From contig NZ_GG666295.1 in NCBI RefSeq assembly GCF_000159095.1, positions 60,210 to 124,209 of the forward strand: 64,000 bases of DNA. The letters run 5' to 3'. The number at the start of each line of letters is the position of its first letter. The first letter of the stretch is position 1. A program made the position numbers and the translations under genes. Source of the DNA: Anaerococcus tetradius ATCC 35098. Lineage in GTDB: Bacteria; Bacillota; Clostridia; Tissierellales; Peptoniphilaceae. The notes beneath the pieces were generated by a model. It saw nothing but the letters and a program-made list of their open reading frames with translations, ran no database searches and was not told the origin of the DNA. This document shows positions 1 to 64,000 of this stretch, one piece after another.

Positions 1-1618
1 AATTTTTTGATTCTTCTACTTTTACTTTTTTACCAGAAATTTTCTTATTATTTAAGGCCCTTATACATTCATAAACTACGCTTTTGTCTACATCTATAAA
101 GCTATAGGATTTTTGGATTCTGATTTGGCCGATTTTATTGTTAGGGACTTTGGCAAGTCTGTTTAGGGCCTTAATTATCTTATTTTTGTCAAAGTTATCA
201 ATCTTTCCTCTATTTAGAAATAGGGTTGCCATTTTTTCATCTGATTTGTTCTTTGCTTTTTTATTATTCTTATTATCAGCTTTTGCTTTTTCCTTTTTTG
301 TATCAACTCCAGCAATTTTTTCATGATGATTTGAATTTGAATCAGAAAACTTTTCACTCAAAAGCACTTGGGCTATCAAGAAAGGGTCGTAGCCTTTTTC
401 CATAAGTCTAATTAGGATAGCCTTCTCCCTGTCAAGTTTAGGACTTGCTTCTAATTTCTCGCTTAAATTTTCTATCAGATTGTTTTCACTTTTCCTATCC
501 ATTTGAATGAGGCTTGGGATAGGAATTTCCTTGATATCTGCCTTAGTATATTTTTCTATGGCCCTCAGTCTATCCCTATCACGACCTGCTATTAGGGAAT
601 AGCTTACGCCACTTTTTCCAGCCCTGGCAGTCCTTCCTATCCTATGGACATAGTATTCATCCAATTGGGGAAGGTCATAGTTAATAACAAGATCTACATC
701 ATCTATATCTAGTCCACGAGCAGCTACATCCGTTGCTATTAGGATTTGGATGGTTTTATTCCTAAACTTCTTCATTACTTGGTCTCTCGCACTTTGCTTT
801 AGGTCACCATGAAGACCATCTACAAGATAGGATTTTTTAGTTAGTTCTTCGACTAATTTATCGACTTTTCTTTTGGTGTTGCAAAAAACTATGGCAAGTT
901 TAGGATTGTTTATTTCAAGTAGGCGAGTAAGGGTTTCTTCCTTCATTGCTTCTTTAAGCTTAATATAATATTGATCGATTTTTTCAACAGTAACTTCATC
1001 AGCCTTAATTACAATTTTTTGTGGATTATTTTGATAAAGCTTAGAAAACTCAGCAAATTCCTTGCCCATAGTTGCAGAAAAAAAGCAGGTTTGCCTTTGT
1101 GGGTTTGTAGCATCTAGGATAACTTTCATATCATCCCTAAAGCCCATATCAAACATCTCATCAGCCTCATCAAGAACGACATTCTTTAGCATATCTAACT
1201 TTAGAACTCTTCTTTTCATAAGATCAATCACCCTACCTGGTGTACCTACAACAATTTCTGCACCTTTTTCTAAGGCCTTTATTTGCTTTACAATTTGAGT
1301 GCCACCATAGAGGGCTAAGACCTTGATATCTTTTTTATATTTAGTAAGTTTCTCAACTTCTCTTGCAACTTGCATACAAAGCTCCCTAGTAGGGCAGAGG
1401 ATTAGGGATTGAGTAATGTCGTTTGCTTCTACATTTTCGACTAGGGGAATTGCGAAAGCAGCAGTTTTTCCAGTTCCTGTTTGGGCTTGACCTATTACAT
1501 CTCTTCCGTCGAGGAGGTATTGAATGGTTTCTTCTTGGATGGGAGAGGGATTTGTATAACCCATATCATCTATTGCTTGTAGGATGTCTTCTCCTATATT
1601 AAATTCATTAAATTTCAT
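1..1618 (-). CDS. deaD: DEAD-box ATP-dependent RNA helicase (DeaD/CshA type), 3' end beyond window
   Basis: An ATP-dependent RNA helicase that unwinds structured RNA in ribosome assembly, mRNA decay or cold adaptation. The reading frame opens with ATG at 1616-1618 (MKFNEFNIG) and stays open to base 1, so 539 codons are visible and the C-terminus is missing. Motif I AQTGTGKT lies near residues 45-52, motif II DEAD near 150-153, an SAT motif follows, and the C-terminal helicase motif HRIGRTARAG lies near residue 324. Lysine-rich sequence leads to a segment ending KKISGKKVKVEES, which fits the DbpA-like RNA-binding domain of DeaD/CsdA proteins. It lies just downstream of the dha operon but behind a strong terminator, so it is probably a separate unit. 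The family call is secure; the exact paralogue is less so. Confidence 0.93.
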   Translation of the reverse strand, partial: MKFNEFNIGEDILQAIDDMGYTNPSPIQEETIQYLLDGRDVIGQAQTGTGKTAAFAIPLVENVEANDITQSLILCPTRELCMQVAREVEKLTKYKKDIKVLALYGGTQIVKQIKALEKGAEIVVGTPGRVIDLMKRRVLKLDMLKNVVLDEADEMFDMGFRDDMKVILDATNPQRQTCFFSATMGKEFAEFSKLYQNNPQKIVIKADEVTVEKIDQYYIKLKEAMKEETLTRLLEINNPKLAIVFCNTKRKVDKLVEELTKKSYLVDGLHGDLKQSARDQVMKKFRNKTIQILIATDVAARGLDIDDVDLVINYDLPQLDEYYVHRIGRTARAGKSGVSYSLIAGRDRDRLRAIEKYTKADIKEIPIPSLIQMDRKSENNLIENLSEKLEASPKLDREKAILIRLMEKGYDPFLIAQVLLSEKFSDSNSNHHEKIAGVDTKKEKAKADNKNNKKAKNKSDEKMATLFLNRGKIDNFDKNKIIKALNRLAKVPNNKIGQIRIQKSYSFIDVDKSVVYECIRALNNKKISGKKVKVEESKN

Positions 1619-1642
1619 TATTTTTCCTTTTCTTATAACATT

Positions 1643-1672
1643 AAAAAAGGCAGCCGTCACAGGACAACTGCC
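1643..1672 (-). terminator. Rho-independent terminator of the dha operon
   Basis: On the minus strand GGCAGTTGTC pairs with GACGGCTGCC across a CTGT loop (10 bp, two G-U wobbles) and runs into six T residues. It sits between the dhaM stop and the deaD start and should separate the two units. Confidence 0.85.
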
Positions 1673-1708
1673 AAATACTTTGTTAATATACTTCTTTAAC
1701 TAAAATAA

Positions 1709-2095
1709 TCAATCTAATTTGTTAAACTTATAAGAAGAAATCATATCCTCAATATCTTTTAGGCTAGTATTTTCATCAATAGCTATGGATATTTCCAAGC
1801 TAGACTCAACTAGGGGACTACCAGCTATTATGATATTTTTCTGTAAGTCTTCATCAAGCATAGAATAAGCTGTTTCTACATTCATCATAGATGAGCCCAT
1901 ATCAAAGAAGATTACAAGACCATCTTTTGCGAGTCTATTCATCTTCTCAAAAATCTCTTCAAAGTTTGAGCCAAGTTCACCATCTTCTGTTCCAGCACTA
2001 TATTCTATACATATGTCAGATCTCATTTGCTTAATAATATCAGTAAGACCCTTGGCTAGGTCCTTACTATGACTTGTTATTAATACATTAATCAT
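1709..2095 (-). CDS. dhaM: PTS-dependent dihydroxyacetone kinase, phosphotransferase subunit DhaM
   Basis: A cytosolic EIIA(Man)-like protein that takes phosphate from HPr and passes it to ADP bound in DhaL. The product is 128 aa when started at the ATG at 2093-2095 (MINVLITSHSK), preceded by GGTGG at good spacing. A TTG 12 bases further upstream is also open but has no ribosome site. The phosphorylated histidine is most likely His9 in the SHS motif, as in the EIIA-Man fold; GTEDGELGSNFEEI matches the family's conserved loop. This is a single-domain DhaM without the extra HPr and EI-like domains found in some enterobacteria. It is last in dhaK-dhaL-dhaM and overlaps dhaL by 8 bases. Confidence 0.9.
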   Translation of the reverse strand: MINVLITSHSKDLAKGLTDIIKQMRSDICIEYSAGTEDGELGSNFEEIFEKMNRLAKDGLVIFFDMGSSMMNVETAYSMLDEDLQKNIIIAGSPLVESSLEISIAIDENTSLKDIEDMISSYKFNKLD

Positions 2096-2687
2096 TAATT
2101 CCACCAAAAGCTTTCTTTATCATTAAATATGAACTACATGAACCTGGATCTATGTGGCCGATTGATCTCTCACCGACATAAGAAGCTCTACCCTTTAGGG
2201 CTTTGATATCTTTTGTATAGAGCATTCTTTCTTCTGCAAGTTTAATTACATCTTCTAATTTAGCCCCATCATTTAGGCTAGCACTAACTGGTTCTAAAAC
2301 ATCGACCATGGTCTTATCATTTACTTCTGCCTTGCCTCTTTTCTTTACAGATTCAAGTCCCTTTTCAAAAGCGAGATTTAGGCTTTCTCTGTCCAAGTCA
2401 ACCTTGCCAGCAAGGCTCATTGCAAAGCTCATAAAGAAGGAACCATAGAGGGGACCACTTGCTCCTCCGACCTTGGATAAGAGATCCATGGCGATTTTAT
2501 TGAAGAGCTCTTTCAAGTCCTTATAATCTTTGTCCATATCTTCTTTTATAGCCTTAAAACCCTTAGCCATATTGTAGCCATGGTCAGCATCTCCAATACT
2601 TCTATCTAGGTCTGTTAGATATTCTTCGTTGGCTATAATTTCATCAGCTATTTCTTTAAATAAATCTTTAATTTGATCAACATTCAT
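2088..2687 (-). CDS. dhaL: Dihydroxyacetone kinase ADP-binding subunit DhaL
   Basis: DhaL holds a permanently bound ADP as a phosphoryl carrier: DhaM-P makes ATP on it, and this phosphorylates dihydroxyacetone on DhaK. The 199-aa length is usual for stand-alone DhaL. GDADHGYNM near residues 32-40 carries the Mg2+-binding aspartates, followed by GGASGPLYGSFF, which contacts the nucleotide phosphates. The ATG at 2685-2687 overlaps the dhaK stop by one base, indicating translational coupling. Using DhaL/DhaM rather than a fused ATP-dependent kinase ties dihydroxyacetone use to phosphoenolpyruvate. Confidence 0.95.
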   Translation of the reverse strand: MNVDQIKDLFKEIADEIIANEEYLTDLDRSIGDADHGYNMAKGFKAIKEDMDKDYKDLKELFNKIAMDLLSKVGGASGPLYGSFFMSFAMSLAGKVDLDRESLNLAFEKGLESVKKRGKAEVNDKTMVDVLEPVSASLNDGAKLEDVIKLAEERMLYTKDIKALKGRASYVGERSIGHIDPGSCSSYLMIKKAFGGIND

Positions 2688-3664
2688 TATCTTCTACCTA
2701 CACAAACTTTTCTATCAAGGTAACTTAAAATTTCATCGTCAATATTAAATAAGGTTAAAGAGAAACCTGCCATATCCATACTTGTCATGTAGTTACCCAC
2801 AAAGTATTTTTTAACATTTATTCCCTTTTCTTTTAGATAATCTGAAACGAAGTTATTAATAAGGTATAATTCCATTTCTGTTGTTTGGCCCATGCCATTA
2901 ACCATGAGAGCAAAATCTGTACTTGTATCGGTAATTTCTGCTAGGAGTCTGTCGACCATTTCCTTAGCCATAGCATTTGCACTTTGAAGTTTTTCTTTCT
3001 TGATACCTTCTTCGCCATGGATACCAATACCCATTTCGATTTCATCCTCGCCTAGGCTAAAGCTTTCCTTACCATCGTTAGGGTTAACACAAGGTTTGGT
3101 TGCAAGACCAATTGTTTTGATATTTTTAACAATTTCTTCTGCCTTTGCCTTAATTTCTTCTAGGCTCTTTCCATCTTCTGCCATTGCGCCGAGAACCTTG
3201 TGAACAAAAATGGTTCCGGCAACTCCACGTCTATCTTCATAATTTTCTATAGCTATATCATCTCTAACTATGATAGAGTCAACCTTTATTCCTTGCATCT
3301 CAGCCATCTCTTGGGCGATTTCAAAATTCATAACATCACCTTGGTAGTTTTTAATTACCATAAATACGCCCTTGCCACTGTCGGCTTTTTCTATAGCCTT
3401 TAGGATTTGATCAGGAGTAGGAGATGTAAATATGCTACCGCAAATTGCACAGTCAAGCATACCTTCTCCAACATAGCCAGCATGAGCTGGTTCATGACCG
3501 CTACCACCACCAGAAATTAGTCCTACTTTTGCTTTTTTAGCTTCACCTTTTCTAGCTACTACTGTACTATCTTCTAGTCTTTCTAGGATATCGTCATTTG
3601 CCTTAACTAAGCCATCGATCATTTCATCAATAATCTTATCTACGTCATTGATAATTTTTTTCAT
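2687..3664 (-). CDS. dhaK: Dihydroxyacetone kinase substrate-binding subunit DhaK
   Basis: DhaK binds dihydroxyacetone covalently as a hemiaminal on a histidine and presents it to DhaL, yielding dihydroxyacetone phosphate for glycolysis. The protein is 325 aa, near the family norm. GGGSGHEP lies at residues 52-59, and the substrate-binding histidine is probably His216 in GIHGEEG. The start is supported by GGAG about six bases upstream. It is the first gene of the dha operon. The 100-base region upstream contains the small inverted repeat AACCTA-N9-TAGGTT at 3688-3708, a possible operator, but no dha-type regulator gene is adjacent. Confidence 0.95.
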   Translation of the reverse strand: MKKIINDVDKIIDEMIDGLVKANDDILERLEDSTVVARKGEAKKAKVGLISGGGSGHEPAHAGYVGEGMLDCAICGSIFTSPTPDQILKAIEKADSGKGVFMVIKNYQGDVMNFEIAQEMAEMQGIKVDSIIVRDDIAIENYEDRRGVAGTIFVHKVLGAMAEDGKSLEEIKAKAEEIVKNIKTIGLATKPCVNPNDGKESFSLGEDEIEMGIGIHGEEGIKKEKLQSANAMAKEMVDRLLAEITDTSTDFALMVNGMGQTTEMELYLINNFVSDYLKEKGINVKKYFVGNYMTSMDMAGFSLTLFNIDDEILSYLDRKVCVGRR

Positions 3665-3764
3665 ATTTTTCTCCTATATCTGTATTAAACCTAAATGAAT
3701 AGTAGGTTCTTTCCTAAAATATATACCCATATATGGATGAAATTATAAAATAAAAATTAAAAAA

Positions 3765-5303
3765 TTAATGCTCCAAAATTTCGATAGCACATTTGAGTCC
3801 GTCAAGGGCAGAAGAGATTATTCCTCCCGAAAATCCAGCACCTTCACCTATAGGTCTAAGATTTTTGTACTTAGTTGAGTAATTTTCTCTTTCAATCCTA
3901 ATTGGACTTGAAGTTCTAGTTTCAACACCAGTAAGTAGGGTATTAGGGTCAGAGAAGCCAGTTAGTTTTTTGTCAAAAACTAAGAGGGCTTCCTTGATTG
4001 CGGAATTAATTTTTTCTGGATATATTTCATTAAGATTAGCGAACTTATAGCCACTTTGAATACTTGCTTTCACTTTACCAAAATTGTTGCTTATCTTATT
4101 GTCAAAAAAATCACTTAGCCTTTGGACAGGTGCCTTATTATCTGATCCACCTAGTATAAAGGCCTTTTTTTCAATTTCTCTTTGAAAATATATGCCAGAA
4201 AGATTAGAAGGACCACAAATATCACTCGATACAGTACAAACAATAGCTGAGTTTGCATTGATATTTGACCTATCATGATAGCTCATTCCATTAACACAAA
4301 GTTCTTTTTCCTCACTTGAGGCATTAACAACGAAGCCACCTGGGCACATACAGAAACTATAGACAGAAAAGCCTTTTTCTTTGTTGCTATAATTTAGTTG
4401 ATAGCTTGCCTGAGGAAGCCTTTTATCTCTAATTTTATATTGGCTAAAATTGATATGGTCTTGGAGATGTTCTATCCTAAAGCCGACTGCAAAAGCTTTT
4501 TGGCTTATATCTACATATTTATCAAGCATTATAAAAGTATCTCTTGCCGAATTACCTAGGGCTAGAATATATTCATCTGCCTTATAAGAGTCCTTATCTG
4601 TAATAAGCTTATCGACTTTCCCATTCTTTATTTCTAAATCAATAAACTTTTCTTCAAAATGAAAGAGTCCACCCATAGCTTCGATACTTTTCCTAATATT
4701 TATTACGACTTTTCTTAGAAGGTCTGTACCTATGTGAGGCAAGTGTTCATACAAGATATCTTCAGGGGCACCATTTTCTACTAGAATCCTAAAGATTTCT
4801 CTAGATCTCTTATCCTTTGATCTAGATGTTAATTTCCCATCAGAAAAAGTACCTGCACCGCCTTCACCAAACTGGATGTTGGATCTTTCATTAAGCCTTC
4901 CTCCCTTTATAAAGTCTTCGATAGTCTTTATTCTCTTTTCAACCTTCTCTCCTTGCTCTATTATAGTAACTTTAACGCCAGCCTTAGCTAGGGCATAGGC
5001 AGAAAAAAGTCCTGCTGGGCCAGCTCCAACGACAAGGGCAGATTTGATTTTATTTTTATTTTCAAGGATAAGGTCTTCTTCCTTGTAGTCACTAATATTA
5101 TTTTTTAGCCTTTTGATAGTTTTGGCAGAAAGGTCGGTATCAATAAGTACCTGATAGACATAATTTATGCCCTTTCTCGCATCTATAGATTTTTTATATA
5201 TTTGATAGCCATCAATTTTTTTGTTGATAGTCTTTTCTATATCTTTTTTTAATTGATCCTTACAAGCATCATAAGGAATTTTTATATTTCTTAATAGTAG
5301 CAT
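3765..5303 (-). CDS. FAD-dependent dehydrogenase, COG2509-type
   Basis: An uncharacterised but widespread flavoprotein family. The 512-aa product has an N-terminal domain of about 80 residues, then a Rossmann dinucleotide-binding motif GAGPAG at residues 93-98, an NERSNIQFGEGGAGTFSDGK segment typical of this family, and a C-terminal GEGAGFSGGIISSALDG that closes the FAD site. No membrane segments or iron-sulfur cysteine clusters are apparent. The ATG at 5303 has GGAGGG just upstream. It is transcribed toward the dha operon from its own upstream region, and a role in that pathway is not indicated. The reaction is unknown; only FAD binding is confidently inferred. Confidence 0.85.
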   Translation of the reverse strand: MLLLRNIKIPYDACKDQLKKDIEKTINKKIDGYQIYKKSIDARKGINYVYQVLIDTDLSAKTIKRLKNNISDYKEEDLILENKNKIKSALVVGAGPAGLFSAYALAKAGVKVTIIEQGEKVEKRIKTIEDFIKGGRLNERSNIQFGEGGAGTFSDGKLTSRSKDKRSREIFRILVENGAPEDILYEHLPHIGTDLLRKVVINIRKSIEAMGGLFHFEEKFIDLEIKNGKVDKLITDKDSYKADEYILALGNSARDTFIMLDKYVDISQKAFAVGFRIEHLQDHINFSQYKIRDKRLPQASYQLNYSNKEKGFSVYSFCMCPGGFVVNASSEEKELCVNGMSYHDRSNINANSAIVCTVSSDICGPSNLSGIYFQREIEKKAFILGGSDNKAPVQRLSDFFDNKISNNFGKVKASIQSGYKFANLNEIYPEKINSAIKEALLVFDKKLTGFSDPNTLLTGVETRTSSPIRIERENYSTKYKNLRPIGEGAGFSGGIISSALDGLKCAIEILEH

Positions 5304-5405
5304 AAGCCCTCCATTCTCAAATATTGTACCAGAAAAAAATTAATAGAGGAAAATAATTAAACAAGTAGAATATAGCTAAGAAACTTTTAGGAGAGGTAGT
5401 TTTTT

Positions 5406-5819
5406 ATGAAAGTCAAAAGAGAAAGTCTGTTTTTGATAGGGGGCATCGTATGGATGCTTGCAGGTTTTAATGTGGCACGTCTAGGTTTTATTTCTTATAA
5501 GTTAGTTGGCTTAAAGCTTGTTTCTATTTTATTAAGTCTTGTAATTTTTATTATATTTATGAATATTTTCTACAAACTAAATAAGAAACATGAGATGAGG
5601 ATTCTAAGTTTTAAAGAAAATCGACCTTTTTGGAATTTTTTCGATAAAAAATCTTACATAATAATGATTACTATGATGGCTTTTGGAATAGGAATTAGAG
5701 TTCTTAATCTTGTAACTGAGAGCTTTGTAGCATTTTTTTATACAGGTCTTGGCTGTGCTTTGTTTGTGGCAGGGCTTGTATTTATCAAATTCTTTATAGA
5801 TAATATTTTGAGAAACTAA
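5406..5819 (+). CDS. Small multi-pass membrane protein, unknown
   Basis: A 137-aa protein that I cannot assign to a named family. It has about four hydrophobic segments: residues 8-28 (beginning LFLIGGIVWMLAG), 34-56, 83-102 and 108-130, with a charged loop between the second and third. The start has GGAG upstream (TTTTAGGAGAGG). It stands alone, divergent from the FAD dehydrogenase, with a hairpin-rich intergenic region downstream. It is probably a small integral membrane protein; nothing visible indicates transport or catalysis. Confidence 0.7.
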   Translation: MKVKRESLFLIGGIVWMLAGFNVARLGFISYKLVGLKLVSILLSLVIFIIFMNIFYKLNKKHEMRILSFKENRPFWNFFDKKSYIIMITMMAFGIGIRVLNLVTESFVAFFYTGLGCALFVAGLVFIKFFIDNILRN

Positions 5820-6001
5820 AATTCATTCCTTAATATTATAAATTCCATTCGTTTTTTCAAAGTTAACATTAATTTTTGTTAAAATTCTAATAGAAGATAC
5901 AACTTTACTTATTAAAGAAAAGGACTTTTCTTTATAGGGAGATTTGTATTCATTGTTTTGTTTATTGCTTCTACTTTTTGTAATTTAGAATAATATAGCA
6001 A

Positions 6002-6063
6002 GTCTTACAAGTAAGACAGTAAGCACTTATAGGCTTTTTTTAAAGTAAAAGCGTATAGTGCTT
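6002..6063. other. Two consecutive hairpins ahead of the GTPase gene
   Basis: A perfect palindrome GTCTTAC-AA-GTAAGAC (6002-6017) is followed by an imperfect stem whose outer arms are AAGCAC (6021-6026) and GTGCTT (6058-6063), with a run of seven T residues in the loop. They lie in the 275-base gap between the small membrane protein and the GTPase. They may be a terminator plus operator, or structure in the GTPase 5' untranslated region. The rest of the gap shows nothing recognisable. Confidence 0.45.
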
Positions 6064-6094
6064 AATAAGGCTTATAATATTTTTAGGAGTTATA

Positions 6095-7438
6095 ATGACT
6101 AATAGGGATTATGACAGAAGAAACACGATCAATAGAATAGAAAAAATTTACAGAAATCTAGAAAAAATTCTTGATTCTTTACCTAAGGCCTTTCCAAGTG
6201 CTATGAAAGATCAAATTAAAGATTTGATTTTAGGGGATGATGAGCTAAAGAAAATTATTGAGGACTTAGAAGGCTATAGGCCACCAAAGTTTTTTCTTAT
6301 AGGTAGGACAGGAGTTGGGAAAAGCTCTTTGGTTAATGCTATCAATGGTAGATATTTAGCCCCAGTAAATGATGTCTATGCTCAAACTAGGGGGGTAGAT
6401 ATCTATGATTATAAACAAGAAGATCAAATCCTATTGCAGATACTAGATACTAGAGGTTTATCTGAATCTCTTGCTCTTGATGATAATATATCAGCAGAGG
6501 AGATGATAAAAAAAGAGCTTCGAGCTTTCTTGCCTGACCTATGCTTATTTATGCTAAATGCTAGTCATAGAGATGATATAGGAAGGGATGTGAGATTTAT
6601 CAAAAATCTCTGTGAAGATTATAAAAAAAATAGTGGAGTGGAACTACCTGTAATTTGTATAATCAATAAGGTTGACGAATTAGCTCCTTCAAGATTTAAA
6701 GATCCGAGTCAATATCCCCTTAGCAAAACAAAAAATATAAATGAAGTAGTTAGCTATTATGGCGATATTATCAAAAAAGAAGATTTAAAGCTTGAAAGTA
6801 TCATAGCAGTATCTTCTCTAATGGATTGGAAGTTGGATGATGAATTTATAGATGCGGATAGGATAAATGACTTAGCTATTGAGGATTTAGAAAGATTAGA
6901 GCTTGCCTTTGACGGTAGATATAAAATCGACGAATTAATTGATGCCCTTGAGGATGCTATAGTAGATTATAAGGCGGTAATGGGACTTAGGATTGCTTGT
7001 AGAATGGATAAGATAATGGGAGATTTAGCAGATAAGCTTACCCAGATTTTCTCAGCTTTTTCTGCAACTATTGCTCTAACTCCTATACCAGTTGCTGACC
7101 TCTATCCTCTTTTTGCCTTGCAAGTTGTCCTGGTTACTTTAATAGCTGGACTTTCTGCTAGAGATATTTCGCTTAAAAGTTCCAAAGAATTTATAATGTC
7201 TATTGGGGGAGTAGGAATTGCTGCTAATATCTTTAGATTTTCAGCCCAACAATTATCTAAATTTCTTAATATTTTTTCAATAACAGCCGGTAGTGCGGTA
7301 AGTGCATCTGTTGCAGCTTTTGGAACTAAAGCCATAGGGGAAGCTGCCAAAAACTATTATATAGAAGGCATAGATATAAAGAAAGTTAAAAAAGAACTAA
7401 GGAATAAAATTAAGAAGGAAAAGACTAAGAAGAATTGA
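6095..7438 (+). CDS. GTPase with C-terminal DUF697-like membrane domain
   Basis: A TRAFAC-class GTPase of the Era/YcjX-like group. Walker A GRTGVGKS is at residues 70-77, the G3 motif DTRG at 118-121, and the G4 motif NKVD at 191-194, so guanine specificity is likely. The C-terminal half (about 300-425) holds two or three hydrophobic stretches (including IALTPIPVADLYPLFALQ), typical of DUF697, and the protein ends in a lysine-rich tail. It is probably membrane-associated. The start has AGGAG upstream. It appears to be a single-gene unit. Members of this group are poorly characterised; the GTPase call is sound and the cellular role unknown. Confidence 0.8.
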   Translation: MTNRDYDRRNTINRIEKIYRNLEKILDSLPKAFPSAMKDQIKDLILGDDELKKIIEDLEGYRPPKFFLIGRTGVGKSSLVNAINGRYLAPVNDVYAQTRGVDIYDYKQEDQILLQILDTRGLSESLALDDNISAEEMIKKELRAFLPDLCLFMLNASHRDDIGRDVRFIKNLCEDYKKNSGVELPVICIINKVDELAPSRFKDPSQYPLSKTKNINEVVSYYGDIIKKEDLKLESIIAVSSLMDWKLDDEFIDADRINDLAIEDLERLELAFDGRYKIDELIDALEDAIVDYKAVMGLRIACRMDKIMGDLADKLTQIFSAFSATIALTPIPVADLYPLFALQVVLVTLIAGLSARDISLKSSKEFIMSIGGVGIAANIFRFSAQQLSKFLNIFSITAGSAVSASVAAFGTKAIGEAAKNYYIEGIDIKKVKKELRNKIKKEKTKKN

Positions 7439-7615
7439 GGATAAATTTTTTAGAGTTGAAGTTATATAGAAAAAGAACATTTTCTAGGAAATTATAAGAA
7501 AGACAAGTATAATTGTTTTTATTGATAATTGATCTTAGCATAGAATTTATATCTAGCTAGGATAAATATCTGCAATTATAAGCTTGTTTAAGCAAATTTG
7601 AGGTAAGAATAAGTT

Positions 7616-8284
7616 ATGGAATATTTTTTTAGACACAATCCAGACCCACATTCAAATATAAATATGTTTGGAGTTTGGATTCTTCTGCTGGTATATTTAT
7701 TTGTTATTTATTGGTTTAGATCAAAGAAAAAACTACTCAAGACTCAGTTATTTTTAGTAGTTTTAGTTGAGCTTGCATTAATATTTTGGTATTCTATGGA
7801 TAAGTCTTTATTTTTGCTTGAAGGCCTACCACTTTATCATTGTAGAATAGCAGCCTTTATGCTACCAATATCTTATTTTACTAAGAAATATAAACTAGCA
7901 AGCTATTTTGCTTATCTTGGCGTAATAGGCCCATTAGTCGCCTACTCTATACCAGACCCATCTAAGTATATGTGGCCACACATAACAAATCTGACATATG
8001 TATGTGCCCATTCAATGTTAATAGGATCAAGTCTAATGTTTCTTTTAAGCGAGAGAGAAGAGCTTAGTGTAAATACAATAATCAAAATAACTATGATTAT
8101 GAATGTGATAGTAAGCATTTTAAATACAATTATCGGCTCAAATTACGGTTATTTATCAAGGCTACCTGATAATCTAGGCTTACACATAATAAGCCCAGTG
8201 CTTCTTATTAGCATTAGTGCACTGATGATTATAACTATAAATTCCTTACAAAATTTATTTAGAAAACTTAGCCCTAATAAGTAA
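7616..8284 (+). CDS. YwaF-like integral membrane protein (TIGR02206 type)
   Basis: A 222-aa protein with about six or seven membrane segments. It shows the family's pattern of an early aromatic/His motif, the LPLYHCRIAAFMLPI signature near residues 75-90, and later WPHITNLTYVCAHSML. The family is annotated as conserved membrane proteins of unknown function. GAGGT lies upstream of the ATG. The gene ends just before the TetR promoter. The hydrophilic histidines within the membrane segments are conserved features of the family and could mark a ligand or metal site, but that is inference. Confidence 0.75.
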   Translation: MEYFFRHNPDPHSNINMFGVWILLLVYLFVIYWFRSKKKLLKTQLFLVVLVELALIFWYSMDKSLFLLEGLPLYHCRIAAFMLPISYFTKKYKLASYFAYLGVIGPLVAYSIPDPSKYMWPHITNLTYVCAHSMLIGSSLMFLLSEREELSVNTIIKITMIMNVIVSILNTIIGSNYGYLSRLPDNLGLHIISPVLLISISALMIITINSLQNLFRKLSPNK

Positions 8285-8291
8285 ATTTATA

Positions 8292-8337
8292 TTGACAAGG
8301 CGAAAATAGCACATATAATGATACCGAACAAAGTTCG
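8292..8337 (+). promoter_or_regulatory. Consensus promoter with TetR-type operator
   Basis: TTGACA (8292-8297) and TATAAT (8314-8319) are separated by 16 bases, a near-perfect sigma-A promoter. The palindrome CGAAC-AAA-GTTCG (8325-8337) covers the expected transcription start, so a bound dimer would block initiation. The same palindrome occurs at 8944-8956. Confidence 0.8.
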
Positions 8338-8354
8338 ATAGGGAAGGATTTATA

Positions 8355-8909
8355 ATGCCCAAAAAATATGAATCTAAATCTATGATTTTGGAAGTTTGTA
8401 GACAACTAATAGCGAGTGAAGGCATAGGAGCTATCAATATGAGAAAGGTAGCAAGCCTCAGCAATCTTGCTATCGGATCCTTGTATTATTATTTTCCATC
8501 AAAAGATGATCTTTTGATTGCAAGCATAGAAAGCGTATGGGAAGATATATTTAAGATTGATCAGATTGATTTACAAGCTACAAATATGAGCGATTATATT
8601 CGCTCAATACATTTAAATATCAAGCAAGGAATGGAAAAATATCCTAACTTTCTAAGCATACATTCTATTAGTTTTTCATCTAAGAAGGATGAGAAGGCAA
8701 GGCTTGTTATGAGAAAGTTCCTTGATAATCTCAAAAAAGACCTAGTAAAAATTCTTATCAACGACAAGAATATTAAGGCTTCGGTATTTGATGATAACTT
8801 CACAAAAGAGGAGTTTGCCGAATTTATACTAGCAAATATAATCACAATTTTGCTAACTCATAGGCCTGTTGAGTTTCTAATAAAAACTATAGAGAAGATA
8901 TTATATTAA
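8355..8909 (+). CDS. TetR/AcrR-family transcriptional regulator
   Basis: A one-component repressor with an N-terminal helix-turn-helix (about residues 10-50, including MRKVASLSNLAIGSLYYYF) and a variable C-terminal ligand and dimerisation domain, 184 aa in total, normal for the family. The conserved LYYYFPSKDDLL segment follows the recognition helix. A matching palindrome lies over its own promoter and again ahead of the next gene, so it probably represses itself and the two downstream membrane proteins. The ligand cannot be inferred. A terminator directly follows the stop codon. Confidence 0.92.
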   Translation: MPKKYESKSMILEVCRQLIASEGIGAINMRKVASLSNLAIGSLYYYFPSKDDLLIASIESVWEDIFKIDQIDLQATNMSDYIRSIHLNIKQGMEKYPNFLSIHSISFSSKKDEKARLVMRKFLDNLKKDLVKILINDKNIKASVFDDNFTKEEFAEFILANIITILLTHRPVEFLIKTIEKILY

Positions 8910-8930
8910 CCGACTGGATAGTCGGTTTTT
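8908..8930 (+). terminator. Terminator after the TetR gene
   Basis: AACCGACT pairs perfectly with AGTCGGTT across GGAT and is followed by T residues. It overlaps the stop codon and separates tetR from the membrane-protein operon. Confidence 0.9.
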
Positions 8931-8943
8931 AATTAAGGCTAAC

Positions 8944-8956
8944 CGAACATTGTTCG
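8944..8956. promoter_or_regulatory. Second TetR-type operator
   Basis: The palindrome CGAAC-ATT-GTTCG matches the one over the tetR promoter (CGAAC-AAA-GTTCG), including the flanking ACC on the left. It lies just upstream of the ribosome site AAAGGAG of the next gene. It is a strong candidate binding site for the adjacent TetR protein. Confidence 0.75.
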
Positions 8957-8968
8957 AAAGGAGATTTT

Positions 8969-9649
8969 ATGCAAAAGATATTTGAAACTATATTTGATAT
9001 ATGTTATTTGTCCTTAGCAACATTTGTTGGTCTTAGGATGCTTTATAAAGAAAATAGGAATAGTCAGTATTTCCTTTTTGGGATAATGGCTATTACTCTT
9101 GCAGGTGGAGATAGCTTTCATTTGATTCCTAGGATGATTGCTCTAAATACGACAGGGCTTGGTAACTATAAATTTGCTTTAGGTTTTGGAAAGTTACTTA
9201 CATCTATAACAATGACAGCTTTTTATGTGCTCTTGTATGAAGTATGGGCTAAAAGGTACGAGTTCAAAAGTAAGAATTTAACTTTGTTAGTTTATCTTTT
9301 AGCACTTCTAAGGATTGGTTTGTGTATATTTCCCCAAAATGATTGGTTCAATGGAAGTGGTCCTTTGTCATGGAGAATTTACAGAAATATTCCCTTCCTT
9401 ATCCTAGGTCTTATAATAATATATTTATTTTATAAGATGGCAAGGCAAAGAGGGGATCATAATTTTAGATTTATGTATGTAACTATAATACTAAGTTTTG
9501 CCTTTTATATACCAGTGGTTTTGCTTGAAGATATTTATCCTCTCATTGGATTTTTGATGGTTCCAAAAACCTTGGCCTATGTATGGACGATTTTGATTGG
9601 ATATTTTTCTATGAATAAGGAGAATGAAGATGCAAAAGTACTTAGATAA
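8969..9649 (+). CDS. Seven-helix-like membrane protein under TetR operator
   Basis: I do not recognise a named family. The 226-aa product is hydrophobic throughout, with about seven predicted membrane segments, among them residues 9-22, 33-50, 65-90, 100-118, 135-155 and 165-215. Short basic loops lie between them and a charged tail ends it. AAAGGAG precedes the ATG by a standard distance. It overlaps the next gene by 20 bases and shares the TetR operator, so the two membrane proteins are probably made together and induced by the regulator's ligand. Transport or stress resistance is a guess from context only. Confidence 0.75.
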   Translation: MQKIFETIFDICYLSLATFVGLRMLYKENRNSQYFLFGIMAITLAGGDSFHLIPRMIALNTTGLGNYKFALGFGKLLTSITMTAFYVLLYEVWAKRYEFKSKNLTLLVYLLALLRIGLCIFPQNDWFNGSGPLSWRIYRNIPFLILGLIIIYLFYKMARQRGDHNFRFMYVTIILSFAFYIPVVLLEDIYPLIGFLMVPKTLAYVWTILIGYFSMNKENEDAKVLR

Positions 9650-10046
9650 ATCGATATATTACGCTCTTTTTGCTATGGCAAGTGGAGTATTCTATAGGGA
9701 ATTTACAAAAGTAATGAAGTTTGAAGGAAGGACTTATTTATCAAAAGTCCACCCCCATGTATTTGTGTTAGGAATGTTATTCTATCTAATTATATACCTC
9801 TTGTCATTTAATCTTGATTTTGAGAAAAATCCTAAAATAGATAAGGACCTAATTTATTATAATTTTGGCTTAATATTAAGCATAATAATGATGATGACAA
9901 GGGGAATAATTCAAATTTTATATGTAAACTTAACAAATTTTCAAAATGCAACGATTTCTGGCCTTGCTGGCTTGGGTCATACGATTCTAGCTCTTTCTAT
10001 AATATTAAGCTTGTTTGAATTAAGGAAAATGAAAAAAATTGATTAA
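9630..10046 (+). CDS. DUF2871-like membrane protein
   Basis: A 138-aa protein resembling the DUF2871 family: an early segment with GVFYREFTKVMKF, then THL/HPHVFVLGM-like sequence, and four hydrophobic segments in total. The histidine pair in VHPHVF lies at a membrane edge and could bind metal or haem, although this is speculative. I prefer the ATG at 9630 over one six bases upstream because GGAG (9619-9622) is correctly spaced for it. Its start lies inside the end of the preceding gene. A strong terminator follows. Confidence 0.72.
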   Translation: MQKYLDKSIYYALFAMASGVFYREFTKVMKFEGRTYLSKVHPHVFVLGMLFYLIIYLLSFNLDFEKNPKIDKDLIYYNFGLILSIIMMMTRGIIQILYVNLTNFQNATISGLAGLGHTILALSIILSLFELRKMKKID

Positions 10047-10053
10047 TAATTTC

Positions 10054-10087
10054 AAAAATCTCAGCTCTTAAATTGGCTGGGATTTTT
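10054..10087 (+). terminator. Terminator after the TetR-controlled operon
   Basis: AATCTCAGC pairs with GCTGGGATT (one T-G wobble) around a ten-base loop, flanked by A and T runs. Confidence 0.85.
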
Positions 10088-10217
10088 GCTTATTTGATTT
10101 AAATGTTAAAATCAAACTTGAATAAATTAAAGAACAAATTTAATAAAGTTGAAAGAAAAGCCTATTTTATTTTTCTTCATGATATGTTAAAATAAAAAAA
10201 GGATTAAGGAGGAGAGG

Positions 10218-10997
10218 ATGATTAGCAAATTTTTTAAATTTATTAAAATATCTCTATTTTTAATATTAGTAGTCCTCGCTTTTATTATGATTAGAGATAA
10301 TTTCTTTCCACATAAAATTATAGGAATTGTCCACAATAATCAAAATATTAATGACATCAAGATAGCCACAGGAGATAATAGGGCAATCGTAAATGATATT
10401 GATACAAGTAGGATGGACCTTGATATGTGTAAAAGAAAAATCGATTCTTGCGATGGGGTTATTTTTGCTGGTGGTAATGATTTTGATCCTGATTTATATG
10501 GAGGAGATAGGTCACTTGTTGAAACATATAGTAGGGAAGATGATGATAAGAGTCTTTCTATTCTGGATTATTGTATAGGTCTACAAAAACCTATTCTTGG
10601 AATATGTAGGGGAATGCAGTTAATTAATATTTACTATGGCGGTAGCCTTTATGATGACATTGCTAAACAATTTTCTGATAAGATATGTCATAGAAATAAG
10701 GACAATACCTTAGCCTACCATGATATAAGCATAAGTCCCGATACTAGATTAATGAAAATTGCAAAATCCGATAGGTTGGAAGTTAATTCCTACCATCATG
10801 AGGGTATAAAAGATTTAGGAGATGGCTTAACAGTTAGTGCTAGAAGTGACGATGGTTTGATAGAAGCTATTGAAAATCCTTATTATCCCTATATGATAGG
10901 GGTTCAATGGCATCCAGAGATTAATTACGAAGAAAATGATTTGTCGAAAAGATTGTTAAAGGACTTTATTAAAAATTCAAATGCAGGAAAAAATTAA
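10218..10997 (+). CDS. Membrane-anchored gamma-glutamyl-gamma-aminobutyrate hydrolase-like amidotransferase (peptidase C26)
   Basis: A class I glutamine amidotransferase fold of the PuuD/peptidase C26 type, which cleaves gamma-glutamyl amides. The catalytic triad is visible: Cys130 in LGICRGMQ, with His232 and Glu234 in VQWHPE. Unusually, residues 7-27 form a hydrophobic helix after a basic start, so the 259-aa enzyme is predicted to be anchored in the membrane, perhaps facing outward as a C26-type peptidoglycan or gamma-glutamyl hydrolase. AAGGAGG precedes the ATG. It heads a compact four-gene operon. The substrate is not known. Confidence 0.82.
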   Translation: MISKFFKFIKISLFLILVVLAFIMIRDNFFPHKIIGIVHNNQNINDIKIATGDNRAIVNDIDTSRMDLDMCKRKIDSCDGVIFAGGNDFDPDLYGGDRSLVETYSREDDDKSLSILDYCIGLQKPILGICRGMQLINIYYGGSLYDDIAKQFSDKICHRNKDNTLAYHDISISPDTRLMKIAKSDRLEVNSYHHEGIKDLGDGLTVSARSDDGLIEAIENPYYPYMIGVQWHPEINYEENDLSKRLLKDFIKNSNAGKN

Positions 10998-10999
10998 CG

Positions 11000-11638
11000 A
11001 TGAAATATAACTATGATTATGAAAAAGTAGGGAAGATAGAAAAATTTGATAAAGTTATTCTAATGAGCAAGTCTCCGAGAAGAAGGGACTTGCTTAATTT
11101 TCTAAAGCCAGATGTTTGCTCTATAGAAATTAATGAAAGAGAAATACAAAAGAAATTTATGGACTTATACGCTGATGATTCTTTTTTGCTTATGGCAGGA
11201 AAGACCTGCTGTGAAATAGCCAAGGCTAAATCTCATGTATTTCTAAAAGAGAAAAACTTATATATTTCATCAGACACTATGGTTCTTATGGGAGATAAGA
11301 TTTATGGAAAACCAGCTAACCTTAAAGAAGCTAGATTAATGTTTATGTCTTATTTTGGCAAAAGTCATTATGTAATAAGTGCGGTATGCCTAAGGGAAAA
11401 ATCTTATCTCGATGTATTTTTCAGTCTAGCTGAAGTGAGATTTTGTGATTATTATAAGGAACTTGACCCTTTAATCGAAGATTATCTAATTGAGGAAAAT
11501 GTAGGCGATAAGGCAGGTAGCTATGGGATACAGGACTTAGATCCAAGATTTATTTCTTATATCAATGGCGATATCAATACTATAATTGGTCTACCTGTAA
11601 GTGAGTTAAGTAGAAGAATTTCTGGAGGATATAAGTGA
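11000..11638 (+). CDS. maf: Maf-like nucleoside triphosphate pyrophosphatase
   Basis: Maf proteins hydrolyse non-canonical or modified (d)NTPs to monophosphates. The signature SKSPRR lies at residues 23-28, the catalytic-site SSDTMV with Asp92 at 90-95, and GDKAGSYGIQ is the family's third motif. At 212 aa it carries an N-terminal extension of about 16 residues compared with typical Maf. It begins two bases after the previous stop and overlaps the next start by four (GTGA). It and the following YjjG-like phosphatase form a plausible nucleotide clean-up pair. Confidence 0.88.
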   Translation: MKYNYDYEKVGKIEKFDKVILMSKSPRRRDLLNFLKPDVCSIEINEREIQKKFMDLYADDSFLLMAGKTCCEIAKAKSHVFLKEKNLYISSDTMVLMGDKIYGKPANLKEARLMFMSYFGKSHYVISAVCLREKSYLDVFFSLAEVRFCDYYKELDPLIEDYLIEENVGDKAGSYGIQDLDPRFISYINGDINTIIGLPVSELSRRISGGYK

Positions 11639-12321
11639 TAAAGTATGTTTTGTGGGATATAGATGGAACCCTTCTAAATTTCCATATAGCAGAAGAAAAT
11701 GCAATTAAGGCCTGTTTTTTAGAATATGGACTTGGTAATATTACTTCCGAGATGCTAAAAGACTATAGGGCAATTAACAACAAATATTGGAAGGCACTCG
11801 AAAGGGGAGAAGTAAGTAGGATAGACGTTCTGGAAGGAAGATTTAAAGATTTTTTTAATAAGTATAATATTGACACAAAACTTGCTAAAGACTTTAATAT
11901 CTCCTACCAAAAAAATCTAGGTAAAACTTATGTTTTTAATGATAATGCCTATGAAACAGTTATTAGCCTTAATTGTAAATATGACCAATATGCTGCTAGT
12001 AATGGTTCTCTTATAGCTCAAAGGGGAAAACTTGAAGGAGCGGGACTGGATAAGATTTTCAATGGTGTATTTATATCTGAGCAAATAGGATTCGAGAAAC
12101 CAAGTACAGAGTTTTTTGATTATGTCTTTGAAAAGATAGGGTCTAATAATAAGAGCGAGTATGTGATTATAGGAGATTCTTTGACATCTGATATCCTAGG
12201 TGGTAATCTTTCTGGAATAAAAACCATCTGGTTTAATCCCGACTGCCTAGAAGCTAACAAAGACATCCACTTTGATTATGAGATAAAAAACCTTAAGGAG
12301 GTCTTAGAAATATTGCCATGA
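11635..12321 (+). CDS. HAD-family hydrolase, YjjG-like nucleotidase
   Basis: A haloacid dehalogenase-superfamily phosphatase, 228 aa, most like the YjjG 5'-nucleotidase group that removes phosphate from non-canonical pyrimidine nucleotides. Motif I DIDGTLLNF (catalytic Asp8 and Asp10), a helical cap domain, motif II SNGS, and the Mg2+-binding GDSLTSDI in the C-terminal third are all present. It uses a GTG start at 11635-11637 with GGAGG seven bases upstream. It overlaps maf by four and pepT by four bases. Substrate assignment rests on family resemblance and on its neighbour Maf. Confidence 0.85.
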   Translation: MIKYVLWDIDGTLLNFHIAEENAIKACFLEYGLGNITSEMLKDYRAINNKYWKALERGEVSRIDVLEGRFKDFFNKYNIDTKLAKDFNISYQKNLGKTYVFNDNAYETVISLNCKYDQYAASNGSLIAQRGKLEGAGLDKIFNGVFISEQIGFEKPSTEFFDYVFEKIGSNNKSEYVIIGDSLTSDILGGNLSGIKTIWFNPDCLEANKDIHFDYEIKNLKEVLEILP

Positions 12322-13568
12322 ATATTGATGAAAAATTTATAAAGGAAAAATTATTAGAAAACTTCCTAAATTATCTTAGCATAAGTAGTCAATCTAATGA
12401 AGATAAGCTTGAAATTCCTTCAAGTCAAGGGCAAGTCCTTTTGGCTAAGAAACTTGCTAAGGAGCTTGGGGATTTGGGTCTTAAAGATATAAACATTAAT
12501 GAGTTTTCTGTTCTACAAGCAAGGCTTGAGCCTAGGGGTATTGATGGGGATAAGGCAAAAAAAATAGCTTGGGTATGTCATCTTGATACTGTCGATGTCG
12601 GTTTAAGTGATAAAGTAAATCCACGCCTTATAAGAAATTATGAGGGTGGAGATATTATTTTAAATAGCAAGGAAGATATTAGAATAAAAGCAGAAGATGA
12701 AAAAGATTTAGTTAATTATATCAATGATGATATTATCGTAACTGACGGAAATTCTGTCCTAGGTGCTGATAACAAGGCTGCAATTGCTAATGTCATGACA
12801 GCCCTATGGTATCTTAAAGAAAATCCTAGTATCAGTCATGGAGAAATTTTTATTGCCTTTGTTCCTGATGAAGAGATAGGACTTAGGGGAGTTAGAAAAA
12901 TTGACTTTGATAAATTCGATGTTGACTTTGCTTATACTATCGACTGCTGTAAATTAGGAGAGCTTGTCTATGAAACTTTTAATGCAGCAAGCGGAAGGCT
13001 CAAAATTAAAGGCGTAAGTGCCCATCCTATGGCTAGTAAGGGAAAGTTAGTAAATCCAATCATGATTGCCCATGATTTTATTTCAATGCTTGATAGGGCT
13101 AAGACGCCAGAACATACAGAAAAAAGAGAAGGCTATATTTGGATTACAGATATAAACTCTGATGTTGTTAATTGTGAAATAAAGTTGAATATAAGAAATC
13201 ACGATAAGGAAAAATTCGAAGCAAGCAAGGATTATTTAAGACATATATGTGAAATCCTTAAAACACGCTATAAAAAAGCTAAAATTGAATTAGAAATTGA
13301 AGATGTCTATAGAAATATAATAGATTCAGTAAATGATAAGAACCATGTAGCTATAGATAAGCTTAAAGAAACTTTCGAAAAATTAAAAATTAAGGCAGAA
13401 ATTATTCCTATGAGGGGAGGAACAGATGGGTCATATCTTTCAACTAGAAATATACTAACCCCTAATTACTTTACTGGAGCTCATAATTTTCATTCAAACA
13501 AAGAATTTTTGCCGATGAATTCTTTTTATAAGTCATTTCTTGTAACCCTTAATTTAATGAGAATATGA
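12318..13568 (+). CDS. pepT: Peptidase T (aminotripeptidase)
   Basis: A dizinc exopeptidase of the M20B group that removes the N-terminal residue from tripeptides. At 416 aa it has the family length. Zinc and catalytic motifs are in place: HLDTVD near residue 92, GADNKAAI, PDEEIGLRG, TIDC and a C-terminal GAHNFHSNKEF. This suits an organism living on peptides. It overlaps the HAD gene by four bases and is the last gene of the operon; the AAGGAGG at 12295-12301 is far from the ATG, so coupled translation is likely. Confidence 0.95.
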   Translation: MNIDEKFIKEKLLENFLNYLSISSQSNEDKLEIPSSQGQVLLAKKLAKELGDLGLKDININEFSVLQARLEPRGIDGDKAKKIAWVCHLDTVDVGLSDKVNPRLIRNYEGGDIILNSKEDIRIKAEDEKDLVNYINDDIIVTDGNSVLGADNKAAIANVMTALWYLKENPSISHGEIFIAFVPDEEIGLRGVRKIDFDKFDVDFAYTIDCCKLGELVYETFNAASGRLKIKGVSAHPMASKGKLVNPIMIAHDFISMLDRAKTPEHTEKREGYIWITDINSDVVNCEIKLNIRNHDKEKFEASKDYLRHICEILKTRYKKAKIELEIEDVYRNIIDSVNDKNHVAIDKLKETFEKLKIKAEIIPMRGGTDGSYLSTRNILTPNYFTGAHNFHSNKEFLPMNSFYKSFLVTLNLMRI

Positions 13569-13637
13569 AAAACATAGAAATTTATTTGCAAAAAGGGTAT
13601 ATTAAGAAAGTAACTCAAAATGTTTTTAGGAGGAAAT

Positions 13638-13715
13638 ATGGATAAAAGTGGGCCCAAACTGAGGCTTAAAATCAAAATAGCTAATTGGGGATACTTTGTC
13701 TGTAGCCTCGATTAG
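13638..13715 (+). CDS. Candidate 25-residue leader peptide ahead of mgtE
   Basis: A small reading frame beginning MDKSGPKLRLKIK and ending YFVCSLD, with stop TAG at 13713-13715. It has a textbook ribosome site AGGAGG at 13628-13633, as good as any in the window. Its stop codon lies inside the hairpin arm ATTAGC (13711-13716), which faces the mgtE ribosome site, so ribosomes here could control mgtE expression. No signal sequence or known motif is present; the peptide is basic in its first half. It may be a regulatory leader, a small membrane-associated peptide or chance. Confidence 0.45.
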   Translation: MDKSGPKLRLKIKIANWGYFVCSLD

Positions 13716-13731
13716 CAAAAGCTAATGGAGG
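13661..13731 (+). promoter_or_regulatory. Structured mgtE leader with mutually exclusive pairings
   Basis: Three complementary pairs can be seen. GAGGCT (13661-13666) pairs with AGCCTC (13704-13709). ATTAGC (13711-13716) can pair either with GCTAAT at 13680-13685, which would make an H-type pseudoknot with the first stem, or with GCTAAT at 13721-13726, a tight AAAA-loop hairpin that abuts the mgtE ribosome site GGAGG (13727-13731). The alternatives suggest a switch. The sequence lacks the conserved M-box core, so a known Mg2+ riboswitch is not supported. Confidence 0.45.
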
Positions 13732-13736
13732 TATAA

Positions 13737-15062
13737 ATGAGCGAAAAAAATTATAACGTAGAAAGACTCGCGAAGATTAAAGAGACAATCAACAAGATGG
13801 ATCCTGTTGATATTGCAGATAAACTTGAAATTCTTCCAGAAAAAGATGTGGCGATTTGGATAAAGCTACTAAATAAAGACTTATTAGCAGATACTTTTAC
13901 AGAATTAAGGCCTGAAAATAAGGCTAGAATAGTAAATATTCTTTCTGAATCTAGCATTAAGGATTTGGTAAGAGACTTAGACGAAGACGAATTAGTAGAT
14001 ACCTTACAAGAGCTACCTGCTAATATCACAAAAAAATTAATGGACTTTCACATTGATAAGGACAGAAGGAAAGTTGTAAATGAACTTTTGGGCTACCCTA
14101 AAGAATCTGTCGGTTCGATAATGACTGTAAACTTCCTATCAGTGAAAGAAAATTTAACCCCTAAACAAGCCCTTGATAAAATCATGGCATCACAGCTCGA
14201 TGCAGAAAAGCTTGAACAAATATGGATAACCAACCAATCCTTAGTCCTTTTGGGCTTTGTTTATATAGCCGATATAATAAGATACCAAGACAAAAGTCTA
14301 AATGAGCTATTGACAAGTATAAGTGCAACAGTAAGTCCCTATGAGGACCAAGAGGTCGTTGCAAAACTATCTTACAAATATGACCTAGGAGAAGTCCCAG
14401 TCGTTGATTCAGAAAATAGGCTAATAGGAATAGTACCAGCAGAAGATGTAATTGATGTAGCTCATGATGAGTTCCAAGAAGATATTTCTAACATAACAGG
14501 TATTTCAGATCAATCAGAATCATACTTAAACGAATCTAGCTTCAAAATTGCTAAGGCTAGGACAACTTGGTTGATAATATGTCTACTAACAGCAACTATG
14601 ACAGGTTTCATAATTCATAGATATGAAAATCTTTTGGCAAGTGCCGTTGTCCTAACAGCATACATACCTATGCTGATGGATTCAGGTGGTAATGCAGGAA
14701 GTCAAGCTTCTACAACAGTAATCACTTCACTTTACAGTGGAGAGATTGGCATCAAAGATTTCTTTAAAGTTATAATCAAGGAGGCAAGCATAGGAATCAT
14801 AACTGGATTAATCTTAGTTATTGTAAATTTCCTAAGGCTGATGATAATGGATAGGGCAGCCATAGCTGTAAATCTTACCGTATCTCTTACCCTTCTATTG
14901 ACAATAATATTTTCTAAAGTTATGGGAGGAATCCTACCAATTATAGCTGAAAAATGTAAAATAGACCCAACCGTAATGGCTGGACCACTTATAACAACAA
15001 TTGTAGATACTCTTGTATTGTTAATCTATTTTGAAGTAGCTTCATTGATGTTAGGCTTGTAA
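13737..15062 (+). CDS. mgtE: Magnesium transporter MgtE
   Basis: A Mg2+-gated Mg2+ channel/transporter in the cell membrane, 441 aa, close to the usual 450. The order is an N-terminal helical superfamily domain (about 1-130, rich in acidic residues such as DLDEDELVDTLQEL), two CBS domains (about 135-255), a connecting helix, and five membrane segments from about 280 onward. The pore-region signature MDSGGNAGSQASTT is present. GGAGG is five bases before the ATG. The unusual upstream leader suggests expression control in addition to the protein's own Mg2+ gating. Confidence 0.95.
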   Translation: MSEKNYNVERLAKIKETINKMDPVDIADKLEILPEKDVAIWIKLLNKDLLADTFTELRPENKARIVNILSESSIKDLVRDLDEDELVDTLQELPANITKKLMDFHIDKDRRKVVNELLGYPKESVGSIMTVNFLSVKENLTPKQALDKIMASQLDAEKLEQIWITNQSLVLLGFVYIADIIRYQDKSLNELLTSISATVSPYEDQEVVAKLSYKYDLGEVPVVDSENRLIGIVPAEDVIDVAHDEFQEDISNITGISDQSESYLNESSFKIAKARTTWLIICLLTATMTGFIIHRYENLLASAVVLTAYIPMLMDSGGNAGSQASTTVITSLYSGEIGIKDFFKVIIKEASIGIITGLILVIVNFLRLMIMDRAAIAVNLTVSLTLLLTIIFSKVMGGILPIIAEKCKIDPTVMAGPLITTIVDTLVLLIYFEVASLMLGL

Positions 15063-15067
15063 TAATA

Positions 15068-15090
15068 GACCACGAATTTCGTGGTCTTTT
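15068..15090 (+). terminator. Terminator after mgtE
   Basis: GACCACGA pairs perfectly with TCGTGGTC across ATT and is followed by TTTT. Confidence 0.92.
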
Positions 15091-15193
15091 CTTATAATTA
15101 TAAACATAAAAACTTTTATAAATTATAAAAGCGCATAAAATCAATGCTTAAATAAAAGTAGATAAATAATTATAAAAATAAATGAAAAATAAT

Positions 15194-15221
15194 TTGACAT
15201 CAAAAAATTAGGTGCTATAAT
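15194..15221 (+). promoter_or_regulatory. Promoter of the first liv T-box
   Basis: TTGACA at 15194-15199 and TATAAT at 15216-15221 with a 16-base spacer; a TG two bases before the -10 adds extended -10 character. Transcription should start near 15228. Confidence 0.85.
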
Positions 15222-15227
15222 ACAACT

Positions 15228-15485
15228 AACAAGAAAAAGCAATGAAGTGGAAGAGTAATTTAGACTTTTTTTTAAGAGAGGTATCGCTTGCTGTAAGATA
15301 CTAGAAAGTCGTAATGAAAATCACCATTAAGCTGACATTCGATATGTAGATTGATCCGGTAGCTCCCGTTATAGGGCTATTCATTTATTTGATATGAGAG
15401 CATCGAACGATGAAGAAGAGTGGTACCGCGAAGTTGTTTTCCTTCGTCTCTTTGGCTATTTGCTAGAGCAGGCGAAGGTTTTTTC
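15228..15485 (+). promoter_or_regulatory. T-box riboswitch, predicted isoleucine specifier
   Basis: A classic T-box leader: stem I with the AGAGAG loop and GTAAGATAC element, then the conserved AGTGGTACCGCG (15419-15430) that binds the tRNA acceptor end, followed by a terminator whose arms are CCTTCG (15441-15446) and CGAAGG (15473-15478) and a T run. By alignment with the second T-box, the specifier is ATC at 15320-15322 (flanked by GAAA and ACC), an isoleucine codon. Uncharged tRNA-Ile would stabilise the antiterminator and switch on the downstream binding-protein gene. Confidence 0.9.
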
Positions 15486-15508
15486 TTAATAAAATAGGAG
15501 GAATTAAT

Positions 15509-16678
15509 ATGTTAAAGAAAAAATTTGGATTAATGGCACTTATAGCCTTGTTTGCATTTTCATCTTGCGGAAATAAAGATAAGGCTTCTGATGGTAAAGC
15601 AAGTGAAGATAGTAAGGTTATTAAATTAGGAAATTCTGGACCTCTTACTGGACCTTTATCAGTCTATGGTAAGACTTGCCAAAATGGTATCCAACTTGCT
15701 ATAGATGAAATAAATAAAAATGGAGGAATAGACGGCAAACAAGTTGAATGGACAGGTCTTGATGATAAGGGCGAGATTACAGAAGCTGTTACAAATTATA
15801 ACAAACTAATGGAAGATAAAGTAAATGCTATTTTAGGCGGAATTCCATCTAAACCAACTCTTGCTATGGCAGAATCTGCAGCCAAAGATGAGATTGTTTA
15901 CATAACACCAACTGGAACTCAGGCTAATATTACTGAAGGAAAAGATAATGTCTTTAGAGTTTGTTTTACAGATCCTTTCCAAGGTGAAGTGCTTGCTAAT
16001 TTTGCAGCTGATAAATTAAAGGCTAAAAAGCTAGCTATTCTAAGAAATCAATCATCAGATTATTCTATGGGTGTAGCTGATGTCTTCAAAGAAACAGCTA
16101 AAAAGGCAGGCATGGAAGTTGTTGCGGATGAATCTTATGGCGACAATGACACAGACTTCAAGGCTCAACTTACAAAGATAAAATCTGAAAATGTAGATGT
16201 ATTATTAATCCCTGACTACTATGAAAAAGTAGCCCTAATATCTTCTCAAGTAAGAGATTCAGGTATCAAGGCAACCCTATTGGGAGCTGACGGTTGGGAT
16301 GGTGTTTTATCAGTAATGGATCAATCATCATTTAAGGATGTAGAAGGTTCTTATTTCTCAAACCAATTCAGTCTTGATGATCCATCAGAAAAATGTCAAA
16401 AATTCATAAAAGACTACAAGGAAAAATATAAAGAAGATCCAACTACCTTCGCAGCTGAAGGTTATGACACAGTTTATTTATATAAACAAGCTGTAGAAGA
16501 AGCAAAGACTACTAAGTGGGATGAAGTCGTAAAGGCATTAAAGAATATCAAATTTGATGGTATAACAGGTTCTTTCAAATTTGATGAAAATAATAACCCA
16601 AGAAAAACTGCTAAAATCATCAAAATAGATGGTGGAAAGTATAAATTTGATTCAGAAGTGGAAGCTAAAGAAAAATAA
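15509..16678 (+). CDS. livJ: Branched-chain amino-acid ABC transporter binding lipoprotein 1
   Basis: A periplasmic-binding-protein type I (LivJ-like) lipoprotein that captures extracellular amino acids for the LivHMGF transporter. The 389-aa product has a lipoprotein signal peptide with lipobox FSSC (Cys20), a short polar linker, then IKLGNSGPLTGPLSVYG typical of the Leu/Ile/Val-binding family and a two-lobe domain to the end. AGGAGG precedes the ATG. It lies behind the Ile-type T-box, with its own promoter; the transporter genes follow the second copy. It is clearly paralogous to the next binding protein along its length. Isoleucine preference is inferred from the leader only. Confidence 0.93.
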   Translation: MLKKKFGLMALIALFAFSSCGNKDKASDGKASEDSKVIKLGNSGPLTGPLSVYGKTCQNGIQLAIDEINKNGGIDGKQVEWTGLDDKGEITEAVTNYNKLMEDKVNAILGGIPSKPTLAMAESAAKDEIVYITPTGTQANITEGKDNVFRVCFTDPFQGEVLANFAADKLKAKKLAILRNQSSDYSMGVADVFKETAKKAGMEVVADESYGDNDTDFKAQLTKIKSENVDVLLIPDYYEKVALISSQVRDSGIKATLLGADGWDGVLSVMDQSSFKDVEGSYFSNQFSLDDPSEKCQKFIKDYKEKYKEDPTTFAAEGYDTVYLYKQAVEEAKTTKWDEVVKALKNIKFDGITGSFKFDENNNPRKTAKIIKIDGGKYKFDSEVEAKEK

Positions 16679-16786
16679 GAGAGTGAATAAGTAGTTCTAT
16701 AAATATTGGAAAATGAAGATTACGAAGTAATTTAAAAAGAAAAATAAAAATTATACAAATTTTGGTATTATTATATGAAAATCCTA

Positions 16787-16815
16787 TTGACAAATCGAAA
16801 TTAGGGGACTATAAT
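16787..16815 (+). promoter_or_regulatory. Promoter of the second liv T-box
   Basis: TTGACA (16787-16792) and TATAAT (16810-16815) with a 17-base spacer, a perfect sigma-A consensus. Transcription should start near 16822. No obvious terminator ends the preceding gene between 16679 and 16786. Confidence 0.88.
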
Positions 16816-16821
16816 CATAAA

Positions 16822-17093
16822 AAGCAATGAAGTGGAGCAGTATAATAAGCTTATTTTACAGAGAGGTATCGTTAGCTGGAAGATACTAAATAATTTATTA
16901 GAAACTAGCCACCAAGCCGAATGCTGAAATAATAGTAGGCATATCCGGGAACTCCCGTTATAGAGTTATTCATTAATTTGAGCAGAGTGCATCGAACGAT
17001 GAAGAAGAGTGGTACCGCGGAGATGGTTTTAAATACATATAATAATACCCTTCGTCTCTTCTACCTATGGTAGAAAGAGACGGGGGTTTTTTT
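16822..17093 (+). promoter_or_regulatory. T-box riboswitch, predicted leucine specifier
   Basis: A second T-box with the same architecture: GAAGTGG start, AGAGAG loop, AAGATACT element, AGTGGTACCGCGG (17008-17020) and a long terminator with arms CGTCTCTT-CTACC and GGTAGAAAGAGACG ending in seven T. Aligning GAAA-NNN-12 bases with the first T-box places the specifier at CTA (16905-16907), a leucine codon. It controls binding protein 2 and probably the whole livHMGF operon. Confidence 0.9.
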
Positions 17094-17116
17094 CTACCGA
17101 AATTTGGAGGAAAAAA

Positions 17117-18271
17117 ATGAAAAACAAAATCAAAAATGTAGGAATTGTTGCAATGATGGTAGCTGTATTTACAGCTTGTGGAGCTAAGGCTAATGAGGGT
17201 GGCCAAAAGGATTCAGAAATTAAGCTTGGTTCAACTTTCCCACTTACTGGTCAATATTCTAACTATGGTATCTCAACTGTTAATGGTATAAAGATGGCTA
17301 TAGATGAGATTAATGAAAATGGTGGAATAAAAGGAAAGAAGATAGTTCTAGATTCTATGGATGATAAGGGAGAGCTTACTGATTCGGTAACAAGCTATAA
17401 TAAGTTGGTTGAATCCGGTGTAAGTGCTGTTATTGGAACTAATACTTCAGCCCCATCTAATGCAATTGCAGAAGCTAGTCAAAAGGACGGTATTCCTGTT
17501 ATTACACCAACTGGTACAGAAGAAAGTATTACTGCTTCTAAAGATAATGTCTTTAGAACATGCTTTACCAATCCTTACCAAGGAAATCTATTGGCGATTT
17601 TTGCTAAGGATAAGCTAAAAGCTAAGACTGCTGCCATTATGACTAACTCATCTTCTGATTATTCTACAGGAATTGCAGATGCCTTCGAAAAAAAGGCCAA
17701 GGAACTTGGTATAGAGATAGTCGCTAAGGAGTCATATGGAGAAAACGATACTGACTTTAAAGCACAACTTACAAGTATTTCAAAAAAACAGCCAGATGTA
17801 TTATTGCTTCCAGAATATTATGAAAAATTAGCTTTGATTACACCACAGGCAAGAGATGCTGGAATTAAGGCAAGCTTTATTGGTGGCGATGGTTGGGATG
17901 GAATTATAAAAACCATGGATAAGTCAAGTATGGGAGTAATCGAAAATTCTTACTTTACCAATCACTTTTCTATAGAAGATACTAGTCCTAAGGTTAGTGA
18001 CTTTGTAAAGAAATACAAAGAAAAATACAAAGAAGATCCAACTGCTTTCTCAGCACTTGGTTTTGATACAGTTTATATGATAAAAGAAGCTTTTGAAAAA
18101 GCTAAATCTGATAGCAATGAGGATAGGATTAAGGCTATAAAAGAACTTGATTTTGATGGAATCACAGGAAAGTTTAAGTTTGATGAAAACAACAATCCTC
18201 AAAAAGCTGCTTCTATCATGAAAATAGAAAAAGGAGAATATAGATTCGATTCTATAATTAATCCAAGATAG
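17117..18271 (+). CDS. livJ: Branched-chain amino-acid ABC transporter binding lipoprotein 2
   Basis: A 384-aa LivJ-type binding lipoprotein with signal peptide and lipobox FTAC (Cys21), then IKLGSTFPLTGQYSNYG and a type I two-lobe binding domain. The C-terminus carries GITGKFKFDENNNPQK, shared with binding protein 1, which confirms an ancient duplication. GGAGG precedes the ATG. It is followed after 13 bases by livH, so this copy belongs to the transporter operon. It lies behind the leucine-type T-box, which suggests a preference for leucine, though the protein itself does not settle that. Confidence 0.93.
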   Translation: MKNKIKNVGIVAMMVAVFTACGAKANEGGQKDSEIKLGSTFPLTGQYSNYGISTVNGIKMAIDEINENGGIKGKKIVLDSMDDKGELTDSVTSYNKLVESGVSAVIGTNTSAPSNAIAEASQKDGIPVITPTGTEESITASKDNVFRTCFTNPYQGNLLAIFAKDKLKAKTAAIMTNSSSDYSTGIADAFEKKAKELGIEIVAKESYGENDTDFKAQLTSISKKQPDVLLLPEYYEKLALITPQARDAGIKASFIGGDGWDGIIKTMDKSSMGVIENSYFTNHFSIEDTSPKVSDFVKKYKEKYKEDPTAFSALGFDTVYMIKEAFEKAKSDSNEDRIKAIKELDFDGITGKFKFDENNNPQKAASIMKIEKGEYRFDSIINPR

Positions 18272-18284
18272 ATTAGGAGTTAAT

Positions 18285-19172
18285 ATGAATTTTATAACAC
18301 AGATATTTAATGGTCTCCAACTAGGAAGTATCTACGCTCTAGTAGCTTTAGGCTATACCATGGTTTATGGTATAGCCAAGCTAGTAAATTTTGCCCATGG
18401 TGATGTAATAATGGTTGGCGCTTATACTATAGCCCTTGCTATTCAAACGGCAGCCTTTAATGCAGGTCTACCTCTATGGTTAACTTTTATACCAGCAGTA
18501 GTAGTTTGTACGGTATTAGGAATAACTGTAGAGCGAGTTGCTTATAGACCACTAAGAAACTCTTCACCAGTTTCACTATTAATAACAACTATTGGAGTAA
18601 GTTTATTTTTACAGAACTTATTTGTAAAATTATTTACATCATCAGCTAAACCAATACCAGCAATTTTTCCACAATTTTCAATCCAATTTGCTGGTATTCA
18701 CTTATCACTTGCTACAATAGTTACCATAGTTTCTACTATAATATTAACTTATATTTTGCACTTGTTTATTAATAAGACTAAAAATGGTAAATCAATGCTT
18801 GCAGTTAGCGAAGATTATGGTGCAAGTGAATTAGTAGGAATTAATGTTAATCAAGTAATGACAATGACTTTTGCAATAGGCTCAGCCCTAGCAGGTATTG
18901 CTTCTGTCCTATATGTATCTAGCTATCCACAGATTCAACCATTTATGGGTTCTATTTTAGGTATTAAGGCTTTTACAGCAGCAGTCCTAGGAGGTATAGG
19001 ATCTATACCAGGAGCTGTTATAGGCGGAATGATTTTAGGTATGATTGAGGTTTTGACAAGAGCCTACCTATCAAGTGCTTACGCCGATGCAATAGTGTTT
19101 ATGGTTTTAATTTTGGTATTATTAGTTCATCCAACAGGTTTGTTTGGTAAATTAGAAAAGGAGAAAGTGTGA
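18285..19172 (+). CDS. livH: Branched-chain amino-acid ABC transporter permease LivH
   Basis: The first membrane subunit of the high-affinity LIV transporter; 295 aa with about eight hydrophobic segments. Family motifs include QLGSIYALVALGYTMVYG near the N-terminus, KLVNFAHGDVIMVGAY, and GGIGSIPGAVIGG in the C-terminal half near the coupling region that meets the ATPases. TTAGGAG lies upstream of the ATG. It pairs with LivM and is separated from it by one base. Confidence 0.95.
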   Translation: MNFITQIFNGLQLGSIYALVALGYTMVYGIAKLVNFAHGDVIMVGAYTIALAIQTAAFNAGLPLWLTFIPAVVVCTVLGITVERVAYRPLRNSSPVSLLITTIGVSLFLQNLFVKLFTSSAKPIPAIFPQFSIQFAGIHLSLATIVTIVSTIILTYILHLFINKTKNGKSMLAVSEDYGASELVGINVNQVMTMTFAIGSALAGIASVLYVSSYPQIQPFMGSILGIKAFTAAVLGGIGSIPGAVIGGMILGMIEVLTRAYLSSAYADAIVFMVLILVLLVHPTGLFGKLEKEKV

Positions 19173-19173
19173 T

Positions 19174-20151
19174 ATGTCAAAGGAAAAAAAACTTTCATAT
19201 ATTATAACAACCCTCTTAGTTCTAGCTTTGTTTATTATCCTAGAAGTATTGATGAATTCGGGCTTAATCTCTAGGTATTGGGAAAGCATCCTAATACTTA
19301 TTTGTATAAATATTATTATGGCTACAAGCTTAAATCTAACAGTAGGAGTTTTAGGGCAAGTTAACCTAGGTCATGCAGGTTTTATGGCAATTGGTGCTTA
19401 TACTGCAGGAATATTTCTTAAAACTGGTCTTGCAAGTGGGCCTTTAGGATTTGTAATTAGCCTTGTGCTTGCAGCCCTTGTTTCAGGTTTCTTCGGAATC
19501 CTTATAGGTCTTCCTATTTTAAGACTAAGGGGGGATTATTTAGCTATAGTAACCTTAGCTTTTGGAGAGATTATTAGGGTAATTATAGAAAATATGAATA
19601 TAACAGGCGGGGCTCAAGGTATGGCAGGTATTCCTACTATAAAAAGCTTCGCTATATTCTTCTTTGTGGCAGTATTGATTATCGCCTTGATATTTACCTA
19701 CGCTGATTCAAGACATGGAAGAGCTGTATTGTCCATCAGAGATAATGAGCTTGCAGCAGAAGCTTGTGGTATAAATATTACAAAATATAAGACCTTTGCC
19801 TTTACCTTATCAGCTGTTTTTGCTGGAATTGCTGGAGCCTTATACGCTCAAAGTTTTGGAGTAATTGCAGCAAATATTTTTAATTACAACAAGAGCTTTG
19901 ACTATCTTGTTATGGTAGTTCTTGGGGGAATTGGTTCAATTACTGGTGCGATAATTTCATCAGTTGGCTTGACCATCCTACCAGAAATATTACGTCCACT
20001 AGCTGAGTGGAGAATGGTAATCTATGCAGTAATTTTGATTCTAGTTATGATTTTTAGACCACAAGGTTTACTAGGAAGAAAAGAATTTTCTATTAGGAAA
20101 TTCCTAAAGATGGATAAATATAAGAAAGGAGATGTAGAAGATGACAAATAA
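19174..20151 (+). CDS. livM: Branched-chain amino-acid ABC transporter permease LivM
   Basis: The second permease subunit, 325 aa, about nine membrane segments. The signature LNLTVGVLGQVNLGHAGFMA (near residue 54) and VLGGIGSITGAIISS are diagnostic, and DSRHGRAVLSIRDNELAAEA is the cytoplasmic coupling loop. It heterodimerises with LivH to form the translocation path. The end overlaps the livG start by 11 bases, consistent with coupled synthesis. The tail is lysine/aspartate-rich and probably cytoplasmic. Confidence 0.95.
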   Translation: MSKEKKLSYIITTLLVLALFIILEVLMNSGLISRYWESILILICINIIMATSLNLTVGVLGQVNLGHAGFMAIGAYTAGIFLKTGLASGPLGFVISLVLAALVSGFFGILIGLPILRLRGDYLAIVTLAFGEIIRVIIENMNITGGAQGMAGIPTIKSFAIFFFVAVLIIALIFTYADSRHGRAVLSIRDNELAAEACGINITKYKTFAFTLSAVFAGIAGALYAQSFGVIAANIFNYNKSFDYLVMVVLGGIGSITGAIISSVGLTILPEILRPLAEWRMVIYAVILILVMIFRPQGLLGRKEFSIRKFLKMDKYKKGDVEDDK

Positions 20152-20926
20152 TAATGATTTACTTACTATTAATAACTTAGGCATTTCCTTTGGGGGACTT
20201 AAGGCAGTAAATAATGTTAATTTCACTATGAAGCATGGGGAATTGCTAGGACTTATAGGTCCCAATGGAGCTGGAAAGACTACCCTTTTTAATATGCTTT
20301 CTGGGGTTTATACTCCATCAGAAGGAGAAATCTTACTTGAAGATAAAAAAATAAATGGTCTTAGACCTGATAAGCTATCAAAGGAAGGTATAGCAAGAAC
20401 TTTCCAAAATATTAGACTTTTTGATAATCTTACAGTACTAGATAATGTTAAGCTTGCTATGAATCAATATATGACCTATTCTGTATTAACTGGTATGTTT
20501 AGGTTTCCAAATTACTGGCGAGAAGAAAAAGAAGCGAGTAAAGAAGCTAGGGAGATTTTAAAAATCTTTGATTTGGATAAATACTTCAGAGCTTTTGCAG
20601 GATCGCTTCCATATGGAGCTCAAAGAAAACTAGAGATAGCAAGAGCTATGGCTACAAAGCCAAAATTATTACTCCTAGATGAGCCTGCTGCTGGTATGAA
20701 TGATACTGAAACGCAAGATTTGATGGAATCAATAAAAATGATAAGAGATAAAACAAATATCGGAGTTTTGCTAATAGAGCATGATATGAATTTGGTCTTG
20801 GGTATATGCGAAAAACTCGTAGTTCTAAATCATGGTGAAATTCTAGCAAAGGGTAAACCAACAGAGGTTATAAACAACGAAGAAGTAATCGAAGCCTACT
20901 TAGGAAGTGGAAGGAGTACTCAATGA
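20141..20926 (+). CDS. livG: Branched-chain amino-acid ABC transporter ATPase LivG
   Basis: An ATP-binding subunit that energises LivHM. Walker A GPNGAGKTT is at residues 40-48; FQNIRLFDNLTVLDNV holds the Q-loop; the signature is PYGAQRKLEIARAM, and Walker B LLLLDEPAAGMND follows. The AAGMN sequence and the later IGVLLIEHDMNLVLG (H-loop) are typical of LivG. GGAG lies upstream of the ATG. At 261 aa it is normal length and overlaps livF by four bases. Confidence 0.96.
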   Translation: MTNNNDLLTINNLGISFGGLKAVNNVNFTMKHGELLGLIGPNGAGKTTLFNMLSGVYTPSEGEILLEDKKINGLRPDKLSKEGIARTFQNIRLFDNLTVLDNVKLAMNQYMTYSVLTGMFRFPNYWREEKEASKEAREILKIFDLDKYFRAFAGSLPYGAQRKLEIARAMATKPKLLLLDEPAAGMNDTETQDLMESIKMIRDKTNIGVLLIEHDMNLVLGICEKLVVLNHGEILAKGKPTEVINNEEVIEAYLGSGRSTQ

Positions 20927-21636
20927 GTTTTTTGAAAGTAGATAATTTGAATGTATATTACGGAAATATCCACGCCCTCAAAGGTATATCCCTAGAAGTT
21001 GGTCAAGGTGAGTTAGTATCATTGATAGGAGCAAATGGAGCTGGTAAGACTACAACCCTTCAAGCAATTTCAGGCTTATTGCCTGTTAAGGATGGAGATA
21101 TTTCTTTTAAGAATAATTCCATCTTAAAATTAAAGGCCTACAAGAGGACTAGGATGGGAATAGCACAAGTTCCTGAAGGTAGAAGGGTTTTTGCAGGAAT
21201 AAGTGTAGAAGATAATCTAATGCTTGGTGGAGTATCAGTTAATGCAACAACTGAAGATGATAAGAAAGAGCTTGATATAATCTATGATTTATTCCCTGTA
21301 TTAAAAGAAAGAAGGAAACAAAAAGCCGGAACCCTCTCTGGAGGCGAACAACAAATGCTTGCCATGGGCAGGGCCTTGATGACAAGACCAAAAGTATTGC
21401 TTTTGGATGAACCTTCTATGGGTCTTTCACCCTTGTTTGTAGAAAAAATATTTGAAACAATAAAAATATTAAAAGAAGAAGGTAGGACCATCCTTCTTGT
21501 AGAACAAAATGCAAAACTTGCCCTAGACATAGCTGATAGAGGATATGTAATTGAGACTGGCAAGATAGTAAAAGAGGGAAATGCAAAAGAGCTAAAAAAT
21601 GACCCGGATGTAAAAGCTGCCTACCTTGGAATATGA
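20923..21636 (+). CDS. livF: Branched-chain amino-acid ABC transporter ATPase LivF
   Basis: The second ATPase of the LIV system, 237 aa. Walker A GANGAGKTT at residues 36-44, Q-loop within AQVPEGRRVFAGISVEDNL, signature LSGGEQQMLAMGRALM, Walker B VLLLDEPSMGLSP and H-loop region LLVEQNAKLALDIADRGYV are all complete; Q replaces the usual switch histidine, as is normal in LivF. It ends the operon, and a terminator follows within 15 bases. Confidence 0.96.
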   Translation: MSFLKVDNLNVYYGNIHALKGISLEVGQGELVSLIGANGAGKTTTLQAISGLLPVKDGDISFKNNSILKLKAYKRTRMGIAQVPEGRRVFAGISVEDNLMLGGVSVNATTEDDKKELDIIYDLFPVLKERRKQKAGTLSGGEQQMLAMGRALMTRPKVLLLDEPSMGLSPLFVEKIFETIKILKEEGRTILLVEQNAKLALDIADRGYVIETGKIVKEGNAKELKNDPDVKAAYLGI

Positions 21637-21649
21637 TATCCTTACTAAT

Positions 21650-21672
21650 AAGTGCCCTTGTGGCACTTTTTA
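21650..21672 (+). terminator. Terminator of the liv operon
   Basis: AAGTGCC pairs with GGCACTT across a five-base loop and is followed by T residues. Confidence 0.88.
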
Positions 21673-21716
21673 AATTAAATAATTTTATTAAGGTATAATC
21701 ATATAAAGAGGTTATT

Positions 21717-22424
21717 ATGGAAAAAGGAATAATAGAACTCGAAGATAAAACTAATATATTTTATGAGCAAATGGGTCAGGGTGAAAATCTCTTCCTTCTT
21801 CACGGAAACGGAGGAGATAGTTCTTTTTTTGAATATAATGTAGGAGAATTGTCCGAACATTTCCACCTCTATTTAATTGACTTTAGGGATCATGGTAGGA
21901 GTGATAATGCTAAGGATAAGCTAAGTTTTGAACTTATGGCAAGAGACCTTAGAGAAATATTTGCTGAGTTAAATATAAAAAAGGCTAGTATATTAGGATT
22001 TTCAGATGGGGCAAATCTTGCCTTAGTCTTTTGTCTAAATTATCCACAACTCGTTGACAAACTTATTTTAAATGCTCCAAATACTAGATTTGATGGAACT
22101 ACGCTAATAAGTAAAATTATAAGTATAAGCGAGAATGTTTTCTGGAATATTTTACCTTTTTTTAAGAGAAATAAGAGAGTAGCAGCTCTACTGTTAAAAG
22201 ATCTTAAAGTTACGAAAAATGACCTACATACAATAGATAAGAAGCTACTAATAATTGTAGGCTCAAGGGATTTGATTAGAGTTGATCATGTAAAAAATAT
22301 TGCAAAAAATATAGATCATTCTAAACTTATAGTAGTAAAAAAATCTGGACACAAACTCTGTAGAGAAAATCCAGCCTTGTTTAATAAGCTTATAATAGAT
22401 TTTATGGAGGAAGATAAGAAATGA
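21717..22424 (+). CDS. Alpha/beta-hydrolase
   Basis: A 235-aa serine hydrolase of the alpha/beta fold. LLHGNGGDSSFF gives the oxyanion-hole HGN, FRDHGRSDN matches the usual post-strand motif, the nucleophile is Ser96 in GFSDG, and the catalytic His is probably in KKSGHKLCR near the end; an acid residue in VGSRDLIRV completes the triad. The sequence is typical of small esterases or lactonases; the substrate is not evident. The last four bases overlap the next gene, so the two are co-transcribed. Confidence 0.85.
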   Translation: MEKGIIELEDKTNIFYEQMGQGENLFLLHGNGGDSSFFEYNVGELSEHFHLYLIDFRDHGRSDNAKDKLSFELMARDLREIFAELNIKKASILGFSDGANLALVFCLNYPQLVDKLILNAPNTRFDGTTLISKIISISENVFWNILPFFKRNKRVAALLLKDLKVTKNDLHTIDKKLLIIVGSRDLIRVDHVKNIAKNIDHSKLIVVKKSGHKLCRENPALFNKLIIDFMEEDKK

Positions 22425-24196
22425 AATTGCTAAATAGAAAAAAACTTAGAATTCTCCTATCCTTGATATTTTTAGGACTTCTTCTTTTTATTATAGGAGA
22501 AGCGACAAGAGATAGGCATGCAAATATTTTTGTGTTGATCATGGGACTTTTATTATCAGCTGGAATTTTTTACCTATCTAGGGACTTTTTGTTAGATATA
22601 AAAGATAAGTATGGTGAGTATGCACTAAAAACAAGCAAAGAATTTATTCAAAAGATTAATAGCTTGCTCATGCTCATATATGGTTTATATATAATAGCAT
22701 CTGTTTTTGCCTTCGATTATTTTGAAGACTATGTTACTTACAAAAAGACGGTGCTTGCAGGAACCATGCTTTTGTTAGCTTGTTATTTGCTAATTGGATA
22801 TAGCTTTATAATTTTATCAAAACTATCTTTAGATAAACAAGAAAAATCCTTAAAATTACAGCTTGTAATAACCATATTTTCTTTTATATACCTAGTTGCT
22901 GTTGGAGAAAATTTGATGTCGGTTCTTCCTATACTTTTGTTTATTTGTGTTAGTTACTATACTAAAGACCTCCTATTTAAGAAGAGATTTATATATAGTT
23001 GGGAAGAAAAAAGCTTAGATATATTTGTATCATCACTAGTTTATTTCTTCTATGCTATCAATATAAATAAGAGAAGAAGCTTTCCAGCTTATACTATTGG
23101 ACTTAGACTAATTTTTCTAATATTTGCAGTAGTTTTATTGATATTAGCATCAAAATTGATATTTTCATATATGAAAAATGCTGAGGGTTTAGAGAGTTTT
23201 TCTAATCTTTCTGACTTAGATGATTTATTAGTAAAATATGGATCTAAACAGTCTAATGCAGCAGCCCTGGCTTATCTTAGAGATAAGTACATTTACTATT
23301 ATAAGAATAAAGATGGGGAAAAAACAGTGGCTTTCCAATATGGACTAATTAATAACAAGGCTATAGTAATGGGTGAGCCTTTTGGGAAGGAAGAGGACAT
23401 CGCAGATGCCCTATATAGTTTTAATAATGATTGCTTAAAATCAGGTCTTAGGCCAATATTCTATGAAGTAGGGGAGAAATTTACACTAAATCTCCATGAC
23501 TATGGCTATGACTTTATGAAATTCGGAGAAAATGCTTTAGTTGACTTAGAGAAGTTTTCTTTAGCTGGACGCAAAAAATCCACAGAAAGGAACATACTAA
23601 ATAGGTTTAAAAAAGACGGCTATGAATTTAAAATAGTAAGACCTCCCTACCTAGATGATTTTTTGGATAAATTAGAAGAAATTTCTAACTCTTGGCTAGA
23701 TGGAAGGGAAGAGAAGGGGTTTTCTTTGGGATTTTTTGATAGGGATTATCTAAGAAAATCTGAAATCGCAATAGTTGTCGATAGCAAGGGAGAGATTACT
23801 GCCTTTACCAATATTATGCCTGACAAAAATAGCGAGGTATTAAGCATTGATTTGATGCGTTATGATATGGATAAAAATGTTAATTCTATGATGGATTTCT
23901 TATTCTTGAATTTATTTATTCATGGTCAAGAAAATGCCTACAAATATTTTAATCTTGGTATGGCTCCTCTATCAAATGTTGGTATAATAAAATCTGCATA
24001 CCTAACTGAAAGAATGGCTTATTTAGTATATAAACATGGCAATAAATTTTATTCATTTAAGGGTTTAAGGAATTACAAGCAAAAATATGCTTCTGATTGG
24101 ATTCCTAAATACATGGCCTACGCTAAGGGGAATTGGCTCCTATATTCTCTAATTGCCCTAAGTTTAATTGATAGAAAAAATTCGAAAAATAGATAA
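22421..24196 (+). CDS. MprF-like lysyltransferase/DUF2156 membrane protein, short form
   Basis: The 591-aa product has a hydrophobic N-terminal half with about seven membrane segments (residues 9-27, 34-53, 75-97, 105-130, 145-178, 198-214, 228-250), then a soluble DUF2156 domain from about 265. That domain matches the catalytic C-terminal part of phosphatidylglycerol lysyltransferase (GNAT fold; VMGEPFG, STERNILNRFKKDGYEF, FNLGMAPLSN). MprF moves lysine or alanine from charged tRNA to membrane lipid, reducing cationic antimicrobial binding. Full MprF has about 14 helices, so the flippase part here is reduced. The hydrolase upstream overlaps by four bases. Aminoacyl specificity is not visible. 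Confidence 0.82.
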   Translation: MKLLNRKKLRILLSLIFLGLLLFIIGEATRDRHANIFVLIMGLLLSAGIFYLSRDFLLDIKDKYGEYALKTSKEFIQKINSLLMLIYGLYIIASVFAFDYFEDYVTYKKTVLAGTMLLLACYLLIGYSFIILSKLSLDKQEKSLKLQLVITIFSFIYLVAVGENLMSVLPILLFICVSYYTKDLLFKKRFIYSWEEKSLDIFVSSLVYFFYAININKRRSFPAYTIGLRLIFLIFAVVLLILASKLIFSYMKNAEGLESFSNLSDLDDLLVKYGSKQSNAAALAYLRDKYIYYYKNKDGEKTVAFQYGLINNKAIVMGEPFGKEEDIADALYSFNNDCLKSGLRPIFYEVGEKFTLNLHDYGYDFMKFGENALVDLEKFSLAGRKKSTERNILNRFKKDGYEFKIVRPPYLDDFLDKLEEISNSWLDGREEKGFSLGFFDRDYLRKSEIAIVVDSKGEITAFTNIMPDKNSEVLSIDLMRYDMDKNVNSMMDFLFLNLFIHGQENAYKYFNLGMAPLSNVGIIKSAYLTERMAYLVYKHGNKFYSFKGLRNYKQKYASDWIPKYMAYAKGNWLLYSLIALSLIDRKNSKNR

Positions 24197-24210
24197 TCCT
24201 CTTTCAAACA

Positions 24211-24260
24211 AGGTATAGAATAGGTATAGTAAATATATCCTATTAAAACAATCGGATATA
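24211..24260 (+). promoter_or_regulatory. Repeats ahead of lactate dehydrogenase
   Basis: A direct repeat AGGTATAG (24211-24218 and 24222-24229, one helical turn apart) is followed by the inverted repeat TATATCC (24234-24240) / GGATATA (24254-24260) directly before the ribosome site AAGGAG. These may be regulator sites or a 5'-UTR hairpin; no specific regulator is identified. Confidence 0.35.
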
Positions 24261-24271
24261 AAGGAGTTTTT

Positions 24272-25210
24272 ATGAAAGATAGCAAAATTATTTTAGTTGG
24301 AGATGGAGCTGTAGGTTCCTCCTTTGCTTATGCAAGCACAATACTTGGCATAGGTAGAGAGATCGGAATAATTGATATAAATGAAGATAAGGCTTATGGA
24401 GATGCCATGGACTTATCAGATGTATTAAGTTTTACTAAGCCAAAAACTATTTATAAGGCTGATTATAGTGATTGCCGTGATGCTGAAGTAGTGGTTATTA
24501 CAGCAGGCATACCACAAAAAGACGGGGAAAGTAGACTCGACTTGGTAGATAAAAATCTAAAGATTTTCAAAGACATGATTAAAAAAATTGTCGATTCAGG
24601 CTTCGATGGAATTTTCCTAGTAGCAAGCAATCCTGTTGACATCTTAACCTATGCTACATGGAAATATTCATCATTTCCTGCTAACAAGGTCATAGGTACT
24701 GGAACAACCCTTGACTCTTCAAGATTTAAAAAGGAAATAGCTTCCCTTATAGGAATTGATCCTAGAAGTGTTGATGCCTACATTTTAGGCGAACATGGTG
24801 ATAGCGAGTTTGCTGTTTGGTCTCACACAAATATTGGTGGACTTCCTATCTATGAATGGGTTAAGTCTCATAGCAAGGTTGATGAACTAGCCTTACTAGA
24901 AACATTTGAGAAGACAAAAAATGCAGCCTATGAAATAATTAAAAGAAAGGGAGCTACCTTCTATGGAATAGGTATGGCCCTTGCAAGAATAGTAGAATCA
25001 ATTATAAATGATGAAAATAGAGTGTTTTCAACATCTTCTTACCTTGATGGCGAATATGGCTTAAAGGATATCTTTATTGGTGTACCAACTGTCATAGGTA
25101 AGGATGGTGTTAAGTGGGTAATTGAAATTCCACTAACTGATACAGAAAAGGAAAGAATGGATTCCTCTTACAAGACTCTAAAAGAAATCATAGATAGATC
25201 CTTCAAATAA
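24272..25210 (+). CDS. ldh: L-lactate dehydrogenase
   Basis: Reduces pyruvate to L-lactate with NADH, balancing redox during fermentation. The 312-aa product has the NAD-binding GDGAVGSSFAY at residues 10-20, IDIN (Asp after strand 2, NADH-specific), and the active-site loop GIPQKDGESR, where Gln82 instead of Arg marks lactate rather than malate specificity. The catalytic histidine is His175 in LGEHGDSEF. It stands as a single-gene unit with AAGGAG before the ATG. A structured repeat region follows. Confidence 0.96.
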   Translation: MKDSKIILVGDGAVGSSFAYASTILGIGREIGIIDINEDKAYGDAMDLSDVLSFTKPKTIYKADYSDCRDAEVVVITAGIPQKDGESRLDLVDKNLKIFKDMIKKIVDSGFDGIFLVASNPVDILTYATWKYSSFPANKVIGTGTTLDSSRFKKEIASLIGIDPRSVDAYILGEHGDSEFAVWSHTNIGGLPIYEWVKSHSKVDELALLETFEKTKNAAYEIIKRKGATFYGIGMALARIVESIINDENRVFSTSSYLDGEYGLKDIFIGVPTVIGKDGVKWVIEIPLTDTEKERMDSSYKTLKEIIDRSFK

Positions 25211-25220
25211 AATATTAACT

Positions 25221-25328
25221 GGGACTATTGCACAATAAGCATATTTTATTTATAGAAAGCTAATTTTCACTAAATAGATTAGCTAGTTTTATTGATAAAA
25301 TATGCTTTAGGGCAGTAGTCCTTTTTTT
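25221..25328. repeat. Hairpin-rich palindromic element and putative ldh terminator
   Basis: The left arm GGGACTATTGC and AGCATATTTTAT match, in inverted order, ATAAAATATGCT and GCAGTAGTCC near 25295-25321; an inner AGCTAAT/ATTAGCT stem lies between. The right arm runs into TTTTTTT, so it can terminate ldh transcription. The end GGGACTATTGCA resembles the end of the element at 43175-43356, and a further TGCAATAG-A-AGTCC at 25411-25424 may be an alternative right end. A MITE-like origin is possible but unproven. Confidence 0.55.
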
Positions 25329-25350
25329 GATTAGCTCATTAAAGGTAAAA

Positions 25351-25396
25351 CGTTATCACGAATAAGGCTAACAAGCTTAGATTAGCTATGATAACG
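25351..25396. other. Nested hairpin upstream of the symporter gene
   Basis: CGTTATCA (25351-25358) pairs perfectly with TGATAACG (25389-25396); inside, GCTAA (25367-25371) pairs with TTAGC (25382-25386). It lies upstream of the symporter promoter in a 307-base gene-free stretch; it may be an operator or part of the neighbouring repeat. Confidence 0.5.
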
Positions 25397-25449
25397 AGTA
25401 TCAAAACAGTTGCAATAGAAGTCCATACATTAATATATAAAAAATTTAG

Positions 25450-25478
25450 TTGACATGAAAACGTATATTTGATATTAT
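25450..25478 (+). promoter_or_regulatory. Promoter of the symporter gene
   Basis: TTGACA (25450-25455) and TATTAT (25473-25478) separated by 17 bases, about 40 bases ahead of the AGGAGG ribosome site. Confidence 0.7.
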
Positions 25479-25517
25479 TAAATTGATCATAGAATCAAAT
25501 TTATTTAGGAGGATAAA

Positions 25518-26720
25518 ATGAAAAAAATAGGTTTATTGCCAAGGCTAATTATAGCCATCGTTTTAGGCATTATTCTTGGTCTTTTTGGACCAGCTGTTAT
25601 TGTTAGAATTCTTATAACCTTTAACGGTTTATTTGGTAACTTCCTAAACTTCGTTATTCCATTAATAATCATGGGCTTTGTAATCCCAGGAATAGCTGAT
25701 TTGGGAAGTGAAGCAGGAAAGACACTAGCTATTACAGCAGGTATTGCTTATTTGTCAACAATAACCTTTGGTACTGCTACATATTTCACAGGAAGTTTTG
25801 TACTACCAAACTTTATTAAACAAGGTGCAATCAACTTCAACCCTGAACAAAACACAGGTAAAGTTCTAGAACCATTCTTTACATCTCCAATGGATCCTAT
25901 ATTTAGTGTAACAACAGCACTTATTATGTCATTCATCCTAGGTGTAGGTATAGCTGCAGTTAAGGGAGATGTCCTTAAAAAAGCAGTTCATGAGTTCTCA
26001 GACATTATTACCAAGCTTATTTCAAACATAGTAATTCCTTTGTTGCCAATTCACATAGCTGGTATTTTTGCTAATATGGCTTATCAAGGAACAGTTGCTG
26101 AAGTATTAAAAGTATTCTCAAAAGTATTCTTAATGGTTATAATACTTCATTGGTTGACAATATTAATTCAATATTCTATTGCAAGCTCTGCTGGTGGCGG
26201 AAGTCCATTTAAGAAAATTAAAACAATCTTCCCAGCTTATATGACAGCTATAGGTACTCAATCATCTGCAGCTACAATCCCTGTAACTCTAAGACAAACC
26301 TACAAGATGGGTGTAAACAAGGGTATAGCAGACTTCGTTATTCCACTTTGTGCTACAATCCACCTTTCTGGATCAACTATTACACTAACTTCTTGCTCTA
26401 TGGCTATACTAATGCTTCAAGGAGCAGATGTTACCCTACATCATATGTTCCCATTCATCTTAATGCTTGGTGTAACAATGGTAGCAGCTCCTGGTGTTCC
26501 AGGTGGTGCAGTTATGGCAGCTTTAGGTATCTTGCAATCAATGCTTGGCTTTACTGAGCCTATGACAGCTTTGATTATTGCCCTATACGTTGCTCAAGAT
26601 TCTTTCGGAACAGCTTGCAATATCTCTGGTGATGCTGCAATAGCTTGTATAGTAAACAAGATTAATGGATTTAAATTAGATCCAGCTGCCAACGAAGAAT
26701 ATATAAAAGATTTAGCATAA
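25518..26720 (+). CDS. Dicarboxylate/amino-acid:cation symporter (DAACS), SstT-like
   Basis: A sodium-coupled membrane transporter of the GltP/SstT family, 400 aa, with about eight helices plus two re-entrant loops. The serine-rich TQSSAATIPVTLRQ loop and the later CATIHLSGSTI and FGTACNISGDAA segments form the substrate and sodium site of the family. The neighbouring PFOR and threonine dehydratase make serine/threonine import (SstT role) the most attractive reading; glutamate, aspartate or dicarboxylate transport remains possible. AGGAGG precedes the ATG. It has its own promoter and terminator, so it is not strictly in an operon with PFOR 1. Confidence 0.85.
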   Translation: MKKIGLLPRLIIAIVLGIILGLFGPAVIVRILITFNGLFGNFLNFVIPLIIMGFVIPGIADLGSEAGKTLAITAGIAYLSTITFGTATYFTGSFVLPNFIKQGAINFNPEQNTGKVLEPFFTSPMDPIFSVTTALIMSFILGVGIAAVKGDVLKKAVHEFSDIITKLISNIVIPLLPIHIAGIFANMAYQGTVAEVLKVFSKVFLMVIILHWLTILIQYSIASSAGGGSPFKKIKTIFPAYMTAIGTQSSAATIPVTLRQTYKMGVNKGIADFVIPLCATIHLSGSTITLTSCSMAILMLQGADVTLHHMFPFILMLGVTMVAAPGVPGGAVMAALGILQSMLGFTEPMTALIIALYVAQDSFGTACNISGDAAIACIVNKINGFKLDPAANEEYIKDLA

Positions 26721-26731
26721 TAACAAGTTAA

Positions 26732-26759
26732 AATAGAACTCTTTTTGAGTTCTATTTTT
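26732..26759 (+). terminator. Terminator after the symporter gene
   Basis: AATAGAACTC pairs perfectly with GAGTTCTATT across TTTTT, followed by T residues. Confidence 0.92.
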
Positions 26760-26821
26760 CCGCTCATATTATATTTTTTCACACATATTTAAAATAATTA
26801 TTACATATATAAGGAGAGTTT

Positions 26822-29800
26822 ATGACTATTAAAAGAAAAAAGAAGACAATGGATGGTAATACAGCAGCTGCTCATGTATCTTATGCATTTTCTGATGTTG
26901 CAGCTATTTATCCTATTACACCTTCTTCACCTATGCCAGAATTTATTGACAAATGGGCTGCTCAAGGCAGGAAAAACTTGTTTGGCAATGAAGTTTCAGT
27001 AACTGAAATGCAACATGAAGCTGGAGCAGCTGGTGCAGTCCATGGTTCTCTAGCAGCAGGCGCACTTACATCCACATATACAGCTAGCCAAGGCTTCTTG
27101 TTGATGATTCCTGATATGTTCAAAATAGCTGGAGAACGTTTACCAGCGGTATTTCACGTTGCTGCTCGTTCTATTTCTACTTGTTCTATCAATATGTATG
27201 GAGATCACCAAGACGTAATGGCTGGAAGACAAACAGGTTTTGCAATGCTTGCTTCTGGTTCAGTTCAAGAAATCATGGATATTTCTCCAGTAGCTCATCT
27301 TGCAGCAATCAAAGCTAGAATTCCTTTCGTTAACTTCTTTGATGGTTTTAGAACTAGCCATGAAATTCAAAAAATCGAGGTTTGGGATTATGATCAATTC
27401 GAAGATTTAGTAGATTATGAAGCTATAGATGCCTTCAAAAACGATTCTTTATCACCACATAGACCTACAATGAGGGGAGTTTTTGAAAAGGGAGGATATT
27501 TCCAAAGAACAGAAGCTCAAAATAAAGCCTATAATAGTTTACCAGGAATCGTTGAAGAATACATGAATAAAATTAATGAGAAACTTGGCACAAATTATTC
27601 TCTATTTAACTATGTTGGAGACCCAGAGGCAACAGATATAATCATTGCCATGGGATCAGGCACAGATACTATTAATCAAACTGTGGATAAATTAAACCAA
27701 GAGGGAAGAAAGCTAGGACTCGTTAAGGTTCATCTTTATAGACCATTCTCTGCTGAACACCTACTAAAGACAATTCCAGAAAGTGTAGAAAGAATAGCAG
27801 TTCTCGATAGAACAAAGGAAAAAGGAGCAGTCGGAGAACCTTTATATCTTGATGTTGTAGAAGTTTTTGCTAATTCAAATAGAAATCCAAAAATCATAGG
27901 TGGACGTTATGGTCTAGGACAAAAGGATACAAACCCTGCTCACTTCAAGGCTGTATTTGACAATCTAGCAAGCAAAAATCCTAAAAACCATTTTACAGTT
28001 GGAATTGATGACGATGTAACTCATACTTCCCTAGAAGTTGACAAATCTTTTGTAATCAACGATGGCAAAACTAACAGATGCATCTTCTGGGGTAATGGTG
28101 GAGATGGTACTGTTGGAGCAAACAAGAATGCTATTAAGATTATAGGTGATAATACTGATTTGTTTGCTCAAGGATATTTCGACTATGACGCCAAAAAAAG
28201 TAATGGTCTAACCCTATCTCACTTGCGTTTCTCACCAAACCCAATACATGCGGCATACCTAATAGATGAGGCAGATTTTGTGTCATGTTCACCACAAGCA
28301 TATGTTAAGCAATACGACTTGACAAAAAATCTTAAAGACGGTGGAATTTTCTTATTGAATACTATTTGGAATATGGACGAATTAGAAGAGCATATGCCAA
28401 ACAAAATGAAAAGAGATATAGCTAGTAGAAATATTCAATTCTATACAGTAAATGCTTCAAAAATTGCCATAGAAGTTGGTCTGGGTCATAGAACTAACAT
28501 GGTTATCCAAACTGCATTTTTCATACTTTCTAAGGTATTACCAATTGATGATGCTATTAAATATCTAAAAGATTCTATTCAAGCCTCTTATGGTATGAAG
28601 GGTCAAGATATAGTAGATATGAACAACAAGGCAGTTGATAGAACTAGAGAAGAGTTGGCTAAGGTAGAAATACCTGCTAGCTGGAAGAATCTAGAAGATG
28701 AAGTGCTAGAAGATAATTCAGATGAACCTGCATTCATAAGAAATATGGTTAGGCCAATAATCAATCTTCACGAAGATGACCTTCCAGTATCTAGTTACCT
28801 AGCCTATGATGATGGTCAATATATGGCGGCAACTAGCCAATACGAAAAGAGAGGCATAGCTTTATTCGTTCCAGAATGGAAAATTGACAATTGTATTCAA
28901 TGTAATCAATGTTCATTCGTTTGTCCACATGCTACAATAAGACCATTCCTCTTAGATGAAAAAGCTAAGGCTAATGCACCTACTGGCTTTGAAACGAAAA
29001 AAGCTATAGGCAGGGGTCTGGAGGGATATGAATTTAGAATCCAAGTATCTCCTTATGATTGTATGGGATGTGGCAACTGCGTTGATGTATGTCCTGCTCC
29101 TAAAAAAGCCCTTGAGATGAAAGCGATTGACGAGCAAATAGAAAAACAAGCTGATAATTGGCTCTATGCTCATGAAAAAGTAGGCTACAAAGATGATGAA
29201 ATTGCTGCAAATAATGTTAAGAATTCACAATTCTTGCAACCACTATTAGAATTTTCAGGTGCATGTGCAGGTTGTGGTGAAACACCTTATGCAAAACTAA
29301 TAACTCAATTATTTGGAGATCATCAAATGATTTCTAATGCAACAGGTTGTTCATCTATTTGGGGGTCATCAGTTCCATCTATGCCATATTGTACCAACAA
29401 GAAGGGAGAAGGCCCTGCATGGGCATCATCTCTATTTGAAGATGCAGCTGAGTATGGATATGGCATGCTTTTAGCTAATAAGGCTAATAGAGTTAGTCTA
29501 GAAAATCTAATGAAAAAATTCTTAGGTCTTCATCTAACAAGTCCATTAAATGATGCCTTTAATGAATGGTTGGAAAATAACCATGAATTTGAAGCTAGCA
29601 AAAAAGCTGCTATAAAAATAGAAGCTTTATTGGCAAATGAAATTGACAATGAAGAAGCTAAGAAAATTTTAGAAAGAATTAAGGCTCTCAAAGATTATCT
29701 AGTAAAGAAAAGTCAATGGATATTTGGTGGTGACGGTTGGGCCTATGATATCGGCTTCTCAGGAGTAGATCATGTATTAGCTAGCGGAGAAGATATCAAT

Positions 29801-30358
29801 GTCATAGTATTTGATACAGAAGTTTATTCTAATACTGGCGGTCAAAGTTCAAAGGCTACACCACTTGCAGCAGTAGCAAAATTTGCAGCATCTGGTAAGA
29901 AGGTTCGTAAGAAGGATTTAGGTCTAATGATGACAACATATGGTTATGTATATGTTGCCCAAGTTGCAATGGGAGCTAATCAAGCACAAACCCTAAAGGC
30001 AATAAAAGAAGCTGAAGCTTATCCAGGCCCATCAATTATAATAGCTTATGCTCCATGTATTAACCACGGCATAAAGGCAGGAATGGGTAAGACTCAAAGA
30101 AGAGAAAAAGAAGCGGTAGCATCTGGTTATTGGCATCTATGGAGATTCAATCCACTTCTAGCAAGAGATGGCAAGAATCCATTTGTTCTGGATTCAAAAG
30201 ATCCTGAAGAATCATTCCAAGAATTCCTCCAAGGAGAGGTACGTTACGCATCATTAAAGAAGGCTTTCCCAGAAAGTGCGGATCAACTTTATGCGGAAGC
30301 AGAACAAGCAGCAAAAGAAAGATTAGATTCTTATAAAAGAATGGCAAAAATTAAGTAA
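26822..30358 (+). CDS. nifJ: Pyruvate (2-oxoacid):ferredoxin oxidoreductase, copy 1
   Basis: A single-chain 2-oxoacid oxidoreductase that cleaves pyruvate with CoA to acetyl-CoA, CO2 and reduced ferredoxin. The 1178 aa hold, in order: the pyrimidine-binding domain beginning TMDGNTAAAHVSYAFSD and YPITPSSPMPE; a gamma-like domain; two 4Fe-4S clusters in CIQCNQCSFVCP and CMGCGNCVDVCP (about 690-760); CAGCGETPY; and the thiamine-diphosphate site GDGWAYDIG ... SNTGGQ. Threonine dehydratase begins 12 bases after the stop, so this copy may mainly oxidise 2-oxobutyrate from threonine, giving propionyl-CoA; that is inference. Its start has AAGGAGAG. A diverged paralogue lies at 50.2 kb. Confidence 0.95.
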   Translation: MTIKRKKKTMDGNTAAAHVSYAFSDVAAIYPITPSSPMPEFIDKWAAQGRKNLFGNEVSVTEMQHEAGAAGAVHGSLAAGALTSTYTASQGFLLMIPDMFKIAGERLPAVFHVAARSISTCSINMYGDHQDVMAGRQTGFAMLASGSVQEIMDISPVAHLAAIKARIPFVNFFDGFRTSHEIQKIEVWDYDQFEDLVDYEAIDAFKNDSLSPHRPTMRGVFEKGGYFQRTEAQNKAYNSLPGIVEEYMNKINEKLGTNYSLFNYVGDPEATDIIIAMGSGTDTINQTVDKLNQEGRKLGLVKVHLYRPFSAEHLLKTIPESVERIAVLDRTKEKGAVGEPLYLDVVEVFANSNRNPKIIGGRYGLGQKDTNPAHFKAVFDNLASKNPKNHFTVGIDDDVTHTSLEVDKSFVINDGKTNRCIFWGNGGDGTVGANKNAIKIIGDNTDLFAQGYFDYDAKKSNGLTLSHLRFSPNPIHAAYLIDEADFVSCSPQAYVKQYDLTKNLKDGGIFLLNTIWNMDELEEHMPNKMKRDIASRNIQFYTVNASKIAIEVGLGHRTNMVIQTAFFILSKVLPIDDAIKYLKDSIQASYGMKGQDIVDMNNKAVDRTREELAKVEIPASWKNLEDEVLEDNSDEPAFIRNMVRPIINLHEDDLPVSSYLAYDDGQYMAATSQYEKRGIALFVPEWKIDNCIQCNQCSFVCPHATIRPFLLDEKAKANAPTGFETKKAIGRGLEGYEFRIQVSPYDCMGCGNCVDVCPAPKKALEMKAIDEQIEKQADNWLYAHEKVGYKDDEIAANNVKNSQFLQPLLEFSGACAGCGETPYAKLITQLFGDHQMISNATGCSSIWGSSVPSMPYCTNKKGEGPAWASSLFEDAAEYGYGMLLANKANRVSLENLMKKFLGLHLTSPLNDAFNEWLENNHEFEASKKAAIKIEALLANEIDNEEAKKILERIKALKDYLVKKSQWIFGGDGWAYDIGFSGVDHVLASGEDINVIVFDTEVYSNTGGQSSKATPLAAVAKFAASGKKVRKKDLGLMMTTYGYVYVAQVAMGANQAQTLKAIKEAEAYPGPSIIIAYAPCINHGIKAGMGKTQRREKEAVASGYWHLWRFNPLLARDGKNPFVLDSKDPEESFQEFLQGEVRYASLKKAFPESADQLYAEAEQAAKERLDSYKRMAKIK

Positions 30359-30369
30359 AAGAGGTAGTT

Positions 30370-31578
30370 ATGACAGCAAATTTAGAAATGGTAAAAGAAG
30401 CAAGAAAAATTCTTGAAGGTAATATTGAAAAAACTCCAATTTATACAGCATCTAGAATGGGTGAAAACCTATATATAAAGATGGAAAATCTACAAAAGAC
30501 AGGTTCTTTTAAACTTAGAGGGGCCTTCAATAAAATAGCACATCTAACTGATGAACAAAAGAAAAAGGGTGTAATATCTTGCTCAGCAGGTAACCATGCT
30601 CAAGGTGTAGCCCTATCTGCAACAAGACAAGGTATCAAATCTTATATCTGTATCCCATCCATAGCTCCATTGTCAAAAATAGAAGCTACAAGAGGCTACG
30701 GTGGAGAAGTTATAATAGTCGATGGAACATTTGATGATGCACAAGCCAAGGCATATGAGTTACAAAAAGAAATGGATTTAACTTATGTAGCTCCTTTTGA
30801 TGATGAATATGTCCTATGTGGTCAAGGAACAATCGGTCTTGAAATTCTTGAACAACTACCAGATGTTAAATATATAGTAGTTCCAATCGGTGGCGGTGGA
30901 CTCATTTCAGGTATAGCCTTAGCTGTAAAATCCCTAAAACCAGATGTAAAAATTATAGGCGTAGAGCCAGAAAATGCAGCATCAATGCTTGCTTCTAGAA
31001 AAGCAGGTAAAATAGTTACCCTTGACTCAGCGAATACAATGGCTGATGGTATAGCTGTTAAAAAACCAGGCGTTTTGACCTTTGATTTATGCGAAAAATA
31101 TGTTGATGAAATAGTAACTGTATCAGAAGATGAAATAACAAATGCCATCCTAAGACTACTTGAAGAAAGTAAAGTAAGTGCTGAAGGTGCGGGAGCTTCT
31201 TCTGTAGCTGCAGTCTTATCTAAAAAATTTGATTTCTCAGATGGCAAAGTATGTGCTGTTCTTAGCGGTGGTAACATCAATGTCAACACAATCTCTCAAA
31301 TCATTAACCAAGGTCTATTTAAGACAGGAAGACTTGCAGAAATTACAACAACTATTTCTGATAAACCAGGCGAGTTAATTAGATTACTAACAATAATCAA
31401 AGACAAGGGAGCTAATATCAAAAACATCGACCAATTTAAGTCTGCAGAAACAGTTGGCTTTGACCATGCAGTTGTAAGAATTATAGCTGAAACTTATAAC
31501 AAAGACCACAGACGTGAATTATATCAAGCACTTGCTGACGCAGGCTATGAAGAAAGCCATGTTAGCAGAAATAAATAA
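30370..31578 (+). CDS. ilvA: Threonine ammonia-lyase (threonine dehydratase)
   Basis: A PLP enzyme converting L-threonine (and L-serine) to 2-oxobutyrate (pyruvate) and ammonia. PLP binds Lys48 in TGSFKLRGAF; the phosphate-binding loop is in VPIGGGGLISG, and SAGNHAQGVA is the other signature. At 402 aa there is a single C-terminal ACT domain (about 325-400, AEITTTISDKPGELIRLL), intermediate between the catabolic TdcB and biosynthetic IlvA forms. Being directly downstream of PFOR 1, with no isoleucine biosynthesis genes nearby, it is more likely catabolic. GAGG precedes the ATG. Confidence 0.93.
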   Translation: MTANLEMVKEARKILEGNIEKTPIYTASRMGENLYIKMENLQKTGSFKLRGAFNKIAHLTDEQKKKGVISCSAGNHAQGVALSATRQGIKSYICIPSIAPLSKIEATRGYGGEVIIVDGTFDDAQAKAYELQKEMDLTYVAPFDDEYVLCGQGTIGLEILEQLPDVKYIVVPIGGGGLISGIALAVKSLKPDVKIIGVEPENAASMLASRKAGKIVTLDSANTMADGIAVKKPGVLTFDLCEKYVDEIVTVSEDEITNAILRLLEESKVSAEGAGASSVAAVLSKKFDFSDGKVCAVLSGGNINVNTISQIINQGLFKTGRLAEITTTISDKPGELIRLLTIIKDKGANIKNIDQFKSAETVGFDHAVVRIIAETYNKDHRRELYQALADAGYEESHVSRNK

Positions 31579-31620
31579 AGCTAAAGTTTAATGCTAAAAA
31601 TATAAAAAAATAAAAGAGTT

Positions 31621-31659
31621 ATATATCAGGGTTATCTTATCGAACCCTGATATATTTTT
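31621..31659 (+). terminator. Terminator after PFOR 1-threonine dehydratase
   Basis: ATATATCAGGGTT pairs perfectly with AACCCTGATATAT across nine bases and is followed by TTTT. Confidence 0.93.
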
Positions 31660-31753
31660 GTCTTCTTTTATCTATAGTCACGAACATATATTTTAAGTCT
31701 TTTGATTTATATGGTAGAATATAATTAATTATTAGATTTCAGAAGGAGGATTT

Positions 31754-32638
31754 ATGTCGGATTTTATTATAAGTTCTGAATCTATAATGGATTTAACAAA
31801 CGAGTATGTAAAAGAACTTGGAGTTAGCTTTATTAAATCAAATTATGAACTTAATGGTAAAATATTTTTGGATGATTTTGGTAAAAGCTTAGATATGGAT
31901 AGCTTTTATAAGGATATGGAAAATGGCTCAAGTCCAAGCACTTCAGCTATCAATACTCAAGAATATATTAACTATTTTAAGCAAATGCTAGAAGAAGGAA
32001 AAGACATCTTACACGTTTGCCTTTCTTCGGGTTTATCTATTCAGTATTCATGTTTATTACAAGCAATAGACATTCTAAAAGAAGATTATCCTGAAAGAAA
32101 AATATATCCTATAGATTCAAAAATGGCATCTAGCGGTGTTGGTTTGTTAATTAAAAAACTTGTTGCCTACAAAAACGAGGGTCTAAGTATAGAAGAGCTT
32201 TATCAATGGGCTAAGGACAATTGTCTGCATGTAATTTGTTACACAAGCAATGAGAATCTTGAATACTTAGCTAGGGGTGGTAGGCTATCAAAAACAGCTG
32301 CTGGCATAGGAAAACATCTTCATATATGTCCTTTAATTCAGTTTGATGACACAGGTCATATGTTCGTTGGCCAGAAAATTAGGACTAAGAAAAAATTGAT
32401 AAATACCATGATAAAAAAGATGCAAGAAAATGCCTATGATGGCCTTGACTATGCTGATGATGTATTCGTAAACCACGCTAAAAATGAGGATTTAGCAATA
32501 GAAGTTAAAGATATGCTTTTGGATAATTTTAAAAATCTAAAAGAGGTCAAAATTTTTAATATAGGTCCAACTATAGGTAGCCATATTGGACCAGGAGCTA
32601 TAAGTATTTTCTTTTGGGGTAAGTCCAGGAAGGAATAA
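31754..32638 (+). CDS. DegV-family fatty-acid-binding protein (FakB-like)
   Basis: DegV proteins bind a long-chain fatty acid and, with the kinase FakA, make acyl-phosphate for phospholipid synthesis. The 294-aa product has the usual two-domain layout: DSTSDL-like start (SSESIMDL), PSTSAI near residue 58, LSSGLSIQYS near 93, YPIDSKMASSGVG, the YLARGGRLSKTAAGIG loop and a C-terminal IGPTIGSHIGPGAI. AGAAGGAGG precedes the ATG. It is monocistronic, while the matching FakA-type protein is encoded at 54.3 kb. Fatty-acid identity is not readable. Confidence 0.92.
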   Translation: MSDFIISSESIMDLTNEYVKELGVSFIKSNYELNGKIFLDDFGKSLDMDSFYKDMENGSSPSTSAINTQEYINYFKQMLEEGKDILHVCLSSGLSIQYSCLLQAIDILKEDYPERKIYPIDSKMASSGVGLLIKKLVAYKNEGLSIEELYQWAKDNCLHVICYTSNENLEYLARGGRLSKTAAGIGKHLHICPLIQFDDTGHMFVGQKIRTKKKLINTMIKKMQENAYDGLDYADDVFVNHAKNEDLAIEVKDMLLDNFKNLKEVKIFNIGPTIGSHIGPGAISIFFWGKSRKE

Positions 32639-32656
32639 ATTTAAGCTAGGCAAAGC

Positions 32657-32684
32657 TTGTCATATATAAAAGTTCTTGTATAAT
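32657..32684 (+). promoter_or_regulatory. Promoter of the alcohol dehydrogenase gene
   Basis: TTGTCA (32657-32662) and TATAAT (32679-32684) with a 16-base spacer and a TG one base before the -10. Confidence 0.7.
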
Positions 32685-32725
32685 CATTATACATTGATAA
32701 ATAATAAATTAACAAGGAGTAAATT

Positions 32726-33880
32726 ATGACTTACACAAGATTTTCAGTTCCTAACACAATTATTCATGGCGAGGATGCCCTAGAGTATCTTTCAACTATC
32801 AAGGGAAAAAGAGCGGTTCTAGTTACTGGAGGATCATCAATGAAAAAATTTGGATTTTTGGATGAAGCCAAAGCTCAACTAGAAAAAGCTGGTATCCAAG
32901 TGGAAATAATTGATGGAGTTGAACCAGATCCTTCTGTTAAAACTTGCCTAGCAGGTGGAAAGAGAATGGAAGAGTTTAATCCTGACTGGATAATAGCTAT
33001 AGGTGGTGGCTCTGCTATGGATGCAGCTAAGGCTATGTGGGTATTTTATGAATATCCAGGCTATGATTTTACAAAGCTTGCTCAATTCGACAACCCACCA
33101 TTAAAGAATAAGGCAAGATTAATCTGTATTCCATCAACATCTGGTACAGCATCTGAGATAACTGCATTTTCTGTTATTACAGATACTGAAAACGAAATTA
33201 AGTACCCACTAGTCCATCCTGATTTTGTTCCAGATGTAGCTATTTTGGATACAAGAATACCAGCAAAGATGCCATGTCGTATTACAGCAGCAACAGGTAT
33301 GGATGTAATGACCCACGCTGTTGAAGCTTTTGTATCTACTAGTGCTGATGATTTCACAGATCCATATGCTATAAGAGCAATTGAACTAGTATTTGCTTAT
33401 CTAAAAAGAGCCTATGATAAGGCTGACGATATGCTAGCACGTGAAAAAATGCACACAGCCTCAACTATAGCTGGTATGGCCTTTACCAATGCTTCACTTG
33501 GTATAGTTCACTCAATGGCCCACAAAATTGGCGGTATCTTCCATCTTACTCATGGAGAAGCAAATGCAATAATGCTTCCTTACATTATCGATTATAATAG
33601 AAAAGAAACTGATAAGTACGACAAAATTGAGGAAATTTTAGGAATTGATGACCTTGCAGAAGAGATTAGAAAACTCAACAAAGAAGTTGGAATTTCAGCT
33701 AATATTAAGGATGGTAAGAATACAATAATTAGTGAGGAAGCCTTCCTAGCCCACATAGACTTAATGAGCGAGAATGCCTTTAAGGATGCTTGTACCTTAA
33801 CCAATCCTAGAAAAACTTCAGCTGATGACATTAAAAAACTTTATAAGGCAAGCTACTACGGAGAAAAAGTAGATTTCTAG
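32726..33880 (+). CDS. Iron-containing alcohol dehydrogenase
   Basis: A group III (iron-activated) NAD(P)H alcohol dehydrogenase, 384 aa, reducing aldehydes to alcohols or the reverse. The nucleotide site GGGSAMDAAKAM, the metal-site TGMDVMTHAVEAF (Asp and His) and VHSMAHKIGGIFHLTHGEANA (histidine ligands) are all present. The C-terminus has TNPRKTSADDIKKLY, typical of the butanol-dehydrogenase-like group. It has its own promoter and terminator. It could remove reducing power formed in fermentation; the natural substrate is unclear. Confidence 0.92.
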   Translation: MTYTRFSVPNTIIHGEDALEYLSTIKGKRAVLVTGGSSMKKFGFLDEAKAQLEKAGIQVEIIDGVEPDPSVKTCLAGGKRMEEFNPDWIIAIGGGSAMDAAKAMWVFYEYPGYDFTKLAQFDNPPLKNKARLICIPSTSGTASEITAFSVITDTENEIKYPLVHPDFVPDVAILDTRIPAKMPCRITAATGMDVMTHAVEAFVSTSADDFTDPYAIRAIELVFAYLKRAYDKADDMLAREKMHTASTIAGMAFTNASLGIVHSMAHKIGGIFHLTHGEANAIMLPYIIDYNRKETDKYDKIEEILGIDDLAEEIRKLNKEVGISANIKDGKNTIISEEAFLAHIDLMSENAFKDACTLTNPRKTSADDIKKLYKASYYGEKVDF

Positions 33881-33890
33881 AATTGCATGA

Positions 33891-33913
33891 CCCTGGCGAG
33901 GCCGGGGTTTTTT
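33891..33913 (+). terminator. Terminator after the alcohol dehydrogenase gene
   Basis: CCCTGGC pairs with GCCGGGG across GAG (one T-G wobble) and is followed by TTTTTT; notably GC-rich for this genome. Confidence 0.9.
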
Positions 33914-33942
33914 ATTTAAAAATATTGTATAAGGAGGATTTC

Positions 33943-35118
33943 ATGAATTTTTTTGAGAAGTCTAAAGAGATAAAGGATTACATGATTGATATTAGAAGGA
34001 GAATCCACGAGTATCCAGAGCTAGGATTTGATTTAGAAAATACTACAAGTATTGTTAAAGAAGAATTGGATAAGCTTGGTGTATCCTTCACTTCACCAAT
34101 TGAAAATTCTGTCCTCGCAAGCCTTGGTAAGGGTGATAAGACAATATTGCTTAGGGCAGATATGGATGCTCTTGCAATAGTGGAGGAAAATAATTTAGCT
34201 TTTAAATCTAAAAACACTTGCGGTCATATGTGTGGTCATGATTTTCACACTGCCATGCTTTTAGGCACTATTAAGATATTAAAAGATATGGAAGAAGATC
34301 TGGGTGGGGTTGTTAAATTTATCTTCCAGCCTGCCGAGGAAATTCTAAAAGGGTCAGAAAAGATGATTGATGCTGGAATCTTAGAAAATCCAAAAGTAGA
34401 TAAGGCAATGATGGTTCATATGGATACAACAAGAAAAGTGGGTATCTATATTAAGGAAGGAGCCATGGCTACTTCTAATAATAATTTTAGAATAGAGGTT
34501 AAGGGTTATTCTTGCCATGGGGCTATGCCTGAAAAAGGAATTGATGCAAGTTTTATTGCTTGCCAAATCGTCAATGCCTTACAAGTTCTTGTATCAAGGG
34601 AGCTTTCTTTTACTAAGGGAGCAGTTCTTACAACTGGTCATATACAAGGAGGTAATGCTCCTAATATAATTCCTGATAAGGCCATCATTGAGGGAACTAC
34701 AAGGACTTACTATGAGGAAAGCAAAAAGCATATCCAAGAAAGAATTCCAGAAATAGCTAAATATATAGCAAAAGCCTACAGGGCAGATGCTGATTTTGAG
34801 ATTTTATCTGATGTCCCTGCTATCATTAATGACAAGGATTTCTATGATGAAGCTATAAAAGTTTTAAGAAGAATGGAAATAGATAATAAAGATTTTTCTT
34901 TGTTTGATAAGTGCGAAGCTGTTACTGCCAGTGATGATTTTGCAAATATAGCAAAGAAAGTCCCTTCCTTAATGCTTATGGTAGGATGTATGCCTGATAA
35001 GGGTGAGGCTTACCCACTCCATAATGGTAAGGCTATTTTTAACGAGGATGCAATTGTTTATGGGCCAAGTGCAATGGCAAGTATCGCCTATGATTATTTG
35101 AAAGGAGAAAAGAAATGA
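33943..35118 (+). CDS. M20-family amidohydrolase/peptidase
   Basis: A metallo-hydrolase of the M20D group (hippurate/indole-acetyl-amino-acid hydrolase-like) that cleaves N-acyl amino acids or small peptides. At 391 aa it starts at the ATG at 33943 with AAGGAGG upstream; an upstream start at 33883 would run through the preceding terminator and is rejected. Motifs: RRRIHEYPELGFD, LLRADMDAL, CGHMCGHDFHTAML (metal-binding Cys/His/Asp), QPAEE, and C-terminal YPLHNGKAIF. The stop overlaps the next start by four bases. Confidence 0.9.
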   Translation: MNFFEKSKEIKDYMIDIRRRIHEYPELGFDLENTTSIVKEELDKLGVSFTSPIENSVLASLGKGDKTILLRADMDALAIVEENNLAFKSKNTCGHMCGHDFHTAMLLGTIKILKDMEEDLGGVVKFIFQPAEEILKGSEKMIDAGILENPKVDKAMMVHMDTTRKVGIYIKEGAMATSNNNFRIEVKGYSCHGAMPEKGIDASFIACQIVNALQVLVSRELSFTKGAVLTTGHIQGGNAPNIIPDKAIIEGTTRTYYEESKKHIQERIPEIAKYIAKAYRADADFEILSDVPAIINDKDFYDEAIKVLRRMEIDNKDFSLFDKCEAVTASDDFANIAKKVPSLMLMVGCMPDKGEAYPLHNGKAIFNEDAIVYGPSAMASIAYDYLKGEKK

Positions 35119-35465
35119 AATTAATTTGTTATAAAAGATGTTCCACCTGCAAGGGTGTTGAGAAAATTCTAGATGAGAAAAATATTTCTTATGAACTAAG
35201 GGATATCAAAGATGAAAATCCAACTAGAGAAGAGCTCAAGGCTTGGCATGAAAAGTCAGGATACGATATCAAGAGGTTCTTCAATACTTCAGGAAAAATC
35301 TACAGGGAAGAAAATCTTAAAGATAAGCTAAAGGATATGAGCCTTGAAGAAAAATATGACTTGTTGGCTACAGACGGAATGATTGTTAAAAGACCAATCC
35401 TATTTACTGATGATGACAAGATTCTAGTCGGTCCAGATGTAAAGAAATACCTTGAGAGTCTCTAA
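35115..35465 (+). CDS. ArsC/Spx-family thioredoxin-fold protein
   Basis: A 116-aa thioredoxin-fold protein of the ArsC/Spx/YffB superfamily. The redox pair Cys9-Ser-Thr-Cys12 near the start, the central WHEKSGYDIKRFFNTSG and late IVKRPILFTDD are hallmarks. It may be a thiol-dependent reductase (glutathione-independent in this organism) or a Spx-like redox regulator; the CxxC favours a redox role, while a lone arsenate function lacks any ars neighbour. It is coupled to the M20 gene upstream and to the methionine-sulfoxide reductase downstream, which suggests oxidative-stress repair. Confidence 0.85.
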   Translation: MKLICYKRCSTCKGVEKILDEKNISYELRDIKDENPTREELKAWHEKSGYDIKRFFNTSGKIYREENLKDKLKDMSLEEKYDLLATDGMIVKRPILFTDDDKILVGPDVKKYLESL

Positions 35466-35466
35466 G

Positions 35467-35958
35467 ATGTCTTTTGAACTAAGGGGTATTGACAAGCTTA
35501 ATGATAAAGAAAGAATGGATGAGCTAATCAATTATGTAAAGATTCAAGTCGATGATGAAGAAAATCCCATAGCCCTTATGGCTAATGTTTCTGCCTTTAT
35601 TATGGCTATAATCAAGGACTTAAATTGGGCAGGCTTTTATATTGTTGGAGATGGAAATCTTATCCTAGGTCCATTTCAAGGTCTTCCTGCTTGCACAAGA
35701 CTTTCTTTTGATAAGGGGGTATGTGCTAAGGCTTATAGGGAAGGAAAAATTATTAAGGTTGATGATGTAAGCAAGTTTATAGATCATGTAGTTTGTGATA
35801 ATAATTCTAATTCCGAATTGGTTGTTCCGATTTTTAATGAAGGCGATTTAAAATGTTTATTGGACTTAGATTCGCCAAAACTTGCTAGATTTAGCCAAGT
35901 AGAAGTGGAAGGATTCAAAGAAATAGGTAAAATTTTGGAAAATAGAATATATTTATAG
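35467..35958 (+). CDS. msrC: Free methionine-(R)-sulfoxide reductase (GAF domain)
   Basis: A GAF-fold enzyme that reduces free L-methionine-(R)-sulfoxide. With the ATG at 35467 the product is 163 aa, and Cys76, Cys86 and Cys110 lie at intervals of 10 and 24, matching the active-site cysteines of the family (84, 94, 118 in the E. coli enzyme). A TTG start at 35452 is also open, but ATG directly after the preceding TAA is more likely. WAGFY and LGPFQGLPACTRL are family motifs. It is the last gene of the M20-ArsC/Spx-fRMsr unit, before a terminator. Confidence 0.9.
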   Translation: MSFELRGIDKLNDKERMDELINYVKIQVDDEENPIALMANVSAFIMAIIKDLNWAGFYIVGDGNLILGPFQGLPACTRLSFDKGVCAKAYREGKIIKVDDVSKFIDHVVCDNNSNSELVVPIFNEGDLKCLLDLDSPKLARFSQVEVEGFKEIGKILENRIYL

Positions 35959-35967
35959 GCTAATAAG

Positions 35968-36040
35968 GAATTCTTGATAAATTAAATTCTTAACTAAGCA
36001 TAATTGAGTTCTTAGTTGGGGATAATCAAGGATTCTTTTT
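35968..36040 (+). terminator. Long terminator after the fRMsr gene
   Basis: GAATTCTTGAT (35968-35978) pairs with ATCAAGGATTC (36025-36035), with an inner AACTAAG/CTTAGTT stem, and is followed by TTTTT. The long two-part stem is stronger than usual. The gap to 36220 shows nothing else recognisable. Confidence 0.8.
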
Positions 36041-36220
36041 ATAAAAGGAAATCTAGCATATAAACTCTCTATCTTTATTTAATTAATCTTAAATGTATTT
36101 TATATTTTTGTAAATTACTAGAATTTATTTTGAAAATATTACATTTATTGTTATAATACTAAAAGTAGTATAGCAAATAATTGCAAATTTAAGACTATAG
36201 TTTAAATCAAAGGAGTTTAG

Positions 36221-36850
36221 ATGAGACTTAGACATAAACCTAATGCAATTCCAGAAATGCAGGAAAATAAGTATATATATTTTAATCCGACTTCAAATAA
36301 GGGAAGATGGAAGGAAATTTTTGGAAATAACAATCCCATACATTTAGAAATCGGAGCGGGCATGGGAGATTTTATTATCAAAAAAGCCCTAGCCAATAAG
36401 GATATTAATTACCTAGCCCTCGAGATGAACACCAATGCTTTTGTTGTTGCTAGTAGAAAAATAATTGATGAAGGCATAGAAAATGTTAGAGGCATTATAG
36501 GAAATGCAGAGAACCTAGAAGATATGTTTGACAAAGGAGAAATTGATAAGATTTACCTAAATTTCTCAACCCCATGGCCAAAGAAACGTCATCACAAGAG
36601 AAGGCTATCCCATAAGAGATTTCTCGATAGATACCTAAACATTGTAAGTGAAGGGGCTGAAATTGAACTAAAAACAGATAATACAGACTTCTTTGATTCT
36701 AGTTTAGAATATTTTGATGAATTTGGCATAGACATTATTGAAGTAGACAGAAATCTCGACCTCGAAAAATCCGTAGTCACAGAATATGAAAATAAATTTA
36801 GAATGAAAGATATGCCTATATATTTTGTTAGGGCAAAGTTTAATAATTGA
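36221..36850 (+). CDS. trmB: tRNA (guanine-N7-)-methyltransferase
   Basis: Methylates G46 of tRNA in the variable loop using S-adenosylmethionine. The 209-aa product has HLEIGAGMGDFII (AdoMet motif I), YLALEMNTNAFV, and the diagnostic STPWPKKRHHKRRLSHKRF. GGAG is positioned before the ATG. It is closely followed (9 bases) by the DUF4230 gene, with which it probably shares a transcript. Confidence 0.95.
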   Translation: MRLRHKPNAIPEMQENKYIYFNPTSNKGRWKEIFGNNNPIHLEIGAGMGDFIIKKALANKDINYLALEMNTNAFVVASRKIIDEGIENVRGIIGNAENLEDMFDKGEIDKIYLNFSTPWPKKRHHKRRLSHKRFLDRYLNIVSEGAEIELKTDNTDFFDSSLEYFDEFGIDIIEVDRNLDLEKSVVTEYENKFRMKDMPIYFVRAKFNN

Positions 36851-36859
36851 GGAGAAAAG

Positions 36860-37459
36860 ATGAGAAAAGTAAAAAAAATACTTATTGCTCTTTTTGTTGT
36901 AGTAATCCTTTCATTTGCTTCCTGCTTTTTTGGTATGAAAGCTGGGGGACTGAATAATAAAGATAAGATATCGAGTGATATAGTTAAGGAGCAATTGTTA
37001 AGTGTTAAGGAATTGACAACTCTAAAGTATAGATACACGAATGTTGGTTCTTTTGAAAATCAGAGCGAGTTTTATGGGATGAAGATACCTTTTACTACAA
37101 AGAAGTTCATAATTTCTTATGATGGGGTAGTCAGTGCTGGAGTAGATTTAGATGAGACTAAGGTAGATATTGATGATAAAAATAAAATCATCAACATAAG
37201 ATTAGCTAAGGCTAAAATCATATCTCACGAGATTGATGAGGATTCCCTAACCATATTCGATGAAAAAAATTCGATTTTTAATCAATTAAAGCTTAAGGAT
37301 TTCTCTGATTTTAGGAAAAATGAAATGAAAAAAGTAGAAGAAAATCTTACTAAAAAGGGATTTTTGGAGGAAGCCAACAAAAAAAGCAAAGATGCTATAG
37401 TTGAAATTCTTAACATAAATCCGATTATTAAAGCTGACTATACTATAAAGCTTAACTGA
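36860..37459 (+). CDS. DUF4230 domain protein, membrane-anchored
   Basis: A 199-aa protein with one N-terminal membrane helix (about residues 5-28, after RKVKK) and an extracellular domain resembling DUF4230: LLSVKELTTLKYRYTNVGSF, then a beta-rich middle with VSAGVDLDETKVDI, and a C-terminal helix. A cysteine near SFASCFFG might be a lipobox-like site but lies within the hydrophobic stretch. Function is unknown. GGAG precedes the ATG. It ends at a bidirectional terminator. Confidence 0.8.
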   Translation: MRKVKKILIALFVVVILSFASCFFGMKAGGLNNKDKISSDIVKEQLLSVKELTTLKYRYTNVGSFENQSEFYGMKIPFTTKKFIISYDGVVSAGVDLDETKVDIDDKNKIINIRLAKAKIISHEIDEDSLTIFDEKNSIFNQLKLKDFSDFRKNEMKKVEENLTKKGFLEEANKKSKDAIVEILNINPIIKADYTIKLN

Positions 37460-37485
37460 TAAAAAATATTTTATAATAGATAAAG

Positions 37486-37520
37486 ACCCAATCATTAATG
37501 TAATTAAAGATTGGGTTTTT
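37486..37520. terminator. Bidirectional terminator between DUF4230 and DUF1624 genes
   Basis: ACCCAATC pairs with GATTGGGT around 15 bases, with T residues on the plus strand; it also separates the convergent minus-strand gene. Confidence 0.88.
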
Positions 37521-37526
37521 ATGTGT

Positions 37527-38237
37527 TTAGAAGTATTCAAAAAACAAAGATACTAGGGGATAGAGAATGATTTGATGGCTTAGATAAATGGGCATAGCTA
37601 ATCTTCCGATTCTAGCTAGGAAATTATCTTTACCATATGCCTTATAAAAGTTTTTCTCTTTAAGGAAATTACCAGCTGTAAATCCAGCTAAATACATAAA
37701 TAGCCAAGGAATCATAGGGAAATAATCGCTTGATGAGAATTCATTAGAGGGAAAACCCAAGAGAAATATATTTTTCATGTATAAATTGTTAAAAAAACTA
37801 ATTTCAGCTAGAGACCTGCTAGGGACAGAATAAGTTAAAGCAAAAAAAATTACAAATATTATGCAAAAATAGGAAGAAATCTTTATCCTTTCTTGTAAAA
37901 GACCTGTAATAATCATTGAAAGACCCAAGGCATTCAAGACTCCCCATACAATTAGCTGCTCTCTTGCAAACAAATAAGTAATAAGGCTTATAAGAAAGCC
38001 GAGAGCAGAAGTTTTAAGACCTCTATTAATGTTTTTCTTTGGTGAAATTAGAGATGAAGTAATTCCCGATATAAGAAAAAATGAAATAGCAATAGAAAGT
38101 TGCCAAATTTTATTTAGAATACTTCCGTCATACCGACTTATACTTTTGTAATAGTTAATATTATAGCATAGGTGGAAGATTATCATGGAAATAATCGTAA
38201 GACCCCTATAAGTGTCAAGATAATAATTTCTTTTCAT
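37527..38237 (-). CDS. DUF1624/heparan-alpha-glucosaminide N-acetyltransferase-like membrane protein
   Basis: A 236-aa membrane protein with about seven hydrophobic segments. The start MKRNYYLDTYRGLTII and MIIFHLCYNINYY match the catalytic part of the HGSNAT/YeiB-like superfamily of membrane acyltransferases, and the C-terminal half has PMIPWLFMYLAGFTAGNF and MPIYLSHQIILYP, also typical. The conserved His in the second segment is the likely catalytic residue. It may acylate a cell-surface sugar, but the substrate is unknown. It is a single gene, opposite in direction to its neighbours. Confidence 0.85.
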   Translation of the reverse strand: MKRNYYLDTYRGLTIISMIIFHLCYNINYYKSISRYDGSILNKIWQLSIAISFFLISGITSSLISPKKNINRGLKTSALGFLISLITYLFAREQLIVWGVLNALGLSMIITGLLQERIKISSYFCIIFVIFFALTYSVPSRSLAEISFFNNLYMKNIFLLGFPSNEFSSSDYFPMIPWLFMYLAGFTAGNFLKEKNFYKAYGKDNFLARIGRLAMPIYLSHQIILYPLVSLFFEYF

Positions 38238-38338
38238 ATTTTCTCCTTCTCTTAACTATACCTCAAAGCTAAAAGCAATATAATTTTCTCCTTGCTCAAA
38301 GGACATTTCTTAACTATAATTAAGAGATGGAGGTGGAG

Positions 38339-39613
38339 ATGAAAAATTTTAATGATTATTACGAATATATTATAAATAGGGGCAACACTAATGGTGGCCA
38401 TAGCTTAGAGAAAATCAGAAGACTTTTGGCTTTATTTGATAATCCTCAGGATAAAATAGATGTAATCCATGTAGCAGGAACTAATGGCAAGGGATCGACA
38501 GCTCACATGCTTGAAGAAACTTTGGCATTAAAAAATAAAGTAGGCCTATTTACTTCACCATATATGACTAAAATTAATGAGTCAATTTCTATTTCAGGTG
38601 AAGATATTAGCGACGAAGACTTTATGGAAATTATTGATAGGCTAAAGGAACCATTAAAGAGACTTGATGAAGAAGGTTATCATAACTCTTATTTTGAAGT
38701 TCTCACAGCTATAATGTATATATATTTTTACGAAAAGAAAGTAGACCTTGCAGTTGTTGAAGTTGGTCTTGGAGGTAGTCTTGATTCGACAAATATTATT
38801 AAAAAGCCTAAGGCTTGTGTTATCACTACCATATCCAAAGATCATGTTCAAATTCTTGGCGATAGCCTAGAAGAGATTGCGGGAAATAAGGCGGGAATAA
38901 TTAAAGAAGATAGCCGAGTTTTCTTATATCCAAAAGAGGGAACTGTTAAAAAAGTTTTTACAGATAAGTGTGAACAAAGCCATAGCAAGCTTTATACTTA
39001 TGATAAAAACGAGATTGAAATCTTAAAGCTAGGATCTACTTACAACGAATTTAACTTTAGGGACTATAAAAACATAAAAACATCTTTAACTGGTATCCAC
39101 CAAGTTTATAATGCTGCAACAGCCTTATTATGCCTCGATCACATAAAAGATGAGTATAATCTTACAAAAGATGATATTTATAAGGGGATTTTTAGGGCAG
39201 ACAATCCTGGTAGGCTTCAAATGATATCAAAAAAACCAAGGATTCTTCTAGATGGATCGCACAATAAGGAGGCCATTGACGCTTTAATCAAGTCCCTAGA
39301 AAATTATACTTATGACAGATTGATTGTCGGTTTTTCCATACTAAAAGATAAGGATTACCCTTATATTATTGAAAAATTATCGAAAGTTGCTGGTAAGATT
39401 ATCCTTACACAAATAGAAGATAATCCAAGGGCCTTTGACCTAGATGATTTATATGAAATTGTTAAGGAAAAATTTGATGATGTAGAAAAAATAAAAGACC
39501 CAATCGAAGCCTATAACTTTTCTAAAAAGATTGCTTCTGATAAGGATCTAGTAATATGGTGTGGTTCCTTGTATTTGGTAGGTAACTTACTTAAATATGA
39601 AAAAGAAAGTTAA
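38339..39613 (+). CDS. folC: Folylpolyglutamate synthase/dihydrofolate synthase
   Basis: Adds glutamate to folates, retaining them in the cell; bacterial FolC also makes dihydrofolate from dihydropteroate. The 424-aa protein has the ATP-binding GTNGKGSTAHML near residue 44, TSPYMTKINE, EVGLGGSLDSTN and the C-terminal DNPGRLQ and LLDGSHNKEA. I prefer the ATG at 38339 because GGAGG (38329-38333) is correctly spaced; an in-frame ATG at 38327 lies inside that region and would add MEVE. No folP or folK gene lies nearby. Confidence 0.92.
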   Translation: MKNFNDYYEYIINRGNTNGGHSLEKIRRLLALFDNPQDKIDVIHVAGTNGKGSTAHMLEETLALKNKVGLFTSPYMTKINESISISGEDISDEDFMEIIDRLKEPLKRLDEEGYHNSYFEVLTAIMYIYFYEKKVDLAVVEVGLGGSLDSTNIIKKPKACVITTISKDHVQILGDSLEEIAGNKAGIIKEDSRVFLYPKEGTVKKVFTDKCEQSHSKLYTYDKNEIEILKLGSTYNEFNFRDYKNIKTSLTGIHQVYNAATALLCLDHIKDEYNLTKDDIYKGIFRADNPGRLQMISKKPRILLDGSHNKEAIDALIKSLENYTYDRLIVGFSILKDKDYPYIIEKLSKVAGKIILTQIEDNPRAFDLDDLYEIVKEKFDDVEKIKDPIEAYNFSKKIASDKDLVIWCGSLYLVGNLLKYEKES

Positions 39614-39625
39614 ACTATTAATCAA

Positions 39626-39654
39626 ATTTGCTCAAGAATTAAACTAGAGCAAAT
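39626..39654. terminator. Bidirectional terminator between folC and uvrD-like genes
   Basis: ATTTGCTC pairs perfectly with GAGCAAAT across 13 bases; it overlaps the stop codon of the convergent helicase gene. Confidence 0.65.
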
Positions 39655-41437
39655 CTGATATTTCTTTGAAGAAAATTGAGGCTTCAAGCGTGTTTGAGTC
39701 TCTTTTTTTGATGGTTAAAATATTTAGATTCGATTTTGCCCTAGTCATAGCTACATACATTAGGCGTCTTTCCTCTTCTAATTTGTTGGCATAGTCCTCA
39801 TTATCTACAATCATCGGAAATTCATTTTTGACAAGATTTATGATATAAACATTGTCATACTCAAGCCCCTTGGACCTATGGATTGTAGAAAGGATAAGAT
39901 TTGATGATTGAGATTTGCAATATTTATCAAGATAGGCGATTTTTTGGTCAAATTCTTCCTTGTTAGATAAACCATTGGTGAAATTTACAATTGATTCTAT
40001 ATAGAGGTCTTTATTTACGATTTCCTCCCTATATCTTTTAGAAAAATTATTGATGTAAGTTTTATAATCCATGTACTTGTAGATGAATGATATCTTCTTA
40101 TCTAGGCTAAGTTTTCTAATATGTTTGAGTTGCTTTTCCTTTGTTATCAAAGCTTCAAGCTTGTAATCTTCTAAGTCCATCCCATATAGATGTTGAAAAA
40201 CGTCCTGACCTAGGGATTTAAAAGCTAACTTTTCGACATCCTCCTTAGTTAGAAAGCTAGATATTTTATAATAAATTTCGCCAAACAAATCCGTCCTATA
40301 GAAGTCTTCTGAAAATTCTATAATATTAAATATATCTTCTATGATTTTAGATTTAAAGAAATTTAGATCAGAAAATTGCACAGAAAAGTCAATACCATCT
40401 TCCATTAAGAAAGAAATTAAATTTATGGCTTGGATGTTATTTCTAAATAAAATAGCATTTTTCTTATTCCAATCTAGACTTTCTTTTATAAATTTATATT
40501 CTTCTTTTACATTTTTTACGACTTTTAGCTTAACATTTGAGGTGAAGCTATTATTTGTAAATAAATCTTTCTTGTATCTAAACTTATTAATCTCTATGAA
40601 ATTCTTAGATAAGTTTACAATATTTGCACCCGACCTATGGTTTTCGTCCATGACAATAATCTTAGCATCGTGATAGGTATTTTTGAAATTTAATAAGTAG
40701 GCTACATCACTTGCCCTAAAGGAATAAATAGATTGATCATCATCAGCTACAATCATTAAATTGTTTGAGGGGGCTGCTATTTTTTCTATAATTTTAAATT
40801 GAATTAGAGAAGTATCCTGACCTTCGTCAAGCTGAATATATTTATACTTATTTCTTATAGATTTTAGGAGCCTTTCATCATTGCTAATTAACTTTAAGGC
40901 TATAATTTGCATATCATCGAAGTCTATATAAAAATTTTTTATCTTAAAATTCTCATAAGCCCTGTATATCTTGATACAATTTTTAATCTTTGAATTTTCT
41001 AGATAGGACTCGTCTAGCATGGCATTTTTCATGTAGGACATATCTCTAAAAAATTCGTTTAGATCTTCGTTGCTAATTTTTTTATTATTAAATTTAAAAA
41101 ATAGATAGCTAATTATATTGTACTTGTTGTAACTTGTGTCAGATTCTAAGAGTCTGAGACTTCTGTTATTTTTCTTTAAATAGTTTCTTATAATTAGATA
41201 GCAAAAAGCATGGATGGTCATAAAGTTAGTCTTTTTTGAGTCATATCTTTCTTCCATATCAGTAGCTTGATTCTTGGAGAAGGTGATTGTCAAAATATGG
41301 CTGGGATCGATTCTTTCTGACAGGTATTTAATTCTTTCTAAAAGCATGGTAGTTTTACCTGCCCCAGGGCCTGCTAGAACTAAAACAGGTCCATCTATAT
41401 GCCTACTTGCTATAATTTGTTTGTCTGTTAACTTCAT
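39644..41437 (-). CDS. UvrD/Rep-family superfamily 1 DNA helicase, short form
   Basis: An ATP-dependent 3'-5' DNA helicase. The 597-aa product is shorter than PcrA/UvrD (about 720). Motif Ia/Walker A GPGAGKTT is at residues 23-30, motif II is LDEGQDTS, motif III DDDQSIYSFRAS, then STIHRSKGLEYDNVY (V) and YVAMTRAKSNL (VI). All core motifs are present, so the enzyme should be active; the shortening lies mainly in the inserted domains. Compared with the usual DEFQD, motif II reads DEGQD. It may act in repair or replication-fork clearance; it is a single gene read opposite to folC. Confidence 0.88.
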   Translation of the reverse strand: MKLTDKQIIASRHIDGPVLVLAGPGAGKTTMLLERIKYLSERIDPSHILTITFSKNQATDMEERYDSKKTNFMTIHAFCYLIIRNYLKKNNRSLRLLESDTSYNKYNIISYLFFKFNNKKISNEDLNEFFRDMSYMKNAMLDESYLENSKIKNCIKIYRAYENFKIKNFYIDFDDMQIIALKLISNDERLLKSIRNKYKYIQLDEGQDTSLIQFKIIEKIAAPSNNLMIVADDDQSIYSFRASDVAYLLNFKNTYHDAKIIVMDENHRSGANIVNLSKNFIEINKFRYKKDLFTNNSFTSNVKLKVVKNVKEEYKFIKESLDWNKKNAILFRNNIQAINLISFLMEDGIDFSVQFSDLNFFKSKIIEDIFNIIEFSEDFYRTDLFGEIYYKISSFLTKEDVEKLAFKSLGQDVFQHLYGMDLEDYKLEALITKEKQLKHIRKLSLDKKISFIYKYMDYKTYINNFSKRYREEIVNKDLYIESIVNFTNGLSNKEEFDQKIAYLDKYCKSQSSNLILSTIHRSKGLEYDNVYIINLVKNEFPMIVDNEDYANKLEEERRLMYVAMTRAKSNLNILTIKKRDSNTLEASIFFKEISDLL

Positions 41438-41512
41438 ATCTTTATTTTATCATATTAATTTATTTAAAAATATGATAAAATAGAAGAAGAATAAAAAAAG
41501 ATGGGGGAAATA

Positions 41513-42310
41513 ATGCTTACACAAAATTTTTTGAAATCAAGAACATCAACTAGAGACTTTAAAGAAGAAAAGCTATCAAACGATTTGATAGAAAAATTAA
41601 ATAAGGAAATGAGTGATTCTGCCCTAAAACATGGTGAAGAAGACATTAACTTTGCCCTCCTTACAAATTGTGAGGAAGTCTATCAAAAGCTTCAAGGCTT
41701 TGCTGGTTATAAGGGTATTATGATAAAAGCACCAGCCTATATCGCCCTTAATACACTTAATAATAAGCCAGAAACCTACGTTAAGGCTGCCTATGCAATG
41801 GAAGAATTAATCACTAAACTTAATGAGCTAAGTCTTGGTAATTGTTGGATAACTCTAAGCGAAGTAAGTGAGGAGATTAAAAAATCTGCTCTCAAATATG
41901 AAAATGGAGATGTTTCAATACTTCTTGCTATTGGATACCCAATGGATGAAAGCTTAAAGGAGCATAAATATTACGATAGACTTGCTAATTCTGACCTAGT
42001 TTACCTTGATAATTTTAACCAAGCTGCAAGTGATGAAGATTTAGAGCAAAGAGGACTAAGCAGTATCTTTGACTATGCAAAATACGCTCCATCTGCTTAC
42101 AACAGTCAACCTTGGAGATTTTTAATCGAAGGTGATAAGTTATCTATCTACATTAAAGACTATGCTGGAACTGTAAATTTAATAGATGCAGGTATAATAA
42201 TGTATTATATAGATGAACTAGGAAAAACAATAGCATCCAACAGCAAATGGGATATCAATCCAGTATTGGATGCTAAGGAATACACCTTTATAGCAAGCAA
42301 AAATTTATAG
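41513..42310 (+). CDS. Nitroreductase-family protein, TM1586-like
   Basis: An FMN-dependent reductase fold built of two related halves. The 265-aa form starts at the ATG at 41513 after GGGGGA; an ATG at 41501 lies in that site. The first half has SRTSTRDFKEEKL and the second has FDYAKYAPSAYNSQPWRFLIEGDK, the FMN-phosphate-binding sequence common to nitroreductases. No quinone or metal site is apparent. Likely a NAD(P)H flavin oxidoreductase of unknown substrate. A terminator separates it from map. Confidence 0.85.
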   Translation: MLTQNFLKSRTSTRDFKEEKLSNDLIEKLNKEMSDSALKHGEEDINFALLTNCEEVYQKLQGFAGYKGIMIKAPAYIALNTLNNKPETYVKAAYAMEELITKLNELSLGNCWITLSEVSEEIKKSALKYENGDVSILLAIGYPMDESLKEHKYYDRLANSDLVYLDNFNQAASDEDLEQRGLSSIFDYAKYAPSAYNSQPWRFLIEGDKLSIYIKDYAGTVNLIDAGIIMYYIDELGKTIASNSKWDINPVLDAKEYTFIASKNL

Positions 42311-42316
42311 AATAAC

Positions 42317-42339
42317 GGACGCTTTAGCGTCCTTATTTT
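42317..42339 (+). terminator. Terminator after the nitroreductase gene
   Basis: GGACGC pairs with GCGTCC across TTTA and is followed by TTATTTT, just before the map ribosome site. Confidence 0.75.
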
Positions 42340-42355
42340 AATGGAGGAGATATAA

Positions 42356-43174
42356 TTGATAAGAATATATACAGAAAAAGATTTTGAAAAAATGAGAAAG
42401 GCAGCAGAAATTCTCTGCCAAACCCACTTGGCTATAAGAAAAATCATTAGACCTGGTATAAGGACAATTGATTTAGACAAATTTGCTAATGAATTTATTA
42501 TAAAGCATAAAAAGGCGATTCCAGCCCAACTAGGTTATGGAGGTTTTCCTTATACCCTTTGTATTTCAGTTAATGATGAAATTTGCCATGGCTATCCATC
42601 CGACTATGTAATAAAAGAAGGAGACATTGTATCAATAGACAATGTAGTTAACCTTGATGGGGGCCTAGCAGACTCATGCTGGACTTATACTATTGGAAAG
42701 ATGAAAGAAGAAGATCAAAATCTTGTTGACTGCGACCTTGAAGCCCTAATGAGGGGGATAGAAGCTGCGAAAGTTGGAAATAGGATAGGTGATATTGGTC
42801 ATGCTATCCAAGAATATGTCGAAGAAGAAAATGGATTTTCGGTTATAAGAGATTTTATAGGTCATGGTATAGGAAAGGAAATGCACGAAGACCCACAAGT
42901 TCCTCATTATGGTAAAGCAGGTAGGGGAGCTAGGATTCAAAAGGGCATGGTCTTTACTATTGAACCAATGATAGCTGCAGGCGACTGGAAAATGAAGGTA
43001 GATGATAATGGTTGGACAGCAAGAACTAGGGATCACTCTAACTGTTCTCAATTTGAACACCAACTAATCATCCATGAAGACGGTCCAGAAATAATCACAG
43101 ATCAAAGTAAGTATGAGCTTACTACTAGTGATTTAGAATTTATTGAAGCTTACAAGAAAAGAAATAATTTATAG
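42356..43174 (+). CDS. map: Methionine aminopeptidase, type I
   Basis: Removes the N-terminal methionine from new proteins; essential in bacteria. The 272-aa protein uses a TTG start at 42356-42358, eight bases after GGAGG; no ATG precedes the conserved KMRKAAEI segment. Five metal ligands can be placed: Asp in SIDNVV, Asp in GGLADSC, His in GHGIGKEMHEDPQVPHYG, Glu in TIEPM and Glu in FEHQL. A TVxD variation of the second ligand loop is seen, but metal residues are intact. The stop lies at the edge of a hairpin element. Confidence 0.94.
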   Translation: MIRIYTEKDFEKMRKAAEILCQTHLAIRKIIRPGIRTIDLDKFANEFIIKHKKAIPAQLGYGGFPYTLCISVNDEICHGYPSDYVIKEGDIVSIDNVVNLDGGLADSCWTYTIGKMKEEDQNLVDCDLEALMRGIEAAKVGNRIGDIGHAIQEYVEEENGFSVIRDFIGHGIGKEMHEDPQVPHYGKAGRGARIQKGMVFTIEPMIAAGDWKMKVDDNGWTARTRDHSNCSQFEHQLIIHEDGPEIITDQSKYELTTSDLEFIEAYKKRNNL

Positions 43175-43356
43175 AAAAGGGACTGTTGCAGAATGAATAA
43201 ATCGTCCCAATATCATTAGAAGAACCTCCACGGAAAGTCTCACCTTGCCGACGGGCTAAATGCCTCCATCAGTCGGCAGGCACCACTAAAAATTTCCTAA
43301 GAGAACCTTCTAATGATGGGACGATGATTATTCATAATTTTGCAACAGCCCCTTTT
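43175..43356. mobile_element. MITE-like inverted-repeat element, also a bidirectional terminator
   Basis: An approximately 182-base near-palindrome: AAAAGGGACTGTTGCA on the left is mirrored by TGCAACAGCCCCTTTT on the right, followed inward by matching ATCGTCCCA/TGGGACGAT and a perfect TCATTAGAAG/CTTCTAATGA. The centre has a GC-rich TGCCGAC/GTCGGCA stem. The ends resemble insertion-sequence termini of the GGG-CTGTTGCA type. No transposase is encoded. It lies exactly between convergent map and tdk and could terminate both. A flanking target duplication is not clear. Confidence 0.7.
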
Positions 43357-43363
43357 AAAATTA

Positions 43364-43987
43364 TTATTTTATTTCTTCTAGGGAAATTTGGTTTTTGTAT
43401 TTTTCTCTTTCCTTCATTTTTTTATTATAGCAGGACCTACAAAGGGGTTCATAAAGGTCCTTGGAACCTATTTGTATTCTAGAATCATCTGATGATTTTT
43501 TGTAAGAAGCCCAAGCATCTTCACCACATGAAGCACAAATAGCATGATGCTTAACTAGCTCATCGGCTATTGGCATGATCTCTTTTATAATTTCAAAAGG
43601 TCTAGCCATATAATCCATATCTAGGCCAGAAACTACTATAGTAATGTTCATAGCCATTAATTCATTAAATATTTCTATTATTTCGCTAGGGTCATTTGGG
43701 AAAAATTGAACTTCATCAATTCCTATACAATCTATATCATTACTTTTCGCATAAGCCAAGATTTCTTTAATATTTTCAACTTTGATTGCATCTAATTCTA
43801 GATTATCGTGGCTTACAATTTTTTTATCGTCATCCCTGTTATCAATTGAAGGCTTAAAGGCTACTATCTTATAATTTGCTATTCTCATCCTATAAAGCTC
43901 TCTCCATAGAGATGTAGTCTTTCCAGAAAACATGGATCCAGTATGAACGATTAATCGACCTTGTCTTTTCATAGTATTTCTAAACAT
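43364..43987 (-). CDS. tdk: Thymidine kinase
   Basis: Phosphorylates thymidine to dTMP in the salvage pathway. The 207-aa type II enzyme has Walker A GSMFSGKTT, the catalytic-site GIDEVQFFP, and zinc cysteines in CASCGEDAWASYK and CRSCYNKK. The first ATG at 43987 overlaps the ychF stop by eight bases; an alternative start at MKRQGRL (43972) is equally close to family N-termini, and no strong ribosome site decides. It is coupled to ychF and converges on map, separated by the inverted-repeat element. Confidence 0.94.
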   Translation of the reverse strand: MFRNTMKRQGRLIVHTGSMFSGKTTSLWRELYRMRIANYKIVAFKPSIDNRDDDKKIVSHDNLELDAIKVENIKEILAYAKSNDIDCIGIDEVQFFPNDPSEIIEIFNELMAMNITIVVSGLDMDYMARPFEIIKEIMPIADELVKHHAICASCGEDAWASYKKSSDDSRIQIGSKDLYEPLCRSCYNKKMKEREKYKNQISLEEIK

Positions 43988-45077
43988 TGAACTTAAAGTT
44001 GACTACATCACCATCTTTCATGATGTAATCTTTCCCTTCTTGTCTAAGTAGACCCTTTTCTTGGGCCTTGTGGATTGAGCCTTCGTTGATAAGGTCGTCA
44101 TAGGAAACTATTTCAGCTTTTATGAATCCCCTAGAAATATCTGAGTGAATTTTACCTGCTGCATCAACTGCCTTAGTACCCTTAGTTATTGTCCAAGCTC
44201 TAGTTTCCATTTCGCCAGTAGTTAAAAATGATATTAGATTTAGGGTTTTGTAAGAATCTCTGATAACTTTGTCAGTACCTGATTCTTCAAGACCTAGCAT
44301 GGACAAAAATTCGCTTCTTTCTTCTTCATCTTCGATTTCTGATATTTCTTGCTCTATTTTTGCAGATACGACAGAAACTTCTGCCCCCTCAGTTTTAGCA
44401 AAGTCACGGACTTTTTTTACATAAGGATTATTTTCCCCATCATTTGCTGCGTCTTCTTCATTTACATTTGCCACATAAATAATAGGCTTTGTTGATAGAA
44501 GCTGGTAGGCTCTAAGCATTTTTACTTCTTCCTCATTGAGGTCTAAGACTCTAGCTGATTTGCCTTCCTCTAAAACTTTTTTGATTCTTTCAAGTAATTC
44601 GACTTCGGCCCTAACGCTCTTATCGCTTCTTGCAATCTTTTTTCTTTTTTCAAGAACCTTATCTACTAACTCTAGGTCAGAAAAAATAAGCTCAAGATTA
44701 ATTGTTTCAATATCTCTTAAAGGATCAACAGAACCGTCAACATGGGTAACATTTGGATCATCAAAGCACCTAAGGACTTCTACTATTGCTTCGGTTTCTC
44801 TAATATTAGATAGAAACTTATTTCCAAGACCTTCACCCTTTGAAGCTCCCTTTACAAGACCGGCTATATCATAAAACTCAATAACGGCTGGAACAATTTT
44901 TTTGCTAGAACTTAATTCAGATAATTTATTTAATCTTTTGTCAGGTACATTAACAAGTCCGACATTTGGATCAATTGTAGCAAATGGATAATTCGCTATA
45001 AGTGCACCTGCTTTAGTAATGGCATTGAATAATGTTGATTTACCAACATTAGGCAAGCCTACAATTCCTAATTTCAT
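43980..45077 (-). CDS. ychF: YchF/OLA1-family ATPase
   Basis: A universally conserved Obg-related P-loop protein that prefers ATP and binds ribosomes; linked to stress response. Walker A GLPNVGKST is at residues 7-15, DIAGLVKGASKGEGLGN follows (G3), and the C-terminus is a TGS domain (RAWTITKGTKAVDAAGKIHSD is its start). At 365 aa it is full length. TTGATA-N16-TATAAT lies upstream on the minus strand. It heads the ychF-tdk unit, divergent from pepP. Confidence 0.95.
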   Translation of the reverse strand: MKLGIVGLPNVGKSTLFNAITKAGALIANYPFATIDPNVGLVNVPDKRLNKLSELSSSKKIVPAVIEFYDIAGLVKGASKGEGLGNKFLSNIRETEAIVEVLRCFDDPNVTHVDGSVDPLRDIETINLELIFSDLELVDKVLEKRKKIARSDKSVRAEVELLERIKKVLEEGKSARVLDLNEEEVKMLRAYQLLSTKPIIYVANVNEEDAANDGENNPYVKKVRDFAKTEGAEVSVVSAKIEQEISEIEDEEERSEFLSMLGLEESGTDKVIRDSYKTLNLISFLTTGEMETRAWTITKGTKAVDAAGKIHSDISRGFIKAEIVSYDDLINEGSIHKAQEKGLLRQEGKDYIMKDGDVVNFKFNV

Positions 45078-45116
45078 TTGATCACTCCATCTACTTTTAT
45101 TTTTTGCAATGATAAT

Positions 45117-45144
45117 ATTATAATTGTTTTATAAGAAATATCAA
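45117..45144 (-). promoter_or_regulatory. Promoter of ychF-tdk
   Basis: On the minus strand TTGATA (45139-45144) and TATAAT (45117-45122) are separated by 16 bases, in the divergent ychF/pepP intergenic region. Confidence 0.65.
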
Positions 45145-45282
45145 TCTTTTACTTATCCATATAAGAGCTTTTAGGGCTTTTACATTTTTTACTTTGATTA
45201 TTTATATTTTCAATTATGGAAAGTGATTATTATTAGTATAATATAAGTAGAAAAATTACTTTATGATATTAAGGAGTCAAAA

Positions 45283-47052
45283 ATGAATATAAATCAAAGA
45301 ATAGATAAATTAAGAGAATTGATGAATGAAAGAAATATTGACGCATATATTATCCCAACATCAGATCCTCATCAATCTGAATATCTAGCAGATTATTATA
45401 AAACTAGAGAGTTTATAACTGGTTTTACTGGCTCAGCAGGTACAGCACTAGTAACAATGAACGATGCCTTACTATGGACTGATAGTAGATATTTCTTACA
45501 AGCTGAAAAAGAATTAAAGAATACAGAGTTTAGTCTAATGAAAATTGGTGTTGAAGGTGTAGATACCCTAGAAGACTACCTTGACAAAAATGTATCTGAG
45601 TTTGGTAAAATTGCCTTTGATGGCAAAACATATTCAGTAAAAGGATACAAAAACCTAAGCGAAAATATGGGAGCTAGAATTCTTGTCTCTGACGTAGACT
45701 ATATATCTCAAATTTGGGATAATAGACCAGAACTTGGCAAAGATAAGGCTTGGATTATGAAAGAAGAATATGTAGGTGAAAGCCTAAAGGAAAAATTAGC
45801 TAGACTAAGAACTACTATGAAGATGAAATCTTGTGATTATACCTTTATTGGAGCACCTGAAGATATTTGTTATTTGCTAAATATCAGGGGAAATGATGTA
45901 GCCTACAATCCTGTCCTCCTATCTTATATGTTAATTTCAAATGACAGCGCTAGTCTATGTATAGATGAAGATAAATTAACAGCAGAAGTAAGAGAATATC
46001 TTGAATCAAACGATGTAAAGATTTATAGCTATGACTCTATTTATAGGTTATTAAAAAATATTTCTGGGAAAAATAGGATATACCTTGATCCAGAAAGGAC
46101 TAATGTGGCAATTTATGATAGCATAAATGCAAATGTAAAAGTAAGCCTTGGTACAAATATTAGTATTTTAATGAAAACGATAAAAACTGATACAGAGATT
46201 GAAAATGTTAAGAAAGCCTACATCAAAGATGGTATCGCCTTGGTTAAATTCTTTTCTTGGCTAGAAGTAGGGGCAAAAACTGGATCTCTTAATGAATTAT
46301 TAGCTAGCAAAAAACTACATGACCTAAGAAGTGAAGATGAATCTTATATTGAAGATTCTTTTGAAACAATTGCAGGCTATAAAGAAAATGCAGCTATAGT
46401 TCACTATGCACCACAAGCCACAGGCTCTAAAACAATAAGAGATGAAGGAATGATTCTAGTTGACTCTGGAGCCCATTATAATGAGGGAACTACTGATATA
46501 ACAAGAACTGTTGCCCTAGGTAAACTTACAGATGAAGAAAAAACAGATTATACACTCGTATTAAAATCATTTTTAAGTCTTTTCTTAGCTAAATTCAAAG
46601 ATAAGACAAATGGACAAAGATTAGATGCTTTTGCAAAATTCCCACTCTGGCAAGCAGGTAAAGACTTCTTCCATGGAACAGGCCATGGGGTAGGCTTTGT
46701 TCTAACAGTCCATGAAGGACCACAAAGAATTGCTGATAGAGATAATCACCAATTTGTAGCAAACATGACCTCATCAATAGAACCAGGTCTATATATTGCA
46801 AACTCACATGGTATTAGAATTGAAAATGAAGCATATGTAAAGAAAGCTTTTGAAAATGAATTTGGTAAGTTCAATCAATTTGAAACTCTTACTTATGTTC
46901 CTATTGACACAAGACCAGTAAAAACCGAAATGCTCAATAGAGATGAGCTTGAATGGTTAAATAATTACAACAAGGCATGCTTCGAAAAGCTAAGCCCATA
47001 CCTAGAAGGCCATGACTTAGAATATTTGAAAGAGAGTTGTAGAGAAATTTGA
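45283..47052 (+). CDS. pepP: Xaa-Pro aminopeptidase (M24B)
   Basis: Removes N-terminal residues ahead of proline in peptides. The 589-aa product is the long, three-domain type: two N-terminal creatinase-like domains (1-300), then the dimetal catalytic domain with VDSGAHYNEGTTDITRT, GTGHGVGFVLTVHEGPQRI, EPGLYI and RIENEAYV, which give the Asp, Asp, His, Glu, Glu ligands. AAGGAG lies upstream of the ATG. The stop overlaps the uvrC start. It fits a peptide-fermenting lifestyle together with pepT, map and the M20 enzyme. Confidence 0.93.
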   Translation: MNINQRIDKLRELMNERNIDAYIIPTSDPHQSEYLADYYKTREFITGFTGSAGTALVTMNDALLWTDSRYFLQAEKELKNTEFSLMKIGVEGVDTLEDYLDKNVSEFGKIAFDGKTYSVKGYKNLSENMGARILVSDVDYISQIWDNRPELGKDKAWIMKEEYVGESLKEKLARLRTTMKMKSCDYTFIGAPEDICYLLNIRGNDVAYNPVLLSYMLISNDSASLCIDEDKLTAEVREYLESNDVKIYSYDSIYRLLKNISGKNRIYLDPERTNVAIYDSINANVKVSLGTNISILMKTIKTDTEIENVKKAYIKDGIALVKFFSWLEVGAKTGSLNELLASKKLHDLRSEDESYIEDSFETIAGYKENAAIVHYAPQATGSKTIRDEGMILVDSGAHYNEGTTDITRTVALGKLTDEEKTDYTLVLKSFLSLFLAKFKDKTNGQRLDAFAKFPLWQAGKDFFHGTGHGVGFVLTVHEGPQRIADRDNHQFVANMTSSIEPGLYIANSHGIRIENEAYVKKAFENEFGKFNQFETLTYVPIDTRPVKTEMLNRDELEWLNNYNKACFEKLSPYLEGHDLEYLKESCREI

Positions 47053-48899
47053 CAAATAAAAAGATTAAAGAAAAACTGAAAGAACTTCCTGAATTACCAG
47101 GCGTATATATAATGAGAAATGCTGATGATGAAATAATCTATGTAGGTAAGGCCATTTCTCTAAAAAGACGAGTACGTCAATATTTTGATAATAGCAAAAA
47201 TAAGGGCGCTAAAGTCCTTGCCATGGTTAAAAACATAGATCATTTTGAGTATATCATAGTTCAAAATGAAGTCGAGGCCCTAGTTCTTGAAAGTAATTTA
47301 ATCAAAAAGAATAGACCAAGATACAATATTGTATTAAGGGATGATAAACAGTATCCCTATATAAAAATATTGAAGGAAAAATTTCCTAGAATAAAAAAGG
47401 TTAGACAAGTAAAAAAAGATGGGGCCAAATATTTTGGTCCCTATCCTGATGCCTACGCAGTTAATGATGCTATAGCTTTATTCCACCTTTATTATCCATT
47501 CAGAACTTGCAATTTGAATTTTGATAAGGGTGCAAGACTTGATAGACCCTGCCTAAATTATTTTATCAAAAAATGTAAGGGCCCTTGCGTAGATAAGGAA
47601 GATGAATCAACTTATCTTAGAAATATGGAGCAAGTTAGCTCATTTTTGGATAAGAAATCTGATAAAATCCCAGCATGGGTTTTAGAAAAAATGCAAGCCT
47701 ACAGCAAAGAATTGAATTTTGAGATGGCGGCCATATATAGGGACTATTATAGGGCCTTATCTGTAATTTCTGAAAGGCAAAATGTCACAGAAACACGAGC
47801 TGATGATATGGATATCATTGCTACAAGCAAGGGAATAAATAACATTATCATCCAAGTGTTTTTTATGAGAATGGGTAAAATTGTTGATAGAGAGCACTTT
47901 GTAATTAAAAATGACTTTATGGAAAAAGATGAGGATATAATTTCGTCTTTTATGAAGCAGTTCTATCTTGACATGACCTATATACCAAAAGAAATCATAG
48001 TTCAAAGTTTACCGAGCGATTTACAATCCTTGAGTGACTTTCTTTCAGATAAGAAAAATGCCAAGGTTAGCATAATGAAGCCAAAACTTGGGAAAAAGAA
48101 AGAATTGCTAGATTTGGCTAGCAGAAATGCTTACGATATGAGAATGAAGCTTGATAAAAGAATTGAAAGAAAAGAAAGAAAACGCTCATCAGGTTTTAAT
48201 CAACTTAAAGAAATTCTAAACATAAAGGATATCTTTAGGATGGAATGTTTCGATATATCGAACACTTCAGGAGTATTGTCAGTTGGCTCAATGGTAGTGT
48301 ATGAAGATGGTATCCCTACTCCTAAGGAGTATAGGAAATTTAAGATAAAGACTGTTGTTGGGCCTGATGATTACGCATCCCATAGGGAGATTTTGACTAG
48401 AAGACTAAAACGTGGGATAGAAGAGAAGGCTAAGGGATATACCAAAACAGGATTTGGATCTATGCCGGATTTAATATTGATGGATGGTGGAAAAGGTCAA
48501 GTTAGTATAGCTAAAGAAGTAATTAGTGAATTAGCTTTGGACATAGAAATAGCAGGTCTAGTAAAAGATGATAAGCATACAACAAGGGCTATAATTTATG
48601 ATAACGAGGAGATTCCCATTAATAGGAGAGATCCTGTTTATAAATTAATCTATGAAATCCAAGAACAAGCCCATAACTTTGCTATAAATTATCATAGAAA
48701 ACTTATGCAAAACACAATGAAAAAATCAGAGCTTGATGAAATAAAGGGTGTCGGAGAAAAAACAAGAAAAAATTTGTACAAACACTTTAAAACAATAGCT
48801 AACATCAAAAAGGCGAGCGTTGAAGAGCTTATGGAAGTGCCCCTAGTTGGAAAAGTTCAGGCTCTTGAAATTTATAAGTATTTTAAATTGAAAGGATAA
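47049..48899 (+). CDS. uvrC: Excinuclease ABC subunit C
   Basis: Makes both incisions in nucleotide excision repair. The 616-aa protein has the N-terminal GIY-YIG nuclease (LPGVYIMRN, IIYVGKAISLKRRVRQYF), a cysteine region with CLNYFIKKCKGPCV, a UVR segment (FEMAAIYRDYY), the RNase H-like 5' nuclease (FDISNTSG ... VVGPDDYASHREIL, LILMDGGKGQV), and a C-terminal helix-hairpin-helix region. It starts at TTG (47049-47051), overlapping the pepP stop; the next ATG would cut into the nuclease. It is coupled to hprK downstream. Confidence 0.95.
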   Translation: MTNKKIKEKLKELPELPGVYIMRNADDEIIYVGKAISLKRRVRQYFDNSKNKGAKVLAMVKNIDHFEYIIVQNEVEALVLESNLIKKNRPRYNIVLRDDKQYPYIKILKEKFPRIKKVRQVKKDGAKYFGPYPDAYAVNDAIALFHLYYPFRTCNLNFDKGARLDRPCLNYFIKKCKGPCVDKEDESTYLRNMEQVSSFLDKKSDKIPAWVLEKMQAYSKELNFEMAAIYRDYYRALSVISERQNVTETRADDMDIIATSKGINNIIIQVFFMRMGKIVDREHFVIKNDFMEKDEDIISSFMKQFYLDMTYIPKEIIVQSLPSDLQSLSDFLSDKKNAKVSIMKPKLGKKKELLDLASRNAYDMRMKLDKRIERKERKRSSGFNQLKEILNIKDIFRMECFDISNTSGVLSVGSMVVYEDGIPTPKEYRKFKIKTVVGPDDYASHREILTRRLKRGIEEKAKGYTKTGFGSMPDLILMDGGKGQVSIAKEVISELALDIEIAGLVKDDKHTTRAIIYDNEEIPINRRDPVYKLIYEIQEQAHNFAINYHRKLMQNTMKKSELDEIKGVGEKTRKNLYKHFKTIANIKKASVEELMEVPLVGKVQALEIYKYFKLKG

Positions 48900-48902
48900 G
48901 AT

Positions 48903-49940
48903 ATGGCTAACAGCAATGATATAAGCGATTTTAGTGAGCATATAGACAAAGAAATAACTAGAGGAATTGATCAAAAAAAAGTAAGTCTTAGTAAAATAGT
49001 TGAAATAATGAATCTAGAAATAATCTATAAATCAAGCGATTTTGATGAAATAGAATTGGAAAGTGTAGAAGTTAATAGGCCTGGCCTACAGCTAACAGGT
49101 TATCTAGAAAAATTTCCTCACAAAAGATTGCAATTAATCGGCTCAGTTGAATATACATATTTAACAAGCCTAGATTCCAAAATGCAATATGAGAGATTCA
49201 GAGGAATTTTATCTTATAAATTGCCAGCAGTAATATTTACCTATAACAAAGAAATCAACAAAGATATTAGGGACTTATGTAGTTACTATGACATAACTCT
49301 TTTGAGGTCGCCACTAAAGTCTACAAGATTGATATCAAAACTTTCCGATGAGCTAGAATATCAACTAGCGCCAACCAGCAATGTACATGGCGAACTACTT
49401 GAAGTTTTTGGTGTAGGAGTTTTGATTATGGGAAAATCATCTGTGGGTAAGAGTGAAACAGCCCTAGATTTGGTAAATAGGGGTCACAGACTTATAGCTG
49501 ATGATATGGTAGATATAATTGCTGCTAATAATAAATTAACAGGAGCTTCTCCTGCAAATATTAGGCATTATATGGAAATTAGAGGTCTTGGAATAATCAA
49601 TGTTAGAAGATTATATGGATCAGGAGCTGTAAAGTCTGCAACTAATATTGATTTGGTAATAGAACTTGAACAATGGAAAGAGGATTACGAATACGATAGA
49701 CTAGGTCTGGATGATCATTTTATTCAAATTTTGGATGTAAAAGTTCCCCATATTGTAGTCCCTGTAAGGGCAGGAAGAAACTTAGCCTTGATAGTTGAAG
49801 TAGCTGCAATGAATCAAAGAGAAAAGAATTTGGGATACAATGCAGCAAAAGTCATGACTGACAATATCTTCAAAGAAACTAGTGGAGAAAATTACACATC
49901 AATAAGGGATATATTAAAAGATGGTCAAGGAATTATATAG
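48903..49940 (+). CDS. hprK: HPr kinase/phosphorylase
   Basis: Phosphorylates HPr on serine 46 when energy is high, enabling carbon catabolite control, and reverses it otherwise. The Walker A motif GKSSVGKS is at residues 177-184, VHG (His162) just before it, and the family signature MEIRGLGIINVRRLYG follows. At 345 aa it has an N-terminal extension of about 20-25 residues compared with common HprK. It implies that HPr/CcpA regulation exists; it also supports PTS-dependent DhaM. It starts three bases after uvrC. Confidence 0.95.
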   Translation: MANSNDISDFSEHIDKEITRGIDQKKVSLSKIVEIMNLEIIYKSSDFDEIELESVEVNRPGLQLTGYLEKFPHKRLQLIGSVEYTYLTSLDSKMQYERFRGILSYKLPAVIFTYNKEINKDIRDLCSYYDITLLRSPLKSTRLISKLSDELEYQLAPTSNVHGELLEVFGVGVLIMGKSSVGKSETALDLVNRGHRLIADDMVDIIAANNKLTGASPANIRHYMEIRGLGIINVRRLYGSGAVKSATNIDLVIELEQWKEDYEYDRLGLDDHFIQILDVKVPHIVVPVRAGRNLALIVEVAAMNQREKNLGYNAAKVMTDNIFKETSGENYTSIRDILKDGQGII

Positions 49941-50142
49941 ATAATAAGCTCTTAATAAAGTTAAGCTGTTAAATTTCAAGTAAACAAAATGATTGTTAGT
50001 ATTTCAATGTGCTGACAGTCTTTTTTAGTTTTGAATTAATTAAAAGAAGTTATAAAAATTTAAAAAAATAAATAATTAAACGTATGGTATAAAAAAGAAT
50101 AAAATTTTTATTAAAAATGGCAAGAAAAGTTGAAATTCTAAC

Positions 50143-50171
50143 TTGACATATAGGTTAAAAAAACTTATACT
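50143..50171 (+). promoter_or_regulatory. Promoter of PFOR copy 2
   Basis: TTGACA (50143-50148) and TATACT (50166-50171) with a 17-base spacer, followed by the perfect ribosome site AGGAGG. The region 50172-50200 (GTTAAC then GTTAC) shows no clear Rex palindrome. The rest of the gap from 49941 shows nothing recognisable. Confidence 0.75.
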
Positions 50172-50219
50172 TAAAATAGTGTTAACGATATTTGTTACTA
50201 ATATTATAGGAGGTCTTAA

Positions 50220-53200
50220 ATGACAGTTAAAAGAGCTATGAAGACTATGGATGGTAACACAGCCGCTGCTCACGTATCTTATGCGTTTACAGATGTTGCT
50301 ACAATCTATCCGATTACACCTTCATCACCAATGCCAGAAGCAGTAGATGTTTGGGCTGCTAATGGAAGAAAGAATATTTTTGGTAGACCAGTACAAGTAA
50401 AGGAAATGCAATCCGAAGCAGGAGCTGCAGGAGCAGTACACGGAGCATTAGCAGCAGGAGCACTAACTACTACATATACTGCAAGTCAAGGATTATTATT
50501 AATGATTCCTAACATGTATAAGATTGCAGGTGAAAGATTACCAGGTGTATTCCACGTTGCAGCAAGAACACTTGCTACTCACGCACTTTCTATCTACGGA
50601 GATCATTCAGATGTAATGTCAGCAAGACAAACAGGTTTTGCTATGCTTTGCAACTCTTCAGTTCAAGAAGTTATGGACTTAGCTCCAGTTGCTCACTTAT
50701 CAGCAATCAAAGGAAGCATACCATTTGTTAACTTCTTCGATGGATTTAGAACAAGCCACGAAATCCAAAAGATTCAAGTTTGGGATTATAAAGATCTTGC
50801 TCCACTAGTAGATATGGATGCCGTAAATAGATTTAAAAATAATTCACTAAACCCAGAAAGACCAAAAACAATTGGTACTGCTGAAAAGAACATCTTCTTC
50901 CAAAGAATGGAATCTGTAAACAATGCATATGATGACATCGTTGGTATAGCTGAAGATTACATGCACAAAATCAATGAATTAATTGGTACACACTACGAAT
51001 TATTCAACTACTATGGTGCAGATGATGCAGAAGAAATTATCGTTGCAATGGGATCTGTTTGTGAAGCTGCTGAAGAAACAATCGACGCTTTACTTGCTCA
51101 AGGCAAAAAAGTTGGTATGATTGAAGTTCATCTTTACAGACCATTCTCAGTAGATCACTTACTAAAAGCTATTCCAAAAACAGTTAAGAAAATTGCTGTT
51201 CTTGATAGAACAAAAGAAAAAGGATCTGTTGGTGAACCTTTACTACTTGATGTTAAATCTGCTTTCTATGATAAAGAAGACAAACCACTTATCATTGGCG
51301 GTAGATATGGTTTATCATCAAAAGATACAGTACCAGCTGATATCGAAGCTGTATTTGTAAATCTTGCTAAAGACGAACCAAAAGACGACTTTACAATTTC
51401 AATCAATGATGATGTTACTCACAAATCACTTGAAAGAACTGACCTAAAGATTAGGCAAGAAGGAACAACAAGATGTAAATTCTGGGGATTCGGATCAGAC
51501 GGTACAGTTGGAGCTAACAAACAAGCTATCAAGATTATCGGTGATAACACAGACATGTACGCTCAAGGTTACTTTGACTATGACTCAAAGAAATCTGGTG
51601 GTCTAACAGTATCCCACTTAAGATTTGGTAAAAACCCAATCAGATCAACATACCTACTTGACGAAGCTGACTTTATGTCTTGTTCAAAAGTTGCTTACGT
51701 TCATCAATATGACCTACTTAAGGGATTAAAAGACGGCGGATCATTCTTACTAAACTGTGCTTGGACTGATGAAGAATTAGATGAACATCTACCAGCAAAC
51801 ATGAAACGTTACATTGCTAATCACAATGTTGAATTCTACACAATTGACGCTTCTCACTTAGCTCAACAAATTGGATTAGGTTCAAGAACAAACATGATTA
51901 TGCAATCTGCATTCTTTAAACTTGCTAACGTAATTCCTTTGGAAGATGCTGTTGGTTACTTAAAGGCATCTATAGTTAAGTCATACGGCCACAAGGGTGA
52001 TGATATTGTTAACATGAACTACAAGGCTGTAGATAGCGGAATCGATGCAATCCACAAAGTTGAAGTTCCAGAAGATTGGAAAGATGCAGTTGATGAAAAG
52101 AAAGAAGAAAGAGAACTTCCAGAATTCATCAGAGAAATTGTTAAACCAATGCTTGAACAAAAAGAAGACGACATCCCTGTATCAGCATTTGTTGGTAGAG
52201 AAGATGGAGCTTTCGAATCAGGCACAACACAATATGAAAAGAGAGGAATTGCTCTTACAGTTCCTGAATGGCAAATAGATAATTGTATTCAATGTAACCA
52301 ATGTTCATACGTTTGTCCTCACGCAGTAATTAGACCTTTCTTAGTAACAGAAGAAGAAAAGGCAAACGCACCTGAAGGCTTTACAACTAAAAAAGCAATT
52401 GGTAAGGGCATGGATGGATACGAATTTAGAATCCAAGTATCTCCACTAGATTGTACTGGATGTGGAAACTGTGCAGATGTATGTCCAGCTCCAAAGAAAG
52501 CACTTCTAATGAAACCATTCGAAGAAGAAGTAGAAAAAGAAAAAGACAATTGGTACTTTGCTCATGATGAAATTGGATACAAAGAAGACGTTATGGATCC
52601 AATGACATTAAAGGGAAGCCAATTCAAACAACCATTACTTGAGTTCTCAGGCGCATGCGCTGGATGTGGTGAAACTCCATATGCAAAACTTGTTACTCAA
52701 TTATTTGGTGATAGAATGTATATAGCTAACGCTACAGGTTGTTCTTCAATTTGGGGAGCTAGTGCACCAGCTATGTCTTACACAAAGAATTCTTGTGGCA
52801 AGGGACCAGCTTGGGGTAACTCACTATTTGAAGATGCTGCTGAATATGGTTATGGTATGAAACTTGCTGCTGATGCTAACAAATCATTACTTGAAACATA
52901 CATGAACCAATTCTTAGAACTAGGTCTTGATACACCATTTAATGAAGCATTCATGGCATGGTTAGAAGGTAAAGAAACTGTTAATACTTCAAAAGAAGCA
53001 ACAGCTAAGATTATGAATCTTAAAGAAGAAACAGTTGAGAGCGAAGAAGGAAAAGCCCTACTTGATAAGATTTTCCAACTAAAAGATTACATGATTAAGA
53101 AATCAATCTGGATCTTTGGTGGTGACGGTTGGAGCTACGATATCGGATTCGGTGGTGTTGATCATGTCCTAGCTAGTGGTGAAGACATCAATATCCTTGT

Positions 53201-53747
53201 ATTCGATACAGAAGTTTACTCTAACACAGGTGGACAATCATCTAAATCTACACCATTATCTGCAGTAGCACAATTTGCTGCATCAGGTAAAAAGGTTAGA
53301 AAGAAAGACCTTGGTCTAATGATGACATCTTATGGTTATGTATACTGTGCACAAGTAGCTATGGGTGCAAACCAAAATCAAACACTTAGAGCTCTAAAAG
53401 AAGCAGAAAGCTACAATGGTCCATCATTAGTAATAGCTTATGCTCCATGTATCAACCACGGTATTAGAATCGGTATGGGTAAATCACAATACAGAGAAAA
53501 ACAAGCTGTAGAAGCTGGTTACTGGCACTTATGGAGATTTGACCCAAGACTTGCTGAAGAGGGCAAAAATCCATTCCAATTAGATTCTAAAGAACCAAAA
53601 GAATCATTCCAAGAATTTATCCAAGGCGAAGTAAGATACTCTTCACTAAAGAGATCCTTCCCAGAAACAGCTGATGAATTATATGCTGAAGCAGAAAAAG
53701 CTGCAAAAGATAGATATGCAACATATAAGAGATTAGCAGGTAAATAA
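50220..53747 (+). CDS. nifJ: Pyruvate:ferredoxin oxidoreductase, copy 2
   Basis: The main-looking PFOR, 1175 aa: pyruvate + CoA + oxidised ferredoxin to acetyl-CoA + CO2 + reduced ferredoxin. Same domain order as copy 1, with TMDGNTAAAHVSYAF, YPITPSSPMPE, clusters CIQCNQCSYVCP and CTGCGNCADVCP, CAGCGETPY and the TPP site GGDGWSYDIGFGG. It differs from copy 1 at many positions along its whole length. Its codons look more biased toward a preferred set (many GCT, CCA, ACA, TCA) than its neighbours, and it has a near-consensus promoter and AGGAGG site, so high expression is inferred. It is monocistronic. Confidence 0.95.
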   Translation: MTVKRAMKTMDGNTAAAHVSYAFTDVATIYPITPSSPMPEAVDVWAANGRKNIFGRPVQVKEMQSEAGAAGAVHGALAAGALTTTYTASQGLLLMIPNMYKIAGERLPGVFHVAARTLATHALSIYGDHSDVMSARQTGFAMLCNSSVQEVMDLAPVAHLSAIKGSIPFVNFFDGFRTSHEIQKIQVWDYKDLAPLVDMDAVNRFKNNSLNPERPKTIGTAEKNIFFQRMESVNNAYDDIVGIAEDYMHKINELIGTHYELFNYYGADDAEEIIVAMGSVCEAAEETIDALLAQGKKVGMIEVHLYRPFSVDHLLKAIPKTVKKIAVLDRTKEKGSVGEPLLLDVKSAFYDKEDKPLIIGGRYGLSSKDTVPADIEAVFVNLAKDEPKDDFTISINDDVTHKSLERTDLKIRQEGTTRCKFWGFGSDGTVGANKQAIKIIGDNTDMYAQGYFDYDSKKSGGLTVSHLRFGKNPIRSTYLLDEADFMSCSKVAYVHQYDLLKGLKDGGSFLLNCAWTDEELDEHLPANMKRYIANHNVEFYTIDASHLAQQIGLGSRTNMIMQSAFFKLANVIPLEDAVGYLKASIVKSYGHKGDDIVNMNYKAVDSGIDAIHKVEVPEDWKDAVDEKKEERELPEFIREIVKPMLEQKEDDIPVSAFVGREDGAFESGTTQYEKRGIALTVPEWQIDNCIQCNQCSYVCPHAVIRPFLVTEEEKANAPEGFTTKKAIGKGMDGYEFRIQVSPLDCTGCGNCADVCPAPKKALLMKPFEEEVEKEKDNWYFAHDEIGYKEDVMDPMTLKGSQFKQPLLEFSGACAGCGETPYAKLVTQLFGDRMYIANATGCSSIWGASAPAMSYTKNSCGKGPAWGNSLFEDAAEYGYGMKLAADANKSLLETYMNQFLELGLDTPFNEAFMAWLEGKETVNTSKEATAKIMNLKEETVESEEGKALLDKIFQLKDYMIKKSIWIFGGDGWSYDIGFGGVDHVLASGEDINILVFDTEVYSNTGGQSSKSTPLSAVAQFAASGKKVRKKDLGLMMTSYGYVYCAQVAMGANQNQTLRALKEAESYNGPSLVIAYAPCINHGIRIGMGKSQYREKQAVEAGYWHLWRFDPRLAEEGKNPFQLDSKEPKESFQEFIQGEVRYSSLKRSFPETADELYAEAEKAAKDRYATYKRLAGK

Positions 53748-53761
53748 ATTTAATTCATAAA

Positions 53762-53788
53762 AACCGTCATTTATTTGGCGGTTTTTTT
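53762..53788 (+). terminator. Terminator after PFOR copy 2
   Basis: AACCGTC pairs with GGCGGTT (one T-G wobble) across eight bases and is followed by T residues. Confidence 0.88.
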
Positions 53789-53890
53789 ATGTGCACTTTT
53801 ATCTTTGCAAATTCCATTATAATTAATTGATAGTTATGGTATAATCATAATAAAAAGGTAATAGATTTACTAATTCATACTGGAGGTATT

Positions 53891-54244
53891 ATGACTATTA
53901 AGTATGTTAATCATTTAGGAAAAGTAACTATTGATGATTCGATTATTACAAATATAAGTGTAGCCAGTGTTATGCAATCTTATGGAGTAGTAGGACTTGC
54001 CAGTGCTTCTGCCAAGGATGGTATATACAAACTACTAGGAGTTAATAACATGCAAAGGGGAGTTCATATAAAAAGGCTTGATAATGGAAACATAGAAATT
54101 AATATTTCTTTATTCCTAAAGTATGGTGTAAGGATTCCGGTTGTTTGTCAAAATATAATTGAAAATGTGAAATATAATGTAGAAAAATCTCTTAATGTTA
54201 GAGTTGCTGAAGTCAACATTTTTGTACAAGGGATAATTAAGTAG
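53891..54244 (+). CDS. Asp23/Gls24 family protein (YloU-like)
   Basis: A small conserved protein of the Asp23 family, 117 aa, here directly ahead of the FakA-like gene, the arrangement also seen with YloU/YloV in Bacillus. The repeated pattern ISVASVMQSYGVVGLA and ALVEINISLFLKYGVRIPVV is the family fold; NINIF-type strands end the domain. Asp23-family proteins have been linked to cell envelope stress, but function here is unknown. GGAGG precedes the ATG. It is likely co-transcribed with the next gene, nine bases downstream. Confidence 0.85.
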   Translation: MTIKYVNHLGKVTIDDSIITNISVASVMQSYGVVGLASASAKDGIYKLLGVNNMQRGVHIKRLDNGNIEINISLFLKYGVRIPVVCQNIIENVKYNVEKSLNVRVAEVNIFVQGIIK

Positions 54245-54252
54245 GAGTGTAA

Positions 54253-55821
54253 ATGAAAATTATAGATGCTAATAAACTTCAACAAATGATTATTGGAGCT
54301 TATGAATATTTAGATGAGAACAAGGATCATGTTAATGAACTAAATGTTTTTCCTGTTCCTGATGGTGATACTGGAACTAACATGAACATGACAATTAAAT
54401 CTGGACTTGATAAGGTAAATAAATCTAATTTATCTTCTGTTGAAGAAGTTTCCAAGGCCTTGAGTCAAGGTACCCTTATGGGAGCAAGGGGCAACTCAGG
54501 TGTTATTCTTTCTCAATTGGTTCGTGGTATGTCCAAAACTTTAAAGGGCAAGGATGTCATAAATGCAGAAGACATCAGGGATATATTTGAAAATGCTAAA
54601 AAAACCGCCTACAAGGCTGTTATGCAACCTACTGAGGGAACAATACTTACAGTTGCAAGAATGATGGCTGAGAAGGCGGCAGAAGCCTATAAAGAAGATA
54701 TAGAACTAGATGACTATCTAATGGAAATAATTGCAGCAGGTCAAAAAGCCTTGGATAGTACGCCAAAGCTATTGCCTGTTTTAAAGGAGGCTGGAGTAGT
54801 TGACTCAGGTGGTCAAGGATTAATTTTCCTATTAAGGGGTGCCCTAAATGCCTTAAATGGAAATATAGATAGGGATATTAATCTGTCAGCAGAAGAGGAT
54901 GATGATGACTTTACTTATAAGTTAGTTTTCGAACTAGCCTCAAATGAAGAAAAATTAAGCCAACTAGATGAAAATCTTAGAAGAATTACAAAAGATTATG
55001 ATTCGACATTAACAAGTGAAAGTTTGAAAGCTTCATTAAAAACAGATAGTCCACAAAATATTATTCAAATGATTCTTTTGGAAGGTGTAATCTTAAAGAT
55101 TAATCTTGAAAATTTGAAAGCAAATATTGAGATTAAGGAGGAAGTTGATACAAAGCCAAAGAAAAAATATGGATTTATTGCTGTATCTAGGGGTGAAGGC
55201 TACAATGCTATAATGGAAAGCCTAAATATAGATAAGATTATTGCAGGCGGACAAACTATGAACCCATCTACTGAGGATATCTTTAAGGCTATTGAAGAAA
55301 TAAATGCAGAAAATATTATTATTTTCCCAAATAATAAAAACATAATAATGTCAGCTAAACAAGCGGCAGAAGTAACAGAAAAAAATGCCTATGTTGTTGA
55401 TACTAGATCAATACCAGAAACATTCACTGCTTTATTAGAATTTGATGAAAGTTTATCAGCAGAAGAAAATGTTGAAAATATGAATGAGATTATCGAAGAT
55501 ATTCATATAGCCGAAGTTTCAATTTCAATAAGAGATACTAGTGTTAATGATATAAAGATTAGAAAAGATGACTATATAGGAATACTTGATGGTAAGATAG
55601 TTGCAACAGACTCTTCAATGGATAAGACTTTAGAGCTAACTATTGATAAAATCATAGAAGAAGGCGAGGTTTCTCTTGTTACTGTATATTATGGTGAGGA
55701 TGTAGATAAGAGAAAAGCCAAAGAATTTGTCAAGAAGCTTTCTAAGAAATACAAAGATGTAGATTGTGAATTAGTATATGGTGGTCAACCAGTTTATTAT
55801 TACACTGTAACATTAGAATAA
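54253..55821 (+). CDS. fakA: DAK2-domain fatty-acid kinase (FakA/YloV-like)
   Basis: The kinase subunit that, with a DegV/FakB protein carrying a fatty acid, makes acyl-phosphate. The N-terminal DhaL-like domain has NVFPVPDGDTGTNMNMT and GARGNSGVILSQLVRG near residue 90, and VDSGGQG follows; the C-terminal half has two DegV-like domains of unknown function. 522 aa is near the YloV norm. No separate dha-type substrate subunit is nearby, so it is not part of the dihydroxyacetone system at 2-3.7 kb. The stop overlaps the recG start by one base. Confidence 0.92.
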   Translation: MKIIDANKLQQMIIGAYEYLDENKDHVNELNVFPVPDGDTGTNMNMTIKSGLDKVNKSNLSSVEEVSKALSQGTLMGARGNSGVILSQLVRGMSKTLKGKDVINAEDIRDIFENAKKTAYKAVMQPTEGTILTVARMMAEKAAEAYKEDIELDDYLMEIIAAGQKALDSTPKLLPVLKEAGVVDSGGQGLIFLLRGALNALNGNIDRDINLSAEEDDDDFTYKLVFELASNEEKLSQLDENLRRITKDYDSTLTSESLKASLKTDSPQNIIQMILLEGVILKINLENLKANIEIKEEVDTKPKKKYGFIAVSRGEGYNAIMESLNIDKIIAGGQTMNPSTEDIFKAIEEINAENIIIFPNNKNIIMSAKQAAEVTEKNAYVVDTRSIPETFTALLEFDESLSAEENVENMNEIIEDIHIAEVSISIRDTSVNDIKIRKDDYIGILDGKIVATDSSMDKTLELTIDKIIEEGEVSLVTVYYGEDVDKRKAKEFVKKLSKKYKDVDCELVYGGQPVYYYTVTLE

Positions 55822-57812
55822 TGGATCTAACAAGTCTAAAGGGGATTGGTCCTAAAAAAGCTAGTGACCTAAAAAGACTCGGTATTCTAGGTGTATCGGA
55901 TTTATATTCCTATTATCCCAAAGAATATGAAGATAGGACAAGGCTTAGGAGTATAATTGATATAAAAGATTCTAATAAGCACTACTTTTGCTGGCAGATT
56001 GTCAGTAAGCTCTATTTTAAGAATCTTTCAAAGATGACTATTTCATACCTATATGCAAGGGAACTTACAAACCCTTCCTATAAAATACGTCTGATATGGT
56101 TTAATGACAGATTTAGTCCTAGGAAACTTTTTGAGGGAAAAGAATATAAATTTTTCTGCCAAATAACTGAAAAAAAGGGGATTTATGAAGCTGTCAATCC
56201 TATTTTTTGTGACTTAGATGAAGATGAAATCGGATCTATAATTCCTTTGTATTCTTTGACTAAAGGCCTTAGTCATAAGCAAATTAGCACCTATGTTGAA
56301 GAAGCATTGAAATATTATGATAGTAAGGAAGATATCATTGACTATAGCTTACTTGATAAATTTAAGCTAAATAAAAGAATTGATAATTTAAGGGAAATTC
56401 ATAGACCAAGTTCTATAGAAAATCTCAGAAAGGCTAAGAGTCAGATTAAGATTATAGATTTACTAAAGGATTTATATTTTTTAGATTATTTAAAAGAAAA
56501 AACTAGGCATAAACAAAGTATAAATCTATATTACAATCTGAGTGAAATCTTAAAAGAGATTCCATTCACCCTAACACGAAGTCAAGAAAAATCACTGATA
56601 GAAATTCTGGAAGATGTAGCTTCTCCAAATTCAGCTAACAGACTCTTGGTAGGGGATGTTGGTAGTGGGAAAACTATAGTAGCGATAATCACTATGATAG
56701 TTTTTGCCCTTAACTCTTATCAGTCAGCAATGATGGTACCTACTGAGCTTTTAGCTATTCAACAATTTGAAAAGAACAAATATTTATTTGACAAGTTTAA
56801 GATAAAGGCTGCTCTTCTAACTTCTAGTACAAAGAATAAGCAAAAGCTTAAAGAAGATATAAGAGATGGCAAGATTGATTTACTCATAGGAACTCACGCC
56901 CTTATCCAGGAGGATGTTGTTTTTAAAAATCTTAGATTCGTTGTAAATGATGAACAACATAGGTTTGGTGTAAGCCAAAGACAAATGCTGGCCCTCAAGG
57001 GACACGAAGTAAATTATTTAACAATGACAGCGACTCCTATACCAAGAACTATGTCCCTAAAGATTTCCCAGATAATTGACTTATCTATAATTAATGAGCT
57101 TCCTAAGGGACGAATTCCAATTACAACAAAAATTATAGGAAGTGAAAAAATAAGTTTGTTATATAATTTTATTGAGGAGAATATTAGAGCTTCTAGGCAA
57201 GTCTATGTTGTTACTAATAATATAGATGCAGATGATAAAAACTCCCTAGAAAACCTTTATAAACTTTATAAGAAAAAATTTCCTTCCTACAGGATAGCTA
57301 TTCTGCATGGAAAGCTTACGGCTAATGATAAGGAAGATATTTTAAAGGAATTTAGCGAGGGAAGTATAGATATTTTACTTGCGACAACTGTAATCGAGGT
57401 TGGTATAGATGTTGCCAATGCTAATACAATGATAATTTATAATGCCGATAATTTCGGCTTATCAACCCTCCATCAGCTTAGGGGAAGAGTTGGAAGGGGT
57501 GAATATAAGTCTTATTGTTTTTTAGTAAGTGATAAGCCTAGTCCAACTAGTAAGTTAAATATCTTAGTAAAAAGTAATGATGGTTTTGAGATTGCCAAGA
57601 AAGATTTTGAACTTAGGGGTGGAGGAAAGATTTTATCTTTAATCCAGCACGGTAAGAATCTTTCTAAGATAGAATATCTAAATATGACAGCAGAAGAAAT
57701 AGACAAAAGCTTTGAAATATATAAAAAGACTAAAGACTCTAATTATCAGGGTGTTAATCTTTCCTTTATTGATGAGTTTTTTTGTAATGATAAGAGGATA
57801 ATATTAAATTAA
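55821..57812 (+). CDS. recG: ATP-dependent DNA helicase RecG
   Basis: Reverses stalled replication forks and processes Holliday junctions. The 663-aa product has an N-terminal wedge OB-fold (GIGPKKASDLKRLGI first), Walker A GDVGSGKT, motif II NDEQHRFG, TMTATPIPRT, GIDVANANTM and HQLRGRVGRGEYKSYC. It is slightly shorter than the 680-aa Bacillus protein. It overlaps fakA by one base and rsmD by one base, in the common recG-rsmD-coaD run. Confidence 0.95.
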   Translation: MDLTSLKGIGPKKASDLKRLGILGVSDLYSYYPKEYEDRTRLRSIIDIKDSNKHYFCWQIVSKLYFKNLSKMTISYLYARELTNPSYKIRLIWFNDRFSPRKLFEGKEYKFFCQITEKKGIYEAVNPIFCDLDEDEIGSIIPLYSLTKGLSHKQISTYVEEALKYYDSKEDIIDYSLLDKFKLNKRIDNLREIHRPSSIENLRKAKSQIKIIDLLKDLYFLDYLKEKTRHKQSINLYYNLSEILKEIPFTLTRSQEKSLIEILEDVASPNSANRLLVGDVGSGKTIVAIITMIVFALNSYQSAMMVPTELLAIQQFEKNKYLFDKFKIKAALLTSSTKNKQKLKEDIRDGKIDLLIGTHALIQEDVVFKNLRFVVNDEQHRFGVSQRQMLALKGHEVNYLTMTATPIPRTMSLKISQIIDLSIINELPKGRIPITTKIIGSEKISLLYNFIEENIRASRQVYVVTNNIDADDKNSLENLYKLYKKKFPSYRIAILHGKLTANDKEDILKEFSEGSIDILLATTVIEVGIDVANANTMIIYNADNFGLSTLHQLRGRVGRGEYKSYCFLVSDKPSPTSKLNILVKSNDGFEIAKKDFELRGGGKILSLIQHGKNLSKIEYLNMTAEEIDKSFEIYKKTKDSNYQGVNLSFIDEFFCNDKRIILN

Positions 57813-58375
57813 TGAGAGTTGTAGCAGGAAAATATAAAGGTTTCAATTTATTATCGCCAAAAGTTAATTCATCTAGACCAACAGATAATAAGGTAAAGGA
57901 GGCAATCTTTGATATGCTTTTTCCCTATAAACCTGATTTTGTGGCTTTAGACCTATTTTCTGGTACTGGACAGATGGGTATAGAATTTTTGTCTAGGGGT
58001 GCTAGAGAAGTTTACTTTAATGAAAAAAACTCATCTACCCACTCTATATTAAAAGAAAATCTTTCTAAAATTAAGGTTGACTCGGCTAAAATTACAAAGC
58101 TTGATTTTAGGAAAGCTCTAAAATATTATAAGGAAGAAAAGCTAAAGTTTGATTATATTTTCTTGGATCCGCCTTATGATGGGGATATGCTAAAGCAAGC
58201 TATTGAGCTAATAATAGAATGTGAATTATTAAATGATGAAGGTATAATAATAACAGAATCCGATAGGGAATTAGATTTTTCTGGAAGAGGAGGCCTAAAC
58301 ATCCTAAAAGAAAAATCTTATGGAAGGAAACTAATAAAAATATATACGAGAAATGAAAGTGATTTATCCAGGTAG
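57812..58375 (+). CDS. rsmD: 16S rRNA (guanine966-N2)-methyltransferase
   Basis: Methylates G966 of 16S rRNA during ribosome assembly. The 187-aa protein starts MRVVAGKYKG, then has RPTDNKVKEAIF, AdoMet motif I LDLFSGTGQMGIEFLSRGA, and the catalytic DPPYDGD. The start overlaps recG and the stop overlaps the coaD start by 23 bases, so all three are coupled. Confidence 0.95.
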   Translation: MRVVAGKYKGFNLLSPKVNSSRPTDNKVKEAIFDMLFPYKPDFVALDLFSGTGQMGIEFLSRGAREVYFNEKNSSTHSILKENLSKIKVDSAKITKLDFRKALKYYKEEKLKFDYIFLDPPYDGDMLKQAIELIIECELLNDEGIIITESDRELDFSGRGGLNILKEKSYGRKLIKIYTRNESDLSR

Positions 58376-58835
58376 CTTCGACCCACTAACTCTTGGTCAT
58401 ATTGATATAATCAAGAGACTTTCTAAAATGTTTGATGAAGTTGTCGTTGCTGTATTAATTAATGAAAACAAAAACTCTGTATTTTCTCTTGAAGAAAGAG
58501 AAAATATTATTAGAGAAGAAATGATAGAAGAGGGCATTGAAAATATAAGCATAGCTTCTTTTGATGGTCTGCTGGTGAATTTTGCAAAGAAAACGGGTAT
58601 AAAGACCGTTGCTAGAGGATTGAGGGAAATTACAGACTATGAGTATGAGAAAAACATCGCTATGTTTAACTCTAAACTAATGGAAGGACTTGAGACAATA
58701 TTTCTACTCAGTGATCCAAACTATTCTTACATAAGTTCTAGTGGAGTTAGAGAAGTCGCTAGCTTTAAAGGCGATGTGTCATCTTTTGTTAGTAAAGATG
58801 TAGAGTTGAAAATTAAAGAGAAGTTTGAGTATTAG
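58353..58835 (+). CDS. coaD: Phosphopantetheine adenylyltransferase
   Basis: Transfers AMP from ATP to 4'-phosphopantetheine, the penultimate step of CoA synthesis. The 160-aa protein has PGSFDPLTLGHIDII (nucleotide-binding His/Gly), RGLREITDYEYE and NYSYISSSGVREVA. It begins inside the end of rsmD, a frequent gene order in Firmicutes. Confidence 0.96.
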   Translation: MKVIYPGSFDPLTLGHIDIIKRLSKMFDEVVVAVLINENKNSVFSLEERENIIREEMIEEGIENISIASFDGLLVNFAKKTGIKTVARGLREITDYEYEKNIAMFNSKLMEGLETIFLLSDPNYSYISSSGVREVASFKGDVSSFVSKDVELKIKEKFEY

Positions 58836-58844
58836 GGGGATATT

Positions 58845-59333
58845 ATGGCACAAAATAAGTTGATAAATTTGATTAATGAGATGGAAGATGTGATGGATGA
58901 ATCATCATCTGTTCCTTTTTCAAGAAAAGTATCTGTTGATCCAGATGAAATATATGAATTATTGACAGAAATGAAAGATGCTTTGCCAGAAGAAATTAAG
59001 CAAGCTCAATGGGTTAATGATGAAAAAGAAAGAATCATCGGTGAAGCAAAGAATGAAGCTGAGAATAGACTAAGTGAAGCCGAAAACGAAATTAATAATA
59101 TCAAAGAACAAGCAAGAAATAAATTTAAACAATTAGTATCTGAGCATGAAATTACAAGACAAGCTAGGAATGAAGCTGATAGAATTATCTCTGAAGCTAA
59201 TGCTGAGGCTGAAAAAATTAGACAACAATCATATGCTTATGTAGATAGATTGTTCCAAGGATCTGTAGAAAACTTTAGCCAACTTGCTCAACAACTTGAA
59301 AAAAATAGAATTAAAATTCTAGAAAGTAAGTAA
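58845..59333 (+). CDS. Coiled-coil protein, ATPase-like/DivIVA-like
   Basis: A 162-aa, highly charged protein. Residues about 55-145 form a continuous predicted coiled coil, rich in Ala/Glu/Arg with repeating ISEANAEAEKIRQQ-type motifs; the N-terminal part SVDPDEIYELLTEMKDALPEE precedes it. Similar proteins next to coaD in related Firmicutes are often labelled ATPase or V-type ATPase subunit H-like, but no nucleotide-binding motif is present. A scaffolding role in cell division is plausible but unproven. GGGGG before the ATG may be its ribosome site. Confidence 0.7.
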   Translation: MAQNKLINLINEMEDVMDESSSVPFSRKVSVDPDEIYELLTEMKDALPEEIKQAQWVNDEKERIIGEAKNEAENRLSEAENEINNIKEQARNKFKQLVSEHEITRQARNEADRIISEANAEAEKIRQQSYAYVDRLFQGSVENFSQLAQQLEKNRIKILESK

Positions 59334-59336
59334 GAT

Positions 59337-59370
59337 AAAACCTATGAAGTTTGAGGCTTCATAGGTTTTT
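59337..59370. terminator. Bidirectional terminator between coiled-coil and tmcAL genes
   Basis: AAAACCTATGAAG pairs perfectly with CTTCATAGGTTTT across seven bases, with A and T runs on both sides. Confidence 0.9.
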
Positions 59371-60534
59371 CTGTATTTTTATTGGATTTTTATAATCTAA
59401 GAATAGGTCTCTCTTAGACAAAAGCGAATATAAATTACTAGACTTTATCATACTCTCATATATTATTAACTCAGAGCTATCAAGCTTTTTGGTATCCGAC
59501 TTTCTCATGACCACTTTTATTTTTTCATTAATTTCTCTAAAATATTGCCTAGCCTCATTATTAAAGGCTAAGACTTTTATAAAATTATAGTTAAGCTCGT
59601 TAAGGTCTTTTTTATTGTCTAAAATATAATTAAGCATGAGTCTTTTCATACGTGACTTACTATGTCTTTGGGATTTGCAAGCATTTATGAAAGTATCATA
59701 AGTAAGATTAGAACTTAGTAATTTTCTAAAAAAATTATCCATACCCTCTTCATAGCAGAGTATCTCCTCCATTGAATCATTCTTGATTAATAATTTATAC
59801 TTAAAAATATCAAGGAGTAAGTCATAATCAGCCTTCTTGTGGTTACTAAAAAAATAATTTAAAGACTCATTAGATTCTTTAGGCATTAAATTTCTAATAT
59901 CCCTATTAAGATTCATTCTTATTGCGGTAGATGAAGCAAAATTTTTGTCTTCAACTAAAAGATCACTATTATTAGCCCCCATCCTTCTAATAGGAATGGC
60001 CTTGATTTTAGAGCTTAATTTAGAAATGGATCTCATATACTCAAGGGCGAGGATGTTATTTGAACTAATAAAATAATCGGAAGATAAAAATTCTTTTAGT
60101 GCCAGATATCTTGCTTCAGTAAAAGAATAATTTTCATTAATAAATTTTCTAGTTAACTTCTCTATTTTTGAGTCATTAGAAATAATTTTACTAACGTAAG
60201 TTAAAAAAACATCTGGATCCATGTTTTCAATGCCAAAAGCTATATAAGTAATTCCTATTTTATCTAGAAGCTCACAAGACTTGTAAGCAAAAAACTCAGC
60301 CGATTGGAGGCTGATGAAGTTTGGCATCTCAATAACTAAATCAAAACCACAAGCTAAAGAAACATTAGCTCTAGCGAATTTATCAATAATGGCAGCTTCG
60401 CCTCTTTGAACAAAATCACCACTCATTAGACTAACAGCAAGGTCAGGTTTGATTATCCTTCTTGCTTGTTCAATTAGATATTTGTGACCATTGTGAAATG
60501 GATTAAATTCTGAAATTATTGCAAGTTTTTTCAT
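59359..60534 (-). CDS. tmcAL: tRNA(Met) cytidine acetate ligase
   Basis: Acetylates the wobble C34 of elongator tRNA-Met using acetate and ATP. The 391-aa form starts at the ATG at 60534 (MKKLAIISEFNPFHNGHKYL), preceded by GGTGAT; an in-frame ATG at 60558 has no site and would add eight residues. The nucleotidyltransferase HNGH motif is at the start and VSLMSGDFVQRGEAAIIDKFAR follows, both diagnostic. It is a single gene on the minus strand, facing the coiled-coil gene, with the efp promoter behind it. Confidence 0.92.
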   Translation of the reverse strand: MKKLAIISEFNPFHNGHKYLIEQARRIIKPDLAVSLMSGDFVQRGEAAIIDKFARANVSLACGFDLVIEMPNFISLQSAEFFAYKSCELLDKIGITYIAFGIENMDPDVFLTYVSKIISNDSKIEKLTRKFINENYSFTEARYLALKEFLSSDYFISSNNILALEYMRSISKLSSKIKAIPIRRMGANNSDLLVEDKNFASSTAIRMNLNRDIRNLMPKESNESLNYFFSNHKKADYDLLLDIFKYKLLIKNDSMEEILCYEEGMDNFFRKLLSSNLTYDTFINACKSQRHSKSRMKRLMLNYILDNKKDLNELNYNFIKVLAFNNEARQYFREINEKIKVVMRKSDTKKLDSSELIIYESMIKSSNLYSLLSKRDLFLDYKNPIKIQKNL

Positions 60535-60661
60535 ATTATCACCATCTTTATTATACATTATTTATTTAATATTATAAATATAGGCTATTATTATTTGGAT
60601 TAATTTAATTATTTTGAAAAAATATGGTATAATAATTAGAGAAACATGCGTAGGAGGATAT

Positions 60662-61219
60662 ATGATTTCAGCAAATGATTTAAGAAAAGGCGTAACTTTT
60701 GTATATAATAATGAGGTTTATCAAATAATTGATTTCCAACACGTTAAACCTGGAAAGGGAGCAGCTTTTGTTCGTGCTAAAATAAGATCTGTAATGAACG
60801 GTGGAGCAAAGGATGTTACTTTTAACCCAAATGAAAAATTTGAGCAAGCAGTAATAACAACAAAAGAAATGTCATATTTATACAATGATGGCGAGCTTTA
60901 TTACTTTATGGATCCAGAAACATTTGAACAAATAGGTATTGAATATGAATCAGTAAAAGATGCAATCATCTATGTTAAGGAAAATGAACCAGTTCAAATT
61001 AAGTTCTATGATGGTAAGCCATTCCAAATTGAAGCACCAAACTTTGTAGAATTGAAAGTAGTAACAACAGAGCCAGCAGTAAAGGGTGATACAGCAACTA
61101 ACGTTACAAAACCAGCCACAGTAGAAACAGGTGCAGTAATTCAAGTTCCAGTATTTGTAAATGAGGGTGATGTTATTAAGATAGATACAAGAACTGGGGA
61201 TTATCTATCAAGAGTATAA
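60662..61219 (+). CDS. efp: Translation elongation factor P
   Basis: Helps ribosomes through polyproline stretches. The 185-aa protein starts at ATG 60662 ([13 protein letters not shown]) with TAGGAGG upstream; a longer reading from 60614 lacks a ribosome site. The three-domain KOW/OB fold includes the modification-site loop [13 protein letters not shown], with the lysine that is modified in some lineages, and the C-terminal [17 protein letters not shown]. No modification enzyme (EpmA, EarP) gene is visible nearby. It opens the efp-asp23-nusB-xseAB-ispA run. Confidence 0.96.
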
Positions 61220-61229
61220 GGAGAAGATT

Positions 61230-61556
61230 ATGTCAGCAAATTTCGTAAACGGGTCAGTAAAGATTGCAGATGAAATTCTTGATCAAATAGCAGTTGCTGC
61301 TGCAAGCGATGTTTACGGTGTCTTTTGTGAAGATGATCAAGATAAAACTTTTAGTTTCTATAATAGGAATCCTAAAAGTAGAGTTCAAAAACTAGGCGAT
61401 TATCTACATTTTTATCTAGATGTCAACTTTGATAGAAATATCAATGTTAGAAATGCTGTAAAAGATATACAAAAGAATGTTAAAAGTGTAGTTGAAAATA
61501 TGACAGGCATAGCTGTAACTAGAGTTGATGTCAATGTTAACAATCTTGAAATATAA
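61230..61556 (+). CDS. Asp23/Gls24 family protein (YqhY-like)
   Basis: A 108-aa Asp23-family protein with GSVKIADEILDQIAVAAASDVYGV and the C-terminal VRNAVKDIQKNVKSVVENM ... VTRVDVNVNNLEI. In Bacillus and relatives, YqhY occupies the same place between efp and nusB and is linked to acetyl-CoA carboxylase control and fatty-acid metabolism; no acc genes are seen in this window. The protein overlaps nusB by one base. Compared with the copy at 53.9 kb it is a distinct, diverged member. Confidence 0.85.
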   Translation: MSANFVNGSVKIADEILDQIAVAAASDVYGVFCEDDQDKTFSFYNRNPKSRVQKLGDYLHFYLDVNFDRNINVRNAVKDIQKNVKSVVENMTGIAVTRVDVNVNNLEI

Positions 61557-61957
61557 TGAATAGAGTTGAGCAAAGAGAGTGGGTATTTAAATTAATCTAT
61601 CAAGACATGATTAGTAAAATAGAGGATGTAGATAAAATCCTAGCTGAACTTAATTTGGCAGATGAAGATTTTATTAAGGCTTCGATTTCATCTTATCTAG
61701 ACAAACTCACACTAATAGAAGAAAAAGTTGATTCTAATCTAGATAGTAAACATAAGAGAATTGCTAAGGTGCTTAGGTCTATTCTTTATCTAAGTATAAA
61801 TGAAATTTACTTTATGGATATTCCAGTTTCAGTTTCAATTAACGAGGCTGTGAATTTAGCTAAAAAATATTCTGATGAAGAGGATTATAAACTTGTTAAT
61901 TCAATCTTAGGATCAATTGTAAGAAAAGATGGCAATGAGAAAAGCACTAAGTGTTAA
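61556..61957 (+). CDS. nusB: Transcription antitermination factor NusB
   Basis: Binds boxA RNA with NusE (S10) to promote rRNA antitermination. The 133-aa protein is all-helical, beginning MNRVEQREWVFKLIYQ and with ILRSILYLSINEIYFMDIPVSVSINEAVNLAKKY ... NSILGSIVRK, the family's C-terminal signature. The start overlaps the preceding stop by one base; the stop overlaps xseA by 29 bases. Confidence 0.94.
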   Translation: MNRVEQREWVFKLIYQDMISKIEDVDKILAELNLADEDFIKASISSYLDKLTLIEEKVDSNLDSKHKRIAKVLRSILYLSINEIYFMDIPVSVSINEAVNLAKKYSDEEDYKLVNSILGSIVRKDGNEKSTKC

Positions 61958-63119
61958 GCAGTTTAATGAGTATTTTAAATCAAATATAAAACACGATCCT
62001 ATATTTCAAAATCTTTATATAAATGGGCAATTGGCGAACATTAGGATCAATAATTCCCATTTATATTTTTCTCTAAAAGAAGATACAGATATCATAGATT
62101 GTGTAATTTATTATTATGAAGATAAGGCTGTTGACTTTGATTTTGAAGTTGGCAAAGATATCTTAGTTAGGGGTAATGTATTATATAATAACTATTCATC
62201 TAGAATTGTGATTGTTGCAAACGAAGTAGTAGAAAAAGGCATTTCTGATAATTATTTACAATTCATAAAGATGAAAGAAGAGTTTAGAAAAAAAGGCTAT
62301 TTTGACATCTCTAATAAAAAGGAGATAAGCCAATACCCTAATAAAATCGGCTTAATAACTTCTCAAGAAGGTGCAGCAATTGTTGATTTCTTATCAGTTA
62401 TTAATCAGAAGCCCAATGATATTCATATTTATCTTTATCCTGTAAAAGTTCAAGGGACTGATTCTTCCTTAATGATTAGCAAGGCGGTTAGAAGTCTTGA
62501 TAAGAAAGGCTTAGATTTAATTGTAATCACCAGAGGTGGTGGATCCAATGAAGATTTGAATAGTTTTAATGATAGGGCTGTTATTGAAGCTGTATTTGAT
62601 GCTAAGACACCTATAATATCGGCTATTGGTCATAAAATAGATCAAACTTTGCTTGATTTAGTGGCGGATTTATCCCTACAAACGCCGACAGAAGCAGGTT
62701 CCTACCTTGTAAAATCTTATTCAAATTTAGAAAGGGATATGAAAAATATCCTAGATCAAATAAAAGGAATTCTTAATGATAGAATTAAAAGCTATGAGTT
62801 TGACTTAGTTAAGTTAAAACTAGAGCTTGATAAGTATAATCCGTCTTTTACTTTGAAAGAAAAGATGAGAGAGCTTTTATACCTTAAAAAGGACCTGGAC
62901 TTAAAAATACAAGCTAATATCACGTATAATGAGCAAAAAATCAAACTCTTATACAAAGACTTAAAGAGATTTGAAGATATTATAGAGATAAGCAAAAAGA
63001 ATATTCACATAAAGGACATTAAGCAAGAAATAATTTTTTCAGCTCATCAACTAAAAGTTAAGGATAAGGCTTATATAGAGTTTAGTGATGGAATTGTAAA
63101 GGTGGAAGTAATTGATTGA
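61929..63119 (+). CDS. xseA: Exodeoxyribonuclease VII large subunit
   Basis: The catalytic subunit of exonuclease VII, which degrades single-stranded DNA from both ends. The 396-aa product has an N-terminal OB-fold (SVKQFNEYFKSNIKHDPIFQNLYINGQLANI), the catalytic region with IGLITSQEGAAIVDFL, VITRGGGSNEDLNSFND and AIGHKIDQTLLDLVAD, then a long coiled coil for XseB binding. Two in-frame ATGs (61929 and 61935) lie inside nusB; neither has a clear ribosome site, so translational coupling is probable. Confidence 0.95.
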   Translation: MAMRKALSVKQFNEYFKSNIKHDPIFQNLYINGQLANIRINNSHLYFSLKEDTDIIDCVIYYYEDKAVDFDFEVGKDILVRGNVLYNNYSSRIVIVANEVVEKGISDNYLQFIKMKEEFRKKGYFDISNKKEISQYPNKIGLITSQEGAAIVDFLSVINQKPNDIHIYLYPVKVQGTDSSLMISKAVRSLDKKGLDLIVITRGGGSNEDLNSFNDRAVIEAVFDAKTPIISAIGHKIDQTLLDLVADLSLQTPTEAGSYLVKSYSNLERDMKNILDQIKGILNDRIKSYEFDLVKLKLELDKYNPSFTLKEKMRELLYLKKDLDLKIQANITYNEQKIKLLYKDLKRFEDIIEISKKNIHIKDIKQEIIFSAHQLKVKDKAYIEFSDGIVKVEVID

Positions 63120-63300
63120 TAAGACCCTAGAAGAAAATATGAAAAAAATGCAAGATCTTCTAAAGCAATTGGAAGAAAATAAGGATAACTTGGATAAAAG
63201 TATAGAGATTTATGAAAAAGCAACTTGCATTTACAAAGATTTAGAAAACAAATTAAAGGATTATAAGGCAAAGGTGGAAGTTATATCTAAATATGAATGA
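63112..63300 (+). CDS. xseB: Exodeoxyribonuclease VII small subunit
   Basis: The 62-aa partner of XseA. It has the family's single helical hairpin: LEENMKKMQDLLKQLEENKDNLDKSIEIYEKATCIYKDLENKL. It overlaps xseA by eight bases and ispA by eight bases (ATGAATGA), so translation is coupled. Confidence 0.93.
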   Translation: MIDKTLEENMKKMQDLLKQLEENKDNLDKSIEIYEKATCIYKDLENKLKDYKAKVEVISKYE

Positions 63301-64000
63301 TATTGATTACAGACAAAGGCTTGTTGATAACAAGAATTTGCTAGATGATGAAATAAAAACTTACATAAAAGGAGAATCTCTAATAGAAGAGGCGATGCTA
63401 TATGCTCTAGAAGCTGGTAAGAGGATAAGGGCTAGCCTATTTTTAGAAACAAGGAGACTTTCTCGAAATCAAATCGATAAAAACGATTTACTATTCGCTT
63501 TGGCCATAGAGATGATTCAAGCTTACTCCTTAGTTCATGATGATTTGCCAGCAATGGATGATGATGATTATAGGAGAGGTAAGGAGAGCCTCCATAAACA
63601 TTTTGGAGAAGATTTAGGAATATTGACTGGTGATGCTTTGCTCAACGAAGCAACAAAACTTATGTTTGAAATTGCTTCTAGAGATTCTTCTTTTATAAAA
63701 GCTAGTCAATATCTTCTAAGCAAAACTGGTAAAGATGGGATGATAGAAGGACAAATATTAGATTTAAGACGTAGGAGGAATTACAACAAGGATTTTATAA
63801 TTGAAGTTTATGATAAAAAGACAGCCGATTTCTTCAAAGGAGCTATAGTTGCTGGAGCCTTAGTTAATGGATTTGACCAAGATACAATTAACAGTCTTGA
63901 AAGATATGCTTACTATCTAGGGCTTGGTTTTCAGATACAAGATGACCTACTTGAAAAAGATTATGGTGATGAAATTAATATTTTAAGTTTGATGGATTTA
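63293..64000 (+). CDS. ispA: Polyprenyl (farnesyl) diphosphate synthase, 3' end beyond window
   Basis: Condenses isopentenyl diphosphate with allylic diphosphates to make farnesyl (or geranyl) diphosphate. About 236 codons are visible from ATG 63293 (MNDIDYRQRLVDNKNLLDDE). The first aspartate-rich motif is HDDLPAMDDDDYRRG, the second is IQDDLLEKDYG near the window end, and ALEAGKRIRA is the usual N-terminal signature. It is cut by the window edge before its stop. The xseA-xseB-ispA order is common in Firmicutes. Confidence 0.93.
   Translation, partial: MNDIDYRQRLVDNKNLLDDEIKTYIKGESLIEEAMLYALEAGKRIRASLFLETRRLSRNQIDKNDLLFALAIEMIQAYSLVHDDLPAMDDDDYRRGKESLHKHFGEDLGILTGDALLNEATKLMFEIASRDSSFIKASQYLLSKTGKDGMIEGQILDLRRRRNYNKDFIIEVYDKKTADFFKGAIVAGALVNGFDQDTINSLERYAYYLGLGFQIQDDLLEKDYGDEINILSLMDL

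Follow-up and report, generated by a model that had tools for sequence, protein, structure and literature searches.

The mgtE gene of Anaerococcus tetradius ATCC 35098 (13737-15062, on the + strand, like the parts of its leader described below) lies in a 64,000-nt stretch of DNA, the whole of which was analysed and is called here the window. It encodes a Mg2+ transporter with MgtE_N, CBS and MgtE domains, and the gene located 5′ of its leader encodes a peptidase-like protein according to the domain annotation. How does this leader regulate the transporter gene? Our best reading is that of a leader-peptide attenuator, which fits the leader better than a riboswitch does, and we consider it probable that the attenuator responds to Mg2+ through the faltering of ribosomes on the acidic, proline-containing N-terminus of a short upstream ORF (uORF).

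The anatomy of the leader is well supported. We observed that the uORF, whose product is MDKSGPKLRLKIKIANWGYFVCSLD, occupies 13638-13715 (25 codons, TAG stop at 13713-13715) and is led by the Shine-Dalgarno (SD) sequence AGGAGG at 13628-13633, as the first-pass annotation had described; this SD reads AGGAGG or AGGAG in the 12 orthologous leaders. The part of the uORF that is kept comprises codons 1-6, in which residue 2 is acidic and residue 6 is proline. According to the rules of our script, the 64-kb window has two intergenic, ATG-started ORFs of 6-45 codons with a strong SD, and the mgtE uORF is one of them. A single consensus match to a sigma-70-type promoter (TAGAAA, 17 nt, TATATT; 13575-13603) is a weak candidate, as 0.7 such matches are expected by chance. 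We found no intrinsic terminator in the mgtE leader of the window.

Strand 1 (13641-13657) corresponds to uORF codons 2-7, including the Pro6 codon CCC at 13653-13655, and pairs with the strand 2 region (arm 13685-13700; duplex energy −13.8 kcal/mol). This 1:2 helix was absent from the first-pass annotation. Strand 2 itself, GCTAATTGGGG (13680-13690), is the anti-sequestor arm. It is fully complementary (11 of 11 pairs; −16.8 kcal/mol) to strand 3, CCTCGATTAGC (13706-13716), which holds the uORF stop codon. Strand 4, GCTAATGGAGG (13721-13731), contains the mgtE SD (13727-13731), and the predicted 3:4 hairpin (13705-13716 with 13721-13732; −15.9 kcal/mol) masks it. Helices 2:3 and 3:4 are mutually exclusive, strand 3 being common to both. 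It had been noted earlier that ATTAGC at 13711-13716 can pair with GCTAAT at either 13680-13685 or 13721-13726, the latter giving a tight hairpin at the GGAGG of mgtE; both pairings and the hairpin at 13705-13732 were recovered, and the pairing with the upstream copy is longer than claimed.

We compared this arrangement with dinucleotide shuffles of the leader in which the SD end was fixed. None of the 2000 shuffles gave both 2:3 and 3:4 at the observed strength with a shared strand, while 2 of them reached the SD mask by itself and 7 a 2:3-type fold by itself; the combination is thus improbable as a chance product, in a test that was designed after the sequence had been inspected. In the unconstrained folds of the seven window-type leaders (group A), the 3:4 hairpin was present in 7/7 and helix 1:2 in 6/7, and the 2:3 helix keeps 9-11 of its 11 core pairs in six distinct strand sets. 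Covariation was rejected as a proof of this 2:3 helix, because the strands of the same leader are paired at 95% of positions and strands swapped between leaders at 93%, which is hardly different. Support for 2:3 in group A comes from the shuffle test and the recurring layout. When codons 1-8 were blocked, the minimum-energy fold kept 3:4 in six of the seven leaders and switched in one; therefore, switching in group A must be kinetic, that is, governed by the order of synthesis and not by equilibrium. The leader L035 has a weak 3:4 helix (−4.6) and folds without 1:2.

The five Anaerococcus leaders of group B (L038-L042) are able to build 2:3 and 3:4 from unrelated letters, and in them 3:4 covers the start codon of mgtE. 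Their unconstrained minimum-energy folds have the 2:3 hairpin in 5/5 cases, so that the predicted resting state is open, not masked; two of the five, L038 and L042, have a weak 1:2 helix. The models thus predict mutually exclusive structures that overlap the uORF, one of them blocking expression, as is characteristic of leader-peptide attenuators. The folding predictions back the switching itself in part only. At the level of the sequence, the start of the uORF is conserved, the helices compete and the SD of mgtE is masked.

We then examined the conservation of the uORF. An MgtE match was present in 30/31 Anaerococcus genomes, and 12 of them, including the one of the window, have a close orthologue (71-100% identity). 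All 12 orthologues are preceded by an SD-led uORF that starts 95-122 nt upstream of mgtE, a conserved SD-led short ORF being the hallmark of leader-peptide attenuators. An acidic residue 2, of the kind found near the N-termini of MgtQ and MgtL, is present in 12/12 (D in 10, E in 2; in the window it belongs to an N-terminus with a single acidic residue), and Pro6 is likewise present in 12/12. The peptides are MDKSGPKLRLK.., MDKSGPNLRLN (two genomes), MDKSGPDLRLN, MDLSEPCPRRKLKK, MEKGGPDSRL.., MENGGPDCRL.., MDNSSPSRTQ.., MDKASPYRR.. (three genomes) and MDKAVPDPDFK... In the family, a close mgtE (E ≤ 1e-120) was found in 37 of 130 genomes, to which a search of 249 genomes of the order made no additions. 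An M[DE] uORF precedes it in 29 of these 37 genomes (L164 is counted, L165 is not); the remaining eight are seven Aedoeadaptatus-like genomes without a uORF and the atypical L165. A scan of named genomes showed MDTSRPW.. in Peptoniphilus and MDNSPVPEP.. in Streptococcus henryi. The mgtE uORFs of Facklamia encode MDSHDSQ.., MDVGDDS.. and MDTGEDV.. (the last two found by eye), and many Clostridia have an mgtE uORF, such as MDADSSNGT.. or MDAGSSSGT...

By script, an SD-led ATG M[DE] ORF (8-45 codons, ≤420 nt from mgtE) precedes mgtE at 75 of 112 distinct loci, the SD patterns having been relaxed after the Clostridial loci were inspected; strict patterns gave 53 loci instead. The 75 include L155 (MESIRSVLYSS, weak SD), which we took as a chance hit, leaving 74 uORFs of 11-38 residues. 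The 112 loci are not independent, and the 74 uORFs have 57 distinct N-termini. With the strict SD patterns and no selection for the second residue, M[DE] starts were found in 53/58 of the strong-SD short ORFs within 420 nt before mgtE versus 1/12 elsewhere; this background consists of 12 ORFs only and the loci are related, so a Fisher test overstates the difference.

The 37 loci without an M[DE] ORF by script fall into four groups. Eighteen (L043-L060) are a second mgtE copy of the genus that is 35-39% identical; by eye, this copy lies mostly close behind another gene, often a C-terminal protease-like gene or a further mgtE. Six (L151, L156-L159 and L162) make up, together with L155, the seven Aedoeadaptatus-like genomes. 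In L155-L159 and L162, which have no uORF, a T-run preceded by a hairpin-like GGATTG..CGATCC or GGTCC was seen by eye just before mgtE. Five (L164, L165, L085, L088 and L090) fall outside the length, SD or start rules of the script or are atypical, and were judged by eye. Among them, L085, a metagenome-assembled genome labelled Treponema, has an acidic uORF, INCDEPDSL.., which apparently starts at an ATA (position 1256), as a result of either a sequencing error or a rare start. No comparable uORF was found in the last eight (L092, L099, L112, L123, L127, L132, L137 and L138).

Is the peptide or the RNA conserved in these uORFs? The codon for residue 2 in the 74 uORFs, which were preselected for M[DE], is GAT in 37, GAC in 34 and GAA (Glu) in 3; residue 2 is thus kept as an amino acid and not as bases, because GAT and GAC are used about equally. 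For comparison, Asp2 occurs in 0/41 SD-led long ORFs of the window, and Glu2 in 3. A second acidic residue within residues 2-8 or a proline within residues 4-8 was found in 45/57 distinct N-termini (the window has D2 and P6), and neither in 12/57. Leaders with unrelated 3′ sequences (group B and the terminator type of Peptoniphilus) have the SD, the beginning of the ORF and its acidic/Pro N-terminus in common. As judged from the compared sequences, conservation is confined to the N-terminal part of the uORF.

From these features we can propose how the leader would work. When the uORF is untranslated, or is translated smoothly to its end, helices 1:2 and 3:4 would form, the mgtE SD would be hidden and mgtE would be off. 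At low Mg2+, ribosomes would pause or fall apart on M-D-K-S-G-P. A faltering ribosome would keep strand 1 covered, strand 2 would pair with strand 3 as the latter emerges from RNA polymerase, and strand 4 would be left free, allowing translation of mgtE. We infer that the slowing is Mg2+-dependent through intrinsic ribosome destabilization, as for MgtL and MgtQ, and that 2:3 would win by forming first. The nature of the gene, the analogy with these peptides and the leaders in which an M-box and an MD uORF stand in tandem (see below) all point to Mg2+ as the probable signal.

MgtE and MgtB belong to different transporter families. The layout closely resembles that of mgtQ-mgtB of Salmonella as presented in PMC8092293, with an AGGAGG SD, a short ORF that is acidic at residue 2 and contains a CCC codon, alternative 1:2 + 3:4 and 2:3 structures, a 3:4 helix hiding the ribosome-binding site (RBS) of the transporter, and a Mg2+ importer downstream. 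There, according to mutational tests, a slower translation of mgtQ promotes 2:3 and thereby exposes the mgtB RBS (PMC8092293). The energies are also similar, being −16.4 (2:3) and −12.26 (3:4) for mgtQ versus −16.8 and −15.9 for the mgtE leader. The likeness is one of layout and we claim no sequence homology; mgtQ was tested by mutation, whereas the mgtE leader is known from its sequence. Moreover, mgtQ lies between operon genes while the mgtE uORF lies in a 5′ leader, and MgtQ has acidic residues 2 and 5, with CCC in stem 1, whereas the window uORF lacks the second acidic residue (PMC8092293).

The MgtL peptide of mgtA in E. coli and Salmonella is another acidic/Pro N-terminal peptide preceding a Mg2+ importer. 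According to PMC11282234, ribosomes drop off at its EPDP in low Mg2+, so that full translation means off and drop-off means on. MgtL works on Rho-dependent termination, unlike the mgtE leader, in which the SD would be masked, and unlike Peptoniphilus with its intrinsic terminator. Its EPDP is more acidic and proline-rich than the N-terminus of the window uORF, which, having one acidic residue and one proline, is a weak destabilizing sequence beside it.

Could the uORF act instead by translational coupling, with ribosomes that complete it opening the 3:4 hairpin and reinitiating at mgtE, so that uORF translation drives mgtE? The window would fit this, since its stop codon, within ATTAGC, lies inside strand 3 and 21 nt before mgtE. 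A few other leaders are comparable: the stop is 15 nt from mgtE in L104 and 1 nt in L135, and the frame of L164 extends beyond the mgtE start. However, the stop position of the window is peculiar to the A. tetradius genome; the other 11 Anaerococcus uORFs are 11-16 codons long and end 50-74 nt upstream of mgtE, and in 28 other leaders tabulated for this property the stop lies 47-149 nt upstream. Coupling also leaves the conserved acidic/Pro N-terminus unexplained, and we regard it as rather unlikely.

The conserved proline raises the question of whether the uORF senses charged tRNA-Pro, or the slow decoding of a rare CCC, in the manner of a classical amino-acid attenuator and not Mg2+. We observed that the first proline codon, at residue 5 or 6 of 29 leaders, is CCC in 22, CCT in 6, CCG in 1 and never CCA (11 of the 29 are closely related Peptoniphilus leaders, MDTS[RG]PW, all with CCC), whereas the 459 proline codons of the window ORFs include 245 CCA and 24 CCC. 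The mgtP leader of Salmonella is moreover described as tRNA-Pro-responsive in PMC8092293. On the other hand, in many mgtE uORFs of Clostridia the proline position is occupied by Ser or Gly and Asp2 is retained; L093, which is not among the 29, uses CCA at residue 5; and the conserved CCC of mgtQ worked via stem 1 and not as a proline codon (PMC8092293). The supply of proline would also be an odd reason to control a Mg2+ gene. Control by tRNA-Pro or by rare-codon decoding is therefore unlikely in our view; within a Mg2+-responsive attenuator, CCC may be conserved for its slow decoding, for its pairing in strand 1, or for both.

A ligand-binding riboswitch, sensing Mg2+ or another ligand, with a chance or accessory ORF would agree with the stable fold of the 189-nt window leader (z = −3.56), with its alternative helices and with the absence of the M-box, which was found in 0/31 Anaerococcus genomes. 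The region 13540-13800, however, has no Rfam match at E ≤ 10, which agrees with the first-pass annotation that an M-box core is missing; the M-box (RF00380) and the other Rfam families were accordingly rejected as descriptions of the window leader, their covariance models being unmatched. The start of the uORF is also constant while the leaders of group A, group B and Peptoniphilus differ in sequence and structure. The helix GAGGCT:AGCCTC of the H-type pseudoknot that had been put forward has 6/6 pairs in the window, but among the seven closest leaders L036 and L037 keep only 3/6, and we rejected the pseudoknot as a conserved core. The first-pass annotation had suggested a translation-coupled or ligand-sensing switch linked to Mg2+; a translation-dependent switch before a Mg2+ transporter is well supported, while a ligand-sensing riboswitch is not supported and appears very unlikely.

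The M-box (mgtE/ykoK riboswitch) acts on the same target gene family and presumably responds to the same signal; the mgtE riboswitch of B. subtilis is described in PMC12288461. Unlike the M-box, the mgtE leader would sense through the ribosome and not through an aptamer. In some relatives the M-box lies 5′ of the uORF: it is present in 14 of the 80 loci scanned, and an MD uORF follows it in 10 of those 14. In two loci (L121, 1088-1245; L125, 1089-1246), a Clostridiales-1 RNA (RF01699) stands between the M-box and the MD uORF, and this RNA may be part of mgtE leaders. The leader of Streptococcus henryi (L093, ~1070-1310) has an M-box, a stretch of ~110 bases that is repeated twice by eye, and the acidic/Pro uORF MDNSPVPEP.

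In Peptoniphilus, the same uORF start is followed by a terminator/antiterminator with paired changes. The segment AGTCTATGCGATAAAGG is the antiterminator arm against CTTTACCGCTTAGAC, and the alternative use of CTTTACCGCTTAGAC is a terminator, CCGC..GCGG-T(n). In 10 hand-registered leaders, changes on both sides were seen in 6/16 pairs of the antiterminator; pairing was 87% for strands of the same leader and 77% for swapped strands, and 3 of 20,000 permutations reached the observed value. L068 and L071 differ by one inserted base after codon 7 and therefore in their C-terminal frames (..KNVLVYAIKEK and ..RKCISLCDKGE), and the antiterminator bases AGTCTATGCGATAAAGG are identical despite the change of frame. 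By comparison of these sequences, codons 1-7 are kept as peptide and the downstream bases as RNA. A ribosome that drops off before it reaches codon 10 would leave the antiterminator arm available, so that mgtE would again be on.

Such frameshifts also bear on the persistence of the ORF in relatives, of which the N-terminus stood the comparison (12/12) and the C-terminal part did not. They make it highly improbable that the uORF product is a small regulatory protein acting on MgtE, in the manner described for MgtR on MgtC and MgtU on MgtB (PMC8092293): the SD and start are well conserved and encoded beside mgtE, but the products have 11-38 residues and an unconserved C-terminus that is frameshifted between close species.

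A crude terminator script was positive for 27/74 leaders, and we state no terminator rate because it misses several Peptoniphilus terminators that are visible by eye. When 26 Clostridial leaders were aligned with MAFFT, codons 2-3 came up as a candidate partner of a GCGTCC further on, and an ACTCC as a candidate anti-SD.

Returning to the Mg2+-responsive attenuator, we compared it with two further described elements. The mgtE motif SRC-65-1 has the mgtE SD within a stem, as here, and is, according to PMC11109978, a riboswitch candidate reported in Thioalkalivibrio only. The uORF2 of the mycobacterial M-box also follows an M-box and has a conserved N-terminus, with Pro7 in most peptides; unlike the mgtE uORF, it is mycobacterial and belongs to the pe20 operon, and ribosome destabilization is not proposed in the text consulted (PMC12810186). 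We found no report of leader-peptide control before mgtE in Bacillota among the matches listed for open-licence PMC full text. Mg2+-responsive leader peptides are a known kind, and their presence before mgtE in Gram-positive anaerobes appears new as far as those matches go.

A broader proposal, which we judge to be evenly poised between right and wrong, is that mgtE is controlled throughout the Bacillota by a class of leader peptides (M-D-x-[GDS]-x-[PS]) that sense Mg2+ through the destabilization of ribosomes. This class would have arisen independently of MgtL and MgtQ, would act through several kinds of expression platform (masking of the SD, masking of the start codon and an intrinsic terminator), would often stand in tandem with the M-box, and would have replaced it at mgtE in Anaerococcus and Peptoniphilus. 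Ribosome-based Mg2+ sensing is known from the enterobacterial mgtA and mgtB leaders; if it also operates before MgtE, it would be a general and repeatedly evolved solution, and it would explain how mgtE is controlled by Mg2+ in a genus that lacks the M-box. Ribosome instability could further be probed with the short natural peptides that the mgtE uORFs encode, and the tandem leaders raise the question of why one gene should have two Mg2+ sensors.

Across the window, the only Rfam matches at the gathering score are two T-boxes downstream of mgtE. These tandem T-box leaders (15233-15454 and 16818-17062) precede the ORFs 15509-16678 and 17117-18271, respectively, both of which resemble, by eye, substrate-binding proteins of ABC transporters.
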